From Opitutaceae bacterium (GTDB lineage: Bacteria > Verrucomicrobiota > Verrucomicrobiia > Opitutales > Opitutaceae), in assembly GCA_016794625.1 (NCBI GenBank), contig JAEUGY010000074.1, positions 1 through 64,000 on the forward strand: DNA of 64,000 nt. The letters run 5' to 3'. The stretch's first letter is position 1. Each line of letters begins with the position of its first letter. The notes beneath the pieces are model-generated. The model did not search any database. It was not told where the DNA came from and worked only from the letters and a program-made list of their open reading frames with translations. Made by a program: the position numbers and the translations under genes. This document shows positions 1 through 64,000 of this stretch, in pieces.

Positions 1-161
1 GCCACCTCCCTGGAAGCCTGAGCTCGCTCCGGTTCCTGGTCTTGTTTCGCGCCGGCCCTTACCCTGCGTGCAGCTGCTGCTTTGTTTACTCACAACTCTT
101 GGTCTAAACCCAAAACCATTTTCCTGAAGATAGTTGCTACAGGAATGCGGCTTCCGATTGT

Positions 162-229
162 AGGGCTGGCCCTTGCGGCCACGCCTAAGCCCTGAGCCGG
201 TCGAAGGGCTGGCCCTTGCGGCCACGCCT
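162..229. repeat. 25-bp direct repeat with hairpin, two copies
   Basis: Two identical 25-base copies occupy 162-186 and 205-229, a period of 43 bases. Each can fold because GGC-TGGCC pairs with GGCCA-CGCC around CTTGC, with one bulge. The 18 bases between the copies include a CCCTGAGCCGGTCGAAGGG stretch. The copies lie just downstream of the fucosidase stop codon on the minus strand. This looks like an intergenic repeat family rather than coding sequence. The role is unknown; read-through control or mRNA 3'-end protection is possible. Confidence 0.6.
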
Positions 230-266
230 GGGTTTTTTCCCGCTTTGTCTTTCGACCTTCCCAATT

Positions 267-281
267 CACCGCTTCGCGGTG
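267..281 (-). terminator. Hairpin just after the GH95 stop (weak terminator candidate)
   Basis: A perfect 6-bp stem CACCGC/GCGGTG with loop GAA lies directly downstream of the fucosidase stop codon. No U-tract follows, so it is not a convincing intrinsic terminator. It may instead protect the 3' end of the mRNA. Confidence 0.3.
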
Positions 282-283
282 CC

Positions 284-2658
<2,375 letters not shown>

Positions 2659-2659
<1 letters not shown>

Positions 2660-4380
2660 CAGGCGGAGCGGTCGCTCGAGTCGACGTTGTTGCGCAGATC
2701 CTTCCAGTCGATCCGGGGGCCGCGGGGATCGCGGCCGTTGATGAACTCCTCAATGTTCGTGTAACCGTCGCTGTTGCTGTCCGCGCCCGCGTCGGCGGGA
2801 TCGGACGGATTCAATCCGTGGGTTTTTTCCCACGTGTCGGGCAGGCCGTCGCGGTCCGTGTCCGCGTAAGGGGTTCCGCGATACTCGGGGTAGCCGCCCA
2901 CCTGCGAGGGATGGGTGATGATGCCCTTGGGGATGCGATTGCGGATCTCCTGCAGGGTGCGTTCGTTGTAACCGACGGCCTTGGTGTCCGCGGTGATGTC
3001 GGCGGCGGGGTCGACGGACACCCGTCCGGTGCGCACGGATTCGACGATGCGCCGGTCCACGGCGTCGCGCACCGGGCGCGTGGCCCCAGCGTGGGCGAGC
3101 ACATGGGTGTAGGCCTGCCCGGCGGCGAGCACGGTCAGGGGGGCGTGGGCGAAGGGCTGGTCGGCGCGGATCTTGGGCAGCACCGTCGTGACCGGGGCGC
3201 GGGAGTCGGGCTGCACGCCGCCATCCCAGTTGTCGCGGGTCACGCGCTCATTGCCCTCGATCACATTGCCCGTGACATAGGCGCGACCGAAGTTGTCCAC
3301 CACCGTCTTGCTCCGTTCCGACTCCGGTTTGAGCAGACGCCAGGCGATCGGCTGGTCGAGCGGCGTGGCCGGACCCGGCTTCAGGTAGTTGTTGTAGATG
3401 TTGAAGAAGCTCCGGTGATCACCGCCGTCCACCGTACGGTGGACCCAGTTGAAGAGCACATTGTTGACGAAGGTGAAATCCCCATACATGCCCACGCTCG
3501 GGTTGCGCCCGGTATTCGAAGCCCACAGGTTCCGATGGAAGGTGCTGTTCAACCCGCCGATCGTGCTGCCGAACGCGTGGTGGTAGGTATTGAGGGCTTC
3601 ACTGAAGATCGAGTTTTGAATCGAGATGTTGACCGTCGGGAGCTTGAGCTCGGGACCGCCGGTCCCAGGCTGATACATGTGCCGATACATCGACATGTTT
3701 TCGTCCAGACCCCAGGAGGCGGAGACGTGGTCGATCATGATGTTGCCGATTGGATTGCCGCCGATCGAGTCGTTGCGATCGCCGACCCAGGTGGATCCCC
3801 GGCGAAAACGCAGGTGCCGGATGACGACGTCATGCGTTTCCAGTTCCACCGTATTGCCGGCGATGCAGACACCGTCACCCGGTGCCGTGCTCCCGGCCAG
3901 CGTGACGTAGGGCGCGCGAATCCGAATCCGATCCTTCAAATGGATGACCCCGGCCACATTGAAGATGACGATCCGCGGACCACCTGCTTCCAGTGCCTCG
4001 CGCAATGTGCCCGGACCCGAGTCCTCCAGACTCGTCACCACCATGACCTTGCCACCGCGCCCGCCGAAGCTGTACATGCCCCCGCCCTCGGCTCCCGGAA
4101 AGGCCGGAATCGAGGCTTGAGGCAGATCCTTCGGCAGGGCGGCACCGGGCAGGTAAGGCTTACCCTTGGCGGCCCAGGCTTCGATGATGGGCCGCGCCCG
4201 TTCGAAGGCGGCGTCGGAGCGCGCATCGGAGGCTGCCAACCGCTGATCCGCCTCTTTTTTGACCGCCGACGAGATGGACGGATACTGGGCAAGGGCGATC
4301 GAGCCCAGGCTGAACACGAGACCGAGCAGCACACCGGCGCGCAGCGGTGAGAGATACGAGGAAAGGAAGGAGGCGTTCAT
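2659..4380 (-). CDS. Pectate-lyase-like (PL1-type) secreted protein with C-terminal Ca-binding-like tail
   Basis: The protein has 573 residues and a signal peptide (about 1-31). A parallel beta-helix lyase region starts at IPAFPGAEGGGMYSFGG and continues through DSGPGTLREAL, a typical opening of pectate lyases of the PL1 superfamily. The last ~60 residues carry two DxDxDG-like runs (DTDRDGLPDTWE, ADSNSDGYTNIEEF), as in thrombospondin-3/EF-hand-like spacers found at the ends of secreted Verrucomicrobial enzymes. The likely role is beta-elimination of pectic polygalacturonate outside the cell or in the periplasm. It lies between the DUF3826 gene and the fucosidase gene. The exact substrate and PL subfamily cannot be settled by eye. 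Confidence 0.82.
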
Positions 4381-4395
4381 GACGGCGGGTGTGGA

Positions 4396-5055
4396 TTACT
4401 TGGTGGTGGCGGACTTGCGGCGGGCGGCCAGCTCGCGTTCGGCCTGTTTCATGTCGATGCCGGCGGCGGCGAGGTAATTGTTGATGCGTCCCTTGTATTT
4501 GCCAAACCAGCCGTGTTTTTCTTCGGACGTGCTCGCGTCCATCGCGAGTTCCCGGGCCTCGACCAGCCAGGCGAGGATCTGTTGTTTTTGCTCGTCCGTC
4601 AGGTTGGGCAGCATTTCCTGGTAGACGCGGAAGGTCAACGGCAGGACCCCGTAGGTCATGCCGTCCTTGACCTGGTCGATCTGGGCGGGCGACAACTCGG
4701 CCGCGAGTCTGGCCAGGTAGACGGGATGCAGGGTATTCTGGGCGGCGAGAGCCTCGGCCCGGGCGGCCGCCACGCGGGCCTCCTGGGTCGCCTTGTCGAT
4801 GCCCGGCGTGCCTTTCGCCGCCTGGATCTGTTCGTCTCGACGGGCGTGGATCCGGGAAAGGTCCTCGTATTGGCGGGCGATCACCGCGGAGACTCGGGCA
4901 GTCTGGGCCGGGTCGGACAGTCCCAGCGCTCCGGCGATCTTGAGCGCGCGCTGTTCAAAGACCGGCCGCACGGGCGGGGAAGACTCGGCGCGCAGGACTC
5001 CAGCGAGACCCACCACGACGGCCAGTACCAAGGACGGAAAGCGGAGAGATACCAT
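4396..5055 (-). CDS. DUF3826-type secreted protein
   Basis: The start at MVSLRFPSLVLAVVVGLAG is chosen because it gives a clean signal peptide; the frame stays open for 71 codons upstream. The mature part is about 195 residues, mostly helical and charged. It has the pattern FEQRALKIAGALGLSDPAQTARVSAVIARQY, then DQVKDGMTYGVLPLT and a KHGWFGKYKGRINNYLAAAGID tail, which I recognise as DUF3826-like. Genes of this family are common in pectin-degradation loci of Bacteroidota and Verrucomicrobia. Its biochemical function is unknown. It lies 15 bases before the lyase gene and downstream of the receptor terminator. Confidence 0.7.
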   Translation of the reverse strand: MVSLRFPSLVLAVVVGLAGVLRAESSPPVRPVFEQRALKIAGALGLSDPAQTARVSAVIARQYEDLSRIHARRDEQIQAAKGTPGIDKATQEARVAAARAEALAAQNTLHPVYLARLAAELSPAQIDQVKDGMTYGVLPLTFRVYQEMLPNLTDEQKQQILAWLVEARELAMDASTSEEKHGWFGKYKGRINNYLAAAGIDMKQAERELAARRKSATTK

Positions 5056-5146
5056 GAGATGAGAGGATAGGTGAGACGGAGTGACGCCGACAGGTGAATC
5101 CCCGTGGCTCCTCGACACCGGGAGGGCGGCGAGGTTCAAACTGCTG

Positions 5147-5180
5147 AAAAAAAAGGCCCGGTCGAAGGTCGGCCGGGCCT
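5147..5180 (-). terminator. Rho-independent terminator after the TonB-dependent receptor
   Basis: Read on the minus strand, AGGCCCGG and CCGGGCCT form a perfect stem around a short loop, followed by eight T. It lies 28 bases past the receptor stop codon and about 90 bases before the DUF3826 start. It should terminate or attenuate transcription between the receptor and the enzyme genes, so the enzymes either have their own promoter or are expressed by read-through. Confidence 0.88.
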
Positions 5181-5207
5181 GCACTGACGACCCTGAAGGA
5201 TCGTGCT

Positions 5208-8200
5208 CTAGAAAGATCCGCGAATACCGGCGGTCACCTGGATGCCGAACTCCTTGATATCGTCCCAATGGGCGTAGGCCGGATAGATGCCGCCGAGGTC
5301 GAAGCGCTCCTTGCGGTTGCCATTGTTAAGCACGTCGCGGCCATTGATGAAGAAGGCGTACTTGCGGGAGAACTGCCAGTTGAGGCTGGCATCCACCTTG
5401 GTCGTCGAGGGATCGTAGGTGCCCAGCTGGTAAACCACACCGTTGTAGGTGAAGTTGCCATTGCTTTGGGTCAGAGTCAGGTCGCGCCACGTGGCTTTGA
5501 TGTTCAAGGTCACCCGGTTCAAGGCGAAGTTGAAACCGGCCGTGGCGAGCGAGCTGGCCGCCGGGCGGGCCGAGATGCGCGTGGTATTGGTCTCCGAGCG
5601 CTTGGAGTGCGTGTAGGTGGCGAACACGTTGATGCGTTTGCCCCACTCGCCCAATTGCCGGATGAACCGGAAGTCCTGGAAGACTTCGAACTCGTAACCG
5701 CTCACCTTGCCGGTGCCGATGCCATTGACCGCAGTCGTGATGTTCCAGCCATCGTATTCCGCAGCATCAAGCCCGAGCGAGTCGAGCACCAGGGCGAAGG
5801 TCGGATCGGTGGACGTCGTGGTGATCTGTTCCTCGAAATTCTTGATGCTCTTCGTGTAGTAGGACACGCCCAGCTTGCCGCCGCGTTCCGTGTAGTAGGT
5901 CAGGGCGAAATCCCAATTGGTGGAGATGTTGGGCAGCAGGTTCGGGTTGGCGACCGAGATCGTGCCGGCCGGAATCGAGCCCGCCGTCTCCGCCTCGTTG
6001 ATCGTGAAGCCACCACCGCCGCCGGTCAGCAGGCCCACCGTGCCGGACTCCAGCGGGATGCGGCCGAACGAACGCGACCAGGCCACTTTGCCGACGAGTT
6101 TCTTGGTGATGTCGTAGGCGACGTTGATGCTGTAGGACGGTTTGCCCTCCGATTTGCCGTAGACCGGCTGCAAGGCTTTCAGCTGCAGCATGCGACCCGC
6201 CAACTGACTGGTGGTGATCGGGGTGTAGGTGGTCGGGAAGGCGATACCGGCGGTCGTCAGCGAACTGCGCAGCGCGGTGCCGGCCGGGGTGGTGGCGAAG
6301 AGCGGGCTCGTCGCCTGGTCGAAACGGACGCCATTGGGATTTGCGGTGTCGCGATAGAGCGTGCCGTCCTTCTGCTTGAGGAAGTTCCACTTGCTGTCGG
6401 TGGCCGGCCCGAAGCCGGTGCGTTTGGCGTCCTCGCTGCGCAGACCGGCGACGAAGTTGAGGCGATTGTTCAGGGCCGAGCCGTCGATCATGGCGTACCA
6501 GGCGTTCTTCTCCTCCTTGATCCGCTTGTTCTGACCCACGTAGCTGTTGTAGTTATTGATCTGATCGCTGTCGCTGTTCGCGTTGAAGTATTGGGGATTG
6601 GCGGCGTAGATATCGTAGAGCCGGTAGGTACTGATCCACTGCTGGGGCGCGAAACCGAAGCCCGGGTCAAAGCCCAGGTAGGTGGTGTCCAGGTAGTCAG
6701 CGCTGGTCAGGGCGGGGCCGACGTAAGTCTGGCGGTAACCGGTGCCCAAGCCCCACTTCTTCTTAAGCGTCTCCTCGCGCAGGAAGCCCGTCTTGAAAGC
6801 GAGGCGGACCGCATTCCACGGCAGGAAGTCGAGTTCGCGCCGCAGGTCGAATTTGTAGTTGAAGACATCGTCCAGCGACTCCGCCTTGCCTGAGCGGGCT
6901 TGGATCGTGGGCGTGTTCCACTTGCTCAGGTCGGTATAGTTGAAGGGAGCGCCAAAACGGTCCTGCACGGAGACACTTCGTGGAATGCCGTCGACGATCT
7001 GCTCCAAAGCGATGCGACCCACGCTGGAGCTCACATCCACCGTCGAGAAGTGGCCGTTTTCGATGTCCTTGTACGACCCGCGCGAAGTCGAGGCGCTGGC
7101 CAGCGCGTAGATGTCCCACGGACCCTTCTTGTAGATGGCCCGGAGCGAGCCCGTGTGGGTCATGCCCTCCTTGTCGCGGGAGTCGATGTTCATGTCCAAG
7201 GTGCTATTCGGGTTGAACTGCTGGCCGTTGGCAGACTGGGCCGCCTGGACAAATGGGTAGGAGATGGTGGAGTCGGCGCCCCAGGTCTGAGGCCGCTGGA
7301 TGCGGAACTGCAGCCGGCGGACGGCGTCGGCGCTTTCGTAGGTCGAGATCTGGTAGTTGCCGGAGAGTGACAGGCCGGGCAGCGGGCGCCAGTCGACCTT
7401 GAAGGAGGCGGAGTTGCTCGTCGAATAGCGCGGGTCGTCGCTGATCGAGATGCGGTTCATGAAGGGATTGGCCAGACTGATCTGCCCGAGGGCATTGGTG
7501 GCGGTGACCCCGGTTGCGCCGCCAAACGGACGCAGGTCCAGGTTGGTCGTCTGGTTGTTGACGTTGGCCAGGGTGAACTCCGGCCGGAAACGGCGGTTTT
7601 CACTGAACTGACTGAAGGACGAGAGCGTAACCGAGACGCCGAGTCGGTCGTTGATCGGGTGGGCGTACGTGAGGTCAAAGCCCGGGCGGCTGGCCCAGAC
7701 CTTTTCGTCGGACGGACCGGCGGTCTTCTTGAAGATGTTCATATTCTCCGAATTGACCGTCAGGTAAGCCTTCCAATAGACGGTCGGCTTGGAGTATTCA
7801 AAGGCCGACTTCGAGATCAGGTTGATCGAGCCGCCGATCGAGTTGTTCGGCATGTCGGGTGTGGCGACTTTCACCAGCTCGACGCGGGAGGCGTTGTTGA
7901 TCGACATCATGTCCAGGCCGACCGCGTTGCTCAGGCTGGCGGGCGAGGCGCTCGAAATCGGAACGCCGTCGATGTAGATGGCCGTGTCCTCCGTGCCGAA
8001 ACCACGCACAGAAATGCCCGAGGCATCGGTCTCCGAGGTGTAGGTGCCACCGTAGGTGATTTCCACGCCGGGCAGGAACTTGATGAACTCGCCGACATTG
8101 CCGCCGGGAATGTCGCCAAAGGCGTCCGCCGCGACCACGTTCTTGATGTTGACCGAGTAGCGCTCCTCGTTGATCGCGATGTCCGTCGCATTCTTGAAGC

Positions 8201-8639
8201 GGCCGCTCTCAATGGTGAACGGGTCGAGCATGACCGTGCCGTCTTTCCCGACCGAGCCGCCCGCAGCCAGGGTCACATCCTGCATCGTGGTGGTCCCGGC
8301 GCCCACGGTGACCTGCACCGTGGTTCCCTCGATGCCCGTGTAACTGACCTGCAGCGTGGCTGAGCCGGCGGGCACATTGCGCAGCTGAAATTCGCCAATG
8401 TCATTCGTCAGGGTCGTCAGCGACGTGCCGGAGACGGTGATCAGCGCCTTGCTGAGCAGTTTGCCGTTGGTGCCGTTCAAAACACGGCCGGCAATCGTGC
8501 CCGTGGCCGTTTCCTGCGCGTACGCAGGGGCGAGCGAAAGGGCTATCATCAAAACCAAGGCGCCGAGCGCACCCGCGGTTCGGAGGACGTGGAAGAAGAG
8601 CGTCGCCGGGGATGCCCCGGCGGGGAGCGGGTAGTTCAT
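5208..8639 (-). CDS. TonB-dependent receptor with N-terminal carboxypeptidase-regulatory-like domain
   Basis: The start is set at MNYPLPAGASPATLFF, giving 1143 residues with a signal peptide that ends near APAYAQ. Next comes a CarboxypepD_reg-like beta-sandwich (TIAGRVLNGTNGKLLSKALITV), then the plug (DIPGGNVGEFIKFLPGVEI, SVRGFGTEDTAIYIDGVPI) and a 22-strand-type barrel ending in phenylalanine, as outer-membrane proteins do. The likely role is energised uptake of an oligosaccharide. No SusD-like partner is present, in line with Opitutaceae-type receptors. It is the first gene of the locus that continues with DUF3826, lyase and fucosidase genes, so the ligand is probably a pectic or fucosylated plant oligosaccharide (inference). 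Confidence 0.92.
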   Translation of the reverse strand: MNYPLPAGASPATLFFHVLRTAGALGALVLMIALSLAPAYAQETATGTIAGRVLNGTNGKLLSKALITVSGTSLTTLTNDIGEFQLRNVPAGSATLQVSYTGIEGTTVQVTVGAGTTTMQDVTLAAGGSVGKDGTVMLDPFTIESGRFKNATDIAINEERYSVNIKNVVAADAFGDIPGGNVGEFIKFLPGVEITYGGTYTSETDASGISVRGFGTEDTAIYIDGVPISSASPASLSNAVGLDMMSINNASRVELVKVATPDMPNNSIGGSINLISKSAFEYSKPTVYWKAYLTVNSENMNIFKKTAGPSDEKVWASRPGFDLTYAHPINDRLGVSVTLSSFSQFSENRRFRPEFTLANVNNQTTNLDLRPFGGATGVTATNALGQISLANPFMNRISISDDPRYSTSNSASFKVDWRPLPGLSLSGNYQISTYESADAVRRLQFRIQRPQTWGADSTISYPFVQAAQSANGQQFNPNSTLDMNIDSRDKEGMTHTGSLRAIYKKGPWDIYALASASTSRGSYKDIENGHFSTVDVSSSVGRIALEQIVDGIPRSVSVQDRFGAPFNYTDLSKWNTPTIQARSGKAESLDDVFNYKFDLRRELDFLPWNAVRLAFKTGFLREETLKKKWGLGTGYRQTYVGPALTSADYLDTTYLGFDPGFGFAPQQWISTYRLYDIYAANPQYFNANSDSDQINNYNSYVGQNKRIKEEKNAWYAMIDGSALNNRLNFVAGLRSEDAKRTGFGPATDSKWNFLKQKDGTLYRDTANPNGVRFDQATSPLFATTPAGTALRSSLTTAGIAFPTTYTPITTSQLAGRMLQLKALQPVYGKSEGKPSYSINVAYDITKKLVGKVAWSRSFGRIPLESGTVGLLTGGGGGFTINEAETAGSIPAGTISVANPNLLPNISTNWDFALTYYTERGGKLGVSYYTKSIKNFEEQITTTSTDPTFALVLDSLGLDAAEYDGWNITTAVNGIGTGKVSGYEFEVFQDFRFIRQLGEWGKRINVFATYTHSKRSETNTTRISARPAASSLATAGFNFALNRVTLNIKATWRDLTLTQSNGNFTYNGVVYQLGTYDPSTTKVDASLNWQFSRKYAFFINGRDVLNNGNRKERFDLGGIYPAYAHWDDIKEFGIQVTAGIRGSF

Positions 8640-8885
8640 ACGAGTCTGGGGTTTGGGGTTGCGCTGCACGGGTAGGTGCCGCGACGGATGATGGGAGATG
8701 TTCGTTGGTTTTATCACGTCAGAACACGCTATTCTTCCTCGAATACGGGCATTTCTATCGGGATCCTAAGAAGTGGCCTTTGACGCAGACCTTCCGAAAG
8801 GACGAGGTGTCGGGCCGAAGCGGTCGCAAAACCTAAAGCGTGGGAACGGGATAAAAACGGACGGGGTGGACAGCCACCCTTGGGC

Positions 8886-11288
8886 TTAAGGGGGTGAGGA
8901 TGGGGGGAGAGCGGGGTCTTCCTGGACTTTCACGTCGCCGATTTTGACGGAGAAGTCGTAGACGTGGGTATTAAAGAACAGTTCGATGCTGCGGTAGATT
9001 GCAGCGCGGGCTTGGGGGAGGCCACGCACAAAATCTTCGGTCAGTTCGACCAGTTCGACTTCAGTCTGGGCGCGACGCAGGGCACTGGCCAGCTGTTTCG
9101 ATTCCAGAAAGCCCGTGCGGCGCCACTCTCCGTCCTGGCCGGGGAAGGCCAGCAGGAGCGTGGGGACCTTGAGCGTTTCCGCCTTGGGCAGGAGCGAGGA
9201 CGACTTGAGTTCTGCCGACGACCCGAACGCTCCGCGGAGAAACTGGGGGGCGGCAGCGCGGGTCGTCCAGCGATCGTCGGCGAGCCAGCGTTCCAGATCG
9301 ATCGGCGCGTCCAGGGTCACCACACAGCGGAAGCGTCCGGGGTTCAGCATGGCGGTCCGCAGGGCGACATGACCGCCGTAGCCCACCCCGATGATGCCCA
9401 CCCGGCGCGAGTCGAGCGTGAAGGCCTGGGCGAGTCCGTCGATCGCCGCGATGAGGTCGGCGGCCTGGGCCGCGGCGTACCCCTCGTGGACGCGCTCGCG
9501 CCGGCGCAACCCGGTTCCCCAGGCTCCGCGGCCATCGAGCTGCAGGACGGCGAAGCCCATGTCGGCCAGGGCCTGCACCTCGGGTTGGAAATCCGCCGGT
9601 ATGCGTTCCCACGGAACAGAGGGACAGACGACAATCAACGGCATGGGCTTGACCTTGGCCTGACGGGATAACGTGAGCTGGCAGGCCAAGGCCGGAGCGG
9701 TCTTCCCGCCGAGCGTGACCGATACCGTCTGGTTCCGCACCTGAGTGTCGAGCCACGGTGCGCGCCGCGCAAACTGGAGGGCTTTGCGGGTGGTGGTGTC
9801 GAAGACGACAAAACCACCGGCGTCGCTGGGCCCGCCGACGGCGGCGAGAAAACGCCGGCCGGAAGCATCCCACTCCAGCAGATCAATGTTCCGGCCGGCC
9901 AGCGTCGCCGCGAGGGTGTCCTGCACCGCCTTGAGCTGGGGGTTGAGCCAGAGGGCACCGCGGAGCGGGTCACGGATCCGAATTCCCACCAGATTGCGCG
10001 TGAACCGGTCGAAGACCAGGGTGCCCGACGGGACAAATCCGCCGTCCGGGAGCGGAATCAGGTCGATCCGCGGGTGTTCAATCGCCACGGCCGTCTTCGT
10101 GCCGGTCGCGAGATCCAGGCTGTAGATGCCAAACGTGTCCCGCCCGACGTTGGAAGCGTAGTAGAGGATCTCCGGTTTCTCGTCGAAGCCAAGGGGAAGG
10201 GCGCGCTCGCGGAAGAACGTCTCGGGGGAGAGGGCGAACGGCCGCGCCGGCGCGTAGCCCGCGGCGGTATCCAGGCTGAAGCCGGCGCGCGCACCGGGAC
10301 CACGTTCCAGCAGATAGGTGTGGGGGAAGGCCTGCTGCGTCGTGGCCGGCACGCTGATGCGAGGCACCCCCTGACGGTCCACCAACGGGATCAGCTCCGG
10401 GTCGTGCAGGTGTTCGGATCGAAGCTGCATCCGACCCGTGCGCGTATCGACCGAGTACACCAACAGATGGGCCGAACCGAGGGCACGCACGAGGATCGAG
10501 CCAGGCGCCCGGGGATCCAGGTCGAAGACCGACGGCACCAGCGGAGGGGAAACGACCTCGAACCGGGAATCGACGGCCGCGGCGGCGGGAGCTTCCGGAT
10601 CGGCGGAAGCGCCCAGCGGCGTGAACAGCACCCCGGCCGGCTCTTCGAAGGGTTGACCCGGCTGGAGCGGCGTGGCGGTGCCCGAGCCACGTGAGGCATC
10701 GATGCCGAAATTGGGATTGTCCACGGTCTGCCCCAGTGGTTGCCGGTCGCGCACGCCCCGCTCCAACGTGAAGGCCGGCACCTGCTCCTCCAGGGAGCGT
10801 GCGTTGAGCAGAAGCCGCGCGTTGCCGCCGTCGGCATCGAAGGCCAGGATCGTACCGGGCAGGCTGCGCGTCGAGTTGACCGCGGCCTGGGCGTTCGTCT
10901 CCACCACGAGCCGGTCGTCGGCCACCCAACGCATCCAACGAATGGATGCAGGTGTGCGTTCGCGCAGCGGGTTGAAGAGCGGGGTGGCGCGGGCGTCGTC
11001 GACGACCGCGACCTTGGCTTTGACCTTGTCGGGATGATCGACCTCGACGATGACAACCGAAAGCACGTCCTGCTCGCGATAGGTATAGGCGAGCAGGCGT
11101 CCGTCCGGTGACAGGCTGGCGAGGTCCGTCTGGGTTGGACGGAAGAGGGTGACAAACCGGTCGGCGTCCCGGACGCGGCCGGCTTGATCCTTGGGTTCGG
11201 GCTCAGCGATCACGGTGGCGGGCGCGAACGCGCCCCCCAGAATGCCCAGACTCAGGCAACCGCAGCGGAACAAGGATCGGGTTTTCAC
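8886..11288 (-). CDS. S9-family (prolyl oligopeptidase-like) secreted protein lacking catalytic Ser and His
   Basis: Translation from GTG gives 800 residues; this start overlaps the upstream stop as GTGA. A signal peptide (about 1-28) is followed by a TolB/DPP-IV-like propeller (SLSPDGRLLAYTYRE) and a C-terminal alpha/beta-hydrolase domain (about 545-790). The nucleophile elbow reads IGVGYGGHVA, where active S9 enzymes have GxSYGG, so Gly636 replaces the serine. The end of the domain (LVELTEDFVRGLPQARAAIY) shows no GHGF-like histidine. An aspartate remains in PGQDGEW. I infer a non-peptidase binding or scaffold protein. It pairs with the hydrolase gene upstream; the longer open frame to 12038 is only an extension. 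Confidence 0.8.
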   Translation of the reverse strand: MKTRSLFRCGCLSLGILGGAFAPATVIAEPEPKDQAGRVRDADRFVTLFRPTQTDLASLSPDGRLLAYTYREQDVLSVVIVEVDHPDKVKAKVAVVDDARATPLFNPLRERTPASIRWMRWVADDRLVVETNAQAAVNSTRSLPGTILAFDADGGNARLLLNARSLEEQVPAFTLERGVRDRQPLGQTVDNPNFGIDASRGSGTATPLQPGQPFEEPAGVLFTPLGASADPEAPAAAAVDSRFEVVSPPLVPSVFDLDPRAPGSILVRALGSAHLLVYSVDTRTGRMQLRSEHLHDPELIPLVDRQGVPRISVPATTQQAFPHTYLLERGPGARAGFSLDTAAGYAPARPFALSPETFFRERALPLGFDEKPEILYYASNVGRDTFGIYSLDLATGTKTAVAIEHPRIDLIPLPDGGFVPSGTLVFDRFTRNLVGIRIRDPLRGALWLNPQLKAVQDTLAATLAGRNIDLLEWDASGRRFLAAVGGPSDAGGFVVFDTTTRKALQFARRAPWLDTQVRNQTVSVTLGGKTAPALACQLTLSRQAKVKPMPLIVVCPSVPWERIPADFQPEVQALADMGFAVLQLDGRGAWGTGLRRRERVHEGYAAAQAADLIAAIDGLAQAFTLDSRRVGIIGVGYGGHVALRTAMLNPGRFRCVVTLDAPIDLERWLADDRWTTRAAAPQFLRGAFGSSAELKSSSLLPKAETLKVPTLLLAFPGQDGEWRRTGFLESKQLASALRRAQTEVELVELTEDFVRGLPQARAAIYRSIELFFNTHVYDFSVKIGDVKVQEDPALPPSSPP

Positions 11289-12535
11289 AAGAAGGAAGGC
11301 CGGGCCACCGCCGGCGCGGCCGACGTAGCCCCGTCCGGGGCAGCGCCCGGATGGAGCTGGTCGGACAGAAAACGGAAGAGGGCGGTGAGCACCGCGGGGT
11401 CGAGCGGCACCTTGTGTCCCCGACCATCCGATTCGGGCTGAAACACAAAGGGTGAGTTCCATGCGGTCAGGGTCCGACGCAACACGGACATCTGGTGCAG
11501 CGCCTCCGGCGATTCCGCCAGATTGATGGAGAGGAAGAGCGGCACGCCGAGCGCCTGCGTGGCGTAGTCGAGCGCGCCGTGACGCCGCCAGGTGTCGGGT
11601 TGCTGCGCGGCGGTTCCCCAGGCCTTTTCGTAACGCGGGATCATCGGGTCCGTGGGCAGCAGATCGAGGTAGGTGAAGCGTCCCGACAAGACCACCGCGC
11701 CCTGCACCGAGCTTTCCACGTCCGCAGCTTCGCCGTACCCCTCGAACTCCGACCGTCCCGCGGTCGTCGCGAGCAGCAGAGCCATGCCGCTCCCCCGCGA
11801 GAAACCGACGGGCACGATTCGTCCATTGGCTCCCCGGGCGACGGACTCCTTCCGCACGCTGCGCAGTGCGGCTTTGGCCCGCAGCGCGGAAGATGGCATG
11901 GCGTCGATTCCCTTGTAGGGTGCGGCGACCGGGTGGTCCGCCATGGCCACGGCCCAACCTTCCGACGCGGCGGCGTCGAGCAGCGTGTCGGAGCAGATCT
12001 GCAGGGAGGCGTTGCCCATCCGGTTCGCGTTGTCGCACGAAAACTCCAACACCACGCCCGGAGCCCGGAGGGGCGCAGCCGGGGCGATCAAATCGAACGT
12101 GAGGGTGCGCCCGGCCTCGCGGGCAGAGATGAGGTCGCGGGTGAGGCGGTGACCGGAAGGCACGACGTAAACCCGGGCCAGGTCCACCTGCGGCCCGCCC
12201 AGCGTGCCCGCTTGGACCGCCGAGCGTAGCCCATGCAGATCGCGATTGAGGAACGGCACCCGGGCCTGGGCGTGACCCTGGAAATCCACCGTCACCACCC
12301 GCAACCCTTGGGCCCGTAACTCGCCGATCAGCGTGGCATCCGGCACGGTACCGTTGCGCGGGGCCGCGAGGTGAAGCAGGTACAAGGCGAGCGGCACCCG
12401 GGTACCCGCGGGCGCCGGCGGAATGGGTTCAAACGACTCCAAACGCAGCTCCTGACCCGTCACGGCACTCCGCCACGTCGTTTCGGCCGAAACGACCCCA
12501 GGCAATCCCACAAGGACGAGGAACGTCCACGCCAA
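11285..12535 (-). CDS. Secreted alpha/beta-hydrolase, start uncertain
   Basis: The core is an alpha/beta-hydrolase fold with nucleophile elbow VGFSRGSGMALL and a late histidine in DGRGHKVPLDP. The export signal reads LAWTFLVLVGLPGVVSA. No ATG lies near the signal; the closest usable codon is the TTG at 12535 (416 residues). The frame stays open upstream to 13366, but only by crossing three repeat units, which would put about 185 repeat-derived residues before the signal peptide. I therefore reject the longer forms. Its stop overlaps the GTG of the S9-like gene by 4 bases. It is possibly an esterase or a cutinase/PHB-depolymerase-like enzyme; the substrate is unknown. Confidence 0.65.
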   Translation of the reverse strand: MAWTFLVLVGLPGVVSAETTWRSAVTGQELRLESFEPIPPAPAGTRVPLALYLLHLAAPRNGTVPDATLIGELRAQGLRVVTVDFQGHAQARVPFLNRDLHGLRSAVQAGTLGGPQVDLARVYVVPSGHRLTRDLISAREAGRTLTFDLIAPAAPLRAPGVVLEFSCDNANRMGNASLQICSDTLLDAAASEGWAVAMADHPVAAPYKGIDAMPSSALRAKAALRSVRKESVARGANGRIVPVGFSRGSGMALLLATTAGRSEFEGYGEAADVESSVQGAVVLSGRFTYLDLLPTDPMIPRYEKAWGTAAQQPDTWRRHGALDYATQALGVPLFLSINLAESPEALHQMSVLRRTLTAWNSPFVFQPESDGRGHKVPLDPAVLTALFRFLSDQLHPGAAPDGATSAAPAVARPSFL

Positions 12536-12542
12536 ACGAAGG

Positions 12543-13069
12543 ACCGGGAGAAACCCCGTTCCGTGGATATAGTCTGCCTTCCGCTGCGGTGGAGGGCGCC
12601 GCTCCGTCGGCGCCGGTTGCGCGTCGCGGATACCAAAACGGTCGGGCGCGGTGGTGCGTGGACCGTTCCCCGGCGTCGACGGAGCGACGCCCTCCAGCTG
12701 AGCGCGATCTCCATCGACAAAGGGGACCGGGAGAAACCCCGTCCTGTGGATAAAGTCTGGCTTCCGCTGTGGTGGAGGGCGCCGCTCCGTCGGCGCCGGT
12801 TGCGCGTCGCAGATACCAAAACGGTCGGGCGGGGTGGTGCGTGGGCCGTCCCCCGGCGTCGACGGAGCGACGCCCTCCAGCTGAGCGCGATCTCCATCGA
12901 CAAAGGGAACCGGGAGAAACCCCGTCCTGTGGACAAAGTCTGGCTTTCGCTGTGGTGGAGGGCGCCGCTCCGTCGGCGCCGGTTGCGCATCGCGGATACC
13001 AAAACGGTCGGGCGCGGTGGTGCGTGGACCGTCCCCCGGCGTCGACGGAGCGACGCCCTCCAGCTGAGC
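12543..13069. repeat. Three tandem 183-bp units, each with a REPIN-like inverted pair of hairpins
   Basis: Units begin at 12543, 12726 and 12909 with an exact 183-base period; the third lacks the last ~22 bases. Each contains a 105-bp core (12591-12695, 12774-12878, 12957-13061) bounded by 24-bp inverted arms with two mismatches. Each arm is itself a hairpin: GGCGCCG/CGGCGCC on one side and GGCGTCG/CGACGCC on the other, with the same CTCCGT loop (or its complement). The two mismatches between arms compensate each other, so the stem is kept. This is the layout of a REP doublet (REPIN/BIME). Since 183 is a multiple of 3, frames stay open across the array on both strands, which explains the spurious long ORFs here. 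Confidence 0.85.
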
Positions 13070-13481
13070 CCATTTCCCAACAACCAGGGACATCGCGATG
13101 CTGCTCAGGTGACGCGCCTGCGCGAGGCCGCTCATCAGCCCGGCCCAGGCCCGCCGCAGGGAGAACGGGGTGACGTTCCGGTCGCGCGTCCCGGCTGGGG
13201 ACAGGGTTGAAAAACAGCGGAGGGACATGGTGCTCGATGCAGCCGGCGCGCTTCGCGCGCGCCGGGACGGAGCCCGCTGGGATTGGGTCTCTCCTCTCGC
13301 TTTTCGGGCGATCGGAGAAACGCAGCCCGGAGAAGGATCCGGTGCTAAGTGCAGCACATTAGCCAAAGTCGCCCGTTGTGTCTGCTCGAAATTCGTGTTG
13401 TGGTGACGGGATCATAAGCCGTCCCCGGGTGATCCGGCGTGGGTGAGCCCCCTGCACCCGCTGCTGAGCCCGCTGGGCGGC
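13070..13481. other. Intergenic region without a supported gene
   Basis: Between the repeat array and the beta-helix gene I see no credible coding sequence. There is a 9-bp GC-only hairpin at 13243-13265 (CCGGCGCGC/GCGCGCCGG, loop TTCGC). The AT-richer stretch near 13355-13415 could hold the promoter of the plus-strand gene, but I cannot pick out convincing -35/-10 boxes. Confidence 0.5.
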
Positions 13482-15479
13482 ATGACGACGACCATGACTG
13501 GACGAAGCAACGGTTGGGCTTGGCTGAGGTGGGGCGGGTGGGGAGCGATCCTCGCGGTGGCGACTCTGGCGGCCGCGGAAGGACCGACCACCACGATTTG
13601 GGTTTCACCCCAGGGATCCGACCGGCAAACCGGCACGGAGGACGCGCCGCTGGCGACGCTGGCCACAGCGGTCCGCCGGGCGCGCGAGCTGCGGCGGCTG
13701 GGCGATCCGGCGGTGGCGCACGGCATCCGCATCCAGCTCCAGGCGGGCGACTATGCCTTGACGGAGCCCGTCTGGTTGCGAGCCGAAGACAGCGGCACGG
13801 CCGAGAGTCCGACCGTGATCACCGGTGCCGAAGGTGGCCGCTCCCGCCTGAGCGGCGGACTCGAGGTGCGAGGATGGACGCGACTGACCGGGTCCCTGCC
13901 GGGGATGGCGCCGCGAGCGCGCGGCCAGCTATGGGTGGCCGACGTGCCGATGTTCCACGGCCGCGGGCTGGAATTCCGCCAATTCTGGGTCAATGACCGC
14001 AAGGCGATCCGGGCCCGGACGCCGGATGACGGCCGGATGGAGCGTTTGGTCCGTTGGGACCGTACCGCGGGCGAAGCGCATCTGCCCCTCGATCTCCGTT
14101 GGCCGGCCGAGATCCGCGGCGTGGAACTCGTGCTGCTGCAGGCCTGGGAAATTGCGGTCCTGCGCGTGCGTTCGGTGGAGCGCCAGGCCGGCGCCACCGT
14201 GGTCGGTTTCCACGATCCCGAACGACGGATTCAGTCCGAGCACCCCTGGCCCCAGCCCGTCATGGACGGGCCGAACGGAGCCGCACCGTTTTTTCTCACC
14301 GGTTCGCTCGCGTTTCTGGATGCTCCCGGTGAGTGGCACCTGGATCGGATGGGGGAGAAACTCTACTACTGGCCGCGTCCGGGGGAGGACATGACGGTGG
14401 CGAGAGCTGTGGTGCCCGGCCTGGAGACCTTGCTGGTCATCTCGGGAACGCATGACCGGCCCGTTGCGCACGTCACCCTCCGCCACCTCGACTTCGCCCA
14501 CACGACGTGGTTGCGCCCGTCCCTGTCCGGCCACGTGCCGTTGCAAGCCGGATTTCCGCTGCTTGATGCCTACGGACTCTCGCCCAAGGGGACGCCCGAT
14601 TGGCGCGGTCTCGACAACCAGGCCTGGACCGCGCGGCCGCCGGCGGCGGTCCGGGCGGTGGGGGCTTCACACCTGCGGTTCGAAGGCTGCCGGTTCGAGC
14701 ACACCGCGGCGAATGGTGTCGACCTTCAGCGCGGGGTCACCCGGTCGGAGATCGAGGGCTGTCTGTTCCGCGACATCGGCATCAGCGGGTTCGTCGCGGG
14801 TGAGTTCGGGGGCGAGGGTGTCGAGGTGCATCTCCCGTATCGGCCCGACGACGACCGGGACGTCTGCGCCCGGCTGCGGGTGGCCAATTCCGTCTTCCAT
14901 GATTGCGCCAACGAAGATTGGGGCGGCGTGGCCATCCTGGCCGGGGCGGTGAGCGACACCACGATCGAGCACAACGAAATCGCGTTCTCGTCCTACACCG
15001 GGATCAGCCTCGGGTGGGGCTGGACCCGGTCCGTGCACATTGCTGGTCGGAACAGAGTCCACGCCAATCACATCCACCACGTGGCCACCCGCGTGTCAGA
15101 CAGCGCCGGCATTTACACCCTGTCCGCCCAGCCTGGCACCGTGATCAGCGAAAACGCGGTGCACAGCCTCGTCATGAGCCCCTATGTGCATGATCCCGAG
15201 CATTGGTTTTACCTCTATGCGGACGAAGGGACGTCTGAAGTCACGTTCCGAGACAACTGGTGCCCGGAGCCACGGTTTCTGCAAAACGCCAATGGCCCGG
15301 GCAATCGATGGGAGAACAACGGCCCCCAAGTCGACGACAGCGTGCGACGCCGGGCCGGCCTGGAGCCGCGGTTTCAGCACCTGCTCGCGCAGGTGGCCGC
15401 GCTGGAAGGCCGTGAGCCTACGTCGCCGACACCCAAAGCGAAGCCGGTCCCCGAAACTGCACCCGCTCCTGCCAAGTGA
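13482..15479 (+). CDS. Secreted right-handed parallel beta-helix protein (GH141/GH120-like candidate)
   Basis: The start ATG at 13482 gives a signal peptide (MTTTMTGRSNGWAWLRWGG onward); a GTG at 13443 in the same frame is the alternative. The mature ~640 residues open with IWVSPQGSDRQTGTEDAPLATL, the usual start of beta-helix carbohydrate enzymes. An inserted domain with FRQFWVNDRKAIRART follows, then beta-helix coils (HLRFEGCRFEHTAANGVDLQ, SYTGISLGWGWT, ISENAVHSLV). GH141 and GH120 enzymes share this layout, so a glycosidase acting on plant polysaccharide is likely, but the family is not certain. Its last 62 bases overlap the convergent P450 gene. Confidence 0.75.
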   Translation: MTTTMTGRSNGWAWLRWGGWGAILAVATLAAAEGPTTTIWVSPQGSDRQTGTEDAPLATLATAVRRARELRRLGDPAVAHGIRIQLQAGDYALTEPVWLRAEDSGTAESPTVITGAEGGRSRLSGGLEVRGWTRLTGSLPGMAPRARGQLWVADVPMFHGRGLEFRQFWVNDRKAIRARTPDDGRMERLVRWDRTAGEAHLPLDLRWPAEIRGVELVLLQAWEIAVLRVRSVERQAGATVVGFHDPERRIQSEHPWPQPVMDGPNGAAPFFLTGSLAFLDAPGEWHLDRMGEKLYYWPRPGEDMTVARAVVPGLETLLVISGTHDRPVAHVTLRHLDFAHTTWLRPSLSGHVPLQAGFPLLDAYGLSPKGTPDWRGLDNQAWTARPPAAVRAVGASHLRFEGCRFEHTAANGVDLQRGVTRSEIEGCLFRDIGISGFVAGEFGGEGVEVHLPYRPDDDRDVCARLRVANSVFHDCANEDWGGVAILAGAVSDTTIEHNEIAFSSYTGISLGWGWTRSVHIAGRNRVHANHIHHVATRVSDSAGIYTLSAQPGTVISENAVHSLVMSPYVHDPEHWFYLYADEGTSEVTFRDNWCPEPRFLQNANGPGNRWENNGPQVDDSVRRRAGLEPRFQHLLAQVAALEGREPTSPTPKAKPVPETAPAPAK

Positions 15480-16659
15480 AGCCGCGCCCGGCCAGCCGGA
15501 GTCGCGGGGCGCGCTCCATCAATCGGGCCAGCACCACCGAGGCCTCGGTCCGCGCCAGCCCGGCTCCCAGACAGAAATGGATACCGGCGCCGAGACTGAG
15601 GTGGTCGCGCACATTGGGTCGCTCCAACAGAAAACGATCCGGGTCCGGGAAGACGGCGGGATCGCGATTGGCGGAACCGATGAGCTGGAAAATCATGCCG
15701 TCGGCCGGCAGCGCCACGTCGGCGAAGGTGTGGGCCTGCTTGATGCGACGAAAGTTGCGCTGCTTCGGGGCGTCGAGTCGCAGTGATTCCTCCACGGCGG
15801 CCGGGATGAGCCGTGGACTGGAAAGCACCGCCTGCCAGGCGTCGGGTTCGATCAGCAAGGCACGGACGAGGTTGCCGATCAGGTTGGTCGTGGTCTCGTG
15901 ACCCGCCGTGAGCAACGTGTTGCAGGTTGCGAGCAATTCGTCGCGGCTCAACGTGCGGCCTTCGTCCTCGGCCAGGGCGAGTACGCTGATCAAATCGTCG
16001 CGCGGCGCCCGGCGACGCTCCTCGATCAGCGTGTTCATGTAGGTGAACAGCTCGGTCAGGCTTTGTTGCGACACCTTGGCGCTGGCGAAGGCGGTGCGAC
16101 CTGAGCCTTGGAAGCCGAGGATATCGGCCGACCAGCGCTTGAAGAGCGGCCGATCCGCCGGCGGGGCGCCGAGCAATTCGGAGATGAGGATGACGGGCAG
16201 TGGATGGGCCACGTCCGCGACGAAATCGAATTCGCCCTGCGCCACCGCCGCATCGATCAACTCGGCGGCGAGCTTTTCGATGCGGGGTTGCAGCGATGCC
16301 ACCGTGCGGGGCGTGAAGGCCTTTTGCACGAGCGACCGCATGCGGGTGTGATCGGGGGGATCGGAACCAATCACGTCCTTCTGGGCGAAGTAATGCCGAA
16401 GCCGCGACAATTCCTCCCGTTCCGCCGGGGCGAGACCGTCGAACAACAGGGCCTGCCGGTTCTCGTTGGACAGGTTGTCCTTGTCCCGCAGCGACGCTTC
16501 GACGTCACCATGCCGTGACACCACCCAGGCATTCCAGCGCTGGCTCCAGGCCACCGGGGCTTCGTTCCGCAGCCGGTCGTAGACCGGAAACGGATCATTC
16601 AACATGCAAGGCGCGACCAGCAGATCGTCGAGATCGGGGGGAAGGGTGGGGTGACTCAA
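15418..16659 (-). CDS. Cytochrome P450
   Basis: The 413-residue soluble bacterial-type P450 has an opening DPFPVYDRLRNEAPV. The I-helix oxygen-binding motif is TAGHETTTN, the K-helix ExxR is EESLR, and the heme-binding loop is LSLGAGIHFCLGAGLAR with the cysteine thiolate. It is a monooxygenase needing an external ferredoxin and reductase, neither of which is adjacent. The start is a TTG that overlaps the stop of the upstream gene (TTGA), which supports coupling; the first ATG is at residue 19 and would cut the usual N-terminus. The substrate cannot be inferred. The 3' end overlaps the convergent beta-helix gene by 62 bases. Confidence 0.92.
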   Translation of the reverse strand: MSHPTLPPDLDDLLVAPCMLNDPFPVYDRLRNEAPVAWSQRWNAWVVSRHGDVEASLRDKDNLSNENRQALLFDGLAPAEREELSRLRHYFAQKDVIGSDPPDHTRMRSLVQKAFTPRTVASLQPRIEKLAAELIDAAVAQGEFDFVADVAHPLPVILISELLGAPPADRPLFKRWSADILGFQGSGRTAFASAKVSQQSLTELFTYMNTLIEERRRAPRDDLISVLALAEDEGRTLSRDELLATCNTLLTAGHETTTNLIGNLVRALLIEPDAWQAVLSSPRLIPAAVEESLRLDAPKQRNFRRIKQAHTFADVALPADGMIFQLIGSANRDPAVFPDPDRFLLERPNVRDHLSLGAGIHFCLGAGLARTEASVVLARLMERAPRLRLAGRGFTWQERVQFRGPASLWVSAT

Positions 16660-17536
16660 GAGGGAGGGCGCGGAGGACGGATGAACCGGTTGGCGGGGGT
16701 GACCTTCGTCGGCGGGAGTGCACTCCGAGGGACCACGATCCGTCTTTCGCTTTCCTTATCCTGCTCCTTCAACATGGACTCGTCAAACTCGTATCGAAGC
16801 AACATGCTCACCCATAGAGGTTTGCCATTGGCGTCCACGATTGGGGCAAATTGCAGGGCCAACACGGAGAGCAAGGCGGGCAACTCGAAGCTCGGATGGG
16901 AGGTGGAGATGACCTCGGGATTGATGGGCCGGCCGTCCGGCGCGATGACGAAGGAGAGCACCGCAGAGCCCTTGGTCCGGGTGCCCCGCAGTTCTTCCGG
17001 GTAGCGCGGCCAGGCCCGTTTGATGGGCTCCGGAATCCTAGGCAGCGACTCCGCGGGAACGGGGGGCGCGCCGGGTTCGACGAACACGGCTCGTGAGAGG
17101 GCCTGTTCCAGCGGATGGGTGAAATTGGGCTGGAACACAAACGGAATGCTGATGGCCCGGGCGACGGGCCGCCCATTGAGCAAGGCCGGCTCGAAACGCC
17201 ACCGCCGGGCGGCGACCAGTGCGGCTTCGCCGAATTCCGGAGGGACGCGGACGTCACCCGGGCGGCCACCACGGCCCCGGTGTCATCGAGCTGACAATGG
17301 ATCTCAGCCGTGCCGGGCAGGGCGGAACGATCCACCGAGGCGGGAAACTCGGGCGACTCCTGGTAGGTGACCCGCGGAGGCGTAAGGATACCGGAGACGT
17401 TTTCCGCGGCCACCACGGATCCCGGAGCGACCGTCAGCAGGCCGATCAGCAGGGCAGTGCCGGTTGCCCGCCTCCGACTGCCGACGGGGCCGAGGGCAAT
17501 CCGGCCGGTGACAGCGGTGGGGGCGGGGGCGTCCAT
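16656..17536 (-). pseudogene. Secreted protein with two TonB C-terminal-like domains, split by a frameshift
   Basis: The first frame (from ATG at 17536) encodes a signal-like segment and the first half of a TonB_C-like domain (ALPGTAEIHCQLDDTGAVVAA). Near 17240 the homology passes to another frame (EFGEAALVAARRWRFEPALL), which continues to the stop at 16656. A second TonB_C-like domain follows there (WPRYPEELRGTRTKGSAVLS to LRYEFDESM). Adding one C to a TCCCTCC run at the junction restores one frame of about 293 residues. This is either a real mutation or a sequencing error in a C-run. There is no N-terminal proline-rich spacer as in classical TonB. It sits 10 bases after the M48 gene and overlaps the P450 start. 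Confidence 0.72.
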
Positions 17537-17546
17537 GGCGACGGAC

Positions 17547-18374
17547 TCATCGGACCACGGTCGTGGCCGGTTTCAATCCACTTTTCTGGTACAATTCCAA
17601 CGCCTTCGGCATCGCCTCCTGCAGCTGCGTGATGCGTTCCGAGGTCGGAGGGTGGGTCGAGGCAAAGACCGGCGGCAGCGGCTTACCAGCGGTTTCCGCC
17701 TCCAGTCGCTCCATCACGGTCAAGGCGGCCTCCGGGTTGAACCCGGCGCGGGCCGCGTACATGATGCCGATGTAGTCGGCTTCCTTTTCCTTGGCCCGGT
17801 CATAGGCGAGCATCTGCATGGATGCTGAACTGCCGTAGAGTCCCATGATGGTGGAGGTGGTGAGCGAGCCCGCGCCCGCGCCCATCAGACCAACGGCTCC
17901 GACCACGCTGCCGGCTTCCGCGAGCATCTGTTGTGAAAGGCGTTCATGGACGTGCCGGGCCGTGACATGGGCGATCTCGTGCGCGATGACGGCCGCGAGC
18001 TCGTCGTCCGTGTTGGCGATCTTGAACAAACCGGAAAAGACCCCCACCTTCCCGCCGGCCATCGCAAACGCATTGATTTGTTTGGGCTCGTCGAAAACGA
18101 CAAACTCCCAGTCCGCATTGGGCATATCCCAGAACACCACTTTGGCGATCCGATCCCCGACACGCTGCAGCTGGTCGATCCGCGCGCGGTCCTTTGACTT
18201 GGCATGTTTGCTCTTTACGTCCTCAAATGCGGCGGCACTGACCTTGGCCAACTCCGTGTCAGAGGTGAGGTTGAGTGCCTTCCGACCTGTGACCGGCACC
18301 TGATAACATCCGGTCAGAACGACCGAGAAACAGAGCAGCGGCAGAAGCGGCGTGCGGAGGAAAGGCTTCAGCAT
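17547..18374 (-). CDS. M48-family metallopeptidase lipoprotein
   Basis: The 275-residue protein has a lipoprotein signal with lipobox LTGC (Cys about residue 22). The zinc motif HEIAH lies in AAVIAHEIAHVTARHVHERL, and the third ligand glutamate is in EKEADYIGIMYAARAG. The C-terminus has the STHPPTSERI motif seen in LoiP/YggG/BepA-type proteins. The likely role is periplasmic protein quality control at the membrane. The family normally degrades or remodels misassembled outer-membrane proteins; the exact role here is inferred. It is the first gene of a minus-strand set with the TonB_C protein and the P450. Confidence 0.9.
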   Translation of the reverse strand: MLKPFLRTPLLPLLCFSVVLTGCYQVPVTGRKALNLTSDTELAKVSAAAFEDVKSKHAKSKDRARIDQLQRVGDRIAKVVFWDMPNADWEFVVFDEPKQINAFAMAGGKVGVFSGLFKIANTDDELAAVIAHEIAHVTARHVHERLSQQMLAEAGSVVGAVGLMGAGAGSLTTSTIMGLYGSSASMQMLAYDRAKEKEADYIGIMYAARAGFNPEAALTVMERLEAETAGKPLPPVFASTHPPTSERITQLQEAMPKALELYQKSGLKPATTVVR

Positions 18375-18493
18375 GACCGGAAAAGGCTTTCGGTGAGGGA
18401 ACCTCGAGACAACGCCGGAGATCCTAGTCCAGAGCGATGAAATGGCAAGCGGGCTCTGCTATCTTGCGAACGGCGAAAAGTTGGCTAGGGTTC

Positions 18494-18502
18494 TGCTATA
18501 AG
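18494..18502 (+). promoter_or_regulatory. Candidate extended -10 promoter for the TPR gene
   Basis: TGCTATAAG matches an extended -10 element (TGnTATAAT with one mismatch) 111 bases before the start codon. No good -35 box lies upstream, which extended -10 promoters can tolerate. The flanking region is the AT-richest part of the intergenic space. Confidence 0.35.
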
Positions 18503-18612
18503 GAAAATCTGGGTAACAGAGTCGTTACGATGAAGACTGAACATCGGGAACAGAAACACGTCTAACCCGCCTAGATCATTTACCAGCAACCCTGGCCGCA
18601 TACCCTACTACC

Positions 18613-20325
18613 ATGGCTGAGGACCTCACTCCCAACTCAGGCAAGAAACATCGTGTCATTCATTGGAATCCGGATGCCGGCAACGAGCCCACGAAACGCC
18701 GTTGGTCGGTCTGGCGGGCGCTCGCCTGGACGGTCGGCGGCTTTTTCGGCCTGCTGATCGCGGCCGGCATCGTCATCCGGGGCATCAAGCTGGTGTTTGG
18801 GCCGGATGTGTTCACGCCGCGTTCGAGCGCGGTGGCGTCGGGTGCGGCTGGCGGTCCCGGGGACCCCAACGCTTCGTTCGTCAGTCAATCCAAGGCCGAG
18901 CTTTCGCGCGAAACGGCGGCCAAGGCGCTGGTCGAACTGCGCAAGCTTCCCCAGGATCATCCCCGCCAGCTCGAAAAGCTTGTCCTGCTGGAAAAGGCGT
19001 TTCTCGCCGGCGAAGCCTACCTAGCGGCGCGTAACTTTTCCTCGGCCTCGATCCAGTTTGAGTCGCTCAACCGGGAAATCGACGAGTTCACCCAGTCGGT
19101 GAAGGCGCGCGGAGAGGCGCAGCTGGCCTACGACACCATCCTCAGCCGAATCCAGGATTTGGAGCGCGCGCGCAGTCTGGCTCCCGAGGCCCTGGAAGCG
19201 GCGTTTTCCGCCGCCGGCAGCGGCCGGCAGTTCCTCGTGGAAGGGAGCTTCCTCGCGGCCAAGCGCACCTTTGACCGGGGTTTTGCGGAGTTGAAGAAGG
19301 CCGAGCAGACGCTCGCCGCCTACGTGGAGGGCAATCTCGTGAAAGGCCAGCAGGCGCTGGTGGCCGGTCAGCGGGAGGCCGCGGAGACTGCGTTCAAGGC
19401 CGCCCTCGAAAAGTCTCCGGGCAATGAGATCGCCCTGCAGGGCATCAAGCGGGCGGAGCACGCCGACCGGGTGCATGCGCTCCTCGTCCAGGCGGCTGAT
19501 TTCGAATCGCAGCAAAAGTACGGCGAAGCCGCCGCCTCTTATGAGAAGGCCTTTGGCCTGGACAAATTTTCGGCATCGGCCCAGCAGGGCAAGGCCCGCG
19601 CCCTCCGGCTGGAGCAGGAAACCAAGTTCAGTCTCGCCTTCAACACCGCGAAGGCGGCGTACGACACCCGCAACTGGCCGGTCGCGATCGCGGAGTTTGA
19701 AAAGGCGTTGAAGGTCACCCCGAAGAACGCCGAGGTGCAGGGTTTGTTGACCTCGGCCCGCGAGAAGGCCCACAAGGACGCGGTCGATTCGGCCGTGGCC
19801 AAGGCGTTCGCCTACGAAAACCAGTACCAGTGGAAGGAGGCCCGCGGCGCCTACTACGAAACGCTGCAGCTCAAACCCGACCACGTCGAGGCGAAGGAGG
19901 GTTATGCCCGCACCGGAAAGATCATTCGCACGCTGCTGGAGTACCACAAGTTGATCGAGGTGGCGGAGCAAAAGGCCGCCCGCGCGGAATTCCAGGCCGC
20001 GATCCGCGACTTCAACAAGGCGATGTCACTGAAACCTGAATACCTGCCCGCCTCCGAGCGCCTGACCCAGCTGCGCGATCTGCTGCAGACGCAGAACCAG
20101 CCGGTCGAGGTGACGTTCAAGGGCGATGGCAAGACCTGGATCTCGATCACCAACTTCCGTCTGCTCGGACAGGCGGAGGAGACCAAGGTCAAGATCCTGC
20201 CGGGCGATTACGAGGTGATCGGTCGCCGCAAGGGCTATCAGGACGTACTGCTGCTGCTGCAGGTGCGCAACGGGGCCCCCGCCCCGGTCGTCGCGGTCAG
20301 CTGCAGCCTGCGCGCGGAGAAGTGA
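18613..20325 (+). CDS. Membrane-anchored TPR protein with PEGA-like C-terminus
   Basis: The protein has 570 residues: a basic cytoplasmic N-terminus (1-35), one membrane span (about 37-58), then about 430 residues of tetratricopeptide-like helical pairs (FEKALKVTPKNAEVQGLL and FNKAMSLKPEYLPASERL). A final ~70-residue beta domain (VEVTFKGDGKTWISI to LPGDYEVIGRRKGYQDVL) resembles PEGA. PEGA domains are extracytoplasmic adhesion modules, so the bulk is probably periplasmic. It starts a plus-strand trio that converges on the ExbB/VWA operon and shares the PEGA theme with the SUMF1 protein at 28.3-30.6 kb. I infer a scaffold for a membrane complex; no enzymatic motif is visible. Confidence 0.7.
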   Translation: MAEDLTPNSGKKHRVIHWNPDAGNEPTKRRWSVWRALAWTVGGFFGLLIAAGIVIRGIKLVFGPDVFTPRSSAVASGAAGGPGDPNASFVSQSKAELSRETAAKALVELRKLPQDHPRQLEKLVLLEKAFLAGEAYLAARNFSSASIQFESLNREIDEFTQSVKARGEAQLAYDTILSRIQDLERARSLAPEALEAAFSAAGSGRQFLVEGSFLAAKRTFDRGFAELKKAEQTLAAYVEGNLVKGQQALVAGQREAAETAFKAALEKSPGNEIALQGIKRAEHADRVHALLVQAADFESQQKYGEAAASYEKAFGLDKFSASAQQGKARALRLEQETKFSLAFNTAKAAYDTRNWPVAIAEFEKALKVTPKNAEVQGLLTSAREKAHKDAVDSAVAKAFAYENQYQWKEARGAYYETLQLKPDHVEAKEGYARTGKIIRTLLEYHKLIEVAEQKAARAEFQAAIRDFNKAMSLKPEYLPASERLTQLRDLLQTQNQPVEVTFKGDGKTWISITNFRLLGQAEETKVKILPGDYEVIGRRKGYQDVLLLLQVRNGAPAPVVAVSCSLRAEK

Positions 20326-20344
20326 GCGACTTTCAACCCCTCCC

Positions 20345-21103
20345 ATGACGACCCTTCGTTTTACTGCCCTGGTGGGCGGCCTTGTCCTCACCGCGGCCGT
20401 GCTCCCCGCGCAGGAGCGTGAAACCAGCCGGCCCGCCCGTTCCAGTTCGACGGTTTCCAAAGGCGTGCTGCCCGATCCGCTGCTGCTCGACGGCAGTAAG
20501 GAGGCGGCCGAGAAGATTCCCGAACATGGCATGCTCGGCGAGTTCGAGCTGCCGGGCAATGAGAACGCCAAGAGTGACAAGGTCGGCGGCGCTCAACCTG
20601 AGGAGCAGGCCGCCGGCGGTGGAGCCCAGCAGAAACAAAAGGACGGCGGAGGATCGGGCGCCCAGGCGGCTCAGGCCGCCCAGGCCGCGGCCCAGCAGGG
20701 CGGCGGTGGGTCGGAACAGAAGGAAGGTTCCGGTCAGGGCGGGCAGGCCGGACAGGAGGGCCAGTCCCAACAGGGAACCGCATCCACCGGCGCGCAAGGC
20801 GCGGCGGGCGCCAAGGCCGAGGGCATCCAGGCCGCGGGCCTGAGTGACCCGAATGGAGGAGCGGCCGCTCCGCAGAACCAGGCGAACACGCCGCCGAGCA
20901 ATATGAAGATCGGCGACGCGGCCTTGCAGATCAAGACCCTGCCGCCGGGAGTCGCGTCGGCCGTGGTGGGCATGGAGGCGCAGCCGAAGGGCAAGGACAC
21001 ACCGCAGAGCTACGATGCCAAGACCCCGGGCGGCGGCAAACAGTCGACCGGCCGCGGCAATCAGGGCGTGGAACGTGGAAAAGTGATGCCGCCCGGGCTT
21101 TAA
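20345..21103 (+). CDS. Secreted Gly/Gln/Ala-rich low-complexity protein
   Basis: The 252-residue protein has a signal peptide ending near LPAQ. A short conserved-looking segment (VLPDPLLLDGSKEAAEKIPE to LGEFELPGNEN, about 41-75) precedes about 90 residues of Gly/Gln/Ala/Ser/Glu low complexity. The C-terminal ~80 residues are more ordered (MKIGDAALQIKTLPPGVASA). I recognise no family. It sits 19 bases after the TPR gene and 18 before the next low-complexity gene, so the three are probably one operon. The composition suggests a disordered periplasmic or surface polymer. Confidence 0.65.
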   Translation: MTTLRFTALVGGLVLTAAVLPAQERETSRPARSSSTVSKGVLPDPLLLDGSKEAAEKIPEHGMLGEFELPGNENAKSDKVGGAQPEEQAAGGGAQQKQKDGGGSGAQAAQAAQAAAQQGGGGSEQKEGSGQGGQAGQEGQSQQGTASTGAQGAAGAKAEGIQAAGLSDPNGGAAAPQNQANTPPSNMKIGDAALQIKTLPPGVASAVVGMEAQPKGKDTPQSYDAKTPGGGKQSTGRGNQGVERGKVMPPGL

Positions 21104-21121
21104 CCCCTCTGAATTAATTTT

Positions 21122-22099
21122 GTGAATACCCTACGCCCCCTTCTGGCTCTCTGCGCGATCCTGGCTGGCGCCGGCTCGCTTTCGGCCAAGACCATCATCT
21201 ATCCGGTGGAGGCCATTCCGGAGCTCTGGCTGCTCAACGCGACCGACTTTCAGACCAAGTACGGTGGCATCGATGTCAGTGGACTCGGGGTGAGTGACGA
21301 GGGTTGGTATGTGCGCTACCGGCACGAGAACTTGAGCCTCTTTTTTGGACCGCTGGCGGACCGTGAGGCCGCGCAGAAGAAATCATGGGAGCTCGAGGCC
21401 GTGCGCGATGCCGCCATCCGCAACCGGGCGTCCCTCGCCTCCAGCAAAGTGGACTATGTCCGCTTCAGCCTGTCCGGCGTCTATGGGGCCCGGGGCAATA
21501 CGCCCTTTACCGGGAAGAAGGGGGAAGGGGAGAATGGCGGTGAAGGCAATGGCACGGGGCAGGGCGAAGGAGAGGGCAAGGACGGTCAGGGCAAGGGCGC
21601 CGATGGCTCCGGCGAGGGCGGCGGGAAGGATGGCTCCGGAAGTGGCGATGGCAGCAAGGACGGTTCCGGTGGCGACGTGCAGGGCGAACAGATTGCCGGG
21701 CTGGGTGGTAACGGACAATCGGGCGGCAGCGGAAATTCCGCCGGCAAATCCGGCCGGTCGGGCTCCCAAGGCAGTCAGGGTGGTTCTTCCGGCAGCCAGG
21801 GCAGCTCCATGGGCGAGGGCAACCAGGCGTTGCAGCAGATCGCCCAGATTGGCGGAGCGGCGGGCTCGCAGGGGTCCCAGCAGGGCGGACAAAGCGGTTC
21901 GCAAGGCAGCTCCAGCGGACAAAGCGGCCAAAGCGGACAGAGCAGCGGACAATCTTCGAGTCAGCAAGGATCCCAGGGTGGTGGCGCCGGCAGCGGAGGT
22001 CCTCCGGGTGCTCCGGGAGCGCCGTCCAGCGGACAGTCCGGTGGTGGCGATCCCATTACGGCGGTGATTGGACTTCTGCGGCGCATCCTCGGTTTGTAA
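21122..22099 (+). CDS. Secreted Gly/Ser/Gln-rich protein with ordered N-terminal domain
   Basis: The GTG start lies 18 bases after the previous gene. The 325-residue product has a signal peptide (about 1-22), then an ordered ~110-residue domain (YPVEAIPELWLLNATDFQTK, VSDEGWYVRYRHENLSLFFG). A ~170-residue tract almost entirely of Gly, Ser, Gln, Asp, Glu and Lys follows, with acidic and Lys-rich GxGx repeats first and SGQSGQ repeats later. A short hydrophobic end (AVIGLLRRILGL) could be an amphipathic anchor. No known family is recognised. The gene converges on the VWA operon with a 105-base gap. An extended, flexible secreted protein is inferred. Confidence 0.65.
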   Translation: MNTLRPLLALCAILAGAGSLSAKTIIYPVEAIPELWLLNATDFQTKYGGIDVSGLGVSDEGWYVRYRHENLSLFFGPLADREAAQKKSWELEAVRDAAIRNRASLASSKVDYVRFSLSGVYGARGNTPFTGKKGEGENGGEGNGTGQGEGEGKDGQGKGADGSGEGGGKDGSGSGDGSKDGSGGDVQGEQIAGLGGNGQSGGSGNSAGKSGRSGSQGSQGGSSGSQGSSMGEGNQALQQIAQIGGAAGSQGSQQGGQSGSQGSSSGQSGQSGQSSGQSSSQQGSQGGGAGSGGPPGAPGAPSSGQSGGGDPITAVIGLLRRILGL

Positions 22100-22204
22100 A
22101 CCAGCAGGCTCAGGCCTGGAGTACCTTCTCACGAGTGAAGGAACGTTGCCCGCCAGAGTGATGCCCGGCCCGGGTGCGGTCGCGGGCCGAGGGGGGCTTC
22201 CCAA

Positions 22205-23206
22205 TCAGAGGTCCTGCAGGGCGATGAACGCGCCGCCGTGCTGGTGGCAGAGTTCTCGCATCAGGTTCGCCACTTTCAGTCCGGTGTTTCCCATGGAGAC
22301 GTCGAACCGGATGGTGGTCGGGAAGGCGATCGCGTTGATGACGACCCGCCGCTTGCCGTTTTCGTCGGCGGGATTCAGGTCGTCGACCCGCTTCAGGACG
22401 GTATCGGCCGTGCCGGTGAACTCGTCGCAGAAGATGTAGAGCCCCATCTTCATCTTTTCGTTGGTCGGATCGAGCAGCAGGCGCAGCGCCCGGAAAATGC
22501 CCGGCACCGGATTACTCTCGCTGAAGACATCATAGCGGCGCAGGGCGCGCTTGATGCCCTCCCGCGTTTCCGGGCCGTCGGGGAGCCACTGGGCGCCGCC
22601 GCGCTCACCGAGGACGAAGCGTCCGTCGGCATCCAAAATCTGGATCCCGTCGACTTGGGGATAGACGTCGAGCACCTCCTCCACCTTGCGGATGACGATC
22701 GGCCAGAGCTGACCCGAGTTGAAGTCGCGCATCGAACCCGAGGTGTCGATGACGAAGGCGATGTAGTTGCTGCCCACCGGCACCCCGACCGGGGCGGGCT
22801 CGACGTTGGGGAGCACCATCTCCGGTTTGCTCTGCATCGCGGCCAGTTCCTTCTTCAGCGCGTCCACATCCACCAGCAGCGCCTCCTGACCGGCCTTCTC
22901 CCGCTGCAGCTGCTGGTCGAGGTCGTCGAGCATCGACTGGATCTCGTCGTTCTTCAGCTTGGTTTCGGCAATCTTGGTGGTGGTCAGCTGCAGGATCTTT
23001 GAGAGATCCTCGCGACTAGAGACGAGATTGGCGAGGGACGCGAGGTAGGTCGCGAGCATCTTCTGCAGATCTTCGACCGTCTCCTGGTTCTGCTTGCCCT
23101 GCGCGCCAATCGACAGGACGAAAATGAGAATCATCGCCCCGAAGCCGCAGCAAATGCAGTCGAGGAACGAGAGACTGAAGACTTCCAGTTTTCTCCGCTG
23201 CTTCAT
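22205..23206 (-). CDS. Membrane-anchored VWA-domain protein with intact MIDAS (ExbD/MotB-like N-terminus)
   Basis: The protein has 333 residues. The N-terminal FSLSFLDCICCGFGAMILIF (10-29) is one membrane span with an aspartate (Asp16) at its start, as in ExbD, MotB and ZorB B-subunits. A coiled coil (about 40-125) leads to a von Willebrand A domain whose MIDAS reads DTSGSM (Asp154, Ser156, Ser158), so metal binding should be intact. It overlaps its paralogue by 4 bases (ATGA) and is the last gene of the ExbB/ASKHA/VWA operon. I infer that it replaces the peptidoglycan-binding B-subunit of a proton-driven motor. Generic VWA annotation is the conservative reading. Confidence 0.82.
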   Translation of the reverse strand: MKQRRKLEVFSLSFLDCICCGFGAMILIFVLSIGAQGKQNQETVEDLQKMLATYLASLANLVSSREDLSKILQLTTTKIAETKLKNDEIQSMLDDLDQQLQREKAGQEALLVDVDALKKELAAMQSKPEMVLPNVEPAPVGVPVGSNYIAFVIDTSGSMRDFNSGQLWPIVIRKVEEVLDVYPQVDGIQILDADGRFVLGERGGAQWLPDGPETREGIKRALRRYDVFSESNPVPGIFRALRLLLDPTNEKMKMGLYIFCDEFTGTADTVLKRVDDLNPADENGKRRVVINAIAFPTTIRFDVSMGNTGLKVANLMRELCHQHGGAFIALQDL

Positions 23207-24270
23207 GATTCAGGCCAGTATTTGGAAGGACTGATCAGGGCGCCGCGCGTGCGGTTGGCCAGTTCCCAAAAGAGTGCGGGCGCGGCGGGATCTCCGCTCA
23301 TGGGCATGAGCACGGTGCTCACCGGAATGCGTTCCGGGAGCATGCGGACCGCCTCGCGGAAAAAACGCACGCGCTGTTCATCGGTCGTGGCGCCATCGCT
23401 CAGATAGGAGTCGCTCGACGTGGGCAGTCCGTCGGTCAACAGCACGATCGCGTCCGGCAGGCGGGAGAGGGTGCGCACCTTGCCGAAGGCCCGTTCCAGA
23501 TTGGCTGAGCCGGAGGGGACAATCTGGTTCAGTTTGGTGACAATCTCGGCGATCGCCTTTTTGTCGGACAGGGCAAACCACTCGTCGGCGCGCTTCGGCA
23601 GGATGGCGTTCGCATCCTCGTTGAAAATCAGGATCTGGAATCGCGTCTCTGGCGCCAGCGTCGCGAGCATCCATTCCAAGGCCCGGATGGTCCGCTGCCA
23701 TTTCGGGGATTCCCGCTTCTTGTAATCGGGTTCCTCAAGCAGGTCCGACGCCTCCTCCACCGTTTCGCCGAGCATGCTGCCCGAGGCGCGCACCAGGAAA
23801 AGCACGCATTCCCCTTCGAGACGAAAACCGGTCAGGTACTGACGACGATCGACGTCCGGGATCGGAAGCGGAGCCTGGTCGACGGTCGGCAGGGCCTTCT
23901 TTTTGTCCATCAGGCTGGCCAGTGCGTCCTTCAGCAGACCGGTCTGCTGAAGCAGGGCGAGCAGCTCCCGTTTGCGATCCGTCAGTTTGAGCTGCGATTC
24001 ATTCGTCTTCTTCTGCAGCGTCGGCAGTTCGGATTGAGCAGCGGTGAGCAGTTTGGTCAGCCGCTCCACCTCTTGTTTGCTGGCCGAAACCTGGAGTTCG
24101 AGCCGGCGAAGACGATCCTGCAGGTCATCGACGCTGATCCGGTCGATCGTTCGCTTCTGTGCGACCGACAGGATGAAGATCAGGATGATCGCACCGAAGC
24201 CGCAGCAGATGCAGTCAAGAAAGCTGAGACTGAAGACCTCGGTCTCCCGGCGTTGGCGGGGGCGCGACAT
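23203..24270 (-). CDS. Membrane-anchored VWA-like protein with degenerate MIDAS
   Basis: This 355-residue protein is a paralogue of the next gene. It has the same N-terminal span (FSLSFLDCICCGFGAIILIF, Asp19), then a coiled coil (about 45-125) and a VWA-like domain. The MIDAS position reads RASGSM (161-166): the metal-binding aspartate of DxSxS is an arginine, while both serines remain. A second VWA landmark, VLLTDGLPTSS, is present. It probably cannot bind a divalent metal through the usual site. The pair of one intact and one altered VWA protein, produced in a coupled way, suggests a heterodimer. Confidence 0.8.
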   Translation of the reverse strand: MSRPRQRRETEVFSLSFLDCICCGFGAIILIFILSVAQKRTIDRISVDDLQDRLRRLELQVSASKQEVERLTKLLTAAQSELPTLQKKTNESQLKLTDRKRELLALLQQTGLLKDALASLMDKKKALPTVDQAPLPIPDVDRRQYLTGFRLEGECVLFLVRASGSMLGETVEEASDLLEEPDYKKRESPKWQRTIRALEWMLATLAPETRFQILIFNEDANAILPKRADEWFALSDKKAIAEIVTKLNQIVPSGSANLERAFGKVRTLSRLPDAIVLLTDGLPTSSDSYLSDGATTDEQRVRFFREAVRMLPERIPVSTVLMPMSGDPAAPALFWELANRTRGALISPSKYWPES

Positions 24271-24299
24271 GGCAGTGCGGGGAAAAGGGGCGGCCGCGC

Positions 24300-25781
24300 T
24301 CAGCCGGTGCCGTTGACCGCAGCGGGCGGGCAGTGGGCGAACAGGATTTCCGCGGTATGCTCGCCACAGCGGAACTGCAGCCGGTCGCCACTTTCGATTT
24401 CAATGCGGGGAGAGACACCGCTCTCGGTGGGTGACGGGTCGGTGAACCACCACCCCTGGCCCTCATGTTGCAGCGCGAGGCTGCAGTCGGTCGCATGGTT
24501 GAAGTCGTCCGGCAGGGGAAGATCGGCGGCCAGTCCTTGCACTCCGATGCTGAAACGCGACCGACCGGCGAGGGCTCGCCCCAGGCCGTCGAGCAGCGCG
24601 TGGGTGGGTCGTGGAGCCGGCTGCCCGGAACGGCGGCCCCGGTGCAGGTGCACTTCCCAGCGCTGGGTCATGCGGTTGCGCGACAACTCGCTGGCGTGGG
24701 ACTTTAGAACCGGAACCTCGGAAAGATCCGAAGGCACCTTCAAGCGGGCGGCGATCATGGCGGCTCCGGCGGCGGCGGCGCCATGCGGCAGGCGGATGAA
24801 ACGTACAAACCCCACGGCGCGCAGCCGCGATTCCAGCTGACGAAGCCAGATGGAACGCTCGGTCAGCGCCACGGCGCACAGGCCGGGAGACAGTCCGTGG
24901 TTCTGCGTGAACTTGAGGAGCATCTGCACCAGGTTCTCGGCAAACGCCTGGGAGTCCGACACCAGTTGTTCGCGCTTCACCGCCATTTCGTAACCGCGCT
25001 TGGTGGTGTTCAGGGTGTAGCGGAAATCGGGATCGTCCGAGGTCAGGAAGGCCTTGGTCTGATTGTAGAATTCCTGTTCCAACCGGCCGTCTTCCATGAC
25101 ATCGAACGACGTCTGGCGCAGAAAGCGATTCGCCATGGTGGCCGTCAGGTGCTTCAGGAGTTCCAACAGACCGGATTGCGGGAAGTGGAGAAAGGCTCGT
25201 CGCTCCAGTTTTTCCGCCGAGACCACGAGGGACAATTCAGCGGTGTGCAGGTGCAGGTCCAGCACCAGCACCGGGCGGGCCGGATTGAAACGGGGGCCGC
25301 GGGGATCGCACAGGGCGGCCGTCGCCATGTCGACCACGCCGGCGAGGGGCAGTTTGAGGTCGGAGGCCATGCCGAGAAGCAGCCCGATCTTTTCCTCCTC
25401 GGTAGTCTGGTCGCGCAGGTACACGCCGGGCACGGCGAGCGCCATGCGGGTCGCCCCGGGCGCCGTCTGGGCGAGACGCGTGGTGAAGTTGCGCAGAAAA
25501 TAGTAGGCAACTTCCGAGTACGACGGTGAGCGCGGGGGCACGACCAGCGTCGAGCTGTCGTGGTTCAGCTTCGACCAGAACGTATGCACCACCTTGCGGG
25601 GCTGCACAAACCAGGCGGCCTCCGCCGGCTGGCCAAAAACGTAATCACCGCCGTCGTGCAGCGCGAAGCCGGGGAAGGAGGCATCCGCGCCACTTCCCGC
25701 GATCCGGATCAGGTGCGGCTCTTCGCCCTCGAGTCGGGCTGCTTGGAAGTTTGCGTCGCAGAGTTCAATTCCGTGGGTCAT
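24300..25781 (-). CDS. ASKHA-fold (actin/Hsp70-like) protein with FHA-like C-terminal domain
   Basis: The protein has 493 residues and no signal peptide. ASKHA landmarks: phosphate-1-like GIELCDANFQAA at the N-terminus, ALAVPGVYLRDQTTEEEKIG (114-133), phosphate-2-like VLVLDLHLHTAELSLV (171-186) and adenosine-like LPHGAAAAGAAM (331-342). The glycine-rich turn of phosphate-2 is replaced by HLH, so nucleotide binding may be altered. Residues about 395-483 have an FHA-like rhythm (GRSRFSIG, LPLPDDF, WWFTDPSPTESG, IEIESGDRLQF), but the canonical Ser-x-x-His and Asn are not clear. It lies 20 bases after the ExbB-like gene and 29 before the VWA pair. Its probable role is a cytoplasmic regulator or filament partner of the channel. 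Confidence 0.7.
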   Translation of the reverse strand: MTHGIELCDANFQAARLEGEEPHLIRIAGSGADASFPGFALHDGGDYVFGQPAEAAWFVQPRKVVHTFWSKLNHDSSTLVVPPRSPSYSEVAYYFLRNFTTRLAQTAPGATRMALAVPGVYLRDQTTEEEKIGLLLGMASDLKLPLAGVVDMATAALCDPRGPRFNPARPVLVLDLHLHTAELSLVVSAEKLERRAFLHFPQSGLLELLKHLTATMANRFLRQTSFDVMEDGRLEQEFYNQTKAFLTSDDPDFRYTLNTTKRGYEMAVKREQLVSDSQAFAENLVQMLLKFTQNHGLSPGLCAVALTERSIWLRQLESRLRAVGFVRFIRLPHGAAAAGAAMIAARLKVPSDLSEVPVLKSHASELSRNRMTQRWEVHLHRGRRSGQPAPRPTHALLDGLGRALAGRSRFSIGVQGLAADLPLPDDFNHATDCSLALQHEGQGWWFTDPSPTESGVSPRIEIESGDRLQFRCGEHTAEILFAHCPPAAVNGTG

Positions 25782-25801
25782 GGGGTGGAGTGCCTCGGGA
25801 C

Positions 25802-26662
25802 CTAGGCGGGAACATTCGACGACTCTTCCTTCGTCGGCACCTTCATCACATCAATCAGCCGGTCGCGGCAGTAAGTTTGCGTTTCGATGATGAATGCCTC
25901 CTGGCGCGATTGCATGGTGTGCAGAATGAACATCAGCACCAAACTCAGCAGCAGCGCGACGAGGGTGGAGTTGAAGGCGAGACCGAGCCAGCTGGTGACC
26001 GCGGAAATGTCGCCCTGAATCGCCTCCTGCGCATACGCCAGCGCGCCGCCGATGCCGCGCACGGTTCCGATGAACCCGATGGCGGGAATGGCCCACGCGA
26101 TGTAGCGGACGAGCGACAGGGCTGACTCGAGCTGCTCGGCGGCCAAATCGGTACGCTCCTTGACGGCATTGGCGGCGTCCTGGATCGAGTGCGACGCATG
26201 GAACCGATGGAGCGCGGCGAGCATGCATTCCGGCAATAATCGCTCTCGCCATCGAGGTTCCTTTTCGATGGCCGCTTTCAGCTCTTTGTAGCGATCGAAG
26301 GCGTCCTCGGGGATGATGCGTTCACCCGTCTGCAAATGAATAAAATCATGCTTGAACAACCGGCGCTCACGGCCGACCTGGGTGAGCTTGTAGGTGAGCA
26401 CAATCATGGCCCAGATAAAGAGGACCAGCTCCCATTGTTGTTCCGGGTCCTTCAAAATAATGTACATCGACAACTGGTCGAGGTCGGCCTTGGCGTTGGC
26501 CCCGGCCTGGGCGCGCATCACCTTGCTCTTCAAAAGCAACTCCTCCGCACGTGGGCGGACGACGGCACCGTAAAAGATCTCCGTCACAACGATCGCAAGA
26601 ATCAGGCCGAGGTTCGGGACGAGGAACTCAAGCGAGAGAATTCCCTTGTTTCGCGAAATCAT
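25802..26662 (-). CDS. MotA/TolQ/ExbB-family proton-channel subunit
   Basis: The protein has 286 residues with spans at about 13-33, 77-93, 184-205 and 224-248. The last two carry the family signature IPAIGFIGTVRGIGGALAYA and then GLAFNSTLVALLLSLVLMF, including the conserved Thr and Gly positions that line the proton path. ExbB/MotA/TolQ proteins form pentamers around a dimer of B-subunits and use proton flow to drive rotation. No ExbD, TolR or MotB of ordinary type is adjacent. The two VWA proteins downstream have a B-subunit-like span, so I infer that they are the partners. It is the first gene of the minus-strand operon. Confidence 0.85.
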   Translation of the reverse strand: MISRNKGILSLEFLVPNLGLILAIVVTEIFYGAVVRPRAEELLLKSKVMRAQAGANAKADLDQLSMYIILKDPEQQWELVLFIWAMIVLTYKLTQVGRERRLFKHDFIHLQTGERIIPEDAFDRYKELKAAIEKEPRWRERLLPECMLAALHRFHASHSIQDAANAVKERTDLAAEQLESALSLVRYIAWAIPAIGFIGTVRGIGGALAYAQEAIQGDISAVTSWLGLAFNSTLVALLLSLVLMFILHTMQSRQEAFIIETQTYCRDRLIDVMKVPTKEESSNVPA

Positions 26663-26774
26663 GGAGACAGAATTCCTTAAGGACTTGGATTTGGATCGAT
26701 CCGCTCATTCCGACGCCGGACCCGCGCTTTTCTTGATCCTGGGCTGTGGGATGCCGACAGAATGACGTGCACGA

Positions 26775-26803
26775 TTGAAAAAGCTACCAACACCGCGTAA
26801 GAT
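26775..26803 (+). promoter_or_regulatory. Sigma-70-type promoter candidate for the glycine-zipper lipoprotein
   Basis: TTGAAA (26775-26780, one mismatch to TTGACA) and TAAGAT (26798-26803, two mismatches to TATAAT) are separated by exactly 17 bases. The expected start of transcription is about 35 bases before the ATG at 26846. It lies in the divergent space between this gene and the ExbB-like gene. Confidence 0.55.
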
Positions 26804-26845
26804 ACTACAGAGTAATTGAAGCGCAATCCTCCTTTCGCTACATTT

Positions 26846-27511
26846 ATGGAGTCCCCCACAATTTCTGATCGCCTGCGTCAAGTTCGTCCCGCGGTCGCCC
26901 TCATCACCGCCTTCGCTGTCTTTGGTCTGGCCGGATGTTCATCGGTCGCTCCGTCCAAGACCGCCACGGGCGCGGGTACCGGTGCAGCGGCGGGTGCAGT
27001 CGTCGGTGGACTGGGCGCGGGTGCGACCGGCGGGAACAGCAGCACCGGCATCCTCGCGGGTGCGGCCGCGGGTGCGATCATCGGAGGCGTGGTCGGCATG
27101 GTGAAGGACGCCAAGGAGCGCAAGGAACAGGACCGCCTGGCCCAGGAGCGTGCGTACCAGCAGGAGTTGTCGCGCAAACGCGCCGAAGAGGCGAAGCGCA
27201 AGGCGGAGGTGGAGGAGGAGTTGGCCGTCACGCAGGGCTTTCGTATTTCCGACATGGAGCTGGCCGACGCCCAGAAAAAGGTGGAGTCGGCGACGGAGCG
27301 TCTGCAGCGCTTGAAGGATGAGCGCACCGCGGCGCTGAACAAGAAGCGCTCGCTCGACGAGGCCAACGAACGGCTGCTCGCGACCGAGGCGGAGATCGCC
27401 CGGATGGAAGAGGAGCTGGCGAGGCTGAAGAGCGACGATGCCGCCACCGGCTCCCTCAACGCCGCGCCGCCGGCGCCCGCTCCAGCGGGCCCGGAGAAGC
27501 CGTCTCCCTGA
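26846..27511 (+). CDS. Lipoprotein with glycine-zipper and coiled coil
   Basis: The start at MESPTISDRLRQ is chosen over a TTG ten codons upstream because the candidate promoter and the signal fit it. The lipobox is LAGC. Next comes a Gly/Ala-rich zipper (TGAGTGAAAGAVVGGLGAG, ILAGAAAGAIIGGVVGM) of the YMGG/OmpA-linker type, then a charged coiled coil (about 85-205) and a Pro/Ala tail. Glycine-zipper lipoproteins sit in the outer membrane and can insert or oligomerise. It is divergent from the ExbB-like operon and 12 bases before a second lipoprotein gene. Function is unknown; an envelope anchor for the neighbouring complex is possible. Confidence 0.7.
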   Translation: MESPTISDRLRQVRPAVALITAFAVFGLAGCSSVAPSKTATGAGTGAAAGAVVGGLGAGATGGNSSTGILAGAAAGAIIGGVVGMVKDAKERKEQDRLAQERAYQQELSRKRAEEAKRKAEVEEELAVTQGFRISDMELADAQKKVESATERLQRLKDERTAALNKKRSLDEANERLLATEAEIARMEEELARLKSDDAATGSLNAAPPAPAPAGPEKPSP

Positions 27512-27523
27512 GACCTGCCCCCG

Positions 27524-28246
27524 ATGCCGGCCCGCGCGACCCGTCTGCTCCTTCCTCTGGCGCTCGCGGCGATGCTGTCGTGGGTTTCTGGATGCCAGTC
27601 GACCTATCAGGTCAAGATCGACGCGATCAGCAAGCCGGGGGTCGCGGGCGCCCAGTCCTACCGGATCCGATACAAGAATGGATCGATTCCGGGCGAGGAG
27701 TCGCTGCGTGAGAAGGAGGCGGCGGACTTCGTCCGCACCGCGCTTTCCGGCAAGGGGTTCTACGAGGCGCCGAACGCCGCGGCGGCGGACCTGGTGATCG
27801 AGATTGATTTTGGCATCGAAAAGCCGCGCACCAAGATGGAAGACAACAGCGTGCCGATCTACGCCCAGGTGGGCGGAGGAATCCGGTACGAGACGGTTCC
27901 GGTGACCACGAGCGATGGTCGGACCGCGCTGCGCACGGTGGCCGTGCACCAGCCTCCCCGCACGGAGTTGGTGGGCTATCAGAACATGGCCGTGCCCGTC
28001 ACGACCTACGAAAAGTACCTCAACCTGAAGGCGCGGGAAAACAAGGCGCGCGAGGAGGGGGCGCCGCCCACGGAGGTCTGGAATGTCCGGGTCAGCAGCG
28101 TGGACGAGAGTGACGACCTGCGAAAGTACCTGCCGATTCTGGCGTCGGCCTCCATCGACTACATCGGGGTGGATTCGACCAGCCAGCAGACCGTGAAGGT
28201 GCGCGACGGCGACTCCGGGGTCTCGTTTGTTCGCAAGGGACTCTGA
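27524..28246 (+). CDS. Putative lipoprotein, function unknown
   Basis: The 240-residue protein has a lipoprotein signal (LLLPLALAAMLSWVSGC). The mature part contains RIRYKNGSIPGEESLREKEA and a beta-rich middle (DLVIEIDFGIEKPR), weakly like DUF4136-type lipoproteins, and no catalytic motif. It follows the glycine-zipper lipoprotein by 12 bases and is probably co-transcribed. It ends convergent to the SUMF1 gene. Confidence 0.6.
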   Translation: MPARATRLLLPLALAAMLSWVSGCQSTYQVKIDAISKPGVAGAQSYRIRYKNGSIPGEESLREKEAADFVRTALSGKGFYEAPNAAAADLVIEIDFGIEKPRTKMEDNSVPIYAQVGGGIRYETVPVTTSDGRTALRTVAVHQPPRTELVGYQNMAVPVTTYEKYLNLKARENKAREEGAPPTEVWNVRVSSVDESDDLRKYLPILASASIDYIGVDSTSQQTVKVRDGDSGVSFVRKGL

Positions 28247-28305
28247 ACCGCAGGGGCAGGGAAGCGCTGTTCGCTATCCGGCGCGGCGCCGCCCGGCCGG
28301 AGCGT

Positions 28306-30582
28306 TCAGTTCGGGGTCTCCCGCACGAGCGCGAGACGGAAGCCGAGACCGTTTCCGCGATCGTTGGGTGCGAGCCAGTGCCGGAATGCCGAACGGCAGG
28401 TATCCGCGGAGCTTCGCCAGCTGCCGCCACGGTTGACGCGATACGCGCCGGCCGGAGGGCCGAGCGGATCGGCCACAGGCTGTCCGTCGACACCGGGAAG
28501 GTAGGCCTCGGCGTACCAGTCGCGGCACCACTCCCAGACGTTCCCGTGCATGTCAAACAGTCCCCACGCGTTCGCGGCCTTCTTGCCCACGGGATGGGTG
28601 GAGCCGCCGGAGGCTTTCGCGCCGTACCACGCCATGCTCTCCAGTTCACCCGCGTAGGGCAGGTTGGAGCCGGCCCTACAGGCATACTCCCACTGGGCCT
28701 CCGTCGGCAGCGTATAGACATAACCCGCGGGAAGCCGGCCGGCCGCCCGTTCGCGTTCCGTCAATTTGCGTCCGAACTCCATCGCATCCTTCCAGGAAAC
28801 CATCTCCACCGGCGCGTCGGCGCCGAGCTCCTTGAACGCACTCGGATTTCGTCCCATCAGCGTGGTCCACTGACCCTGGGTGACCTCGTGCCGGCCGAGC
28901 CAGAATCCCTGGCTGATGGCGACGCGCATGAGCGGCCCCTCGTCAGGCACGCGGCCCGGTTCATCGGGCGGGCTTCCGAGTGTAAAGCTGCCCGGACGTA
29001 TCCACTGCAGTACGAGTCCGAGCTCGGGAATGTTGAAGGCCTGCCCGGGTTTGGGCACGGGAATCTCGTCCAGCCGGACTTGCACCAGCTGGTTCTCCTC
29101 GAGACCGACCGTTGCCGCGAGCGTCGCCGGCAAGTGCCCGGGCAGCCGGGCGGTCAGGCGAAGGGTGCCGCCCCGAACAAGATCGAATTCGCGCGGTGCC
29201 GTCCCCAGGTCACGACCCGCCTCGTCGAAGAGCTGTGCGCCCGCGGGTTCCGAGCGAACCGTGAGGCGTCCGATGAAGCGCGGCTGCCAGCGCTTGAAGT
29301 CGGCGTCCTCGGTGCCGGCCAGCAGGGCAAGTGGCTGCATGCGGCCGCGCCAGTCGGCGGGCGCGGGTTTCGCCCCCGGATCGTCGAGGTACGCGAGTGC
29401 CGTGCGCAGCTCGTCGATGTAGCGCGCGACCGCCTCGGGTTCGTCCTGCTTCACCTGAAGCAGCGCCTCGGGCGGCCAGTCGTGGCCGCCGAGCACGGCT
29501 TCGATCAGGGGGCGGCCCACCTTGCGGTAGTGACGTCCCCGATTCTCTTCGGCCTGGGCCGTCCAGATTTCCGCCGCCGCCTGTGCATCGCGGGCTCCTC
29601 CCTCGGGGTCCGCGGCTTCGAGCAGGCGGGCTGCGCTGCGTGCCTTCACCCGCGCCGGATGTTGGGCGAGAAAGTCGTCGAGCCAGCGTCGATGTTCATC
29701 GAGCAGGCTCCAGCGCAGCCGTGTCCATTCCAGCGCCCAGCCGCCACCGGCGGCGAGATCGCGTTCGGCCGATTTCAATTCGCCCAGCGTGGTCTCGATC
29801 GCGGCGAGCCGACGGGCGGCGGTTTCAAAATAGGTGTCAACTTCGGCGATCCGCAGACGGGCCTGGCGATCAAGGGCGACGCGTCGTTCCCCGGCCTGGC
29901 GGTCGGCCTCCCGGCGGCGGGCTTCGACTTCCGCTTCCAATCGGAGCCGTTCCTGCTGACGCGCCCGTTCGGCGGTTTCGTTTTCCGCGACAATCCGGGC
30001 GGTTTCCAGCCGGGCCAGTTCGGCCAGCCGGTCGGCCTCGGCTTTGGCCTCGCGCGCGCTCCACCACCAGATGCCGCCGGCGATGAGGAGCGCAATCAGG
30101 GCCAGGGGAATGATGAGCAGGTCCACCCGCAGACGCGGGCGACCCGGTGCGCCAGGACCGGCCAGTCCGAACGCGCTCGGCGCCAGCACATGTCCAGCCA
30201 CCACGGCCCGTGGCACCCACTCGCGGGTTTCGGGTTCCGCGACGGAGGGTTCGGGGGCCGCCATTGAAACCGGCTCACCGGGACGGGGTTCAAGGTGGTC
30301 GAGGGCACGCTCCGTCGAGGCCAGTTCCACCATCTCGAAGGCCCGGGTCAGTTCATCGAGGGTGTGGCGGTACCGGGTGCGCAGGCCGGGGGTGGGCGCC
30401 TGGCGCAGTCGCTTCTCGAGCAGGATGCGTTTTTTCTCGTAAAGACGCCCCCGGGCCTCGCTGGACGCGTCCGGCCCAAGACCCAGGAGGTCGGCGGCGC
30501 GTTCGAGACTGAGGGGAAGATCGTCCATTTTAGGCAAACCCCCCTGAGCCAGAGCGAGAAGCGGTGCGGAGGCAAGCGACAT
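28306..30582 (-). CDS. Membrane protein with J-like N-terminus, coiled coil, PEGA and SUMF1 (FGE-like) domains
   Basis: The start at 30582 has a GAGGAG site 11 bases upstream; an internal ATG at 30528 (MDDLPLSLERAADLLGLG) is equally plausible for the domain start. Layout for 758 residues: helical J-like segment (about 25-85), Pro-rich linker, one span (about 153-174), coiled coil (175-270), helical region, PEGA (about 437-505) and SUMF1/FGE-sulfatase domain (about 520-755; MRVAISQGFWLGRHEVTQGQ, DMHGNVWEWCRDW, VNRGGSWRSSADTCRSAFR). In the cysteine region only the distal Cys is kept where true FGE has two, so formylglycine formation is unlikely. A ligand-binding or scaffold role near the ExbB/VWA complex is inferred. 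Confidence 0.82.
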   Translation of the reverse strand: MSLASAPLLALAQGGLPKMDDLPLSLERAADLLGLGPDASSEARGRLYEKKRILLEKRLRQAPTPGLRTRYRHTLDELTRAFEMVELASTERALDHLEPRPGEPVSMAAPEPSVAEPETREWVPRAVVAGHVLAPSAFGLAGPGAPGRPRLRVDLLIIPLALIALLIAGGIWWWSAREAKAEADRLAELARLETARIVAENETAERARQQERLRLEAEVEARRREADRQAGERRVALDRQARLRIAEVDTYFETAARRLAAIETTLGELKSAERDLAAGGGWALEWTRLRWSLLDEHRRWLDDFLAQHPARVKARSAARLLEAADPEGGARDAQAAAEIWTAQAEENRGRHYRKVGRPLIEAVLGGHDWPPEALLQVKQDEPEAVARYIDELRTALAYLDDPGAKPAPADWRGRMQPLALLAGTEDADFKRWQPRFIGRLTVRSEPAGAQLFDEAGRDLGTAPREFDLVRGGTLRLTARLPGHLPATLAATVGLEENQLVQVRLDEIPVPKPGQAFNIPELGLVLQWIRPGSFTLGSPPDEPGRVPDEGPLMRVAISQGFWLGRHEVTQGQWTTLMGRNPSAFKELGADAPVEMVSWKDAMEFGRKLTERERAAGRLPAGYVYTLPTEAQWEYACRAGSNLPYAGELESMAWYGAKASGGSTHPVGKKAANAWGLFDMHGNVWEWCRDWYAEAYLPGVDGQPVADPLGPPAGAYRVNRGGSWRSSADTCRSAFRHWLAPNDRGNGLGFRLALVRETPN

Positions 30583-30658
30583 GGTGGTGGCTTCTCCTCA
30601 ACAGGTTGTCCCCCCTTGACCTTGCGGGAGGCCCGGTTTGCCTGAATCTTTACCCGTC

Positions 30659-32725
30659 ATGTCCACCTCTCCTTTTCTCGATCCTGCTTTTGCCGTCCGC
30701 TGGTCCGCCCACACCCCGGAGTGCATCGTGCCCGACATGGAAGTCTCGCTGGCGCGCGCCCAGGCCGCGGTCGACGCGATTGCCTCCCTCTCGCCGGACC
30801 AGCTCAGTTACGAGGCGACGTTCCTCGCGCTGGAGAAGGCCACGGAGGAGTTGAATTTTGCGTGGGGCAAGGTCACGCACCTGCAGTCGGTCTCGGACTC
30901 ACCGGCCTTGCGCGAAGCGCACAACGCGATGCTGCCGAAGGTCACCGCGTTCTTCTCGAAAATTCCGCTCAGTCCCGAGCTGTGGAGCCGGCTGAAGGCG
31001 GTGGCGTCTTCGCCCGCCGCGCGGGTGCTTACGGGCATCCACGCCCGCTGGATGGAGGAAACCCTGGCGAACTTCCGGGAAGCCGGGGCGGATCTGCCTC
31101 AGGACAAGCGGGATCGCCTTGAGGCGCTGCAGAGCGAACTCGCGCAACTCACGCAGAAATACGCGGAGAACGTGCTCGATTCGACCAATGCCTGGCAGCT
31201 CTTGATCGAGGACGAATCTCGTCTGGTCGGCCTGCCGGACCACGCCAAGGCGGCGGCGCGGGCGAGTGCGCAGGCGAAAGGGCTCGGGTCGCCCGAAAAG
31301 CCGGTTTGGCGCTTCACCCTGCATGCTCCCTCGACCGAGCCCGTGATGACGTATGCGGAGGACGACGCGCTGCGCCAGGAAGTCTGGACCGCGATGGTCG
31401 CGATCGGCGCGCAGGCCCCGCACGACAACGACGCTCTCGCCCGACGCATCCTCGCGCTGCGCGCCGAGAAGGCGGCCCTGCTTGGCAAACCTCACTTCGC
31501 GGACCTGGTGCTGGAGCGCCGCATGGCGAAGACCGGTGACCGGGCGCTTGCGTTCATCGAAGACCTGAAGCAACGCGCCGCCGGTGCGTTCTCCCGCGAA
31601 TGTCGGGAGCTGGAGGAGTTCAAGGCCGCCCAGACCGGTGGTCCGGTCGCGACGCTCAAGGCCTGGGAGGTCACCTTCTGGGCCGAGCGGCTGCGCAAGG
31701 CCCGGTACGATTTCAACGAGGAGGTGCTGCGGCCCTACCTGCCGATGAACCGCGTCATCTCCGGGCTCTTCGCCATCGCCGACCAGGTGTTCGGTCTGCG
31801 CGTGGTCGAGCGGCCGGCCGGCGCGGTCGAAGTTTGGCATCCAGAAGTCAACTACTACGACCTGCTCGACCGCCGGGGCCGGCACCTGGGATCGTTTTAC
31901 GCCGACTGGTATCCACGCGAATCGAAGCGGGGCGGCGCCTGGATGGGCTACCTGCTGACCGGGAGCGCGCGGCCGGAAGGCGGACGGGAGCCTCACCTCG
32001 GCTATATCTGCGGCAATCTCACGCCCTCGGTGGGGGGGCGGCCCGCGTTGCTCACGCACCGGGAGGTGGAGACGATTTTCCACGAATTCGGCCACCTGCT
32101 GCACCACCTGCTGGGCGAGGTGCCGATCAAGTCGCTCAACGGTGTCAACGTCGCCTGGGACTTTGTGGAGCTTCCTTCCCAGATCCTGGAAAACTGGACC
32201 TGGGAGCGCCAGGGGCTCGATCTGTTCGCCCGGCATTTTGAGACGGGCGAGCCGATCCCGGAGGCGCTGTTCGAGCGCATGCAGGCGGCGCGAAAGTTCC
32301 GGGCGGGTTGTGCCGTCATGCGCCAGGTGCAGTTTGCCAAGATGGACCTCGCCTTGCACCTGCGCACCGCGGAGTTCATCGACGGCGACCTTGAAACCAA
32401 GGCGCGCGCCGAAGTGGCCGACTGCATCATCCCGACCGTGCCGCCGGGCCGCACCATCGTCCGCCGGTTCAATCACTTGTTCAGCGACCCGGTGGGTTAT
32501 GCCGCGGGGTATTACTCGTACAAGTGGGCCGAAGTGCTCGAGGCGGATGCGTTCACGCGGTTCCAGCGGGAGGGCGTTTTTAACGCCGCAACGGGTGCAG
32601 CCTTTGTTGAGCACATCCTGAGCAAGGGAAATTCTGCGGATCCAGGGGAACTGTACCGGGCGTTCATGGGTCGGGACCCGGATATCGCTGCACTTCTGGT
32701 TCGGAGTGGATTGATCGCGGCCTGA
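30659..32725 (+). CDS. M3-family oligopeptidase (oligopeptidase A/PrlC type)
   Basis: The start at MSTSPFLDPAFAVRW is chosen over a TTG seven codons upstream, giving 688 residues, normal for the family. No signal peptide is seen, so it is cytoplasmic. The zinc motif HEFGH lies in VETIFHEFGHLLHHLLGEV with the third ligand in DFVELPSQILENW, and the C-terminal YYSYKWAEVLEADAF is a family hallmark. It degrades short peptides, including cleaved signal peptides. It stands alone, head-on from the SUMF1 gene and 28 bases before the TamB-like gene. Confidence 0.94.
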   Translation: MSTSPFLDPAFAVRWSAHTPECIVPDMEVSLARAQAAVDAIASLSPDQLSYEATFLALEKATEELNFAWGKVTHLQSVSDSPALREAHNAMLPKVTAFFSKIPLSPELWSRLKAVASSPAARVLTGIHARWMEETLANFREAGADLPQDKRDRLEALQSELAQLTQKYAENVLDSTNAWQLLIEDESRLVGLPDHAKAAARASAQAKGLGSPEKPVWRFTLHAPSTEPVMTYAEDDALRQEVWTAMVAIGAQAPHDNDALARRILALRAEKAALLGKPHFADLVLERRMAKTGDRALAFIEDLKQRAAGAFSRECRELEEFKAAQTGGPVATLKAWEVTFWAERLRKARYDFNEEVLRPYLPMNRVISGLFAIADQVFGLRVVERPAGAVEVWHPEVNYYDLLDRRGRHLGSFYADWYPRESKRGGAWMGYLLTGSARPEGGREPHLGYICGNLTPSVGGRPALLTHREVETIFHEFGHLLHHLLGEVPIKSLNGVNVAWDFVELPSQILENWTWERQGLDLFARHFETGEPIPEALFERMQAARKFRAGCAVMRQVQFAKMDLALHLRTAEFIDGDLETKARAEVADCIIPTVPPGRTIVRRFNHLFSDPVGYAAGYYSYKWAEVLEADAFTRFQREGVFNAATGAAFVEHILSKGNSADPGELYRAFMGRDPDIAALLVRSGLIAA

Positions 32726-32753
32726 GTTCGCGTCAGTTCCTCCCGCGTCGCGC

Positions 32754-35700
32754 ATGCGGATTGTCTGTCCCATGCGCCGCCTCCTCCGCTTTTCCGCCCT
32801 GCTCCTGCTCGCGCTCGTCGTTGCGGGAGCGCTGTTGCCCTGGTGGCTGGGCACGGCGCTGCAGTGGGTGGGTCCGGGCAAAGGTCTGGAATTCAGGAGC
32901 TTTGAACGGATGGGGTATGGGCGCTTCGCCCTCACCGAGGTGGTTTACCGGCGCGCAGGAGTGATCGTCCGGGCGGGTCGCGTGGAAGCGGATTCACCCT
33001 TGATTTGGCTGGCTGGCCGGCTCCGAGGCAAAGTGGGTCCCCTCCGCATCGAACATTGGAGCGTCGAAAACGCTCCCCTGGCGACACCGCCGGTCGCCAA
33101 GGAGGCTGGCGGCTGGATGCCGCTGCGGGCGCGCCTGCGTACGATCAAGGAGGGACTGCAGCGCTGGTTACCCAGCACCCAGGCGACCGACGGTCGTGTG
33201 ACATGGGGCCCGCAGCACATCACCGTGGAGGCGGCGAGCTGGGAGCCGGGCGGGACCCTGGACGTGTCGGGCGTCGTCTGGCGCGGACGCACCGCGTCGG
33301 CGCGCCTCGAATGGCCCACGGGAGACGCTTTTGACGTGACCGTTCGTGATCGCGACGGCGGACCCTTGGCTCTCGCCCTCACGAGTCGCGCCGCGATGCT
33401 CACCGGCACAGCAACGCTTTGGGACAACCCCGTTTCCCTGTCTGCAGTGCACGCGGACCGCGGCTGGCTGCCTCGCGAAGCCCGCATCGATGCGCCCCGG
33501 TGGGTTCTTCCGGCCGAGTTGCTCCGCCTCGCTCCGGCCTACACCACGGGGGAAGGATCGCTCACGCTTTCCTGGTTGGACGGCGGGCTTTCCCTCGCGG
33601 CGGAAGCGCACGCTCGGCCCGCAACTCAGGCATCCGGAAACGCGGCGCCGCCTCTTCACGTGAAGGTGCGGGCGCAAGGGGATCAGCAAACCCTGCGGGT
33701 GGACCAATTCGACGTGCAGGCTCCTGGGGTGACCGCCCGATTGACCCAGCCGCTCTTGGTGGCGGAGAACGGGGCATGGACGACCAGCGACTCCCGTTTT
33801 TCCCTGTCGATTGACCTCGCGGATCAACCTTGGATCGAGGCCCGCGGGCGGATCGAGGGCGAACTCCACGTTGAACGGAGCCTCGGTCACGGGCCACGGG
33901 CCACCTTCCGGCTCCGCGGCGCCGATCTGGCGGGCCCGGGTTGGGATGTCGATTCCCTGGAGACGGAGGCCAGGCTGCGCTGGCCGCGGCTCGACGTGAT
34001 TTCTTTTTCACTACAGCGGGCCGACGGTACCCGTCTGAACGGTGGAGGCGCGGCCGACCTGCAGAGCCGGACCTTTTTCGACGTCAAGATCGACGGAGAA
34101 GTCACCCGACCCCTGGTGGCGCGATGGCTGCCGGAGGCCCTGACATTCGACACCGTTCAGGTGGCTGCACGGCTGCAGGGTCCCTTCCTCAATCCGGTGC
34201 ACGAAGGCAGGCTGGCCGTGGACCGGTTGACGTACCCGCCTCTGGCACCGCTGGAGGCCAACCTCACGTGGAAGGGCGTGGGGCGCAGCCCTCCGAGCGT
34301 CGATCTCGACGTGGTCGCCGGCGAATCAACGCTCACCGTTTCAGGGAGCTTCGGCCGCGACCAGGCCCGCCTTTCCGCGCTCCGCTGGCGGCGCGGAGCG
34401 ACGGAGCAGCTTGCTTTGCAGGCTCCCGTGCTCGTCCAGTGGGGCCAACCTTTCCGGGTGGAACCCTTCACGTTGCAGGGGGCGGCAGGATCGGTCGGCG
34501 GGGATCTGGACTACGCGGCGAAAGGCGGCTTCGGGTTTGAGGCGCGCGACCTGAGCGCGAGCGCGTTCGCCGACTTTCTGCCCGCGTTGAGCGCGCAGGA
34601 CGTGGTTTTGAAAGAGACGCGCCTCCGGGCCGCGTGGGATGATGGCCCCATGGAAGGGACCGGCACGCTCGTTGGCCGCATGGCCGTGGGCCTGGACGAC
34701 GCGGCGGACGTGAGTCTGACGGTTCGCGGTGACGCGGAGGGGTGGTGGATCGACGAGGCCCGGGTGTCGGTGGCTTCCACCACGGCCCTCAGTGCCAAGG
34801 GTCGCCTGCCACTGACGGTGCGAGCGTTTCCCGCACTCTCCTGGAAACTCGACGAGGACGGTCCGCTGGAATTGGACGTGCGCTCCGGTGAGAGCGAAGC
34901 CCTTTGGCGACGCGTGTCGCGGTGGACCGGGTTGGACGTACTCGCACCGCACCTCAATTTGAAGGTGGGCGGCACGTGGCGACGGCCCAGCGGAGAAGCC
35001 TCACTGCAGGCCGCGCAGGTGTCCTGGTCGGCGCAGGAGGGTGGTCCGCCACTCCCGGCGATCACGGGACTGATTGCGCAGGCAAAGGGCGACGGAGAGC
35101 AGATCACGCTGGATTCGTTCCAAGCCAAGGTGGCAGGCCAGGACCTGCAGGCCTCCCTGGACGTGAGGATGCCCGCGGCGCTCTCGGAGTGGCGTTCGCC
35201 GCTCGATGTCGTGGTGAAGTCGTTGCGTGGCAGTCTACGGCTCAGTGACGCCGATCTTTCGGCTTTCGCGCCCTTCCTGCCGGGCTGGTTTGGTCCCGGG
35301 GGACGTCTATCCCTCGACCTCACCCTTGCTCCACAACTGCAGCTGTCCGGCGTGCTCCAGGTTCAAGATGCCACGTCCCGTCCCCTGGGCGCATTGGGGG
35401 TGGTGCGGGGCATCAACGCGGAGTTGCGCTTTTCCGGACGGGAAGTGGAGGTCGTCCGTTGGGAGGGAAAGAGCGGAGGGCAGCCGGTAGCCGTGAAAGG
35501 CAAGGCAGCTTGGACGAAGGACCGACAACTGGCCCTGGACCTGTCGTTGACGGGTGAACATGTGCCACTGGTGCGTGACGCCGGATTGCTCATCCGCAGT
35601 GACCTCGCGCTGCGCCTCAAGGGCGACACGACTCAAGACACGCACATCACCGGAACCGTTCGACTCCATGACAGCCTGGTCCTGTCGGACGTTCGTTCCC

Positions 35701-36455
35701 TGATCCCGAGCGGGGGATCCCGTACGACGAGCTCTCGACGTGCGCCCTACTTTTCCATCCAGGCGGAGCCCGCCGCCCAGTGGAAACTCGATGTCGACAT
35801 CACCGGACCGCGATTCCTCCGCTTGCGCACACCGTTGTTTTCCGGCCTCGCATCGACCCGCCTCCGACTGACTGGCACCCTGCGGGAACCGCGTGCGGTC
35901 GGAGAAGTGACGCTGGATGAAGGAGCGGTCACGCTGCCGTTTGCCACCTTCCGCGTGCAGCAGGGCGCCGTGAGCCTGACCGAGGCCAACCCGTTCGATC
36001 CGCAGATTGCCGTGACGGCCACGGGGCGGAGGCTGGGCTACGACCTCCGCCTCGAAGTGGCTGGCTCCGTGGCCTCGCCCTCCGTGAATTTTTCCTCCAG
36101 CCCGCCTCTCGATTCCGAACGCGTCCTGCTGCTGGTCATGGCCGGCGAGTCGCCGGAGGGGGAAATCAACTACTCAGGGCAGCAACGCTTCGTGCGATTG
36201 GGAGCCTACCTGGGTCAGTCCTTTTTCTCTCGGATCAGCGCCGATCCCGCACGCGCCGAACGCTTCGCGTTGACCTCGGGCGAACGCGTGTCGAGGCAGG
36301 GCCGGGAGACCTATGCGTTCAGCTATCCGCTCGACGATCGTTGGGCTCTGGTCGGCGAATATGACGAGTTTGATGACTACAACCTGGGGGTGAAGTGGCG
36401 GATTTTCCGCGATCCCGTGTTGGACGATGAACCACCGGCGGAGAAAAAACCATGA
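32754..36455 (+). CDS. tamB: TamB-like inner-membrane-anchored translocation/assembly protein
   Basis: The protein has 1233 residues, close to E. coli TamB. An N-terminal signal-anchor (RLLRFSALLLLALVVAGALL) is followed by a very long beta-rich region of the AsmA/bridge type and the conserved C-terminal domain (VTLDEGAVTLPFATFRVQQG, NFSSSPPLDSERVLLLVMAG). TamB spans the periplasm as a hydrophobic groove; family evidence links it to outer-membrane protein assembly and phospholipid transport. An internal ATG at 32772 is an alternative start. The stop overlaps the next gene by 4 bases (ATGA), pairing it with TamA. Confidence 0.85.
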   Translation: MRIVCPMRRLLRFSALLLLALVVAGALLPWWLGTALQWVGPGKGLEFRSFERMGYGRFALTEVVYRRAGVIVRAGRVEADSPLIWLAGRLRGKVGPLRIEHWSVENAPLATPPVAKEAGGWMPLRARLRTIKEGLQRWLPSTQATDGRVTWGPQHITVEAASWEPGGTLDVSGVVWRGRTASARLEWPTGDAFDVTVRDRDGGPLALALTSRAAMLTGTATLWDNPVSLSAVHADRGWLPREARIDAPRWVLPAELLRLAPAYTTGEGSLTLSWLDGGLSLAAEAHARPATQASGNAAPPLHVKVRAQGDQQTLRVDQFDVQAPGVTARLTQPLLVAENGAWTTSDSRFSLSIDLADQPWIEARGRIEGELHVERSLGHGPRATFRLRGADLAGPGWDVDSLETEARLRWPRLDVISFSLQRADGTRLNGGGAADLQSRTFFDVKIDGEVTRPLVARWLPEALTFDTVQVAARLQGPFLNPVHEGRLAVDRLTYPPLAPLEANLTWKGVGRSPPSVDLDVVAGESTLTVSGSFGRDQARLSALRWRRGATEQLALQAPVLVQWGQPFRVEPFTLQGAAGSVGGDLDYAAKGGFGFEARDLSASAFADFLPALSAQDVVLKETRLRAAWDDGPMEGTGTLVGRMAVGLDDAADVSLTVRGDAEGWWIDEARVSVASTTALSAKGRLPLTVRAFPALSWKLDEDGPLELDVRSGESEALWRRVSRWTGLDVLAPHLNLKVGGTWRRPSGEASLQAAQVSWSAQEGGPPLPAITGLIAQAKGDGEQITLDSFQAKVAGQDLQASLDVRMPAALSEWRSPLDVVVKSLRGSLRLSDADLSAFAPFLPGWFGPGGRLSLDLTLAPQLQLSGVLQVQDATSRPLGALGVVRGINAELRFSGREVEVVRWEGKSGGQPVAVKGKAAWTKDRQLALDLSLTGEHVPLVRDAGLLIRSDLALRLKGDTTQDTHITGTVRLHDSLVLSDVRSLIPSGGSRTTSSRRAPYFSIQAEPAAQWKLDVDITGPRFLRLRTPLFSGLASTRLRLTGTLREPRAVGEVTLDEGAVTLPFATFRVQQGAVSLTEANPFDPQIAVTATGRRLGYDLRLEVAGSVASPSVNFSSSPPLDSERVLLLVMAGESPEGEINYSGQQRFVRLGAYLGQSFFSRISADPARAERFALTSGERVSRQGRETYAFSYPLDDRWALVGEYDEFDDYNLGVKWRIFRDPVLDDEPPAEKKP

Positions 36456-38632
36456 GCCGTCGTCATCGCCTTTTGATTCGTTGGATGCTTTCTCTGGTCG
36501 TCGTCACGCTGGCATCGACCGGACGGCCCGCGCTTGCCGCCGCGCCCGGGACAGCGCCAAACTCCGTCACGAGCAGTCCGGTCCGGGTGAGGGTGGATGG
36601 CCTTGGATACTGGGAGAACCGGGAGATGCGTGCGACCCTGGGACGGCTTCTCGGTGAAGACTATGCCGGTGTCCTGGATCGCAATGCGATTGAGGACGCG
36701 ACGTTTCTCGTGACGTCGTCGCTGGCCGACCAAGGATATCTGGCGCCCACCGTGAACGTGGAGCTCAAAGACGCAGCGTCCCGGATCGTTGCCTTGACGA
36801 ACGACACCGCGTTCACGCTGCCGGAGCCCGAAGCCCGATCGGTGCGCGAGATCACCTTTCGCATTGACCGGGGAAAACGGGCGTTGATCGAACGGGTGAC
36901 CCTGGTTCCGATGTCACCCGGACCACCGTTGAGCTCCCGCGATGAGTGGCGAGGGGGCATGTCGGAGACGGAAATGACCCGGTACTTTCTTCGGCGCTCC
37001 CTCGCGTTCGAAGGCAAGGCGAACCGCGCGTACTCTCCGAGCCGGCTGCGGCGTTCGGCCGATACGCTGGCCGATGCCTTGCGCAGTCGTGGTTATGCCA
37101 ATGCCGAGGTCACGGCCACCGCCGATGCCGCCTCGATCCCGACGGGCGAGGTGGAGGTCACGGTGGCAGTGGCGGTGGGACAGAAAGTGACCGTGGACCG
37201 GATCGCGGTGGAGGGCTTGGAGGAGACGGGAGTCATTTTCGATTCACGACCCTGGACCGGAGTACCCTGGACCTCATTCTGGCAGCAAGACGTAACGCAG
37301 GAGATTCGACGGGCGTCGTTCCAGCAGGGATTTCCCGATGTGGCCGTGCGCCTCGAACGGACGACGCGGAGCGAGACGACGACCGAGCAGGCGCTGGACG
37401 TTCTCGTACGGGTCACGCCCGGACCACGGGTGCAGCTCGGTGATGTCGAGTTTGCCGGACACCGTTTCACTCGGGAACCTGTGCTGCGACGCCGGGCGCG
37501 ACTTGAGTCCGGCAGCCCGTTCGACCCCTTGCGAATCGAACGCGCCAGGTCGCGCCTGTCGCGACTCGGGGTGTTTTCGTCCGTTATTCTGACGACGAAA
37601 GCGAAGGACGAAACCACCCGGGACGTTCTCTTCCAACTGCGGGAGCTGCCCCGCAACGAAGCAAGTCTGCTGTTGGGCTACGGCAGTTACGAGCGCCTGT
37701 GCGGCGGACTGGAATGGCGGCGCTCCAATCTCTTGGGTGCGGCGCACCAAGGACGACTGACCCTGGTGCAGTCGATGAAGAGTTCGCACGGAGACTACGT
37801 GTACACGGTGCCGGAACTGTTTGGAGAGACCGTGGACGGAACGGCGCGCGTGTTTGGATTGCGCCGGGAGGAGCGGTCGTTCGTGCGCGCCGAGTACGGT
37901 GCAACGTTCGCCCTGCGACGCCGATTCGGCGGGCGCGGGCTGGAGGGACATCTGGGTTATGCCTACGAAGTCCTGAGCAACCGGGAGAACGAACTGACGA
38001 CCCGGACCAGCGACGACGATCACGTGAAAGTCGGAAGTGTCGAAGCCGGATTGACGCTGGATCGACGGGACAATCCGCTTCGTCCCCGGAAGGGTTACCG
38101 CGGATTTCTTCAGGTCGAGGCGGCCAGTCGCGAGCTCGGCGGTGAGGTGGACTACCAAGTGTATGAAACCGGCGCGTCCTTTCACACCACGTTGGGTCAG
38201 GATCGCTGGATACACCTGGGATTTACGCATGGAGTGATCACCACCTTCGGGTCGTCCACGGATCGCGATCTGCCGGTGAACAAGCGGTTTTATCCTGGAG
38301 GAGAATCCAGCCTCCGGGGATTCTCGAAGGGAGAGGCGGCTCCCCGGGGAAGCGACGGTCGGTTCGTCGGGGCAAAGAGCCAGTTTACGGTCAATGTCGA
38401 GGTTGAGCAGGCGCTCAACGCGACCCTCTCCGTGATTGCCTTTGTGGATGGACTGGGAACGGCCGTGACGCTGAAGGACTATCCCTTCGGGGATCGCCTG
38501 CTGTCCGCCGGCCTGGGACTGCGCTACCAGACGATCGTCGGCCCGGTGCGCGTCGAGTATGGACGAAACCTCAATCCCCGTCCGGGCGATCCCAGCGGCA
38601 CCGTGCATGTGGCCGTGGGTTTCCCCTTTTGA
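36452..38632 (+). CDS. tamA: TamA/BamA (Omp85)-family outer-membrane protein
   Basis: The 726-residue protein has a signal peptide (about 1-33), POTRA-like domains (about 45-380; VRVRVDGLGYWENREMRATL, VQLGDVEFAGHRFTREPVLR) and an Omp85 surface-antigen barrel. KRFYPGGESSLRGF is the conserved lid-lock type motif. The chain ends in phenylalanine (VAVGFPF), as required for barrel insertion. The 4-base overlap with the TamB-like gene argues for a Tam pair rather than BamA. Its role is assembly of outer-membrane proteins or lipid export together with TamB. Confidence 0.85.
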   Translation: MSRRHRLLIRWMLSLVVVTLASTGRPALAAAPGTAPNSVTSSPVRVRVDGLGYWENREMRATLGRLLGEDYAGVLDRNAIEDATFLVTSSLADQGYLAPTVNVELKDAASRIVALTNDTAFTLPEPEARSVREITFRIDRGKRALIERVTLVPMSPGPPLSSRDEWRGGMSETEMTRYFLRRSLAFEGKANRAYSPSRLRRSADTLADALRSRGYANAEVTATADAASIPTGEVEVTVAVAVGQKVTVDRIAVEGLEETGVIFDSRPWTGVPWTSFWQQDVTQEIRRASFQQGFPDVAVRLERTTRSETTTEQALDVLVRVTPGPRVQLGDVEFAGHRFTREPVLRRRARLESGSPFDPLRIERARSRLSRLGVFSSVILTTKAKDETTRDVLFQLRELPRNEASLLLGYGSYERLCGGLEWRRSNLLGAAHQGRLTLVQSMKSSHGDYVYTVPELFGETVDGTARVFGLRREERSFVRAEYGATFALRRRFGGRGLEGHLGYAYEVLSNRENELTTRTSDDDHVKVGSVEAGLTLDRRDNPLRPRKGYRGFLQVEAASRELGGEVDYQVYETGASFHTTLGQDRWIHLGFTHGVITTFGSSTDRDLPVNKRFYPGGESSLRGFSKGEAAPRGSDGRFVGAKSQFTVNVEVEQALNATLSVIAFVDGLGTAVTLKDYPFGDRLLSAGLGLRYQTIVGPVRVEYGRNLNPRPGDPSGTVHVAVGFPF

Positions 38633-38659
38633 GTGCTCCGGCACCGACCGATGCGGCCA

Positions 38660-41083
38660 TCAGTCAGACCGCAGCGCCACGAGCGGGTCAATGCGGGAGG
38701 CGCGCCATGAGGGCACGAGGCAGGCCGCCACACCCACCACGGTGAAAATGCCGGCCACACCAGCGTAGATTCCAACATGAAACGGTTCGATGCCGAAGAG
38801 GAGGGAGGCGATCAGCTGTGAAAGTCCGCCGGCCAGCGCGCAGCCGACGACAAGCCCGATGGCCACCAGCCAGAGCCCTTGTCGCAGCACGAGATTCACC
38901 ACCTGGGCCGGCTGGGCGCCGAGGGCCATGCGCACGCCGATTTCAACGGTGCGCTGGGTCACCGTGTAGGCCAGCACGCTATAGAGGCCGACGGCGGCCA
39001 TGAGCAGGGCGGTCAGGGCAAAGGCACCCGTCAGGTAAGCCGTGACGCGCTGGAATCCGAGCGATTGTCCGAGTGCTCCCTCCATCGTGACAAAGAGCGA
39101 GATCGGTTGGTTCGGATCGATCGCCGATACCGCACTTCGCAAAATGGGTTGCAGGGCGGCGGCATCGCCCTGGGTCTTTGCGACCAGGGCCATGGTAGGC
39201 CGGCCGAGTTGCGCGGAAGGCCAGTAGACTTCGTCGGGAGGAGGCGCGGCGAGTCCCACCGTCCTGACATCCCCAACCACGCCGATGATTTCACCCGCAA
39301 TCTCGGCATCACGACCCCGTAGCAAGACCTGACCCACGGCGGACTGGCCGGGAAACAGCCGTCGGGCGAAGGATTCATTGATGATGCATACGCCCGGTGC
39401 ACCCGCCCGATCCTGGGGCGTAAAGACGCGGCCGGCGCGCAGCGGGATACCCAGCGTCTTGAAGTAGTCCTCCGTCACGATCCGCAACCCTGCGAGCGGC
39501 CGCTGGGGCAGAGGCAGGATGTCCCGGCCCCGGATACTGTAGGGAGATTGTGGAACGAAGCCGGACAGAGGCAATCCGATCGCGGCGGCGGCCCCGGAAA
39601 CCTGCGGATGATCGCGCAGCCGTTCGATCACCTGGTGGAAAAACTCAGCCTGCCGTTCCGGTGTCCGGTACTGTTCGGCGGGAATGCTCACGAGCGCCGA
39701 GGCGACTCCCCGGGGCTCAAAACCCGGCGCGATGGCCTGCAGGCGGACGAAACTGACGAGGAGCAGCCCGGAGCCGATCAGCAGTACGACCGACAGGGCC
39801 ACCTCGACCACGACGAGCATGGAACGCAGGCGTCGGCCCCGCACTCCGCCGGACTGCCCGCGGGCCGCGGCGTCCTTCAGCACCTCCGCGAGGTTGGAGC
39901 GCGAAGCCTGCCAGGCCGGCACCAGCGCGACCGCAAACGCACACAGGATTCCCGTGAGCAGGGTGAAGACCAGGGCGGAAGCGTCCACGCTCAGTACGAC
40001 GCCCGGCGCAAGAAGATTGGCCGACAGCCGCTGCACACTTTCCAAGGCGATGATCGCCACTCCCACGCCCGCCACGGCCGAGGCGGCGGAAAAGAGCATG
40101 CTTTCGAGAAGAAACTGGGACACGAGCTGCCGGCGGGTCGCACCCATGGAAAGGCGGATGGCGATTTCCCGATGCCGGGCGGAGAGCCGCCCGAGAAACA
40201 GATTGGAGATGTTGGCACAGGCAATGAGCAGCACGAGGCCCACCACGGCGATGAGCAGATTGAAGGTCGGTCTGACATTGCCGACCAGTGCGTCGACAAA
40301 TCGAACGACCACGGCCTCTCCGCGGCCGTCGAGGCGTTCGGCGAAAGCACGGGAGTAGTTCGACGAAAGGACATCCATTTCCGTCTGCGCCGCTTCCGGG
40401 GTGACCCCTGGTTTGAGTCGCGCGATGACCTGCAGGTAGCCCGCCCCATTCGCGACCTGCTGGGGAGTCAGTCCACCGAACTCGTTGGGTCGCGTCGCGA
40501 TAAGCTGGACATTTCCGTAGGGGTTGCCGAGCAGCGGAGGAAGGATCCCGACAATTGTGTAGGATGTGCCGCTGAGCAGGAGAGGCGTGCCGACGAGCCG
40601 CTCGCGCCCTCCGAATCGCGTCTGCCATAATTCATGGCTGAGGATGACGACCGGTGCGGTACCGGGTTCGTCCTCGCTCGCGGTGAAATTGCGCCCTTGG
40701 ACCGGGTTGATACCCAGCACCGTGAGAAACTCGGAGGTGGCGAAGAGACCGTTCAGCTGCTCGGGTTCACCTTCCCGGACCAGGTTGAAGGTGCCAAACG
40801 AGCTCGCCGCGACCGCGGTGAAGACCCGCTGCTGTCGCTGCACTTCCTCGAAGCGAGGCCAGGACATGGCGGGTGCGTTGAACGTGCGCTCCGGGTTCCG
40901 CACCCAAAGTTGCACCAGCGTCTCCGGTTGTGGCAGCCGCGTCGGGTTGAGCACGAGCGTGCTGAAAACGCTGTACAGGGTGGTGGTGGCTCCCATGCCC
41001 ACCGAGAGGGTGAGCACGGCGACAAGAGTGAACCCCGGGGACTTGAGGAGGGAGCGAAACGCGTGACGGAGCATGAGGGGCAT
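38660..41083 (-). CDS. Large FtsX/MacB-type ABC permease (duplicated-permease family)
   Basis: The 807-residue protein has an N-terminal span, a MacB-type periplasmic core domain (FATSEFLTVLGINPVQGRNF, DEPGTAPVVILSHELWQTRF) and four-plus spans. The chain carries two FtsX-like units (AFALTALLMAAVGLYSVLAY, RTVEIGVRMALGAQPAQVVN), the layout of the Acidobacteria/Verrucomicrobia duplicated orphan permease group. Such permeases work with MacB-like ATPases in mechanotransmission efflux. It is the last gene of the minus-strand ABC cluster, 37 bases after its ATPase gene. Confidence 0.9.
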   Translation of the reverse strand: MPLMLRHAFRSLLKSPGFTLVAVLTLSVGMGATTTLYSVFSTLVLNPTRLPQPETLVQLWVRNPERTFNAPAMSWPRFEEVQRQQRVFTAVAASSFGTFNLVREGEPEQLNGLFATSEFLTVLGINPVQGRNFTASEDEPGTAPVVILSHELWQTRFGGRERLVGTPLLLSGTSYTIVGILPPLLGNPYGNVQLIATRPNEFGGLTPQQVANGAGYLQVIARLKPGVTPEAAQTEMDVLSSNYSRAFAERLDGRGEAVVVRFVDALVGNVRPTFNLLIAVVGLVLLIACANISNLFLGRLSARHREIAIRLSMGATRRQLVSQFLLESMLFSAASAVAGVGVAIIALESVQRLSANLLAPGVVLSVDASALVFTLLTGILCAFAVALVPAWQASRSNLAEVLKDAAARGQSGGVRGRRLRSMLVVVEVALSVVLLIGSGLLLVSFVRLQAIAPGFEPRGVASALVSIPAEQYRTPERQAEFFHQVIERLRDHPQVSGAAAAIGLPLSGFVPQSPYSIRGRDILPLPQRPLAGLRIVTEDYFKTLGIPLRAGRVFTPQDRAGAPGVCIINESFARRLFPGQSAVGQVLLRGRDAEIAGEIIGVVGDVRTVGLAAPPPDEVYWPSAQLGRPTMALVAKTQGDAAALQPILRSAVSAIDPNQPISLFVTMEGALGQSLGFQRVTAYLTGAFALTALLMAAVGLYSVLAYTVTQRTVEIGVRMALGAQPAQVVNLVLRQGLWLVAIGLVVGCALAGGLSQLIASLLFGIEPFHVGIYAGVAGIFTVVGVAACLVPSWRASRIDPLVALRSD

Positions 41084-41120
41084 GGGGGACGGGGGGCTTC
41101 CGGGGAAAGCGCGCGACGGA

Positions 41121-41798
41121 TCAACCCACGATCATCCCGTCCGCGAGGCGCACGGTGCGGGTGCCGTAGGAGGCGTTCTCATCGGAATGGGTCACTTGCA
41201 CGATCGTGGTGCCGTCGCGGTTGAGCTTCGCAAAGAGCCGCATGATCTCGCGGCCCTGGTCCGAGTGGAGATTGCCCGTGGGCTCGTCCGCCAGCAGCAG
41301 GGAAGGCTTGGCGATCAGGGCGCGGGCAATGCCGACCAGCTGCTGCTGTCCGCCCGAGAGCTGGTTGGGGAAAAGGTCGCGCTTGGCGACCATCGCAAAC
41401 GAGTCGAGCATGTCACAGACGATGCTTTCCCGCTCCCGCCTCGGTACGTTGCGGTAGGAAAGCGGCACCTCCAGGTTCTCGTAGATGGTGAGGTCATCGA
41501 GCAGATGGTAGCTTTGAAACACAAACCCGAGGTGCTTCTTCTGCAGGTCCAGCCGTCGTTTCTGGTCCAGCTGATGGACCTTTTCCCCGAGCAGGGTGTA
41601 TTCGCCGCTCCATGCGGAGTCGTGTAGACCGAGCAGGTGGAGAAGCGATGACTTGCCGGAGCCGGACGGGCCCATGATGGAGACGAACTCCCCGGGTTCG
41701 ATGACGAGATTGATGTTCCGGAGGGCGTAGAACGGACCGCCCTTGAGCGGATACACTTTGTTGACGCCGGAGAGGGTGATGAGCGGTGACAGGGGCAT
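41121..41798 (-). CDS. MacB/LolD-type ABC ATPase with atypical signature and D-loop
   Basis: The start at MPLSPLITLSGVNKVYPLKG gives 225 residues; a TTG eleven codons upstream is less likely. The Walker A motif is GPSGSGKSS, the signature is LSGGQQQLVGIARAL and Walker B is LLLADEPTGN, followed by LHS. Compared with the second ATPase of the cluster, the signature arginine is leucine (QQQL instead of QQQR) and the D-loop aspartate is histidine (NLHS instead of NLDS). Hydrolysis may therefore be weaker or asymmetric. It probably energises the neighbouring permease at 38.7-41.1 kb. Confidence 0.88.
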   Translation of the reverse strand: MPLSPLITLSGVNKVYPLKGGPFYALRNINLVIEPGEFVSIMGPSGSGKSSLLHLLGLHDSAWSGEYTLLGEKVHQLDQKRRLDLQKKHLGFVFQSYHLLDDLTIYENLEVPLSYRNVPRRERESIVCDMLDSFAMVAKRDLFPNQLSGGQQQLVGIARALIAKPSLLLADEPTGNLHSDQGREIMRLFAKLNRDGTTIVQVTHSDENASYGTRTVRLADGMIVG

Positions 41799-41827
41799 GG
41801 GGAGACGCTGGGGCGAACGTGGTGACG

Positions 41828-42010
41828 TCAATGCGCCTGCGGAGCAATCGCCGGCCGGACCTCGTCCGATGGGGCCGGGACGGGATCCTGCGCCGCGTCA
41901 GGCGAAGGGTGCGGGAGCGGCGCGTCAGACGCATCGGACGATGCGGGCTGGTGTTTGAGCACGACGCTCAAACCAATGCAGAAGAGCTTTATCTGATCCG
42001 AGGTGGTCAT
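41828..42010 (-). CDS. Small ORF between ATPase and permease genes (60 aa)
   Basis: The ATG at 42010 opens a frame with MTTSDQIKLFCIGLSVVLKH and then a Pro/Ala/Asp/Ser tail. It fits the 246-base space between the permease stop and the ATPase start. No clear ribosome site or known domain is seen. It may be a small accessory protein of the transporter or chance. Confidence 0.3.
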   Translation of the reverse strand: MTTSDQIKLFCIGLSVVLKHQPASSDASDAPLPHPSPDAAQDPVPAPSDEVRPAIAPQAH

Positions 42011-42044
42011 GGCGGCAGGGAGGAAAAGGCGGAGCGAAGGGAAA

Positions 42045-44555
42045 TCAGTCGGCGTGCAATGCGACGATGGGATCAACCCGGGTGGCGCGCAGGGCGGGCA
42101 TCAGGCTCGCGAGTAGAGCAACGCCGGACATCAGCGCAGCGACGGACACGTACGTGAGCGGATCATTGGGCCGGATATCGAAAAGGAAGTTCTGAATCGC
42201 CTCCTCGGCGAGCAGGGCCACCGTCAGCGCGCTGCCCAATCCCAGCGCAAGGCCGAAGGTGAGCTGCCAGGCTCCCTGGCTGAGCACCATCGTCAGGATT
42301 GAACGCGTGTCGGCCCCGAGGGCCATGCGAATGCCGAATTCCTGCGTACGCTGATTGACCGAAAAACTCATCACGCCATACAGCCCGGCCGCGGCCAGCA
42401 CGATCGCCACCGCGCCGAAGACGGTGAACATGGAGGCGATGATGCGGTTCTGGGCGAGAAACCGATCCTGACTCGCCCTCGGTGTCTCGACAAAATACGG
42501 AGGCAGATTCGGGTCGACCCGAGCGATCACGCCCCGCACCGCCTGGGCCGCGGCCTCGCCGCGGCTCGCGCCGCGCGCGCGGGCGACGATGGTGGCAAAC
42601 TGCGGCGCCACCGGCGCCTCGGCCACGGCGCCCTGTGCAGCGGCAAAGAAAGGCACGTAGAAACCCGCGTTGTCGGTCTGATTGTTGAAAGGGGCGATCA
42701 TGCGCACGTCGGTCACGACGCCGATGATCTGCCGCCAAGGCCCGGCTCCGGTGCCGTTGGGCTGGATCGTGCGAAACCGGCGGCCGATCGGGCTTTCGCG
42801 GCCGAAGTGTCTGCGTGCGAAGGTCGCATTGACGATGGCCACCGGTTGTTTCTGGTCGGAGTCCGACGTGGTGAAATCGCGGCCGTCGAGGATCCGCTGC
42901 TGGAGCACCTGGAAGGTGCCGGGCGAGACGTTTTCCAGCTGGGCCACCGTCCGATCCGAATCCTGGGCATAGGTCTGACCCTCGACCTCAATCGAGCTCT
43001 GGCCGGAGAACACCATGCGAAACCGATTCGTGAGCGCGACGGCTTCAAGTTCCGGTGCCGACTGCAATTCGCGCAGCAGCTTCTCATAAAACAGCTGCCG
43101 CGATTGATTCGTGGGATAGTGTCCCTCCATCAGCCCAACACGGGCGCCCAGAACCGCCGTGGTGTCATACCCGTAATCGATCTTCTGCTGCTTCAGGATC
43201 GACTGCGCCTGCAGCAGCGCGCCAATCAGGAGGATCGACGTCACGATTACCTGAAAAATGACGAGTCCCCGGGTGATCACCCCCATCGAACGCCCGGTGT
43301 TGCCGCGACCCGATTCTTTCAGGACTTCGACCGCGCTGGTGCGGGATGCGAGCCAGGCCGGCACGAATCCGGAAATGACGGCGGAGACGCAGGTGGCGAC
43401 CGCGACAAACACGAGCACCTCGGCATCGACCTGGAAACGCATCCACGCAGGAATGGGATTGGCGAGGTTGGCGGTGGCTTGCTGCAGCAGGTCGGTGGCC
43501 CAGAGTGCGAGGGCCACGCCGAGCAGTGCACCCAGGAAGGCAAGCAGCAGGCTCTCGGTCAGCATCTGTCGCACCAGTCGCGACCGGCTGGCCCCGAGCG
43601 AGGAACGGATCGCCAGTTCCTTGGTACGCAGGGTCGCGCGCCCGAACTGCATGTTCATGACGTTGACACACGCGATGAGCAGGACGCCAAGACAGAACGC
43701 CAGCATGGTGTAGAGCAACTGCGACAGTTGACCTCCGGTGAACACCTGAATGAGCGGTCGCACCCAGCCCTTGGTGAATTGTCCGTTGGTCTCGGGAAAC
43801 GCGGCGGCGAATTGCGCGGCGAACGTGGAGATCTCGGCCGAGGCGGCTTCGGTGGAGACTCCGGGTTTGAGCCGTGCAATGACGGAGATGAAGTTGATGC
43901 CGCGGTCGGACCGCGCCTTCGGTGGAAACTCCGTGTTGACCGGAACCCACAACTCCTCGTTGCCCGGAAAGCTGAAGCGCGGGGGCATGACCCCGATGAT
44001 CGAGGCGGTACGCCCATTGATGCGAATCGCGCGATTGAGCACGCCCGGGTCGGACCCAAACTCCCGACGCCACAGGGCATCGCTGAGCAACACGGCCTTG
44101 TTCACCCCGGGCCGATCCTCCTCGGGCAGGAAGTCCCGGCCGAGCACGGGCTGCACCCCCAGTGTGCGGAAAAAGTCATGCGTGACGTAGCCACCGGTCA
44201 GCCGCTGGGCGACACCGTTGTTCGTCATGTTGATCGTCGAGCCATTCAGGTAGCCGGCGAACGCCGAGAACGACGTCGCCTGCGCCTTCAGCTCCGCAAA
44301 GTCCGTCGTCGTCAGGCGGGCGTTGAAATTGTTCGGATCAAAATTGACGGGGTCGACCAGCTGAACATCCACCAACTCCTGGGGCTCCGGAAAGGAGAAC
44401 CCGCGCAACAGCACGCCGTTGACCACCGCCATCATGGTCGTGACGCCACAGATACCGAGGGCCAGGACAAAGACCGCGAGTGCGCAGAACCCCTTTTCCT
44501 TGGCCAGGACGCGGAAGCCGATGCGAAGGTCCTGGACCAGAGTCTCGAAGAGCAT
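42045..44555 (-). CDS. Large FtsX/MacB-type ABC permease (duplicated-permease family)
   Basis: The 836-residue protein has an N-terminal span (ALAVFVLALGICGVTTMMAV), a MacB core (FFRTLGVQPVLGRDFLPEED, RSDRGINFISVIARLKPGV) and C-terminal FtsX unit (AAAGLYGVMSFSVNQRTQEF, GIRMALGADTRSILTMVL). It carries its own upstream sigma-54-type promoter with an upstream palindrome (44625-44754), so it may be transcribed both from the adaptor promoter and from this one. It belongs to the five-gene ABC cluster with a HlyD adaptor. The substrate is unknown; family members export peptides, lipids or drugs. Confidence 0.9.
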   Translation of the reverse strand: MLFETLVQDLRIGFRVLAKEKGFCALAVFVLALGICGVTTMMAVVNGVLLRGFSFPEPQELVDVQLVDPVNFDPNNFNARLTTTDFAELKAQATSFSAFAGYLNGSTINMTNNGVAQRLTGGYVTHDFFRTLGVQPVLGRDFLPEEDRPGVNKAVLLSDALWRREFGSDPGVLNRAIRINGRTASIIGVMPPRFSFPGNEELWVPVNTEFPPKARSDRGINFISVIARLKPGVSTEAASAEISTFAAQFAAAFPETNGQFTKGWVRPLIQVFTGGQLSQLLYTMLAFCLGVLLIACVNVMNMQFGRATLRTKELAIRSSLGASRSRLVRQMLTESLLLAFLGALLGVALALWATDLLQQATANLANPIPAWMRFQVDAEVLVFVAVATCVSAVISGFVPAWLASRTSAVEVLKESGRGNTGRSMGVITRGLVIFQVIVTSILLIGALLQAQSILKQQKIDYGYDTTAVLGARVGLMEGHYPTNQSRQLFYEKLLRELQSAPELEAVALTNRFRMVFSGQSSIEVEGQTYAQDSDRTVAQLENVSPGTFQVLQQRILDGRDFTTSDSDQKQPVAIVNATFARRHFGRESPIGRRFRTIQPNGTGAGPWRQIIGVVTDVRMIAPFNNQTDNAGFYVPFFAAAQGAVAEAPVAPQFATIVARARGASRGEAAAQAVRGVIARVDPNLPPYFVETPRASQDRFLAQNRIIASMFTVFGAVAIVLAAAGLYGVMSFSVNQRTQEFGIRMALGADTRSILTMVLSQGAWQLTFGLALGLGSALTVALLAEEAIQNFLFDIRPNDPLTYVSVAALMSGVALLASLMPALRATRVDPIVALHAD

Positions 44556-44624
44556 GGAGAGTGACGGGAGGTGAGGTTGCCGGAGCGGAGGAGCCGCCGC
44601 CGATCGTGAAGCCCGCGCCTCCCT

Positions 44625-44640
44625 TGCACAGCCTGTGCCA
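44625..44640 (-). promoter_or_regulatory. Sigma-54 -24/-12 promoter before the middle permease gene
   Basis: Read on the minus strand, TGGCACAGGCTGTGCA has GG and GC at the exact spacing of the consensus TGGCACGnnnnTTGCW, matching TGGCAC and TGCA. It lies 70 bases before the permease start. A second site of the same kind precedes the adaptor gene of this cluster. The sequence is also partly palindromic, so a dyad for another regulator is an alternative reading. Confidence 0.72.
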
Positions 44641-44736
44641 AGATTGGGACCCCAACTTATTCAACTCACAGGTAGGGAGATAGGGGAAAGTGGCGGTTGG
44701 CCAGTGCCACCCGGCGCCCTGAAAACGAGATTGCTC

Positions 44737-44754
44737 CGTCCCGAAAGTGGGACG
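44737..44754. promoter_or_regulatory. Palindromic upstream activator site, copy 1
   Basis: CGTCCC-GAAAGT-GGGACG is a perfect inverted repeat. Its inner 14-mer TCCCGAAAGTGGGA differs by one base from the palindrome before the HlyD gene. It lies 97 bases upstream of the -24 box, the normal place for an NtrC-type activator. The cognate activator gene is not in the window. Confidence 0.7.
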
Positions 44755-44790
44755 ATGCCGGCCAAGAAGAAACGCGCGGAGCCAGCGGGA

Positions 44791-47196
44791 TCAACTGCCG
44801 CGCAGCGAGGCCATCGGCGCGATCCGGGTGGCGCGGCGTGCCGGCAGCCAGCAGGCGAGCAGCCCGATCGCTGCGAGAACGAACGAAAGAACAAAGTAGG
44901 TCGGCGGATCCGACGGACTGACCCCGTAGAGAAAGCTGGACATGAGGCGCGTGAGCGCGAGTGCCGCGACCAGGCCGATGCCCAGGCCGGTGCCGACCAG
45001 CCAGAGCCCCTGACGTCCGACCAGGCGCAGCACATCCTGCGGCTGCGCGCCCAGCGCCATGCGCACGCCGAGTTCCTGCGTGCGCTGGGAGACCGTATAC
45101 GTCATGACACCGTAAATACCCAACGAGGCGAGAAACAGCGCGACCAGACCGTAGCTGGCGAAGACGCGTCCGAAGAATTTCCGGTGCCAGTAGGACATGA
45201 GCAGGCTCCTCTCCATCGTTTGCACCGTGTAGATGGGAATGCCGGGCAGCACGGAGATCACGGCGCGCTGCGCGGCGGTGGCGTAGCTCAGCGGATCCCC
45301 CTGGACCCTGATTGCGTAGGTCAGAAAGTAGTTCGTTTGCTGATCCACGGCACTGTACACATTGAAGCCGGGCACGTTCGCCTCGAGCCGCTGCGGGACC
45401 GTTCCGACGACGCCGACGATGGTGGCCCAGTCCTCGGGCGTGTCGTGGTCGCCAAAGTTCAGCCGCCGCCCCAGCACTTCCTCGCCGGGAAACCAACGAT
45501 CGATGAAGGCCTGGTCGACCAGCAGCACGCGCGGCTGGTCGATGGTGTCGGTGACGCTGATATCGCGTCCGCGCAACAACGGGATGCGCAACGTCTGCAG
45601 ATAGCCGGGGGTGATTTCCCGGGCGACGGCAAAGGGATGTTCGCCGAGGGTGGGTGGCCTCGGCCTGCCCTCGATCGAGAACGCGTTGAGTCCGATCCCA
45701 TTCGAGGGAAGCATGCTGGCGGCCCCGGCCGCTTCGACACCGGGGATGGCGGCCAGCGCAGGTGTCAACTGGGCGAAGAAGCGACGCACCTGTGCCTTGT
45801 CGGTGAACTGCGTGGGCGGAAGTCCGACGCGAAACGTGAGCAGGTTGCGCGGATCAAACCCCAGGTCGGCATTCTGGATCTTCAGGTAGCTGCGCACCAT
45901 CAGCCCGGCCCCGATCAGCAGCAGGGTCGCGAGCGCCACCTGTCCGATGACCAGCAGCTGGCGCAACCGCTGCGCGCGGGGCGAGCCCACGCCCCCGCGG
46001 CCCCCTTCCTTCAATTCCAGGGCGATGTTTCGTGTGATCTGCAGGGCAGGCGCCAGTCCGAAGATGAGGGAGGAGATGATCGCGGCGGCGGCGGCGAAGG
46101 CAAAGACACGCCAGTCAAAGTCAAAATTCATCCAATAGGGCAGATCCACCGGAATGGTCCCGATGATCAGGGCGTTGTCCCACACGGCGAGGACCAGCCC
46201 GACCAGTCCGCCCAGCAGCCCAAGCACGAGGCTTTCGGTGAGCAACTGGCGGATGATGCGGCCGCGCGACGCTCCGAGGGCGATGCGGATCGCCACTTCG
46301 TGGTGCCGGTCGACCGCCTTCGCGAGCAGCAGATTCGCCACGTTGGCGCACGCGATCAGGAGCACGCAGAGAACGGCGCCCAGGGTGAGGTGCATCAGCA
46401 GCCGGATGTCCGCGGTCGTCGCGACCCGCAGGCGCTGGACGGAGATGGAAATGCCGTCATTGGTCTCCCGGTACTGTTGCGCCAGCGTCTGGGAAATGAC
46501 CTGGAGTTCGGCCTGGGCGGCATCGAGGGTGACGCCCGGCTTCAAGCGGGCATAGACCGGGAAGGAATGGTTGCCCCTCGGGTAGTCCTTTTCGCTGTTG
46601 ATGAACGGCATCCAGGCATCCGAGTTCTCGGGAAAACCGAAACCCGGCGGCATGATGCCGACCACGGTGACCTCCGCGCCGTTGATCGTGATGGCCTTGC
46701 CGACGAGATCCTCGCGGCCACCGTAGTGTTGCCGCCACGTACGATGGCTGAGCAGAACCACCGCAGCCGCACCGGGAGCGTCTTCGTCCGGGTGAAAGAG
46801 CCGGCCGCGGTGGGGTTTGACCCCGAGCATGGCGAAACCCTCGGCCGAAATCGACGTACCGTAGAGCCGGATCGGCCGGTCCCCCGTGCCGATGATCAGC
46901 GTCCTGCTCATCAGGATGGTCGGCCGATCAAGGGTCTGGCTGCGGGCGCGAACGTCGAGGAAGTCGGGCAGGGAGAGATTCAGGCGGGTGTCCGGCGCCT
47001 TGGCCTGAACCTGTTCGAGGTAGACCACATTGTCCTCGTCCTCCATGTGCGGGAGGGGTCGGAGCACGAGCGCGCTGAACGAATTGAACGTCGTGGTGGC
47101 CTGGCCGATACCGATGCCGATGGCCAGGATGGCGATAAAAGCAAAACCGGGCTGGCGCGTGAGGAGCCGGAAGGAAAAGCACAGGTCCTGCCACAT
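44791..47196 (-). CDS. Large FtsX/MacB-type ABC permease (duplicated-permease family)
   Basis: The 801-residue protein is a third member of the same permease family. It has an N-terminal span (FAFIAILAIGIGIGQATTTF), a core domain (GFAMLGVKPHRGRLFHPDED, GGREDLVGKAITINGAEVTV), middle FtsX spans and a C-terminal unit (LGIYGVMTYTVSQRTQELGV). It is 65 bases after the canonical ATPase gene. It should form a MacB-like dimer with the ATPase at 47.3-48.0 kb and the HlyD adaptor. Confidence 0.9.
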   Translation of the reverse strand: MWQDLCFSFRLLTRQPGFAFIAILAIGIGIGQATTTFNSFSALVLRPLPHMEDEDNVVYLEQVQAKAPDTRLNLSLPDFLDVRARSQTLDRPTILMSRTLIIGTGDRPIRLYGTSISAEGFAMLGVKPHRGRLFHPDEDAPGAAAVVLLSHRTWRQHYGGREDLVGKAITINGAEVTVVGIMPPGFGFPENSDAWMPFINSEKDYPRGNHSFPVYARLKPGVTLDAAQAELQVISQTLAQQYRETNDGISISVQRLRVATTADIRLLMHLTLGAVLCVLLIACANVANLLLAKAVDRHHEVAIRIALGASRGRIIRQLLTESLVLGLLGGLVGLVLAVWDNALIIGTIPVDLPYWMNFDFDWRVFAFAAAAAIISSLIFGLAPALQITRNIALELKEGGRGGVGSPRAQRLRQLLVIGQVALATLLLIGAGLMVRSYLKIQNADLGFDPRNLLTFRVGLPPTQFTDKAQVRRFFAQLTPALAAIPGVEAAGAASMLPSNGIGLNAFSIEGRPRPPTLGEHPFAVAREITPGYLQTLRIPLLRGRDISVTDTIDQPRVLLVDQAFIDRWFPGEEVLGRRLNFGDHDTPEDWATIVGVVGTVPQRLEANVPGFNVYSAVDQQTNYFLTYAIRVQGDPLSYATAAQRAVISVLPGIPIYTVQTMERSLLMSYWHRKFFGRVFASYGLVALFLASLGIYGVMTYTVSQRTQELGVRMALGAQPQDVLRLVGRQGLWLVGTGLGIGLVAALALTRLMSSFLYGVSPSDPPTYFVLSFVLAAIGLLACWLPARRATRIAPMASLRGS

Positions 47197-47261
47197 GGCG
47201 ATGCGATGCGGGGCTGGGCGGACTGGCCGGCGTGCCGACGGATCGGACGCCGGTGGCCGGG

Positions 47262-47954
47262 TCAGGACTTGGTCTCGACCCGCTCCTCGACGACGCGGCC
47301 GTCAAAGATGTGGATTGTCCGGTCGGCGTGCCGTGCGAACCGCGCATCGTGCGTGACCATCACCAGGGTGGCGCCGCCTTTGTGCAGCTCCGACAGCAGC
47401 TGCATGACCGCGTCGCCATTCTTGGAATCGAGATTGCCCGTGGGCTCGTCCGCCAGCAACACGGCCGGTTTGCCGGCGAGGGCGCGCGCGACGGCCACAC
47501 GCTGCTGCTGACCACCGGAGAGCTGCGAGGGCAGATGCTTGGAGCGGTGGCCCATGCCGACCTTCTCCAGCGCCTCGGTGACCGCGGCCTTGCGTTCGGC
47601 CGCCGGCATGCCCCGGTAGGTGAGGGGCAGCTCCACGTTCTCGTACACGGTCAGGTCGCCAATCAGGTTGAACGACTGGAAAATGAAGCCGATCTCGCGG
47701 TTGCGGATCCGGGCGCGCTCGGGCAGCGACAGATCCTGCACCGGGCGCCCGTTCAGCAGGTAGGTTCCGTCGGTGGGCGAATCGAGCAGTCCGAGAATCG
47801 ACAACAACGTCGATTTTCCGCAACCCGAAGGACCGGCGATGGCGACGTATTCGCCCTTGCGAATGTCGATGTGGATGCCGGAAAGGGCGTGGGTTTCGAC
47901 TTCGTCGGTGAGGAAGACCTTGGTGACGCTATCCAGTTTGATCAGGGAGGACAT
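47262..47954 (-). CDS. MacB/LolD-type ABC ATPase, canonical motifs
   Basis: The 230-residue protein has Walker A GPSGCGKST, signature LSGGQQQRVAVARAL, Walker B VLLLADEPTGN followed by LDS, and a switch histidine in VMVTHDARFA. It is the standard ATPase of MacAB-type tripartite efflux or lipoprotein-release systems. It lies between the adaptor and the first permease. It is the cluster member expected to provide full ATP hydrolysis, in contrast with the atypical ATPase at 41.1-41.8 kb. Confidence 0.93.
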   Translation of the reverse strand: MSSLIKLDSVTKVFLTDEVETHALSGIHIDIRKGEYVAIAGPSGCGKSTLLSILGLLDSPTDGTYLLNGRPVQDLSLPERARIRNREIGFIFQSFNLIGDLTVYENVELPLTYRGMPAAERKAAVTEALEKVGMGHRSKHLPSQLSGGQQQRVAVARALAGKPAVLLADEPTGNLDSKNGDAVMQLLSELHKGGATLVMVTHDARFARHADRTIHIFDGRVVEERVETKS

Positions 47955-48008
47955 GGGAGCTGGCGGGAGGGAACGGTGGAGGGATTCGGGGAAAACGGGA
48001 TTCGCCTG

Positions 48009-48074
48009 CTAGGAGCTGGTGTCGAACGCGACCAACGTGGCTAAGGCGGCGATGATGATGAGGGCGGTGGCCAT
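48009..48074 (-). CDS. Possible 21-residue single-span miniprotein in the ABC operon
   Basis: An ATG opens a frame for MATALIIIAALATLVAFDTS plus one serine, nearly all hydrophobic with an acidic end, then TAG. It sits in the 146-base gap between the adaptor and the ATPase genes. No clear ribosome site precedes it. Tiny membrane proteins do modulate efflux pumps in other bacteria (AcrZ), but nothing here proves that this one is made. Confidence 0.35.
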   Translation of the reverse strand: MATALIIIAALATLVAFDTSS

Positions 48075-48100
48075 GGCAATGGGAGGTTGGACCGGGCGGG

Positions 48101-49354
48101 TCAGTTGAGTTTGATGCGGTCGGAACTGTCCCACTGGGACATGTCGGAAAGGATGACCTGGTCTCCGATCTGGAGACCGCCGAGAATCTCGACCGTATTG
48201 ACCGAGCTGCGACCGAGGCGCACCGGCGTGCGGGAGGCGTAGGCGCCCGCGGGATCGAGACGGAAGATGCCGACCGTGCCGCCTTCCTGACCGAAGGCCG
48301 GGCGACCGACGTAAAGGACATCATTGAGCCGCTCGAGTTCGATCGTGCCATCGATGGACAGATCGGGTCGCGCGCCCTTGGGCAGGGTCCCTTCGAGGCT
48401 GACATCGACCAGCACCGTGCCGTTTTGCACGGCGGGGTCGACCCGGATGACCCGTCCCGCGACGATGCCATTGCGCGTGTCGATCGAGGCCACCTGGCCG
48501 ATCTGAATGTCCTTGGCCTGTGTTTCCGCAATACGGACCTCGGCCTTCAGGCGCGTGGGATCAGCCACCCGGGCGAGGTTGGCGCCGGGTTGAACCTGGG
48601 CGCCGACTTCCACGGGCAGCTGTTGGAGCACCCCGCTCATGCCCGCCCGGACCTGCAGGGCATCCAGTTCCGCCTTGCGCAGACGCACCTGGGCCCGCAG
48701 ACGGTTCTGTTCGGCCTGCTTGACGGCCAATTGGGGAGCGATCGAGTCCTTGGAGAACGCGAACCGCTTTTGTTCAATCGCATTTTGAGTGGAGGATTCC
48801 TCCGCCGTCACCCGCGACAGCCGCATCTCCAGCGGCGAGATCAAGCCGTCCTTGAACAGCTCCTCGTTCACTTCCGCCCGAAGTTTGGCCTGCTCGAAGT
48901 CGCTCTTGGCCCGGGCGGCCGCCGCCTCGGCTTCGAGGAGATTCCGCTCCAGCTGAACCTTTAAATTAACCAATTCCGCCTCGACCGCTTCGAGTTGCGA
49001 CTGGGCATTGTCCGCGGCCTGCTCCACATCCGGATTGTTCAACACCAAGATCACGCTCTCGGGTGTCACCTCGGCGCCGGGCCGCAGGACAATCTGCTCC
49101 ACCCGACCCTGCGTGCGGGCAGCCACCCAGCGGATCTCTTCCGGCACCAGCGTGCCCAAACCCCGCACCTGCCGGATCATCGGGCCCCGCTTGACCGTAT
49201 CGACCCAGACCAGATTGCGTTCCACCGTGGGCGCGGCGGGCTTGAGCCGCGACAGCAACACCGTCACTCCGACCGTGACGACCAGACCGATCGCTCCGAG
49301 GAGCAGTCGGCGATTACGGCGGGCTTTGGCTTGTGAGGGGCGAGGGATGTCCAT
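48101..49354 (-). CDS. HlyD/MacA-type periplasmic adaptor (membrane-fusion protein)
   Basis: The 417-residue protein has an N-terminal membrane anchor (about 16-35), lipoyl halves (IRQVRGLGTLVPEEIRWVAA, VRAGMSGVLQQLPVEVGAQV), a long alpha-hairpin coiled coil (about 115-225) and a beta-barrel region (AQVQPGANLARVADPTRLKA). It links inner-membrane MacB-like permeases to an outer-membrane channel. No TolC-like gene lies in the cluster, so a channel encoded elsewhere must be used. It is the first gene of the cluster, directly behind a sigma-54-type promoter. Confidence 0.92.
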   Translation of the reverse strand: MDIPRPSQAKARRNRRLLLGAIGLVVTVGVTVLLSRLKPAAPTVERNLVWVDTVKRGPMIRQVRGLGTLVPEEIRWVAARTQGRVEQIVLRPGAEVTPESVILVLNNPDVEQAADNAQSQLEAVEAELVNLKVQLERNLLEAEAAAARAKSDFEQAKLRAEVNEELFKDGLISPLEMRLSRVTAEESSTQNAIEQKRFAFSKDSIAPQLAVKQAEQNRLRAQVRLRKAELDALQVRAGMSGVLQQLPVEVGAQVQPGANLARVADPTRLKAEVRIAETQAKDIQIGQVASIDTRNGIVAGRVIRVDPAVQNGTVLVDVSLEGTLPKGARPDLSIDGTIELERLNDVLYVGRPAFGQEGGTVGIFRLDPAGAYASRTPVRLGRSSVNTVEILGGLQIGDQVILSDMSQWDSSDRIKLN

Positions 49355-49378
49355 GCAGACGAGGCGTTCCCCTCCGTT

Positions 49379-49394
49379 TGCAGCCCCTGTGCCA
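49379..49394 (-). promoter_or_regulatory. Sigma-54 -24/-12 promoter of the ABC cluster
   Basis: On the minus strand TGGCACAGGGGCTGCA matches the consensus TGGCACGnnnnTTGCW at TGGCAC and TGCA with exact GG-GC spacing. The predicted start is about 15 bases before the adaptor ATG. With the upstream palindrome and the IHF-like site it forms a complete sigma-54 promoter layout. Confidence 0.82.
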
Positions 49395-49422
49395 AGCTCT
49401 TTGTTTTTATTAATTCGTTATA

Positions 49423-49435
49423 AATCAATAACTTA
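49423..49435 (+). promoter_or_regulatory. IHF-like site between activator palindrome and sigma-54 promoter
   Basis: AATCAATAACTTA is a perfect match to the IHF consensus WATCAAnnnnTTR. It lies in a strongly AT-rich 40-base island in otherwise GC-rich DNA. DNA bending here would bring the upstream activator to the promoter. HU or another bending protein could take the role if IHF is absent. Confidence 0.6.
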
Positions 49436-49464
49436 AAACGGCACAGCTGCGAACTCGAACCACG

Positions 49465-49478
49465 CGAACGGGCGTTCG
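49465..49478. promoter_or_regulatory. Second palindrome upstream of the ABC cluster
   Basis: CGAACG-GG-CGTTCG is a perfect 6-bp-arm inverted repeat between the IHF-like site and the activator palindrome. It has no counterpart at the second sigma-54 promoter, so it may bind a different regulator. It could instead be the 3' stem of the convergently placed transporter transcript. Confidence 0.35.
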
Positions 49479-49491
49479 TGGGATTACGCGG

Positions 49492-49505
49492 TCCCAAAAG
49501 TGGGA
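49492..49505. promoter_or_regulatory. Palindromic upstream activator site, copy 2
   Basis: TCCCAAAAGTGGGA has perfect TCCCA/TGGGA arms, 98 bases upstream of the -24 box of the adaptor promoter. Copy 1 before the middle permease has the same 14-mer with one change and nearly the same distance. It is a probable binding site of an NtrC-type activator. Confidence 0.72.
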
Positions 49506-49510
49506 AAGAA

Positions 49511-50683
49511 TCACGCCGCCGGCGTGACCTCTTCGGCCCGCAAGTACTTGTATTTGGCCAGACGCCAGGCGGTGACGAAGAACGCGGTGAGCGGAATGGC
49601 GAGCACCATGCCGAGCAGACCATCGAGTGCGGTGCCCCAGAAGAAAATGGCCACAATGACCACCACGGGATGAAGGCCGGTGCGATCCGACATGATTTTT
49701 GGAGTCAGGAACCAGCCCTCGATGTTTTGCACGACCAACTGCACGCCCAACATCATGGCCACCAGTTTCCATCCCCCGTCCGGTTGAAACAAGGCGATGG
49801 GGATCGTCACGACCAGACCCAGGATGGAACCGAGGTAGGGAATGACGTTGAGAAAGCCCAGCATGATGCCGATGAGGGCGCCAAACTTCAGCCCGACGCT
49901 GGAAAAGCCGATCGCGTAAAGCACGCCCATGATCAGCCCGATCAACAACTGGCCGCGGAAGAAGGAGACGACGATGGCGATGAACTCGGTGACCAGAAAA
50001 ACGACATCGTGCCGGACGCTGGCGCTGAGAAAGGGCAGGTGATCCGGCAGGCGTGCGGACGGGTGTCCGCGGGACATCAGGAAGAAAATCAAGTAGATGG
50101 GCACCACCGCGAGATGGGTCGCAAACCCCAGCACCCCCATGAGCCCGCTCCCGGCGGCCTTGAGCGACGGCACCGCCAGCTTGAAGAGTCCCTGGATTTC
50201 CTGGGTGGCTTGATCGACCAGGGATTTGACCGTGGGATTCTGCAGCTGCCGTTCGGCCATGCGCGCCCATTCCGGATAATTCTGCGCCACGTACTTGGAG
50301 GAGTCGGCCCAAATTTCGGGGATGAAGGCGATGAGATCGATGATCTGGTCCACCGCGGGTGGCACCACCATCAGCAGAAACCCAGCGAACAGGATCACCA
50401 TCGTACCCGCCACCAGAATGACCGCGGGCAGGCGTCGCCCGGCGAACCGCCGTTCGAGGAACTCCACCACGGGGCGCAGGATCAGCGCGATGATGCCGGC
50501 CACGGCGATGGGCCAGAGCACCCCCGCAAACTTCGAGACCACCTGGCCCAGCAGGTAGAACCCGGCGACGAGCAGGGCGCCGAGCAGCACAAAGGCACTC
50601 GTGGCCAGCGCGGCGGCGACCACCTTGCGCTGGCTCTCGCCAAACAATGCCCCGCGAGGGGGAGGGGAGTCGGTTGCGGACAT
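49511..50683 (-). CDS. AI-2E-family (PerM/YdiK-type) transporter
   Basis: The start at MSATDSPPPRGALFGESQRK gives 390 residues. About eight spans are visible, with the family landmarks FRGQLLIGLIMGVLYAIGF, GFLNVIPYLGSILGLVVTIP and a C-terminal block ending AWRLAKYKYLRAEE. Members move autoinducer-2, Na+/H+ or unknown solutes; the specific cargo cannot be told. The reading frame extends 51 codons upstream, without a better start. It is divergent from the SRAP gene. Confidence 0.9.
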   Translation of the reverse strand: MSATDSPPPRGALFGESQRKVVAAALATSAFVLLGALLVAGFYLLGQVVSKFAGVLWPIAVAGIIALILRPVVEFLERRFAGRRLPAVILVAGTMVILFAGFLLMVVPPAVDQIIDLIAFIPEIWADSSKYVAQNYPEWARMAERQLQNPTVKSLVDQATQEIQGLFKLAVPSLKAAGSGLMGVLGFATHLAVVPIYLIFFLMSRGHPSARLPDHLPFLSASVRHDVVFLVTEFIAIVVSFFRGQLLIGLIMGVLYAIGFSSVGLKFGALIGIMLGFLNVIPYLGSILGLVVTIPIALFQPDGGWKLVAMMLGVQLVVQNIEGWFLTPKIMSDRTGLHPVVVIVAIFFWGTALDGLLGMVLAIPLTAFFVTAWRLAKYKYLRAEEVTPAA

Positions 50684-50834
50684 GGCGCTAACCTCAACGG
50701 GAACGGGAACACGGGGCCAGCCCGGTTTTGCAAAAAACGCGGACGGACCTCTCTCGCTGGGCAAACGCACCTCGGGCGCTCCGCAGATTCCGGCCCCTTC
50801 TTGCCAACCCGCCCGATTGGCGCACGGTGGGAGC

Positions 50835-51509
50835 ATGTGCGGGCGTTACCGATTCAAGGATCCCAAGCTCATCGCGGAAGCCATCAAGGCCGTGCTCGGG
50901 GGCGACCTGACCATGGCGGAGTTCCTGCAGCGATGGAATGTCGCACCGTCGCAGTTCCTGCCCGTGGCGCACGCCCATGAGGGCGTCCCTCAGGTGGTGC
51001 CCATGCGATGGGGCTTGGTCCCGTTCTGGGACAAGTCGGAGAAACCCAAAATCGCGCCGATCAACGCGCGCAGCGAGGAGGCCTACAGCAAACCGATGTT
51101 TCGCCAGGCGATCCAGCGGCGCCGGTGTCTCGTGCCGGCGGATGGGTTCTACGAATGGAAACGCGTGGATGACAAAACCAAGCTCCCGTTCTGCATCGCC
51201 CGTCGCGAGGAGCGCCCCTTTTTCTTTGCCGGGCTTTATGAGGAAAGCGTGGAACACCTCCGCCCGGCCACCTTCACCGTCCTGACGACGGCGCCCAACG
51301 AGCTCGTGGCTCAGATCCATGACCGGATGCCGGTCCTGCTGGAGGGCGAGCGGGCCAAGGCCTGGGTCAGGCCGGGGGCCCTGTCCGAGGCAGACTTTCG
51401 GGCGACGTGCGTCGCTTATCCCGCCTCCGACATGACCGCCTGGCGGATTTCGTCGCTGGTGAACAATCCCCGCAACGAGGCTCCCGAAGTGTCGGAACGC
51501 GTGGAATAA
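50835..51509 (+). CDS. SRAP-domain (HMCES/YedK-type) abasic-site protein
   Basis: The start at MCGRYRF is fixed by the catalytic cysteine, which must be residue 2 after removal of Met. Other family residues are present: WNVAPSQ, the glutamate in INARSEEA, and the histidine in IHDRMPVLL. The 224-residue protein cross-links to abasic sites in single-stranded DNA and protects them during replication. It stands alone, followed 10 bases later by a small unknown gene. Confidence 0.95.
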   Translation: MCGRYRFKDPKLIAEAIKAVLGGDLTMAEFLQRWNVAPSQFLPVAHAHEGVPQVVPMRWGLVPFWDKSEKPKIAPINARSEEAYSKPMFRQAIQRRRCLVPADGFYEWKRVDDKTKLPFCIARREERPFFFAGLYEESVEHLRPATFTVLTTAPNELVAQIHDRMPVLLEGERAKAWVRPGALSEADFRATCVAYPASDMTAWRISSLVNNPRNEAPEVSERVE

Positions 51510-51519
51510 GGGGAACACG

Positions 51520-51837
51520 GTGATGATCGATCCACTGCGTCTCGTCGCCGAAGCCCGCCAGGCCTACCCCGGCTACTATGCGCGGGCGTCCCCGGGAGAA
51601 ACGGCACTGTTCGACGGCCTGGTGCTGGCGCGAGCGGCCTACCTGCTCGGCGTGCGCACCCCACGGCAAGGGATCGATCCGGGTGCCCGGGCGGAGTTGG
51701 AACGTGCGACCGACCAGATTGAGAAACGGTTTGTCGAGTTCAGGGACAAGGTCCGCCTGACCCTCACGTTCCAGCAACTGCCAGGTCCCGACCAGCGTCG
51801 GGCGGAACAGGAACTTTTTGCCATTGAGATGGTTTAG
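51520..51837 (+). CDS. Small hypothetical protein (105 aa)
   Basis: GTG-ATG at the start gives MMIDPLRLVAEARQ; the ATG one codon later is equally good. The AAGGGGAA run just upstream can serve as the ribosome site. The protein is helical and charged, with no recognised domain (AELERATDQIEKRFVEFRDK). It is soluble and probably co-transcribed with the SRAP gene. Confidence 0.6.
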   Translation: MMIDPLRLVAEARQAYPGYYARASPGETALFDGLVLARAAYLLGVRTPRQGIDPGARAELERATDQIEKRFVEFRDKVRLTLTFQQLPGPDQRRAEQELFAIEMV

Positions 51838-52061
51838 AGCCGGCCGTCCCGCCGGTTCGCCGCACCTTACCGCGGCCCTGCTGTGGACCGGGTCAGTGCG
51901 TTCAACGTGTTCTCATGCATGTAGTTTAAGTGATTAATAGCGCGGATCAGCGCGGCTTTTACGTCTGGGTGGGGACGATTTTCGCTCAATGAGTTGGGAC
52001 CCGGAGCCGAGATTACCCCGTCCGCCCTAAGAATTCTTCTTAGTTGGGGGACATCAGGCCC

Positions 52062-53645
52062 ATGATTGTATCGCCCGTTTCCTCCTCCACCACTGTCTCG
52101 CTGCGCACCAAGTTGATCCTCGCGGTCGCGGTGCCCGCCTTTGCCTTGGTGGTGGCCGCGGGAGCGCAGGCGTGGGTGACCGCTTACGTGAAGGAGCGGG
52201 TGCAAAAGGCGCGGACGGAGAGCGTCGTGTTTTCCGACCTGGCCCACGAACTCAAAGTCCACGTCGTACAGGTGCAGCAGTTTCTCTCGGATGTTTCCGC
52301 TACGCGCGGGCAGGATGGGTTGGACGGCGGCTTCGCCGAGGCCGAACGCGCGGCGGCGGAATTCAGATCGGGACTCGCCCGATTCGAGACTATGTTCCAA
52401 GCCGAGAATGCGACTCATGGCCTGGCGGAGATCGCGGCGCTGCGGGCCGCCTTCAACACGTATTTGAGCACGGGCGTGGCCATGGCTCGGGCCTATGTCG
52501 AGAAGGGCCCTGCGGGTGGCAATGCACTCATGCCGGCGTTTGATCAGGCGGCAGTCCGTTTGCTGGAACCGCTCGACGTCTTTCAAAAGGAACAATCCGC
52601 AGAACTTGAGCACATGATGATGGGCATCGAAACGAGCACGGCCCTGCTGCGCACCATCAGTGTCATCGCCGCGGCGGTCGTCCTGCTGGGGAGCGTGGTG
52701 GCGCTGATCGCCATGCTGCGATCCATTGTGCGCCCCGTGCGTGCGGTCACCGAACAGCTGGCCGCTGGTGCAACCCAAACCGCCGAAGTGGCGGCCCAGG
52801 TGTCTTCCTCCAGTCAATCCCTGGCTCAGGGGGCGACCCGCCAGGCGGCTTCGCTCCAGGAAACCAGCGCCTCGTTGGAGGAGATTTCGTCGATGACGCA
52901 GCGCAATGCGGAGCACGCCCGGGAGGCGAAGGTCATCTCCGGGTTGACCTGTGCCGCCGCCCAGGCCGGGGCCAATGACATGGCGGAAATGCGTCAGGCG
53001 ATGGCTGCGATCCGCGCCTCTGGCGACGAGATCTCCAAGATTGTCAAAACGATCGATGAGGTGGCGTTTCAGACCAATATCCTCGCCATCAATGCCGCGG
53101 TGGAAGCCGCCCGCGCGGGCGAGGCCGGCGCCGGGTTTGCCGTCGTGGCCGAAGAGGTGCGCAATCTCGCCCAGCGCTCCGCCGAGAGCGCCCGCCAGAC
53201 CTCGCAGCGCATCGCGGATTCGGTGCAGAAAAGCATTCACGGGGTCGTGGTGGTCGACCGGGTCGGCGCTTCGCTCGGCGACATGATGGAGAAGGCCCGC
53301 AAGGTGGACAGCCTGGTGGCCGAGATCGCCCATGCCTCACACGAACAGATGCAGGGCATCCAGCAGTTGAATCGCGCGGTTTCCGAAATGGATGTCGTGA
53401 CGCAGTCCAATGCAGGCAGTGCGGAAGAGACCGCGGCGGCGGCGGAGGAGTTGAGCGCCCAGGCCGCCTGCACGCAGCAGGCGGTGGTTGAACTTGATCG
53501 CGTGGTCAATGGCTCCCGACCCGCGGTGGAGGCTTCCGCGCACGCGGTTTCGTCCCGAACCCCGGCGACCCACTCGATCCGTACGCCTGCCCACCGCGCG
53601 CATCGTCCGGCCGAACGCGCACTCAGCTTCTCAGAAACACGTTGA
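52062..53645 (+). CDS. Methyl-accepting chemotaxis protein
   Basis: The start at MIVSPVSSST gives 527 residues. Spans are at about 17-40 and 205-229, enclosing a helical ligand-binding region of the four-helix-bundle type. The cytoplasmic part ends in the canonical signalling hairpin (EVAFQTNILAINAAVEAARA, then GFAVVAEEVRNLAQRSA). The HAMP segment after the second span is short. There is no C-terminal CheR/CheB-tethering pentapeptide. No chemotaxis or flagellar genes lie nearby, so it probably feeds a distant array. Confidence 0.92.
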   Translation: MIVSPVSSSTTVSLRTKLILAVAVPAFALVVAAGAQAWVTAYVKERVQKARTESVVFSDLAHELKVHVVQVQQFLSDVSATRGQDGLDGGFAEAERAAAEFRSGLARFETMFQAENATHGLAEIAALRAAFNTYLSTGVAMARAYVEKGPAGGNALMPAFDQAAVRLLEPLDVFQKEQSAELEHMMMGIETSTALLRTISVIAAAVVLLGSVVALIAMLRSIVRPVRAVTEQLAAGATQTAEVAAQVSSSSQSLAQGATRQAASLQETSASLEEISSMTQRNAEHAREAKVISGLTCAAAQAGANDMAEMRQAMAAIRASGDEISKIVKTIDEVAFQTNILAINAAVEAARAGEAGAGFAVVAEEVRNLAQRSAESARQTSQRIADSVQKSIHGVVVVDRVGASLGDMMEKARKVDSLVAEIAHASHEQMQGIQQLNRAVSEMDVVTQSNAGSAEETAAAAEELSAQAACTQQAVVELDRVVNGSRPAVEASAHAVSSRTPATHSIRTPAHRAHRPAERALSFSETR

Positions 53646-53675
53646 GTTAGCCGGAGGGCGAGGGGATGCTGGTGG

Positions 53676-54026
53676 ATGGATCCGCTTCGCGCCGCCTGGC
53701 CTCAACACTTTGGACTGACCACCTGTCCCGCTGACCGTTTGGAACAGGCTTTGCCAGCGGCGGCCTGGGGCGTCGCAGTCATCAGCGGACCGGGTGAATC
53801 GGGAGACCTCGTTTATCTCGTGATCGAGTCGCGGGCGGGAAGTCTGTTGAGTCAGTGTCAGCGGCGACTGCAGTCCGGCAAATTGCCGGCCGTGGCCACG
53901 CTGTCGGTGGCGTTCAAGGCCGAGGTGCTGGAGGCACCGTCGCCTGAAGCGGTGCAGGCGGCGTGTCGACAGCAGGTTTTGCTGGCGAGCGAGTTGCGTC
54001 GCGGCCTGCGTCCGGCGATGCGTTGA
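53676..54026 (+). CDS. Hypothetical protein (116 aa) downstream of the chemoreceptor
   Basis: The ATG lies 30 bases past the chemoreceptor stop. The sequence (LVYLVIESRAGSLLSQCQRR, LPAVATLSVAFKAEVLEAP) is compact and not low-complexity, but I recognise no family. Its last ~110 bases overlap the 3' end of the convergent YkgJ-type gene, so one of the two ends may be misjudged. Confidence 0.5.
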   Translation: MDPLRAAWPQHFGLTTCPADRLEQALPAAAWGVAVISGPGESGDLVYLVIESRAGSLLSQCQRRLQSGKLPAVATLSVAFKAEVLEAPSPEAVQAACRQQVLLASELRRGLRPAMR

Positions 54027-54342
54027 CCCGTCCCAGGACCTGTCGGCAGAGCGCTTCGCCCCGGGCAAACTCGCGGCAGGTCAGCGGGCGTTGGTCGTAG
54101 AGCGTGCAGAGCCGCGTTGCGGGGTCCAGGGCCACGCAGGCGCCGTCGCCTCGTTGATCCATGCACCGTTCGCCCTCGCGTTCCACCACGTAGACGTCCG
54201 GCACGTGGTCCTCCGGTCGCAGCACCACCACCCAGTGACAGCAACGGCCGCAGCCGGCACAGGGAGGGATATCGTCAAGGGCGACCATGCCGAAGGCTGC
54301 TTCGAGTCCCGGCGGAAAGCGACCCTCCGTTTGCACCGTCAC
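53914..54342 (-). CDS. YkgJ-family cysteine-cluster protein
   Basis: The 142-residue protein has the family pattern CAGCGRCC, then GACVALDPATRLCTLYDQRP and LTCREFARG. These give the CxxCxxCC and C-x(n)-YxxRPxxCREF metal/Fe-S ligand set. The family is thought to bind a metal or Fe-S cluster; the function is unknown. The start is GTG (54342). The Pro/Ala-rich C-terminal ~40 residues lie antisense to the neighbouring hypothetical gene and may not be conserved. Confidence 0.8.
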   Translation of the reverse strand: MTVQTEGRFPPGLEAAFGMVALDDIPPCAGCGRCCHWVVVLRPEDHVPDVYVVEREGERCMDQRGDGACVALDPATRLCTLYDQRPLTCREFARGEALCRQVLGRVNASPDAGRDATRSPAKPAVDTPPAPLQATVPPAPRP

Positions 54343-54395
54343 GACCGGTCAGGATTGGGGTTGTGCTTCCAGACCCGGATCAGCGATCCTCGCGG

Positions 54396-54686
54396 ATGAA
54401 GAAAACGTTCCCTTTGCAGGCGCCCGGGCGGGACGACGCCCGCGTCCGAGACAAGATTCGGCACGAGATCAATCGCGACGTGCGCCGCCAGCGCCGGCGT
54501 CCGTTGCCGGAGGGATTCAATGCCTGGGAATTCGATTGCCGCATCGGCACCACCCAGGAAGCGGCCGAACGATGCGCGCTCAAGGACCTGGGCAAATCAG
54601 TCGATCTCGCGGCCGCCGCGGGGGCCACGCAGGTCTACCTCGAAATCATCGGACATCCAGCCCAGCGCTCGAGCCAGGCGAACTGA
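54396..54686 (+). CDS. DUF6172-type small protein
   Basis: The ATG at 54396 opens MKKTFPLQAPGRDDARVRDK and then HEINRDVRRQRRRPLPEGFN and WEFDCRIG, a 96-residue protein matching the pattern I know as DUF6172. A longer frame from 54117 exists but adds only low-quality arginine-rich sequence antisense to the YkgJ-type gene. Function is unknown. The protein is small, basic and probably cytoplasmic. Confidence 0.75.
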   Translation: MKKTFPLQAPGRDDARVRDKIRHEINRDVRRQRRRPLPEGFNAWEFDCRIGTTQEAAERCALKDLGKSVDLAAAAGATQVYLEIIGHPAQRSSQAN

Positions 54687-54722
54687 GCGCCGCCTCGCCG
54701 GTGCCGAGGCCAAGCGACCTGC

Positions 54723-56600
54723 TTACTTCGCGGGCGCCGCACCCGCGACGGCGCCTGCGCCCGGCGCCCCGAGGATCTCCCGACCGAGGTCGCGGTCGTC
54801 GACCCGGAGAAGTCCGGGCGCCTCTCCCCCCGACCGTTCCATCCGGACACCGGTCTGCACCTGGGCTTGGATACGCAGCGGCCCCTGTTGTCCGCTGACG
54901 GTGGCGGTGACCACGCCCCCGACGAGCGTCGCTTCGGCCGGCACGGCGGCGAAATGGTCCCTCCAGGCTGCAAACGCGTCCGGGGTGATGCCTTCCGCGG
55001 CGCGCAGGTACACGGCGAGCGTGGCCCGACCCCGCGGCTCGCCCGCATCGTGGGTGACTGTAAGCCGTCCCGCCACCGCGACCCCAGGATCCCGCACCCA
55101 GTGCGCCGGGGCCGGCTCGCCCGTCGTGGTGGTGGCGAGCAGGATGCGCACCCCGATGACGGCGTCGCCCCAGCGGACAAACACCGGTGCCCCGGCGGGC
55201 ACCGGGATCGAGGCGTCGGACGTATCCGACACTAGACGACGTTGGCCGATCCAGAGCTCGGCCGCGGTGGGAATCGTCAGGTGGGACACAAACGAGGAGA
55301 GTTCGCCCGGCTGGTTGCGGGATCCTGGTTTGAGCGGGTCGTCCGACAGCACCTGGAGGACTTCCGGACCTCGCTGCACGGTGGTGATGAACGGGGTGAA
55401 GTGCAGCGCCTTGCCGCCCACGAGCTTCTTCAGCCCGTAAGGATCGCCGCGGCCTTCCATAAAGAGCGTCAGCTGCGGAATGGCGGGAGTGTCGCCGAGG
55501 TTGGCGACGAGCGTGCGTTCGTCACGGCTGCGTGAGGCGCCCGATGAAGCCAGGCTGACGTGGCGGCCGATCCAATGGACGGCCTGTTCCTCGGATCGTT
55601 CGCCCCATTGCTGGACCACGGTGCGTGGGATCCGGGCCCGGATCGCCTCGGTCCAGGCGGGAAGGGGACGCCACAGGACGGCGTTGCGGAAGGTCACCAG
55701 ATGTTCCCGATCCTTGGAGAGCCAGCCGGCGCCCTCGAGTTCGGGTCGCTCACGCAGCCAGCCGGCCGTCCAGGTGTGGGCCTCGGTGTAGCCGCGTCCG
55801 TAGAGGTAGTCGTAGGTGCGGGCATTGGTGCCGCCCATGCGATCGCCGTTTGTCCACCAGTTCGCGGCGAGGTCCGTCCAGATATGGCGGATGGCCCGTT
55901 CGGCCTTCGCGCGGGCGGCAGGCTGACGGGCGAATCGGGCGAGAAGCGCGAGCGAGTCGAGGTCGATGCCATAGTAGACGACCGCGCCATACTCACCGAT
56001 GCCATGGCGGGCCGTGTGGGCATACCAGTCGTCAAACCGCCGGTAACCATCGTCCGCCACGTCCGGGCGTCCCAGCGCCTCGCCCAGCGCGATGAGGCTC
56101 CAGGCCTTCATGACAAAGATGTTGGTGTAGTCGATTTTCACGACATGACTCCGCAGACCGCGAATGGCATCCGTCATCATCTGTTCCAGACCGACGCGGG
56201 CGGTCGGAGTCAGGTGATTCACCTGTTGCAGGTGAAGGTAGCCCATCAACTGGCTGGCGAACTCCACCGCGTTGAGGTCCTTGACCCCGGACTGGGCGCT
56301 GTTCCAGCGAAAGTTGCCGAACGTGGGACTCGCCGGATCCAGATCCTGCAGCGTGCGCGCCCGGGCCAGGGCGGCTTCGACCCGTTCGGGATGCCAGCCC
56401 AGACCGTTTGCCTCGACGGCGAAGCGAAAGAGTCCACGGATGCCGACGGCGCGGCCGGGATCGTTGACGATGCCCCACTGGGCCTCGAGGTCCCTGGCCC
56501 CGGCCTGCGGATCTCCGGACCAGGAAGGCAGGGCGGCGAAGGCGCCCGACGTCACGGCAAGACAAAGACCGAGGGGAAGCCACCAGGGCAGCGATTTCAT
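54723..56600 (-). CDS. Large secreted protein of unknown function
   Basis: The start at MKSLPWWLPLGLCLAVTSGA gives a signal peptide; a GTG twelve codons upstream is the alternative. The mature ~600 residues begin with an alpha-helical region rich in aromatic residues (EYGAVVYYGIDLDSLALLAR, GGTNARTYDYLYGRGYTEAH), as in alpha/alpha-toroid enzymes such as polysaccharide lyases. A beta-rich half follows (AAELWIGQRRLVSDTSDASI, VRILLATTTTGEPAPAH). I cannot name a family. A lyase or hydrolase acting on glycans is a guess from the layout. It stands alone, back-to-back with the SGNH gene. Confidence 0.6.
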   Translation of the reverse strand: MKSLPWWLPLGLCLAVTSGAFAALPSWSGDPQAGARDLEAQWGIVNDPGRAVGIRGLFRFAVEANGLGWHPERVEAALARARTLQDLDPASPTFGNFRWNSAQSGVKDLNAVEFASQLMGYLHLQQVNHLTPTARVGLEQMMTDAIRGLRSHVVKIDYTNIFVMKAWSLIALGEALGRPDVADDGYRRFDDWYAHTARHGIGEYGAVVYYGIDLDSLALLARFARQPAARAKAERAIRHIWTDLAANWWTNGDRMGGTNARTYDYLYGRGYTEAHTWTAGWLRERPELEGAGWLSKDREHLVTFRNAVLWRPLPAWTEAIRARIPRTVVQQWGERSEEQAVHWIGRHVSLASSGASRSRDERTLVANLGDTPAIPQLTLFMEGRGDPYGLKKLVGGKALHFTPFITTVQRGPEVLQVLSDDPLKPGSRNQPGELSSFVSHLTIPTAAELWIGQRRLVSDTSDASIPVPAGAPVFVRWGDAVIGVRILLATTTTGEPAPAHWVRDPGVAVAGRLTVTHDAGEPRGRATLAVYLRAAEGITPDAFAAWRDHFAAVPAEATLVGGVVTATVSGQQGPLRIQAQVQTGVRMERSGGEAPGLLRVDDRDLGREILGAPGAGAVAGAAPAK

Positions 56601-56711
56601 CGGGCGCGAGGGTAGGGCAGTGACTGGGAGCGACACAAGGTTGGTGGAGCCGGATGACCGGGCACAGATTGGACTCGGCGCGCACTTATTCGCCGGCCTA
56701 GGGTGAGGGCC

Positions 56712-57509
56712 ATGTCACTCGCCTCGCCCCGTTCCTTTCAGCGTTATGTCGCGCTGGGGGACAGTTCGACCGAGGGACTGGATGATCCGGACGGCCGGGG
56801 AGGGTATCGCGGCTGGTCGCAGCGCCTCGCGGAACGCCTCTCCGAGGTTCAGGGTGAACTTGCCTACGCCAACCTCGCGGTGCGCGGCTTGACGACTGCG
56901 GAGGTGCGGGCGCGGCAGCTCGACGCGGCGCTCGCGCTGAAGCCGGATCTGGCCACTCTGTTTTGTGGCACCAACGACGTCACCCAGGCGCGCTTCGACG
57001 CCGATCGCGTGGCGGCCGACATCGAAGTCATGCAACGTTCGCTGACCGCGTCCGGCGCCACCGTGCTCAGTTTCACGCTGCCCGACCTGACCCCCCTGAT
57101 GCCGCTGGCGCGACTGATTTCACCCCGCATCGCCCGCCTGAATCGTGCGCTTGCCTCCGCCGCGCAACGCTCGGGCTCCCTCCTCGTTGATTTCGCCGCC
57201 TATCCGGTGGCGACCGATCCCCGGTTGTGGAGTGAAGATCGGATACATGCCAATGCCGCGGGCCATGCGCGCATTGCCGAAGCTCTGGCGTACGCGCTCC
57301 GCTTGCCGGGCAGCAGCGAAAGCTGGCTGCAGCCCTTGGTGCCACCGCTGCAGCGGACCCGGCGGGAGCGGTGGAGCGCGGAAATGCAGTGGTGGACGCG
57401 TCACTTTCTGCCCTGGCTGGGACAAGGGCTCCTCGGTCGATCCTCCTCCCACGGCCGCGGTCCAAAGTGCCCGACCTTGACCTCGATGCGCGGGCAGGCC
57501 TCGCTCTAG
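56712..57509 (+). CDS. SGNH/GDSL-family hydrolase
   Basis: The start at MSLASPRSFQRYVALGDSST gives 265 residues with no signal peptide. Block I is VALGDSSTEG (nucleophile Ser in GDS), block III has CGTNDVTQ, and block V is SEDRIHANAAGH with the catalytic Asp and His. It is an esterase/lipase-fold cytoplasmic enzyme; the substrate is unknown. The last ~35 residues are basic and poorly ordered. It is followed 9 bases later by the YjbR-type gene. Confidence 0.88.
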   Translation: MSLASPRSFQRYVALGDSSTEGLDDPDGRGGYRGWSQRLAERLSEVQGELAYANLAVRGLTTAEVRARQLDAALALKPDLATLFCGTNDVTQARFDADRVAADIEVMQRSLTASGATVLSFTLPDLTPLMPLARLISPRIARLNRALASAAQRSGSLLVDFAAYPVATDPRLWSEDRIHANAAGHARIAEALAYALRLPGSSESWLQPLVPPLQRTRRERWSAEMQWWTRHFLPWLGQGLLGRSSSHGRGPKCPTLTSMRGQASL

Positions 57510-57518
57510 GAGAGAACC

Positions 57519-57884
57519 ATGCGCCTTTCCGTCCTCCGCGAATTTGCGCTCTCCCTGCCGCAGACGACCTGGGTCAAACAGTGGGGCGAGTGCCTCGTCT
57601 ATAAGGTGGCGGGAAAGATGTTTCTGATCATCGCGCTCGATGCCGAGACAATTGACGGCGTCGTGTTCAAGTGCACCCCGGACGAGTTCGACGCGTTGAC
57701 GGACATCGATGGCATCACCCAGGCGCCCTACTGTGCGAAGCGACACTGGGTGCGCGTGGGCGACCTCGGCGCCTTGCCCACGCCCGAGTTGAAACGACGC
57801 ATCCGACGCAGCTACGACCTCGTCGTGGCCAAGCTGCCGAAGAAGGTCCAGGCCAGCCTCGCGGCGCCGCCGGGGCCAGCCTGA
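57519..57884 (+). CDS. MmcQ/YjbR-family protein
   Basis: The 121-residue protein has the pattern FALSLPQTTWVKQWGECLVY, then KMFLIIALDAETIDGVVFKC and a final RIRRSYDLVVAKLPKK, typical of the YjbR (CyaY-like fold) family. These proteins are proposed to bind DNA through a double-wing fold; the role is unclear. It is probably co-transcribed with the SGNH hydrolase gene. Confidence 0.87.
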   Translation: MRLSVLREFALSLPQTTWVKQWGECLVYKVAGKMFLIIALDAETIDGVVFKCTPDEFDALTDIDGITQAPYCAKRHWVRVGDLGALPTPELKRRIRRSYDLVVAKLPKKVQASLAAPPGPA

Positions 57885-57922
57885 AGCAGCGCCCCCGTTG
57901 ATCGCTCTTCCTTTGCTTTCCC

Positions 57923-58855
57923 ATGACCTCCTCCCCACGCGGTGCCCACCCCGAACTGCGCGCCCGGCTGTCCGGGCCGATGCCGTCCCTCAAGACACCG
58001 TTCAACCGGGATGGGAGCATTGATTTCGACGGCCTGCGCAACCTGATTGACTGCAACCTGGCGGCCGGGGCCAAGGCCCTGATGTTGACGGCCGGGGACA
58101 GCCACTACGTGGCACTGTCCGAGCAGGAGATCGCCGAGGTGACGCTCGCGACGATCCGGCACACGGCGGGGCGGGCCCTGGTGATCGCCGCCGACCGCTA
58201 CTACCACACCACGCAGGCGATTCGATTCGCCGAATTCGCCCGCCAGGCCGGGGCCGACCTGCTCATGGTCATGCCGCCCGACTGGGGCGGCTCCTGCACC
58301 CCCGCCACGTTGGCGGAGCACTACCGCGCGGTGGCGACCGTGATGCCCGTGATGCTGGTGTCCAACGTCTTCATCGCCCGCGGACCGAAGTTCGGCCTCG
58401 ACACCCTCCGGCTCGTGCTGGACGCCACCGACCAGGTGGTGGCGATCAAGGATGACATGTGCGGCGAGTTTGCCCGCAAGATGTCCCTGCTCGTCCAAGA
58501 CCGCTGGGCCGTGGTTTCGGGCGGGCAGAAGCAGAACCACCTCAATAACCATCCCTACGGCTGCGACGGTTACCTCTCGACCCTGATTACCTTCAAGCCC
58601 GAGATCGCGCACGCTTATTGGCAGGCCATCACGGCCAACCACCTCGGGGAAGCGCGGCGGATCATCCGGGACTACGACCTGCCCTTCTTTGACCTGCTCA
58701 TGGGCCTGCCCGGCGGCTTCAACGCCGGCATTCAGGCCATGCTCGAACTCAAGGGCATCGCGGGGCGCTGGCGGCGCAAACCCTACCATAGCCTGAGTGA
58801 CCAGGAACTCGAGACCTTCGCCCACGGCCTGCGCAAGCTCGGCCTGCTCACCTGA
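57923..58855 (+). CDS. DapA-like (dihydrodipicolinate synthase/aldolase family) enzyme with altered active site
   Basis: The 310-residue TIM barrel has the Schiff-base lysine in QVVAIKDDMCGEF. The GTTGES substrate loop of DapA reads LTAGDS, and the YNVP tyrosine motif reads SNVF, so the tyrosine of the proton relay is a serine. The true lysine-biosynthesis enzyme is therefore unlikely; a pyruvate-type aldolase or hydratase acting on another keto acid fits better. The gene lies 138 bases before an amidohydrolase and a Rieske ferredoxin gene, suggesting a small catabolic unit. Confidence 0.82.
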   Translation: MTSSPRGAHPELRARLSGPMPSLKTPFNRDGSIDFDGLRNLIDCNLAAGAKALMLTAGDSHYVALSEQEIAEVTLATIRHTAGRALVIAADRYYHTTQAIRFAEFARQAGADLLMVMPPDWGGSCTPATLAEHYRAVATVMPVMLVSNVFIARGPKFGLDTLRLVLDATDQVVAIKDDMCGEFARKMSLLVQDRWAVVSGGQKQNHLNNHPYGCDGYLSTLITFKPEIAHAYWQAITANHLGEARRIIRDYDLPFFDLLMGLPGGFNAGIQAMLELKGIAGRWRRKPYHSLSDQELETFAHGLRKLGLLT

Positions 58856-58993
58856 ACGCGTCGGCTCCGCGCGCGGCCGGACCCCGGCCCGGCGCAGCGA
58901 TATTTGGGTTGATCTCAAAAACCCGGACCCGCTACACCCGAGCGTCGGAATCGTCCGACTCGCCTCGTCCGTGCCGTCCTTCCTCCCCTCCCG

Positions 58994-60145
58994 GTGACAA
59001 CCCCCGTCCCTGCCTTCGTGTCCTCCCCGGAATCCGTCGTCGCGACCCCCTCGCGCATCCGCGTGGTCGACGCCGATGTGCACCACAACGTCCGGGCCAA
59101 GGAGGATCTCTTTCCCTACCTTTCCCGCCTCGAGCGCGATCGATTGCTTGAATACGGCCTGCCCCGAAACACCGGACTCCACCAGGCCAACGGTGGCTGG
59201 CGTGGTGCCCGGGCCGATACCTTTGACGCGGGCGAGGACGTTGATCCCCGGTCAAACTTTCCCATGTTCCAGCGGAAGCTCCTCGATGACTGCGGCATCG
59301 ATCTTGCGATTCTGCAGGTCGAATTGACGCCCTCGCTCGTGGCGCTGGCCGACGTGGACTACAGCGCCGCCCTCATTCGCGCGATCAACGACTGGTCCCT
59401 CGAACACTGGGTCGCGAAGGACCCGCGCTACCGGCTGTCGCTGACCGTGCCCATGCACGATCCCGTGCTCGCCGTGAAGGAGATCGAGCGCCTGGGTGAC
59501 CATCCGTCCGTGGTCGCCGTGTACGTCGTCTGCGGCTCCACCCGGCTCTACGGCAAACGCGAGTTCGACCCCGTTTATGCAGCGTGCGTGGACCACGGAT
59601 TGTCACTGGCGGTCCACTTCAGCAACGAAGGCTTCGGCATGAATCCGCCGCCCACGGCCGCCGGATTTCCGTCCTATTATGCCGAGACTTACCTGATCCG
59701 ACCCCAGTTTTACCAGGCGCACCTCTCGAGTTTTCTGTTCGAGGGCACGTTTGAGAAGTTTCCCCAGCTCAAAGTGATTTTCTGCGAATCCGGCTTCGGC
59801 TGGGTGCCGGCATTTCGCTGGCGGGCGGATGCGGCGTGGAAGGAACTGCGGCTGCAGACACCCTGGGTGAAGCGGTTGCCCAGCGAGTACATCGACGAGC
59901 ATCTCCGCTTCACGACCCAGCCCTTCGAGGAAAGCGAACCGCCCACTGCCGTCGATCAGGTCATCGCCTGGATGAACGGAGCCCGGACCCTGTTGTATTC
60001 CAGCGATTTTCCCCATTGGGACTTTGACCCCCCGGAGGCCGTGCCGGCGCGCCTCGGGCCCCAGGTCAGGCGCCAGATCCTGGCGGATAACGCCCTGCTC
60101 AGCTACCCCAAACTCGTCCCTCTGGCGGGAACCGTAAGGGCATGA
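58994..60145 (+). CDS. Amidohydrolase-2-type metal-dependent hydrolase/decarboxylase
   Basis: The GTG start gives 383 residues. The metal-site opening is VVDADVHHNVRAKEDLFPYL (DxH), a mid-chain histidine lies in LAVHFSNEGFG, and the late aspartate is in LYSSDFPHWDFD. This is the ACMSD/amidohydrolase-2 group, which includes non-oxidative decarboxylases of aromatic acids and ring hydrolases. The stop overlaps the Rieske gene by 4 bases. The substrate is not readable from sequence; an aromatic or heteroaromatic acid is suggested by the neighbours. Confidence 0.88.
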   Translation: MTTPVPAFVSSPESVVATPSRIRVVDADVHHNVRAKEDLFPYLSRLERDRLLEYGLPRNTGLHQANGGWRGARADTFDAGEDVDPRSNFPMFQRKLLDDCGIDLAILQVELTPSLVALADVDYSAALIRAINDWSLEHWVAKDPRYRLSLTVPMHDPVLAVKEIERLGDHPSVVAVYVVCGSTRLYGKREFDPVYAACVDHGLSLAVHFSNEGFGMNPPPTAAGFPSYYAETYLIRPQFYQAHLSSFLFEGTFEKFPQLKVIFCESGFGWVPAFRWRADAAWKELRLQTPWVKRLPSEYIDEHLRFTTQPFEESEPPTAVDQVIAWMNGARTLLYSSDFPHWDFDPPEAVPARLGPQVRRQILADNALLSYPKLVPLAGTVRA

Positions 60146-60600
60146 GCGAACCCCGCCGCGAAGCCCATCTTGTCTGCCGGGTGGGGGACCTGCCTCCCGG
60201 AGCGCGCAAGCTGGTCGAGATCAACGGCCGCAGCATTGGCGTGTTTCGCCTCGAGGACGGACGCTACCTCGCGCTCCGCAACCGCTGCCCCCACCGCGGC
60301 GCCCCCCTCTGCGAAGGACGCCGCACCGGCCTCATCACCGCCGAGGAGCCCTACCGCCCCGTGTTCCAGCGCGACGGAGAAATCCTCCGCTGCCCCTGGC
60401 ACGGCTGGGAGTTTGATCTCACCACCGGCCGCTCCGTGTTCATGCCCGAAGCGATCCGGGTAAAAAGCTATCCGGTCGGCGTGGAACCCGAGACCTCCGT
60501 CGAAAAATTCGACGTATCCGCCACGGAGGGCAACGTGGTCCTCTGGACCGCAGACCCTCCCGGCAGCCAGCCCGTTTCAGCCCCACGTCCCGAAGCCTAG
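60142..60600 (+). CDS. Rieske [2Fe-2S] ferredoxin-type protein
   Basis: The 152-residue protein has cluster ligands CPHRGAPLCEG and CPWHGWEFDLTTGRS, the two C-x-H pairs of a Rieske centre. There is no catalytic domain, so it is an electron carrier for an oxygenase rather than an oxygenase alpha subunit. No oxygenase lies next to it; the P450 is 44 kb away. It overlaps the amidohydrolase gene (ATGA) and meets the convergent hydrolase gene by 4 bases. Confidence 0.92.
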   Translation: MSEPRREAHLVCRVGDLPPGARKLVEINGRSIGVFRLEDGRYLALRNRCPHRGAPLCEGRRTGLITAEEPYRPVFQRDGEILRCPWHGWEFDLTTGRSVFMPEAIRVKSYPVGVEPETSVEKFDVSATEGNVVLWTADPPGSQPVSAPRPEA

Positions 60601-61136
60601 GGACGACCCGCCGAAATGGATTTCGTGGGGAGGCGATCCAGCGCGGTCTTCACCGCCCGCAGGTAGTTCGGATGCCAGAGCTCGTGCTCCGCGTCGGGGA
60701 CGTCGGTGTAGGTGTGCTGCCGATAGAAGTCACGGACGGCGGCGGCGCGGCGGTGCATCTGCTCGTCTTCCAAAGCGCCGACCATGATGTCGGCGGGGGT
60801 GGCCACGTTGCCGGCGCGGTAGGAAACCATCCAACGCTCGGGCTCGTCGTCGTCTTCGAGAAAGAAGGGTGAGATCGAGCCCAGGATCAGGTGCCGCGCG
60901 CGCAGGGCGCCCAGATGCGCGTAGAGCGCGCCGAGCGAGTAACCCAGCACGACCTTGTCCACCGTTTGGGCCTCGACCTGCGGGAAGATCTCCATCGAGC
61001 CGAAGGGCGGACGACGCTCGGGCCAGTCCAGCCGGACAAATTCCGTCTGCCAGCCGCAGGAGTGCACGAACTCCACAAACGGCTGGAAGCGACGCTCGGC
61101 ACCCGGCATCGGCGGAACGATGGTGAGCAAGGGCAT
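60597..61136 (-). CDS. Small alpha/beta-hydrolase
   Basis: The 179-residue protein has nucleophile elbow VLGYSLGALYAHLGAL. A late histidine lies in DAEHELWHPNYLRAV, so Ser and His are kept; the aspartate is not obvious. It is cytoplasmic. The short fold resembles thioesterase or RBBP9-like hydrolases. It is convergent with the Rieske gene (4-base overlap), followed by a 223-base gap in which I see no gene. Confidence 0.75.
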   Translation of the reverse strand: MPLLTIVPPMPGAERRFQPFVEFVHSCGWQTEFVRLDWPERRPPFGSMEIFPQVEAQTVDKVVLGYSLGALYAHLGALRARHLILGSISPFFLEDDDEPERWMVSYRAGNVATPADIMVGALEDEQMHRRAAAVRDFYRQHTYTDVPDAEHELWHPNYLRAVKTALDRLPTKSISAGRP

Positions 61137-61359
61137 GCGCGCAGGTATGGCCAGGCGCCAAAAAACGTCAACCGGACGGCGAAGGAAAAAATGTCCGATT
61201 CAACAAAGCGGACGCAGCGTTCGCGGCAGGGATTTTAAAGTGAACGGTCGCACCTGTGGTCAGCACTCGAGGGGCCTCATCGGGCCAGGTCGGAGGCGCC
61301 TGCTTGGTCAACGCACGTAGAGGGGAACGGACCCAGCCGGCCCTGACGATGCACCGGAT

Positions 61360-61728
61360 TCAATACGGCTTGATTCTGAGACCCGGAACCCGGGAGAAGA
61401 TGCGATCTCGAGTGACCAGGGTCAGACCATGACGCAGCGCGATGCCTGCGATCCAGAGATCATTTTCCCCCATCTCGAAGGCGAGCCTAGCCTGCAGTTG
61501 TCCCGCGTAAACAGCGTCCTCCCTCCCCAGAGGCATCGGCGCGTAACCGCGGAAGAAACGTCGTAGCGCCCGCGAATTCGTCACGCCGACCGCGAACTCC
61601 CCCAAGGTGACCGTGGTCACCCGTTTGGCGTGCCCGCGATGCGCGGCCAGAAAGCCCGCGACGGGACCGGGTACTCCCTTGGCCAGCTCGTGCTCGAGGT
61701 CGATGAAGAAACTCGTATCAAACAGCAC
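61360..61728 (-). CDS. vapC: VapC-type PIN-domain toxin
   Basis: The GTG start opens MLFDTSFFIDLEHELAKGVP. PIN acidic residues are visible: Asp4, Glu in TLGEFAVG, Asp in ENDLWIAGIALRHG and Asp in LVTRDRIFSRV. The 122-residue ribonuclease is expected to cleave tRNA or rRNA and stop growth unless bound by its antitoxin. Its start overlaps the antitoxin gene by 11 bases. Confidence 0.9.
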   Translation of the reverse strand: MLFDTSFFIDLEHELAKGVPGPVAGFLAAHRGHAKRVTTVTLGEFAVGVTNSRALRRFFRGYAPMPLGREDAVYAGQLQARLAFEMGENDLWIAGIALRHGLTLVTRDRIFSRVPGLRIKPY

Positions 61729-61978
61729 GGGGAGCGCGCGTCGACCGCGGTGGGGTGTTCTGCCTCGCGGCCACGCGCTTTCGGCCGGCCGGCGTCAAAA
61801 CCCCTTTACCGCCGAATTCGGAAAAGAGCTGGTCGAGATGCTCCGATGGATCGAAGCTCGATTCGGCGCGATCTGCGAAGACTCGGCGGACAACGTCCCC
61901 GTAGGATTCACGAGGACGCTTCTCCTTCTTTATGAGGTTGAACGCCTCCAAATCCACGCTGACCGTCTTTAGCTTCAT
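61718..61978 (-). CDS. VapB-type antitoxin (DUF217/DUF7557-like)
   Basis: The start at MKLKTVSVDLEAFNLIKKEK gives 86 residues; a start nine codons upstream is possible. The N-terminal ribbon-helix-helix-like part continues RPRESYGDVVRRVFADR, a pattern of VapB antitoxins common in archaea and scattered bacteria. The C-terminal half should wrap the toxin active site. The gene precedes the toxin, so the complex can repress its own promoter in the 62.0-62.15 kb gap. Confidence 0.8.
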   Translation of the reverse strand: MKLKTVSVDLEAFNLIKKEKRPRESYGDVVRRVFADRAESSFDPSEHLDQLFSEFGGKGVLTPAGRKRVAARQNTPPRSTRAPRAV

Positions 61979-62147
61979 CTCCGAATCCACACACGAAAAA
62001 CACACGAAGTCAAATCGGAGACAGCGACCGGATCTTTTAGCGGCAACGCCCGTTTGAGCCCTTGGATCGACTCGACCCCGTAGATTGACTAAGGCAGACG
62101 AGGGCGATGGTGACAGGCTCGACGGGTCACGTGGTCACAACGCTCAT

Positions 62148-62615
62148 TTAGCTCAACGACAGTCCCCGCGCAAAGAACCGTGCCCGGTGAGTGACCTCTG
62201 AATACCCTCTGGCTTTGAGGATTTCCTCCACTCTAGCACACGCTCGCGCCAGGAGTCCGCAGAGCTCCGGATCCAAAGGCTCGGAACCGGCGGTGTCTTT
62301 CGAAACAACGTGATAAGCTGCGGTCGATTCCCGAACGTAGTACCACAGGGTCGTGCCCTCGAAACTAAAGTCCCGCCGGACCATGCCCAGTTCCTCGAGC
62401 GCCATGAGGCAACGATACACGGTCATAAGTTCGCAGGACGTCGACTTCATCAGCTCTCCATAAATCTCCTCGGTCGACACCGGTTTGGACTGTTTCAGGA
62501 GATGACCGATCAGGGCAACGCGGGCCTGGGTGATCCGCTTGCCCGCGGAGCGAATCCGGGCAAGTCCTTGTTCGAGCGGAGTTTCCTGTTCTGCGTCAGT
62601 CAGGCATTCATTCAT
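62148..62615 (-). CDS. Fur-family transcriptional regulator lacking usual metal ligands
   Basis: The start at MNECLTDAEQETPLEQ gives 155 residues. The winged helix is clear (RITQARVALIGHLLKQSKPV, SCELMTVYRCLMALEELGMV). The dimer half lacks the HHDH cluster and the CxxC pairs: the region reads AAYHVVSKDTAGSEPLDPEL with a single Cys after it. It may sense something other than Zn or Fe, or bind metal by unusual residues. The target is unknown; the divergent space upstream (62.62-62.80 kb) leads to the esterase 3' end. Confidence 0.82.
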   Translation of the reverse strand: MNECLTDAEQETPLEQGLARIRSAGKRITQARVALIGHLLKQSKPVSTEEIYGELMKSTSCELMTVYRCLMALEELGMVRRDFSFEGTTLWYYVRESTAAYHVVSKDTAGSEPLDPELCGLLARACARVEEILKARGYSEVTHRARFFARGLSLS

Positions 62616-62796
62616 GAGCACATCGGGGTGGTACGGTCAGCCTGATCGCATCAAGCCGGAGCCGGCTGGCAATCACCAATGTGGCCGCCGAGGCCCCACA
62701 GCCCCACACATGCCGACCCCGGTTAACAAGGGTCGAGCGAGATACGGCGTGGGCGCCGTCTGCGTCCGATGGGCGGGAGCGCGATAGACCGCGCTT

Positions 62797-63720
62797 CTAC
62801 CGCGAGAGCCATCCATTTGACGTCATCCACTCTTGAAATCGCTCCAAACAATGGTCGCCGCCGCCACCTTTTACGACGAAACCATGGCCGCCGGTCTGAA
62901 AAACGTGGAGCTCGGCGGGTCGCTTGGCTTTTCGCCAGGCTGCAAACAGGGCGAGCGACGGAGATGCGGCCCACTCGTCATCCGCTGCAACGGCGATAAA
63001 AAGTGGGGGAGCATCCGGCGGTGGGAGTGGCTCTTCCTTTGCGCCATAGATGGCACCGATGAAGTCGGGACGCGTCTCGCGAGGTCCGTCAACCAGAGCA
63101 AGCCCCAGCACGCTCCCTGCCGAGAAGCCGATGAAGCCAACGCGATTTGTTTTCACGTTGAGTTCACCGACAATGTCCCGGATCCGAAGCACCGCCTGAC
63201 GTCCGTCACGGACCGCCAATTCAATGTAGTTCTGCCCTTTTTGAGGACCGTCGAGGATGATACCGTTCGCATCCATCGGAGCAGGTGGCGGTGGCAGGGC
63301 GGGGCCAGGCGGCGGGAGGGGCACGTTCGGATCCACGTAGATCAGACGGTACTTGAGCACAAAGACATGGACCCCGATTGCGGTCAGGAACCGGAGCGTA
63401 TCGATTCCATTGTTCACCATCAGATTGGTGCAGCCGCCGCCCGGAGCCACGATCACCGCGGTGCCACAAACCTTGGCAGGTGCGGCCGGATAAAACTGCA
63501 AAACCGGCCTCACGACATTCTGCGTTACGTTGTTTCCCCGCCGCGTGGTGAAGGTCCGTTCCTCCCAGTCCCAATGCTCAGAGCCGGGAGCTACGCCCTC
63601 ATACAAAGGAATTTCTTTCGTCGGAGGTGGGATATGGAAGGGAGTTTGAGCCATCGCGCTACAGGCAGACAGACAACTCGCCAGAGCCAACCTGAACTTC
63701 CCTTGGACGAAGAAATTCAT
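62797..63720 (-). CDS. Secreted alpha/beta-hydrolase esterase (BD-FAE/acetyl-xylan-esterase-like)
   Basis: The start at MNFFVQGKFRLALASCLSAC gives a signal peptide (ending near SAMAQ) and 307 residues; the open frame extends 65 codons upstream without signal-like sequence. The oxyanion region is VIVAPGGGCTNLM, the nucleophile elbow is VGFIGFSAGSVLGLAL, the acid is in VAADDEWAASPSL and the histidine in FQTGGHGFVVKGG. The family contains carbohydrate and feruloyl esterases, which fits the plant-polymer context. A proline-rich insert (about 150-170) precedes the elbow. Confidence 0.85.
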   Translation of the reverse strand: MNFFVQGKFRLALASCLSACSAMAQTPFHIPPPTKEIPLYEGVAPGSEHWDWEERTFTTRRGNNVTQNVVRPVLQFYPAAPAKVCGTAVIVAPGGGCTNLMVNNGIDTLRFLTAIGVHVFVLKYRLIYVDPNVPLPPPGPALPPPPAPMDANGIILDGPQKGQNYIELAVRDGRQAVLRIRDIVGELNVKTNRVGFIGFSAGSVLGLALVDGPRETRPDFIGAIYGAKEEPLPPPDAPPLFIAVAADDEWAASPSLALFAAWRKAKRPAELHVFQTGGHGFVVKGGGGDHCLERFQEWMTSNGWLSR

Positions 63721-63789
63721 GAGCATGCATTGCACCGCACATTGAAATACTGCGTTCACATTCGCGCAGCAGCCCTGCACGTTGCCACC

Positions 63790-64000
63790 GTGGCCAGGTT
63801 CCAGACATTTCCACGCTGCTTCGCTTTCCTTTTCTTGCTGGTAGTCTCGATCACGACAACGGCGATTCGAGCGGCTGAGCCCGAGACAAGGCCTGACTCG
63901 ATTGCGGCGCTCCAAAGGGAGATCGAGTCCATTCTGGGCCGCGCTGCTTCGCGTACGCCGGGAGTTGCCGTTACCGTCGTGAGGCGAGAGGGACCGGAGT
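63790..64000 (+). CDS. Beta-lactamase-like serine hydrolase, N-terminal part, cut by window end
   Basis: A frame too short for full listing starts at GTG 63790: basic N-terminus, hydrophobic signal (FAFLFLLVVSITTTAIRAAE), then a helix (AALQREIESILGRAA) and SRTPGVAVTVVRREGPE. The last is the typical opening of class-C beta-lactamase/DD-peptidase-like hydrolases. The catalytic SxxK lies beyond the window. The gene is divergent from the esterase, sharing a 69-base promoter region. Confidence 0.65.
   Translation, partial: MARFQTFPRCFAFLFLLVVSITTTAIRAAEPETRPDSIAALQREIESILGRAASRTPGVAVTVVRREGPE

Follow-up and report, generated by a model that had tools for sequence, protein, structure and literature searches.

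Which partner does an ExbB-type channel drive when neither ExbD, TolR nor MotB is encoded beside it? The question is raised by a locus in the window (the whole stretch of 64,000 nucleotides from an Opitutaceae bacterium analysed here), where four head-to-tail open reading frames occupy positions 22205-26662 of the minus strand, in the order ExbB-like, Hsp70-like, VWA1 and VWA2 (Table 1). A preliminary description of this DNA had read them as one operon encoding a channel, an ASKHA-fold protein and two VWA proteins, and had put them forward as a candidate new motor. Its gene coordinates proved exact and all four families could be identified. The novelty did not survive, as the same arrangement had appeared in print in 2025 (PMC12204202).

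Table 1. Features of the motor locus and of the two adjoining lipoprotein genes
Feature	Position	Strand	Size or best match
ExbB-like	26662..25802	minus	286 aa
Hsp70-like	25781..24300	minus	493 aa
Hsp70-like, nucleotide-binding domain (Hsp70-like)	residues 1-348		
Hsp70-like, beta domain (FHA-like in homologues)	residues 375-482		
VWA1	24270..23203	minus	355 aa
VWA2	23206..22205	minus	333 aa
Glycine-zipper lipoprotein	26816..27511	plus	YiaD-type glycine zipper 5.9e-8, below family cut-off
DUF4136-like lipoprotein	27524..28246	plus	Pfam DUF4136 2.6e-4, below cut-off

Conservation of the gene set

The ExbB-like and Hsp70-like genes are separated by 20 bp, the Hsp70-like gene and VWA1 by 29 bp, and VWA1 and VWA2 overlap by 4 bp (ATGA). 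Promoter and terminator scans at the locus gave no excess over shuffled sequences.

VWA1 was found in 21 of 57 relatives, each time with an adjoining match of VWA2 type. A scan of named genomes returned 526 candidate loci, the best 80 of which all came from Verrucomicrobiota, nearly all from Opitutae/Opitutales and including Pelagicoccus isolates. In 106 of 107 loci, the distance from the VWA1 motif to that of VWA2, which follows downstream, was 1.0-1.4 kb; the exception is L159, whose genome has a VWA2 on a different contig. Upstream of VWA1, ExbB was present in 98 of 100 loci. The two loci lacking it (L032 and L099) are the same contig of a single genome, G044, where the operon is split between one contig with ExbB-Hsp70 and another with VWA1-VWA2, all four genes being kept. 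In another genome, G016, the operon is present twice, as two diverged copies (L034 and L040). A plasmid search with VWA2 gave no match.

The gene-neighbourhood check across Verrucomicrobiota found the gene set conserved. In a phylum-wide sample of 289 genomes, the channel subfamily (threshold E < 1e-50, the next match being at 6.7e-26) and VWA1 occurred in exactly the same 18. The chance of such a perfect overlap is 6e-29 on the assumption that genomes are independent, which they are not. We concluded that the four genes are one conserved set, held together far beyond chance in many families of the phylum.

The channel subunit and the classical partners of the host

Assignment of the first gene to the ExbB/MotA family was confirmed by a match to Pfam MotA_ExbB (PF01618) at 5.3e-13 (49.3 bits, cut-off 22.9), which covers the C-terminal two-span region. 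In a profile search the channel matched TolQ at 5.8e-4. By hydropathy, spans are found at about residues 8-26 and 79-97, in addition to the C-terminal pair. Two Thr-bearing motifs, GFIGTVRG and LGLAFNST, were invariant among unique channel homologues, as GF[IV]GTVRG in 94 of 94 and LGxAFN[ST]T in 94 of 94. By analogy with the family, we assumed that they lie in pore-facing spans. The channel also matched the PADLOC ZorA model weakly (4.8e-6). A Zorya defence system was rejected, this weak match standing alone and no other Zorya component being found among the four genes.

The host genome contains six MotA/ExbB genes, four of which (contigs C45, C73, C4 and C23) adjoin ExbD and one (C93) MotB. 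The window channel, on contig C29, is the only one of the six without an adjoining ExbD or MotB, its neighbours being the VWA genes. Seven ExbD matches were counted in the genome. The absence of ExbD, TolR and MotB that had been described for the locus held for the contig as a whole: no ExbD or MotB match was found on it, and all ExbD and MotB genes of the host are on other contigs. On C73 and C4 of the host genome (G000), ExbB is accompanied each time by a pair of adjacent ExbD genes.

VWA1 and VWA2 as candidate B-subunits

VWA1 matched Pfam VWA_3 at 9.4e-6, a family also matched in 17 of 21 of its homologues. For VWA2 the match to VWA_2 was weak when the protein was taken alone (0.015), while all 21 homologues matched, and its AlphaFold2 (AF2) model resembled solved VWA domains with E down to 1.8e-7 and probability 1.00. 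The VWA fold is thus based on Pfam and the AF2 model for VWA2, and on Pfam for VWA1.

As described earlier, each protein has a single N-terminal hydrophobic span with a buried aspartate, Asp19 in VWA1 and Asp16 in VWA2; hydropathy placed the residue at the start of the span in both, behind a positively charged N-terminus. In VWA1 the N-in span (SFLDCICCGFGA) is followed by a long helix and the VWA head, and in the model of VWA2 one continuous helix runs from residue 12 to 124 before the head begins. The Asp was invariant in 102 of 102 unique VWA1 sequences, a count biased by the fact that VWA1 loci were found in part with peptide patterns that may include this residue, and in 97 of 97 unique VWA2 sequences, a count free of that bias. 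The spans also share DCICCGFG (Asp19-Gly26 in VWA1, Asp16-Gly23 in VWA2), a segment rich in Cys and Gly. CGFG after the Asp is kept in all 199 unique VWA1 and VWA2 sequences, and we have no explanation for its retention in a pore helix.

Neither protein matched Pfam ExbD/TolR (PF02472) or MotB, nor did such a match appear among those listed for 42 homologues. Alignment of the N-terminus of VWA1 with ExbD by hhalign set Asp on Asp, without reaching significance (E about 0.07), and for VWA2 no alignment was obtained at the position of the span. Since similarity to ExbD is not significant, the identification of B-subunits rests on layout, the position of the Asp, co-occurrence and published models. 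Taken together these support well the earlier proposal that the VWA proteins are the B-subunits of a 5:2 motor, a proposal that was already published in 2025 (PMC12204202).

The two heads differ at the metal site, as judged from the sequence of the first MIDAS motif. In VWA1 this motif is degenerate, with RASGSM where DxSxS is expected, and in all scored sequences except one, Arg or Glu stands in place of its first Asp. The motif of VWA2 is intact (DTSGSM), and DxSGSM was found in 93 of 93 scored sequences. A broken motif in one protein and an intact one in the other suggests that VWA2 may be a ligand-gripping head and VWA1 a structural one. In phylogenetic trees the two form separate clades (100/100 support) with broadly matching topologies, meaning that the pair is ancient.

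A candidate third subunit with an Hsp70 fold

Taken alone, the second protein of the operon had no meaningful Pfam match. A profile of its family matched DnaK at 5e-6 over residues 3-346, and its AF2 model (pLDDT 89, pTM 0.86) superposed on Hsp70 nucleotide-binding domains with Z 32 (VIA) and 2.5 A rmsd over 337 residues; Foldseek gave 6.5e-19 against DnaK. The actin/Hsp70 fold previously claimed for this protein is therefore real. The FHA-like tail that was claimed with it is plausible: two of 16 homologues matched Pfam FHA, the better one at 2.7e-5, the window protein itself had no such match, and a structure search with the whole model returned no FHA fold, the nucleotide-binding domain filling the list of hits and the tail being hardly covered. 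No transmembrane span was found.

Both phosphate loops are altered. Phosphate-1 reads GIELCDAN against GIDLGTTN, GTTN being replaced, and phosphate-2 reads DLHLHTAELS against DLGGGTFDVS, with DLGGGT replaced. Such degenerate loops make ATP hydrolysis unlikely, and the protein is probably not an ATPase in the manner of Hsp70.

In most lineages the gene is placed after ExbB and before VWA1. The copy of family f38 is short and diverged, and in families f11 and f12 the gene is missing, so that the Hsp70-like protein is not essential to the core. Its profile was found in 11 of the 289 Verrucomicrobiota genomes, 10 of which have the motor.

Neighbouring genes

Divergently from the operon lies a gene for a lipoprotein composed of a lipobox (FGLAGC), a glycine zipper and a predicted coiled coil, in that order; its start is likely the in-frame ATG near 26846. 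By tblastn, 85 of 95 loci had it upstream of ExbB, those of f11 and f12 included, and it was not found in the loci of f38, f43, f8 and f21. This gene neighbourhood is the link that makes the lipoprotein the best candidate for an outer-membrane partner or target. The DUF4136-like lipoprotein is a frequent neighbour, near the motor in 78 of 95 loci, and its tie is looser: of the 18 genomes that have the motor it is present in 9, and it also occurs in 4 genomes that do not.

Further out, three plus-strand genes at 18613-22099 of the window are convergent with the motor operon, an arrangement seen in many Opitutaceae and not elsewhere. They encode a TPR protein with a PEGA-like end and two secreted proteins with a conserved N-terminus and long low-complexity tails. 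They were considered as parts of the machine and left out, because roughly half of the loci do not have them next to the motor. On the other side, at 28306-30582, an FGE-sulfatase-like domain (Pfam 9.1e-45) is encoded behind a membrane span and a PEGA-like segment. This gene has a GldK-like score in NCBIfam, and similar genes were seen near the operon in L037, L038, L040 and L153.

Relation to a published motor class and to other systems

A closely similar set, the TPH-vWA/TolQ-like class, is described in PMC12204202 (Mol Biol Evol 2025), founded on sequences from Idiomarina: vWA proteins tethered by a transmembrane helix, whose occurrence closely tracks that of tolQ homologues, with no tolR or exbD, in Proteobacteria and Verrucomicrobia. 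As described there, they mostly form heterologous pairs, carry a TolR/ExbD-like Asp helix, and in AF3 models with 5:2 stoichiometry have their helices inserted in the pore as axles. At our locus a TolQ-like gene adjoins a heterologous vWA pair, each member has one N-terminal helix, which bears the conserved Asp (102/102 and 97/97), and tolR and exbD are missing. The likeness concerns locus-level features, of which all that were compared agree, and was established by comparing descriptions. The window set differs in having an Hsp70-fold subunit, the main text of PMC12204202 making no mention of Hsp70 or DnaK, and a divergent glycine-zipper lipoprotein, the section on the class mentioning no lipoprotein. 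Among the papers searched, none was listed as joining ExbB, VWA and Hsp70 in an operon of this kind.

With ExbBD, TolQR and MotAB, the system shares the A-subunit family (PF01618) with its Thr-bearing motifs, and a partner whose single N-terminal span has an Asp close to its cytoplasmic end. It differs from them in that the partner continues into a long helical stalk and a VWA head, instead of the ExbD/TolR fold or an OmpA-like domain, and in the presence of two unlike partners. The gliding motor of Myxococcus, AglR with AglQ/AglS, likewise combines one A-subunit with two B-subunits that are different paralogues. We know of no VWA heads on AglQ or AglS. In that motor too, the choice between homo- and heterodimer is unsettled (PMC9389320). 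Zorya ZorAB resembles the window system through the weak ZorA match of the channel and an Asp-bearing partner, but VWA1 and VWA2 have no ZorB match and bear VWA heads. As for the third subunit, it shares with Hsp70/DnaK and Ssz1 the fold of the nucleotide-binding domain and the DnaK profile match, and differs from them in its replaced phosphate loops and in the FHA-like tail that stands where Hsp70 has its substrate domain.

Proposed machine and alternatives

The established points at this locus are the gene set, its conservation, the invariance of the motifs and the predicted folds of VWA2 and the Hsp70-like protein. Their best explanation, and in our judgement a probable one, is an inner-membrane ion motor of 5:2 type belonging to the class with vWA B-subunits. 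Its ring would consist of five ExbB-like chains, and its axle of one VWA1 and one VWA2 chain. As elsewhere in the family, the N-terminal helices of the VWA proteins would stand inside the pore, with Asp19 and Asp16 toward the Thr ring, and the passage of protons would turn or shift the axle. Beyond the span, a helix of about 88 residues in the AF2 model, about 13 nm long if straight, could cross the periplasm to the VWA heads. The VWA2 head, whose metal motif is intact, may grip a protein ligand there, and VWA1 may have a structural or regulatory role; at the outer membrane, the neighbouring glycine-zipper lipoprotein is the best candidate target. On the cytoplasmic side of the ring, the Hsp70-fold protein might control assembly, position or activity.

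The VWA proteins could instead be TolA/TonB-like transducers docked laterally to a motor that has an ExbD encoded elsewhere as its true B-subunit. A transducer-type vWA family does exist, recognised by an SHLS motif and by adjacent tolR-like genes (PMC12204202), and the seven ExbD matches of the host point the same way. Yet the window spans carry the invariant Asp and no SHLS motif was seen in them, and the ExbD genes of the host adjoin other ExbB genes or sit on other contigs, none near the locus, which makes this reading very improbable. Hardly better placed is a gated channel or sensor that reports to the Hsp70/FHA-like protein and does no mechanical work at the outer membrane. Motors of the ExbB/MotA family can act in inward signalling, as in Zorya, and the cytoplasmic partner has domains of regulatory type; the long helical stalk, the VWA head with its metal motif and the neighbouring lipoprotein point outwards, however, and the two lineages without the Hsp70-like gene keep the remaining genes.

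Another arrangement would keep the motor and change its axle, one ring working with a pair of VWA1 and another with a pair of VWA2, with no single heterodimer. ExbD, TolR and MotB as a rule form homodimers, and the Asp is kept in both spans. Against this, VWA1 and VWA2 occur jointly as adjacent genes with broadly matching trees, a single ring gene serves both, and one of the two paralogues has lost the first Asp of the metal site. We regard two homodimeric motors as unlikely, though by less than the readings without a VWA-driven motor. Returning to the 5:2 motor of the vWA class, a fuller version of it can be offered tentatively: a heterodimeric VWA axle with one metal-binding and one metal-blind head, and a cytoplasmic Hsp70-fold/FHA-like controller that does not hydrolyse ATP and is possibly sensitive to phosphorylation.

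The motor class with VWA-headed B-subunits is already predicted in print (PMC12204202). As far as the literature searched shows, what appears to be new is the conserved Hsp70-fold/FHA-like subunit with its lost nucleotide loops, the split between VWA1 with a broken MIDAS and VWA2 with an intact one, and the divergent glycine-zipper lipoprotein. The set is carried by Pelagicoccus isolates, and can thus be tested in culture.

B-subunits determine what an ion-driven envelope motor pulls on, and a VWA-headed class would put protein ligands under force, rather than peptidoglycan or partners of TonB type. The conserved Hsp70-fold partner suggests an extra layer of control, of a kind that to our knowledge has not been described for ExbBD, TolQR or MotAB. 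If true, a VWA motor controlled by an Hsp70-fold protein would be a first link of the Hsp70 fold to an ion-driven motor of the cell envelope.
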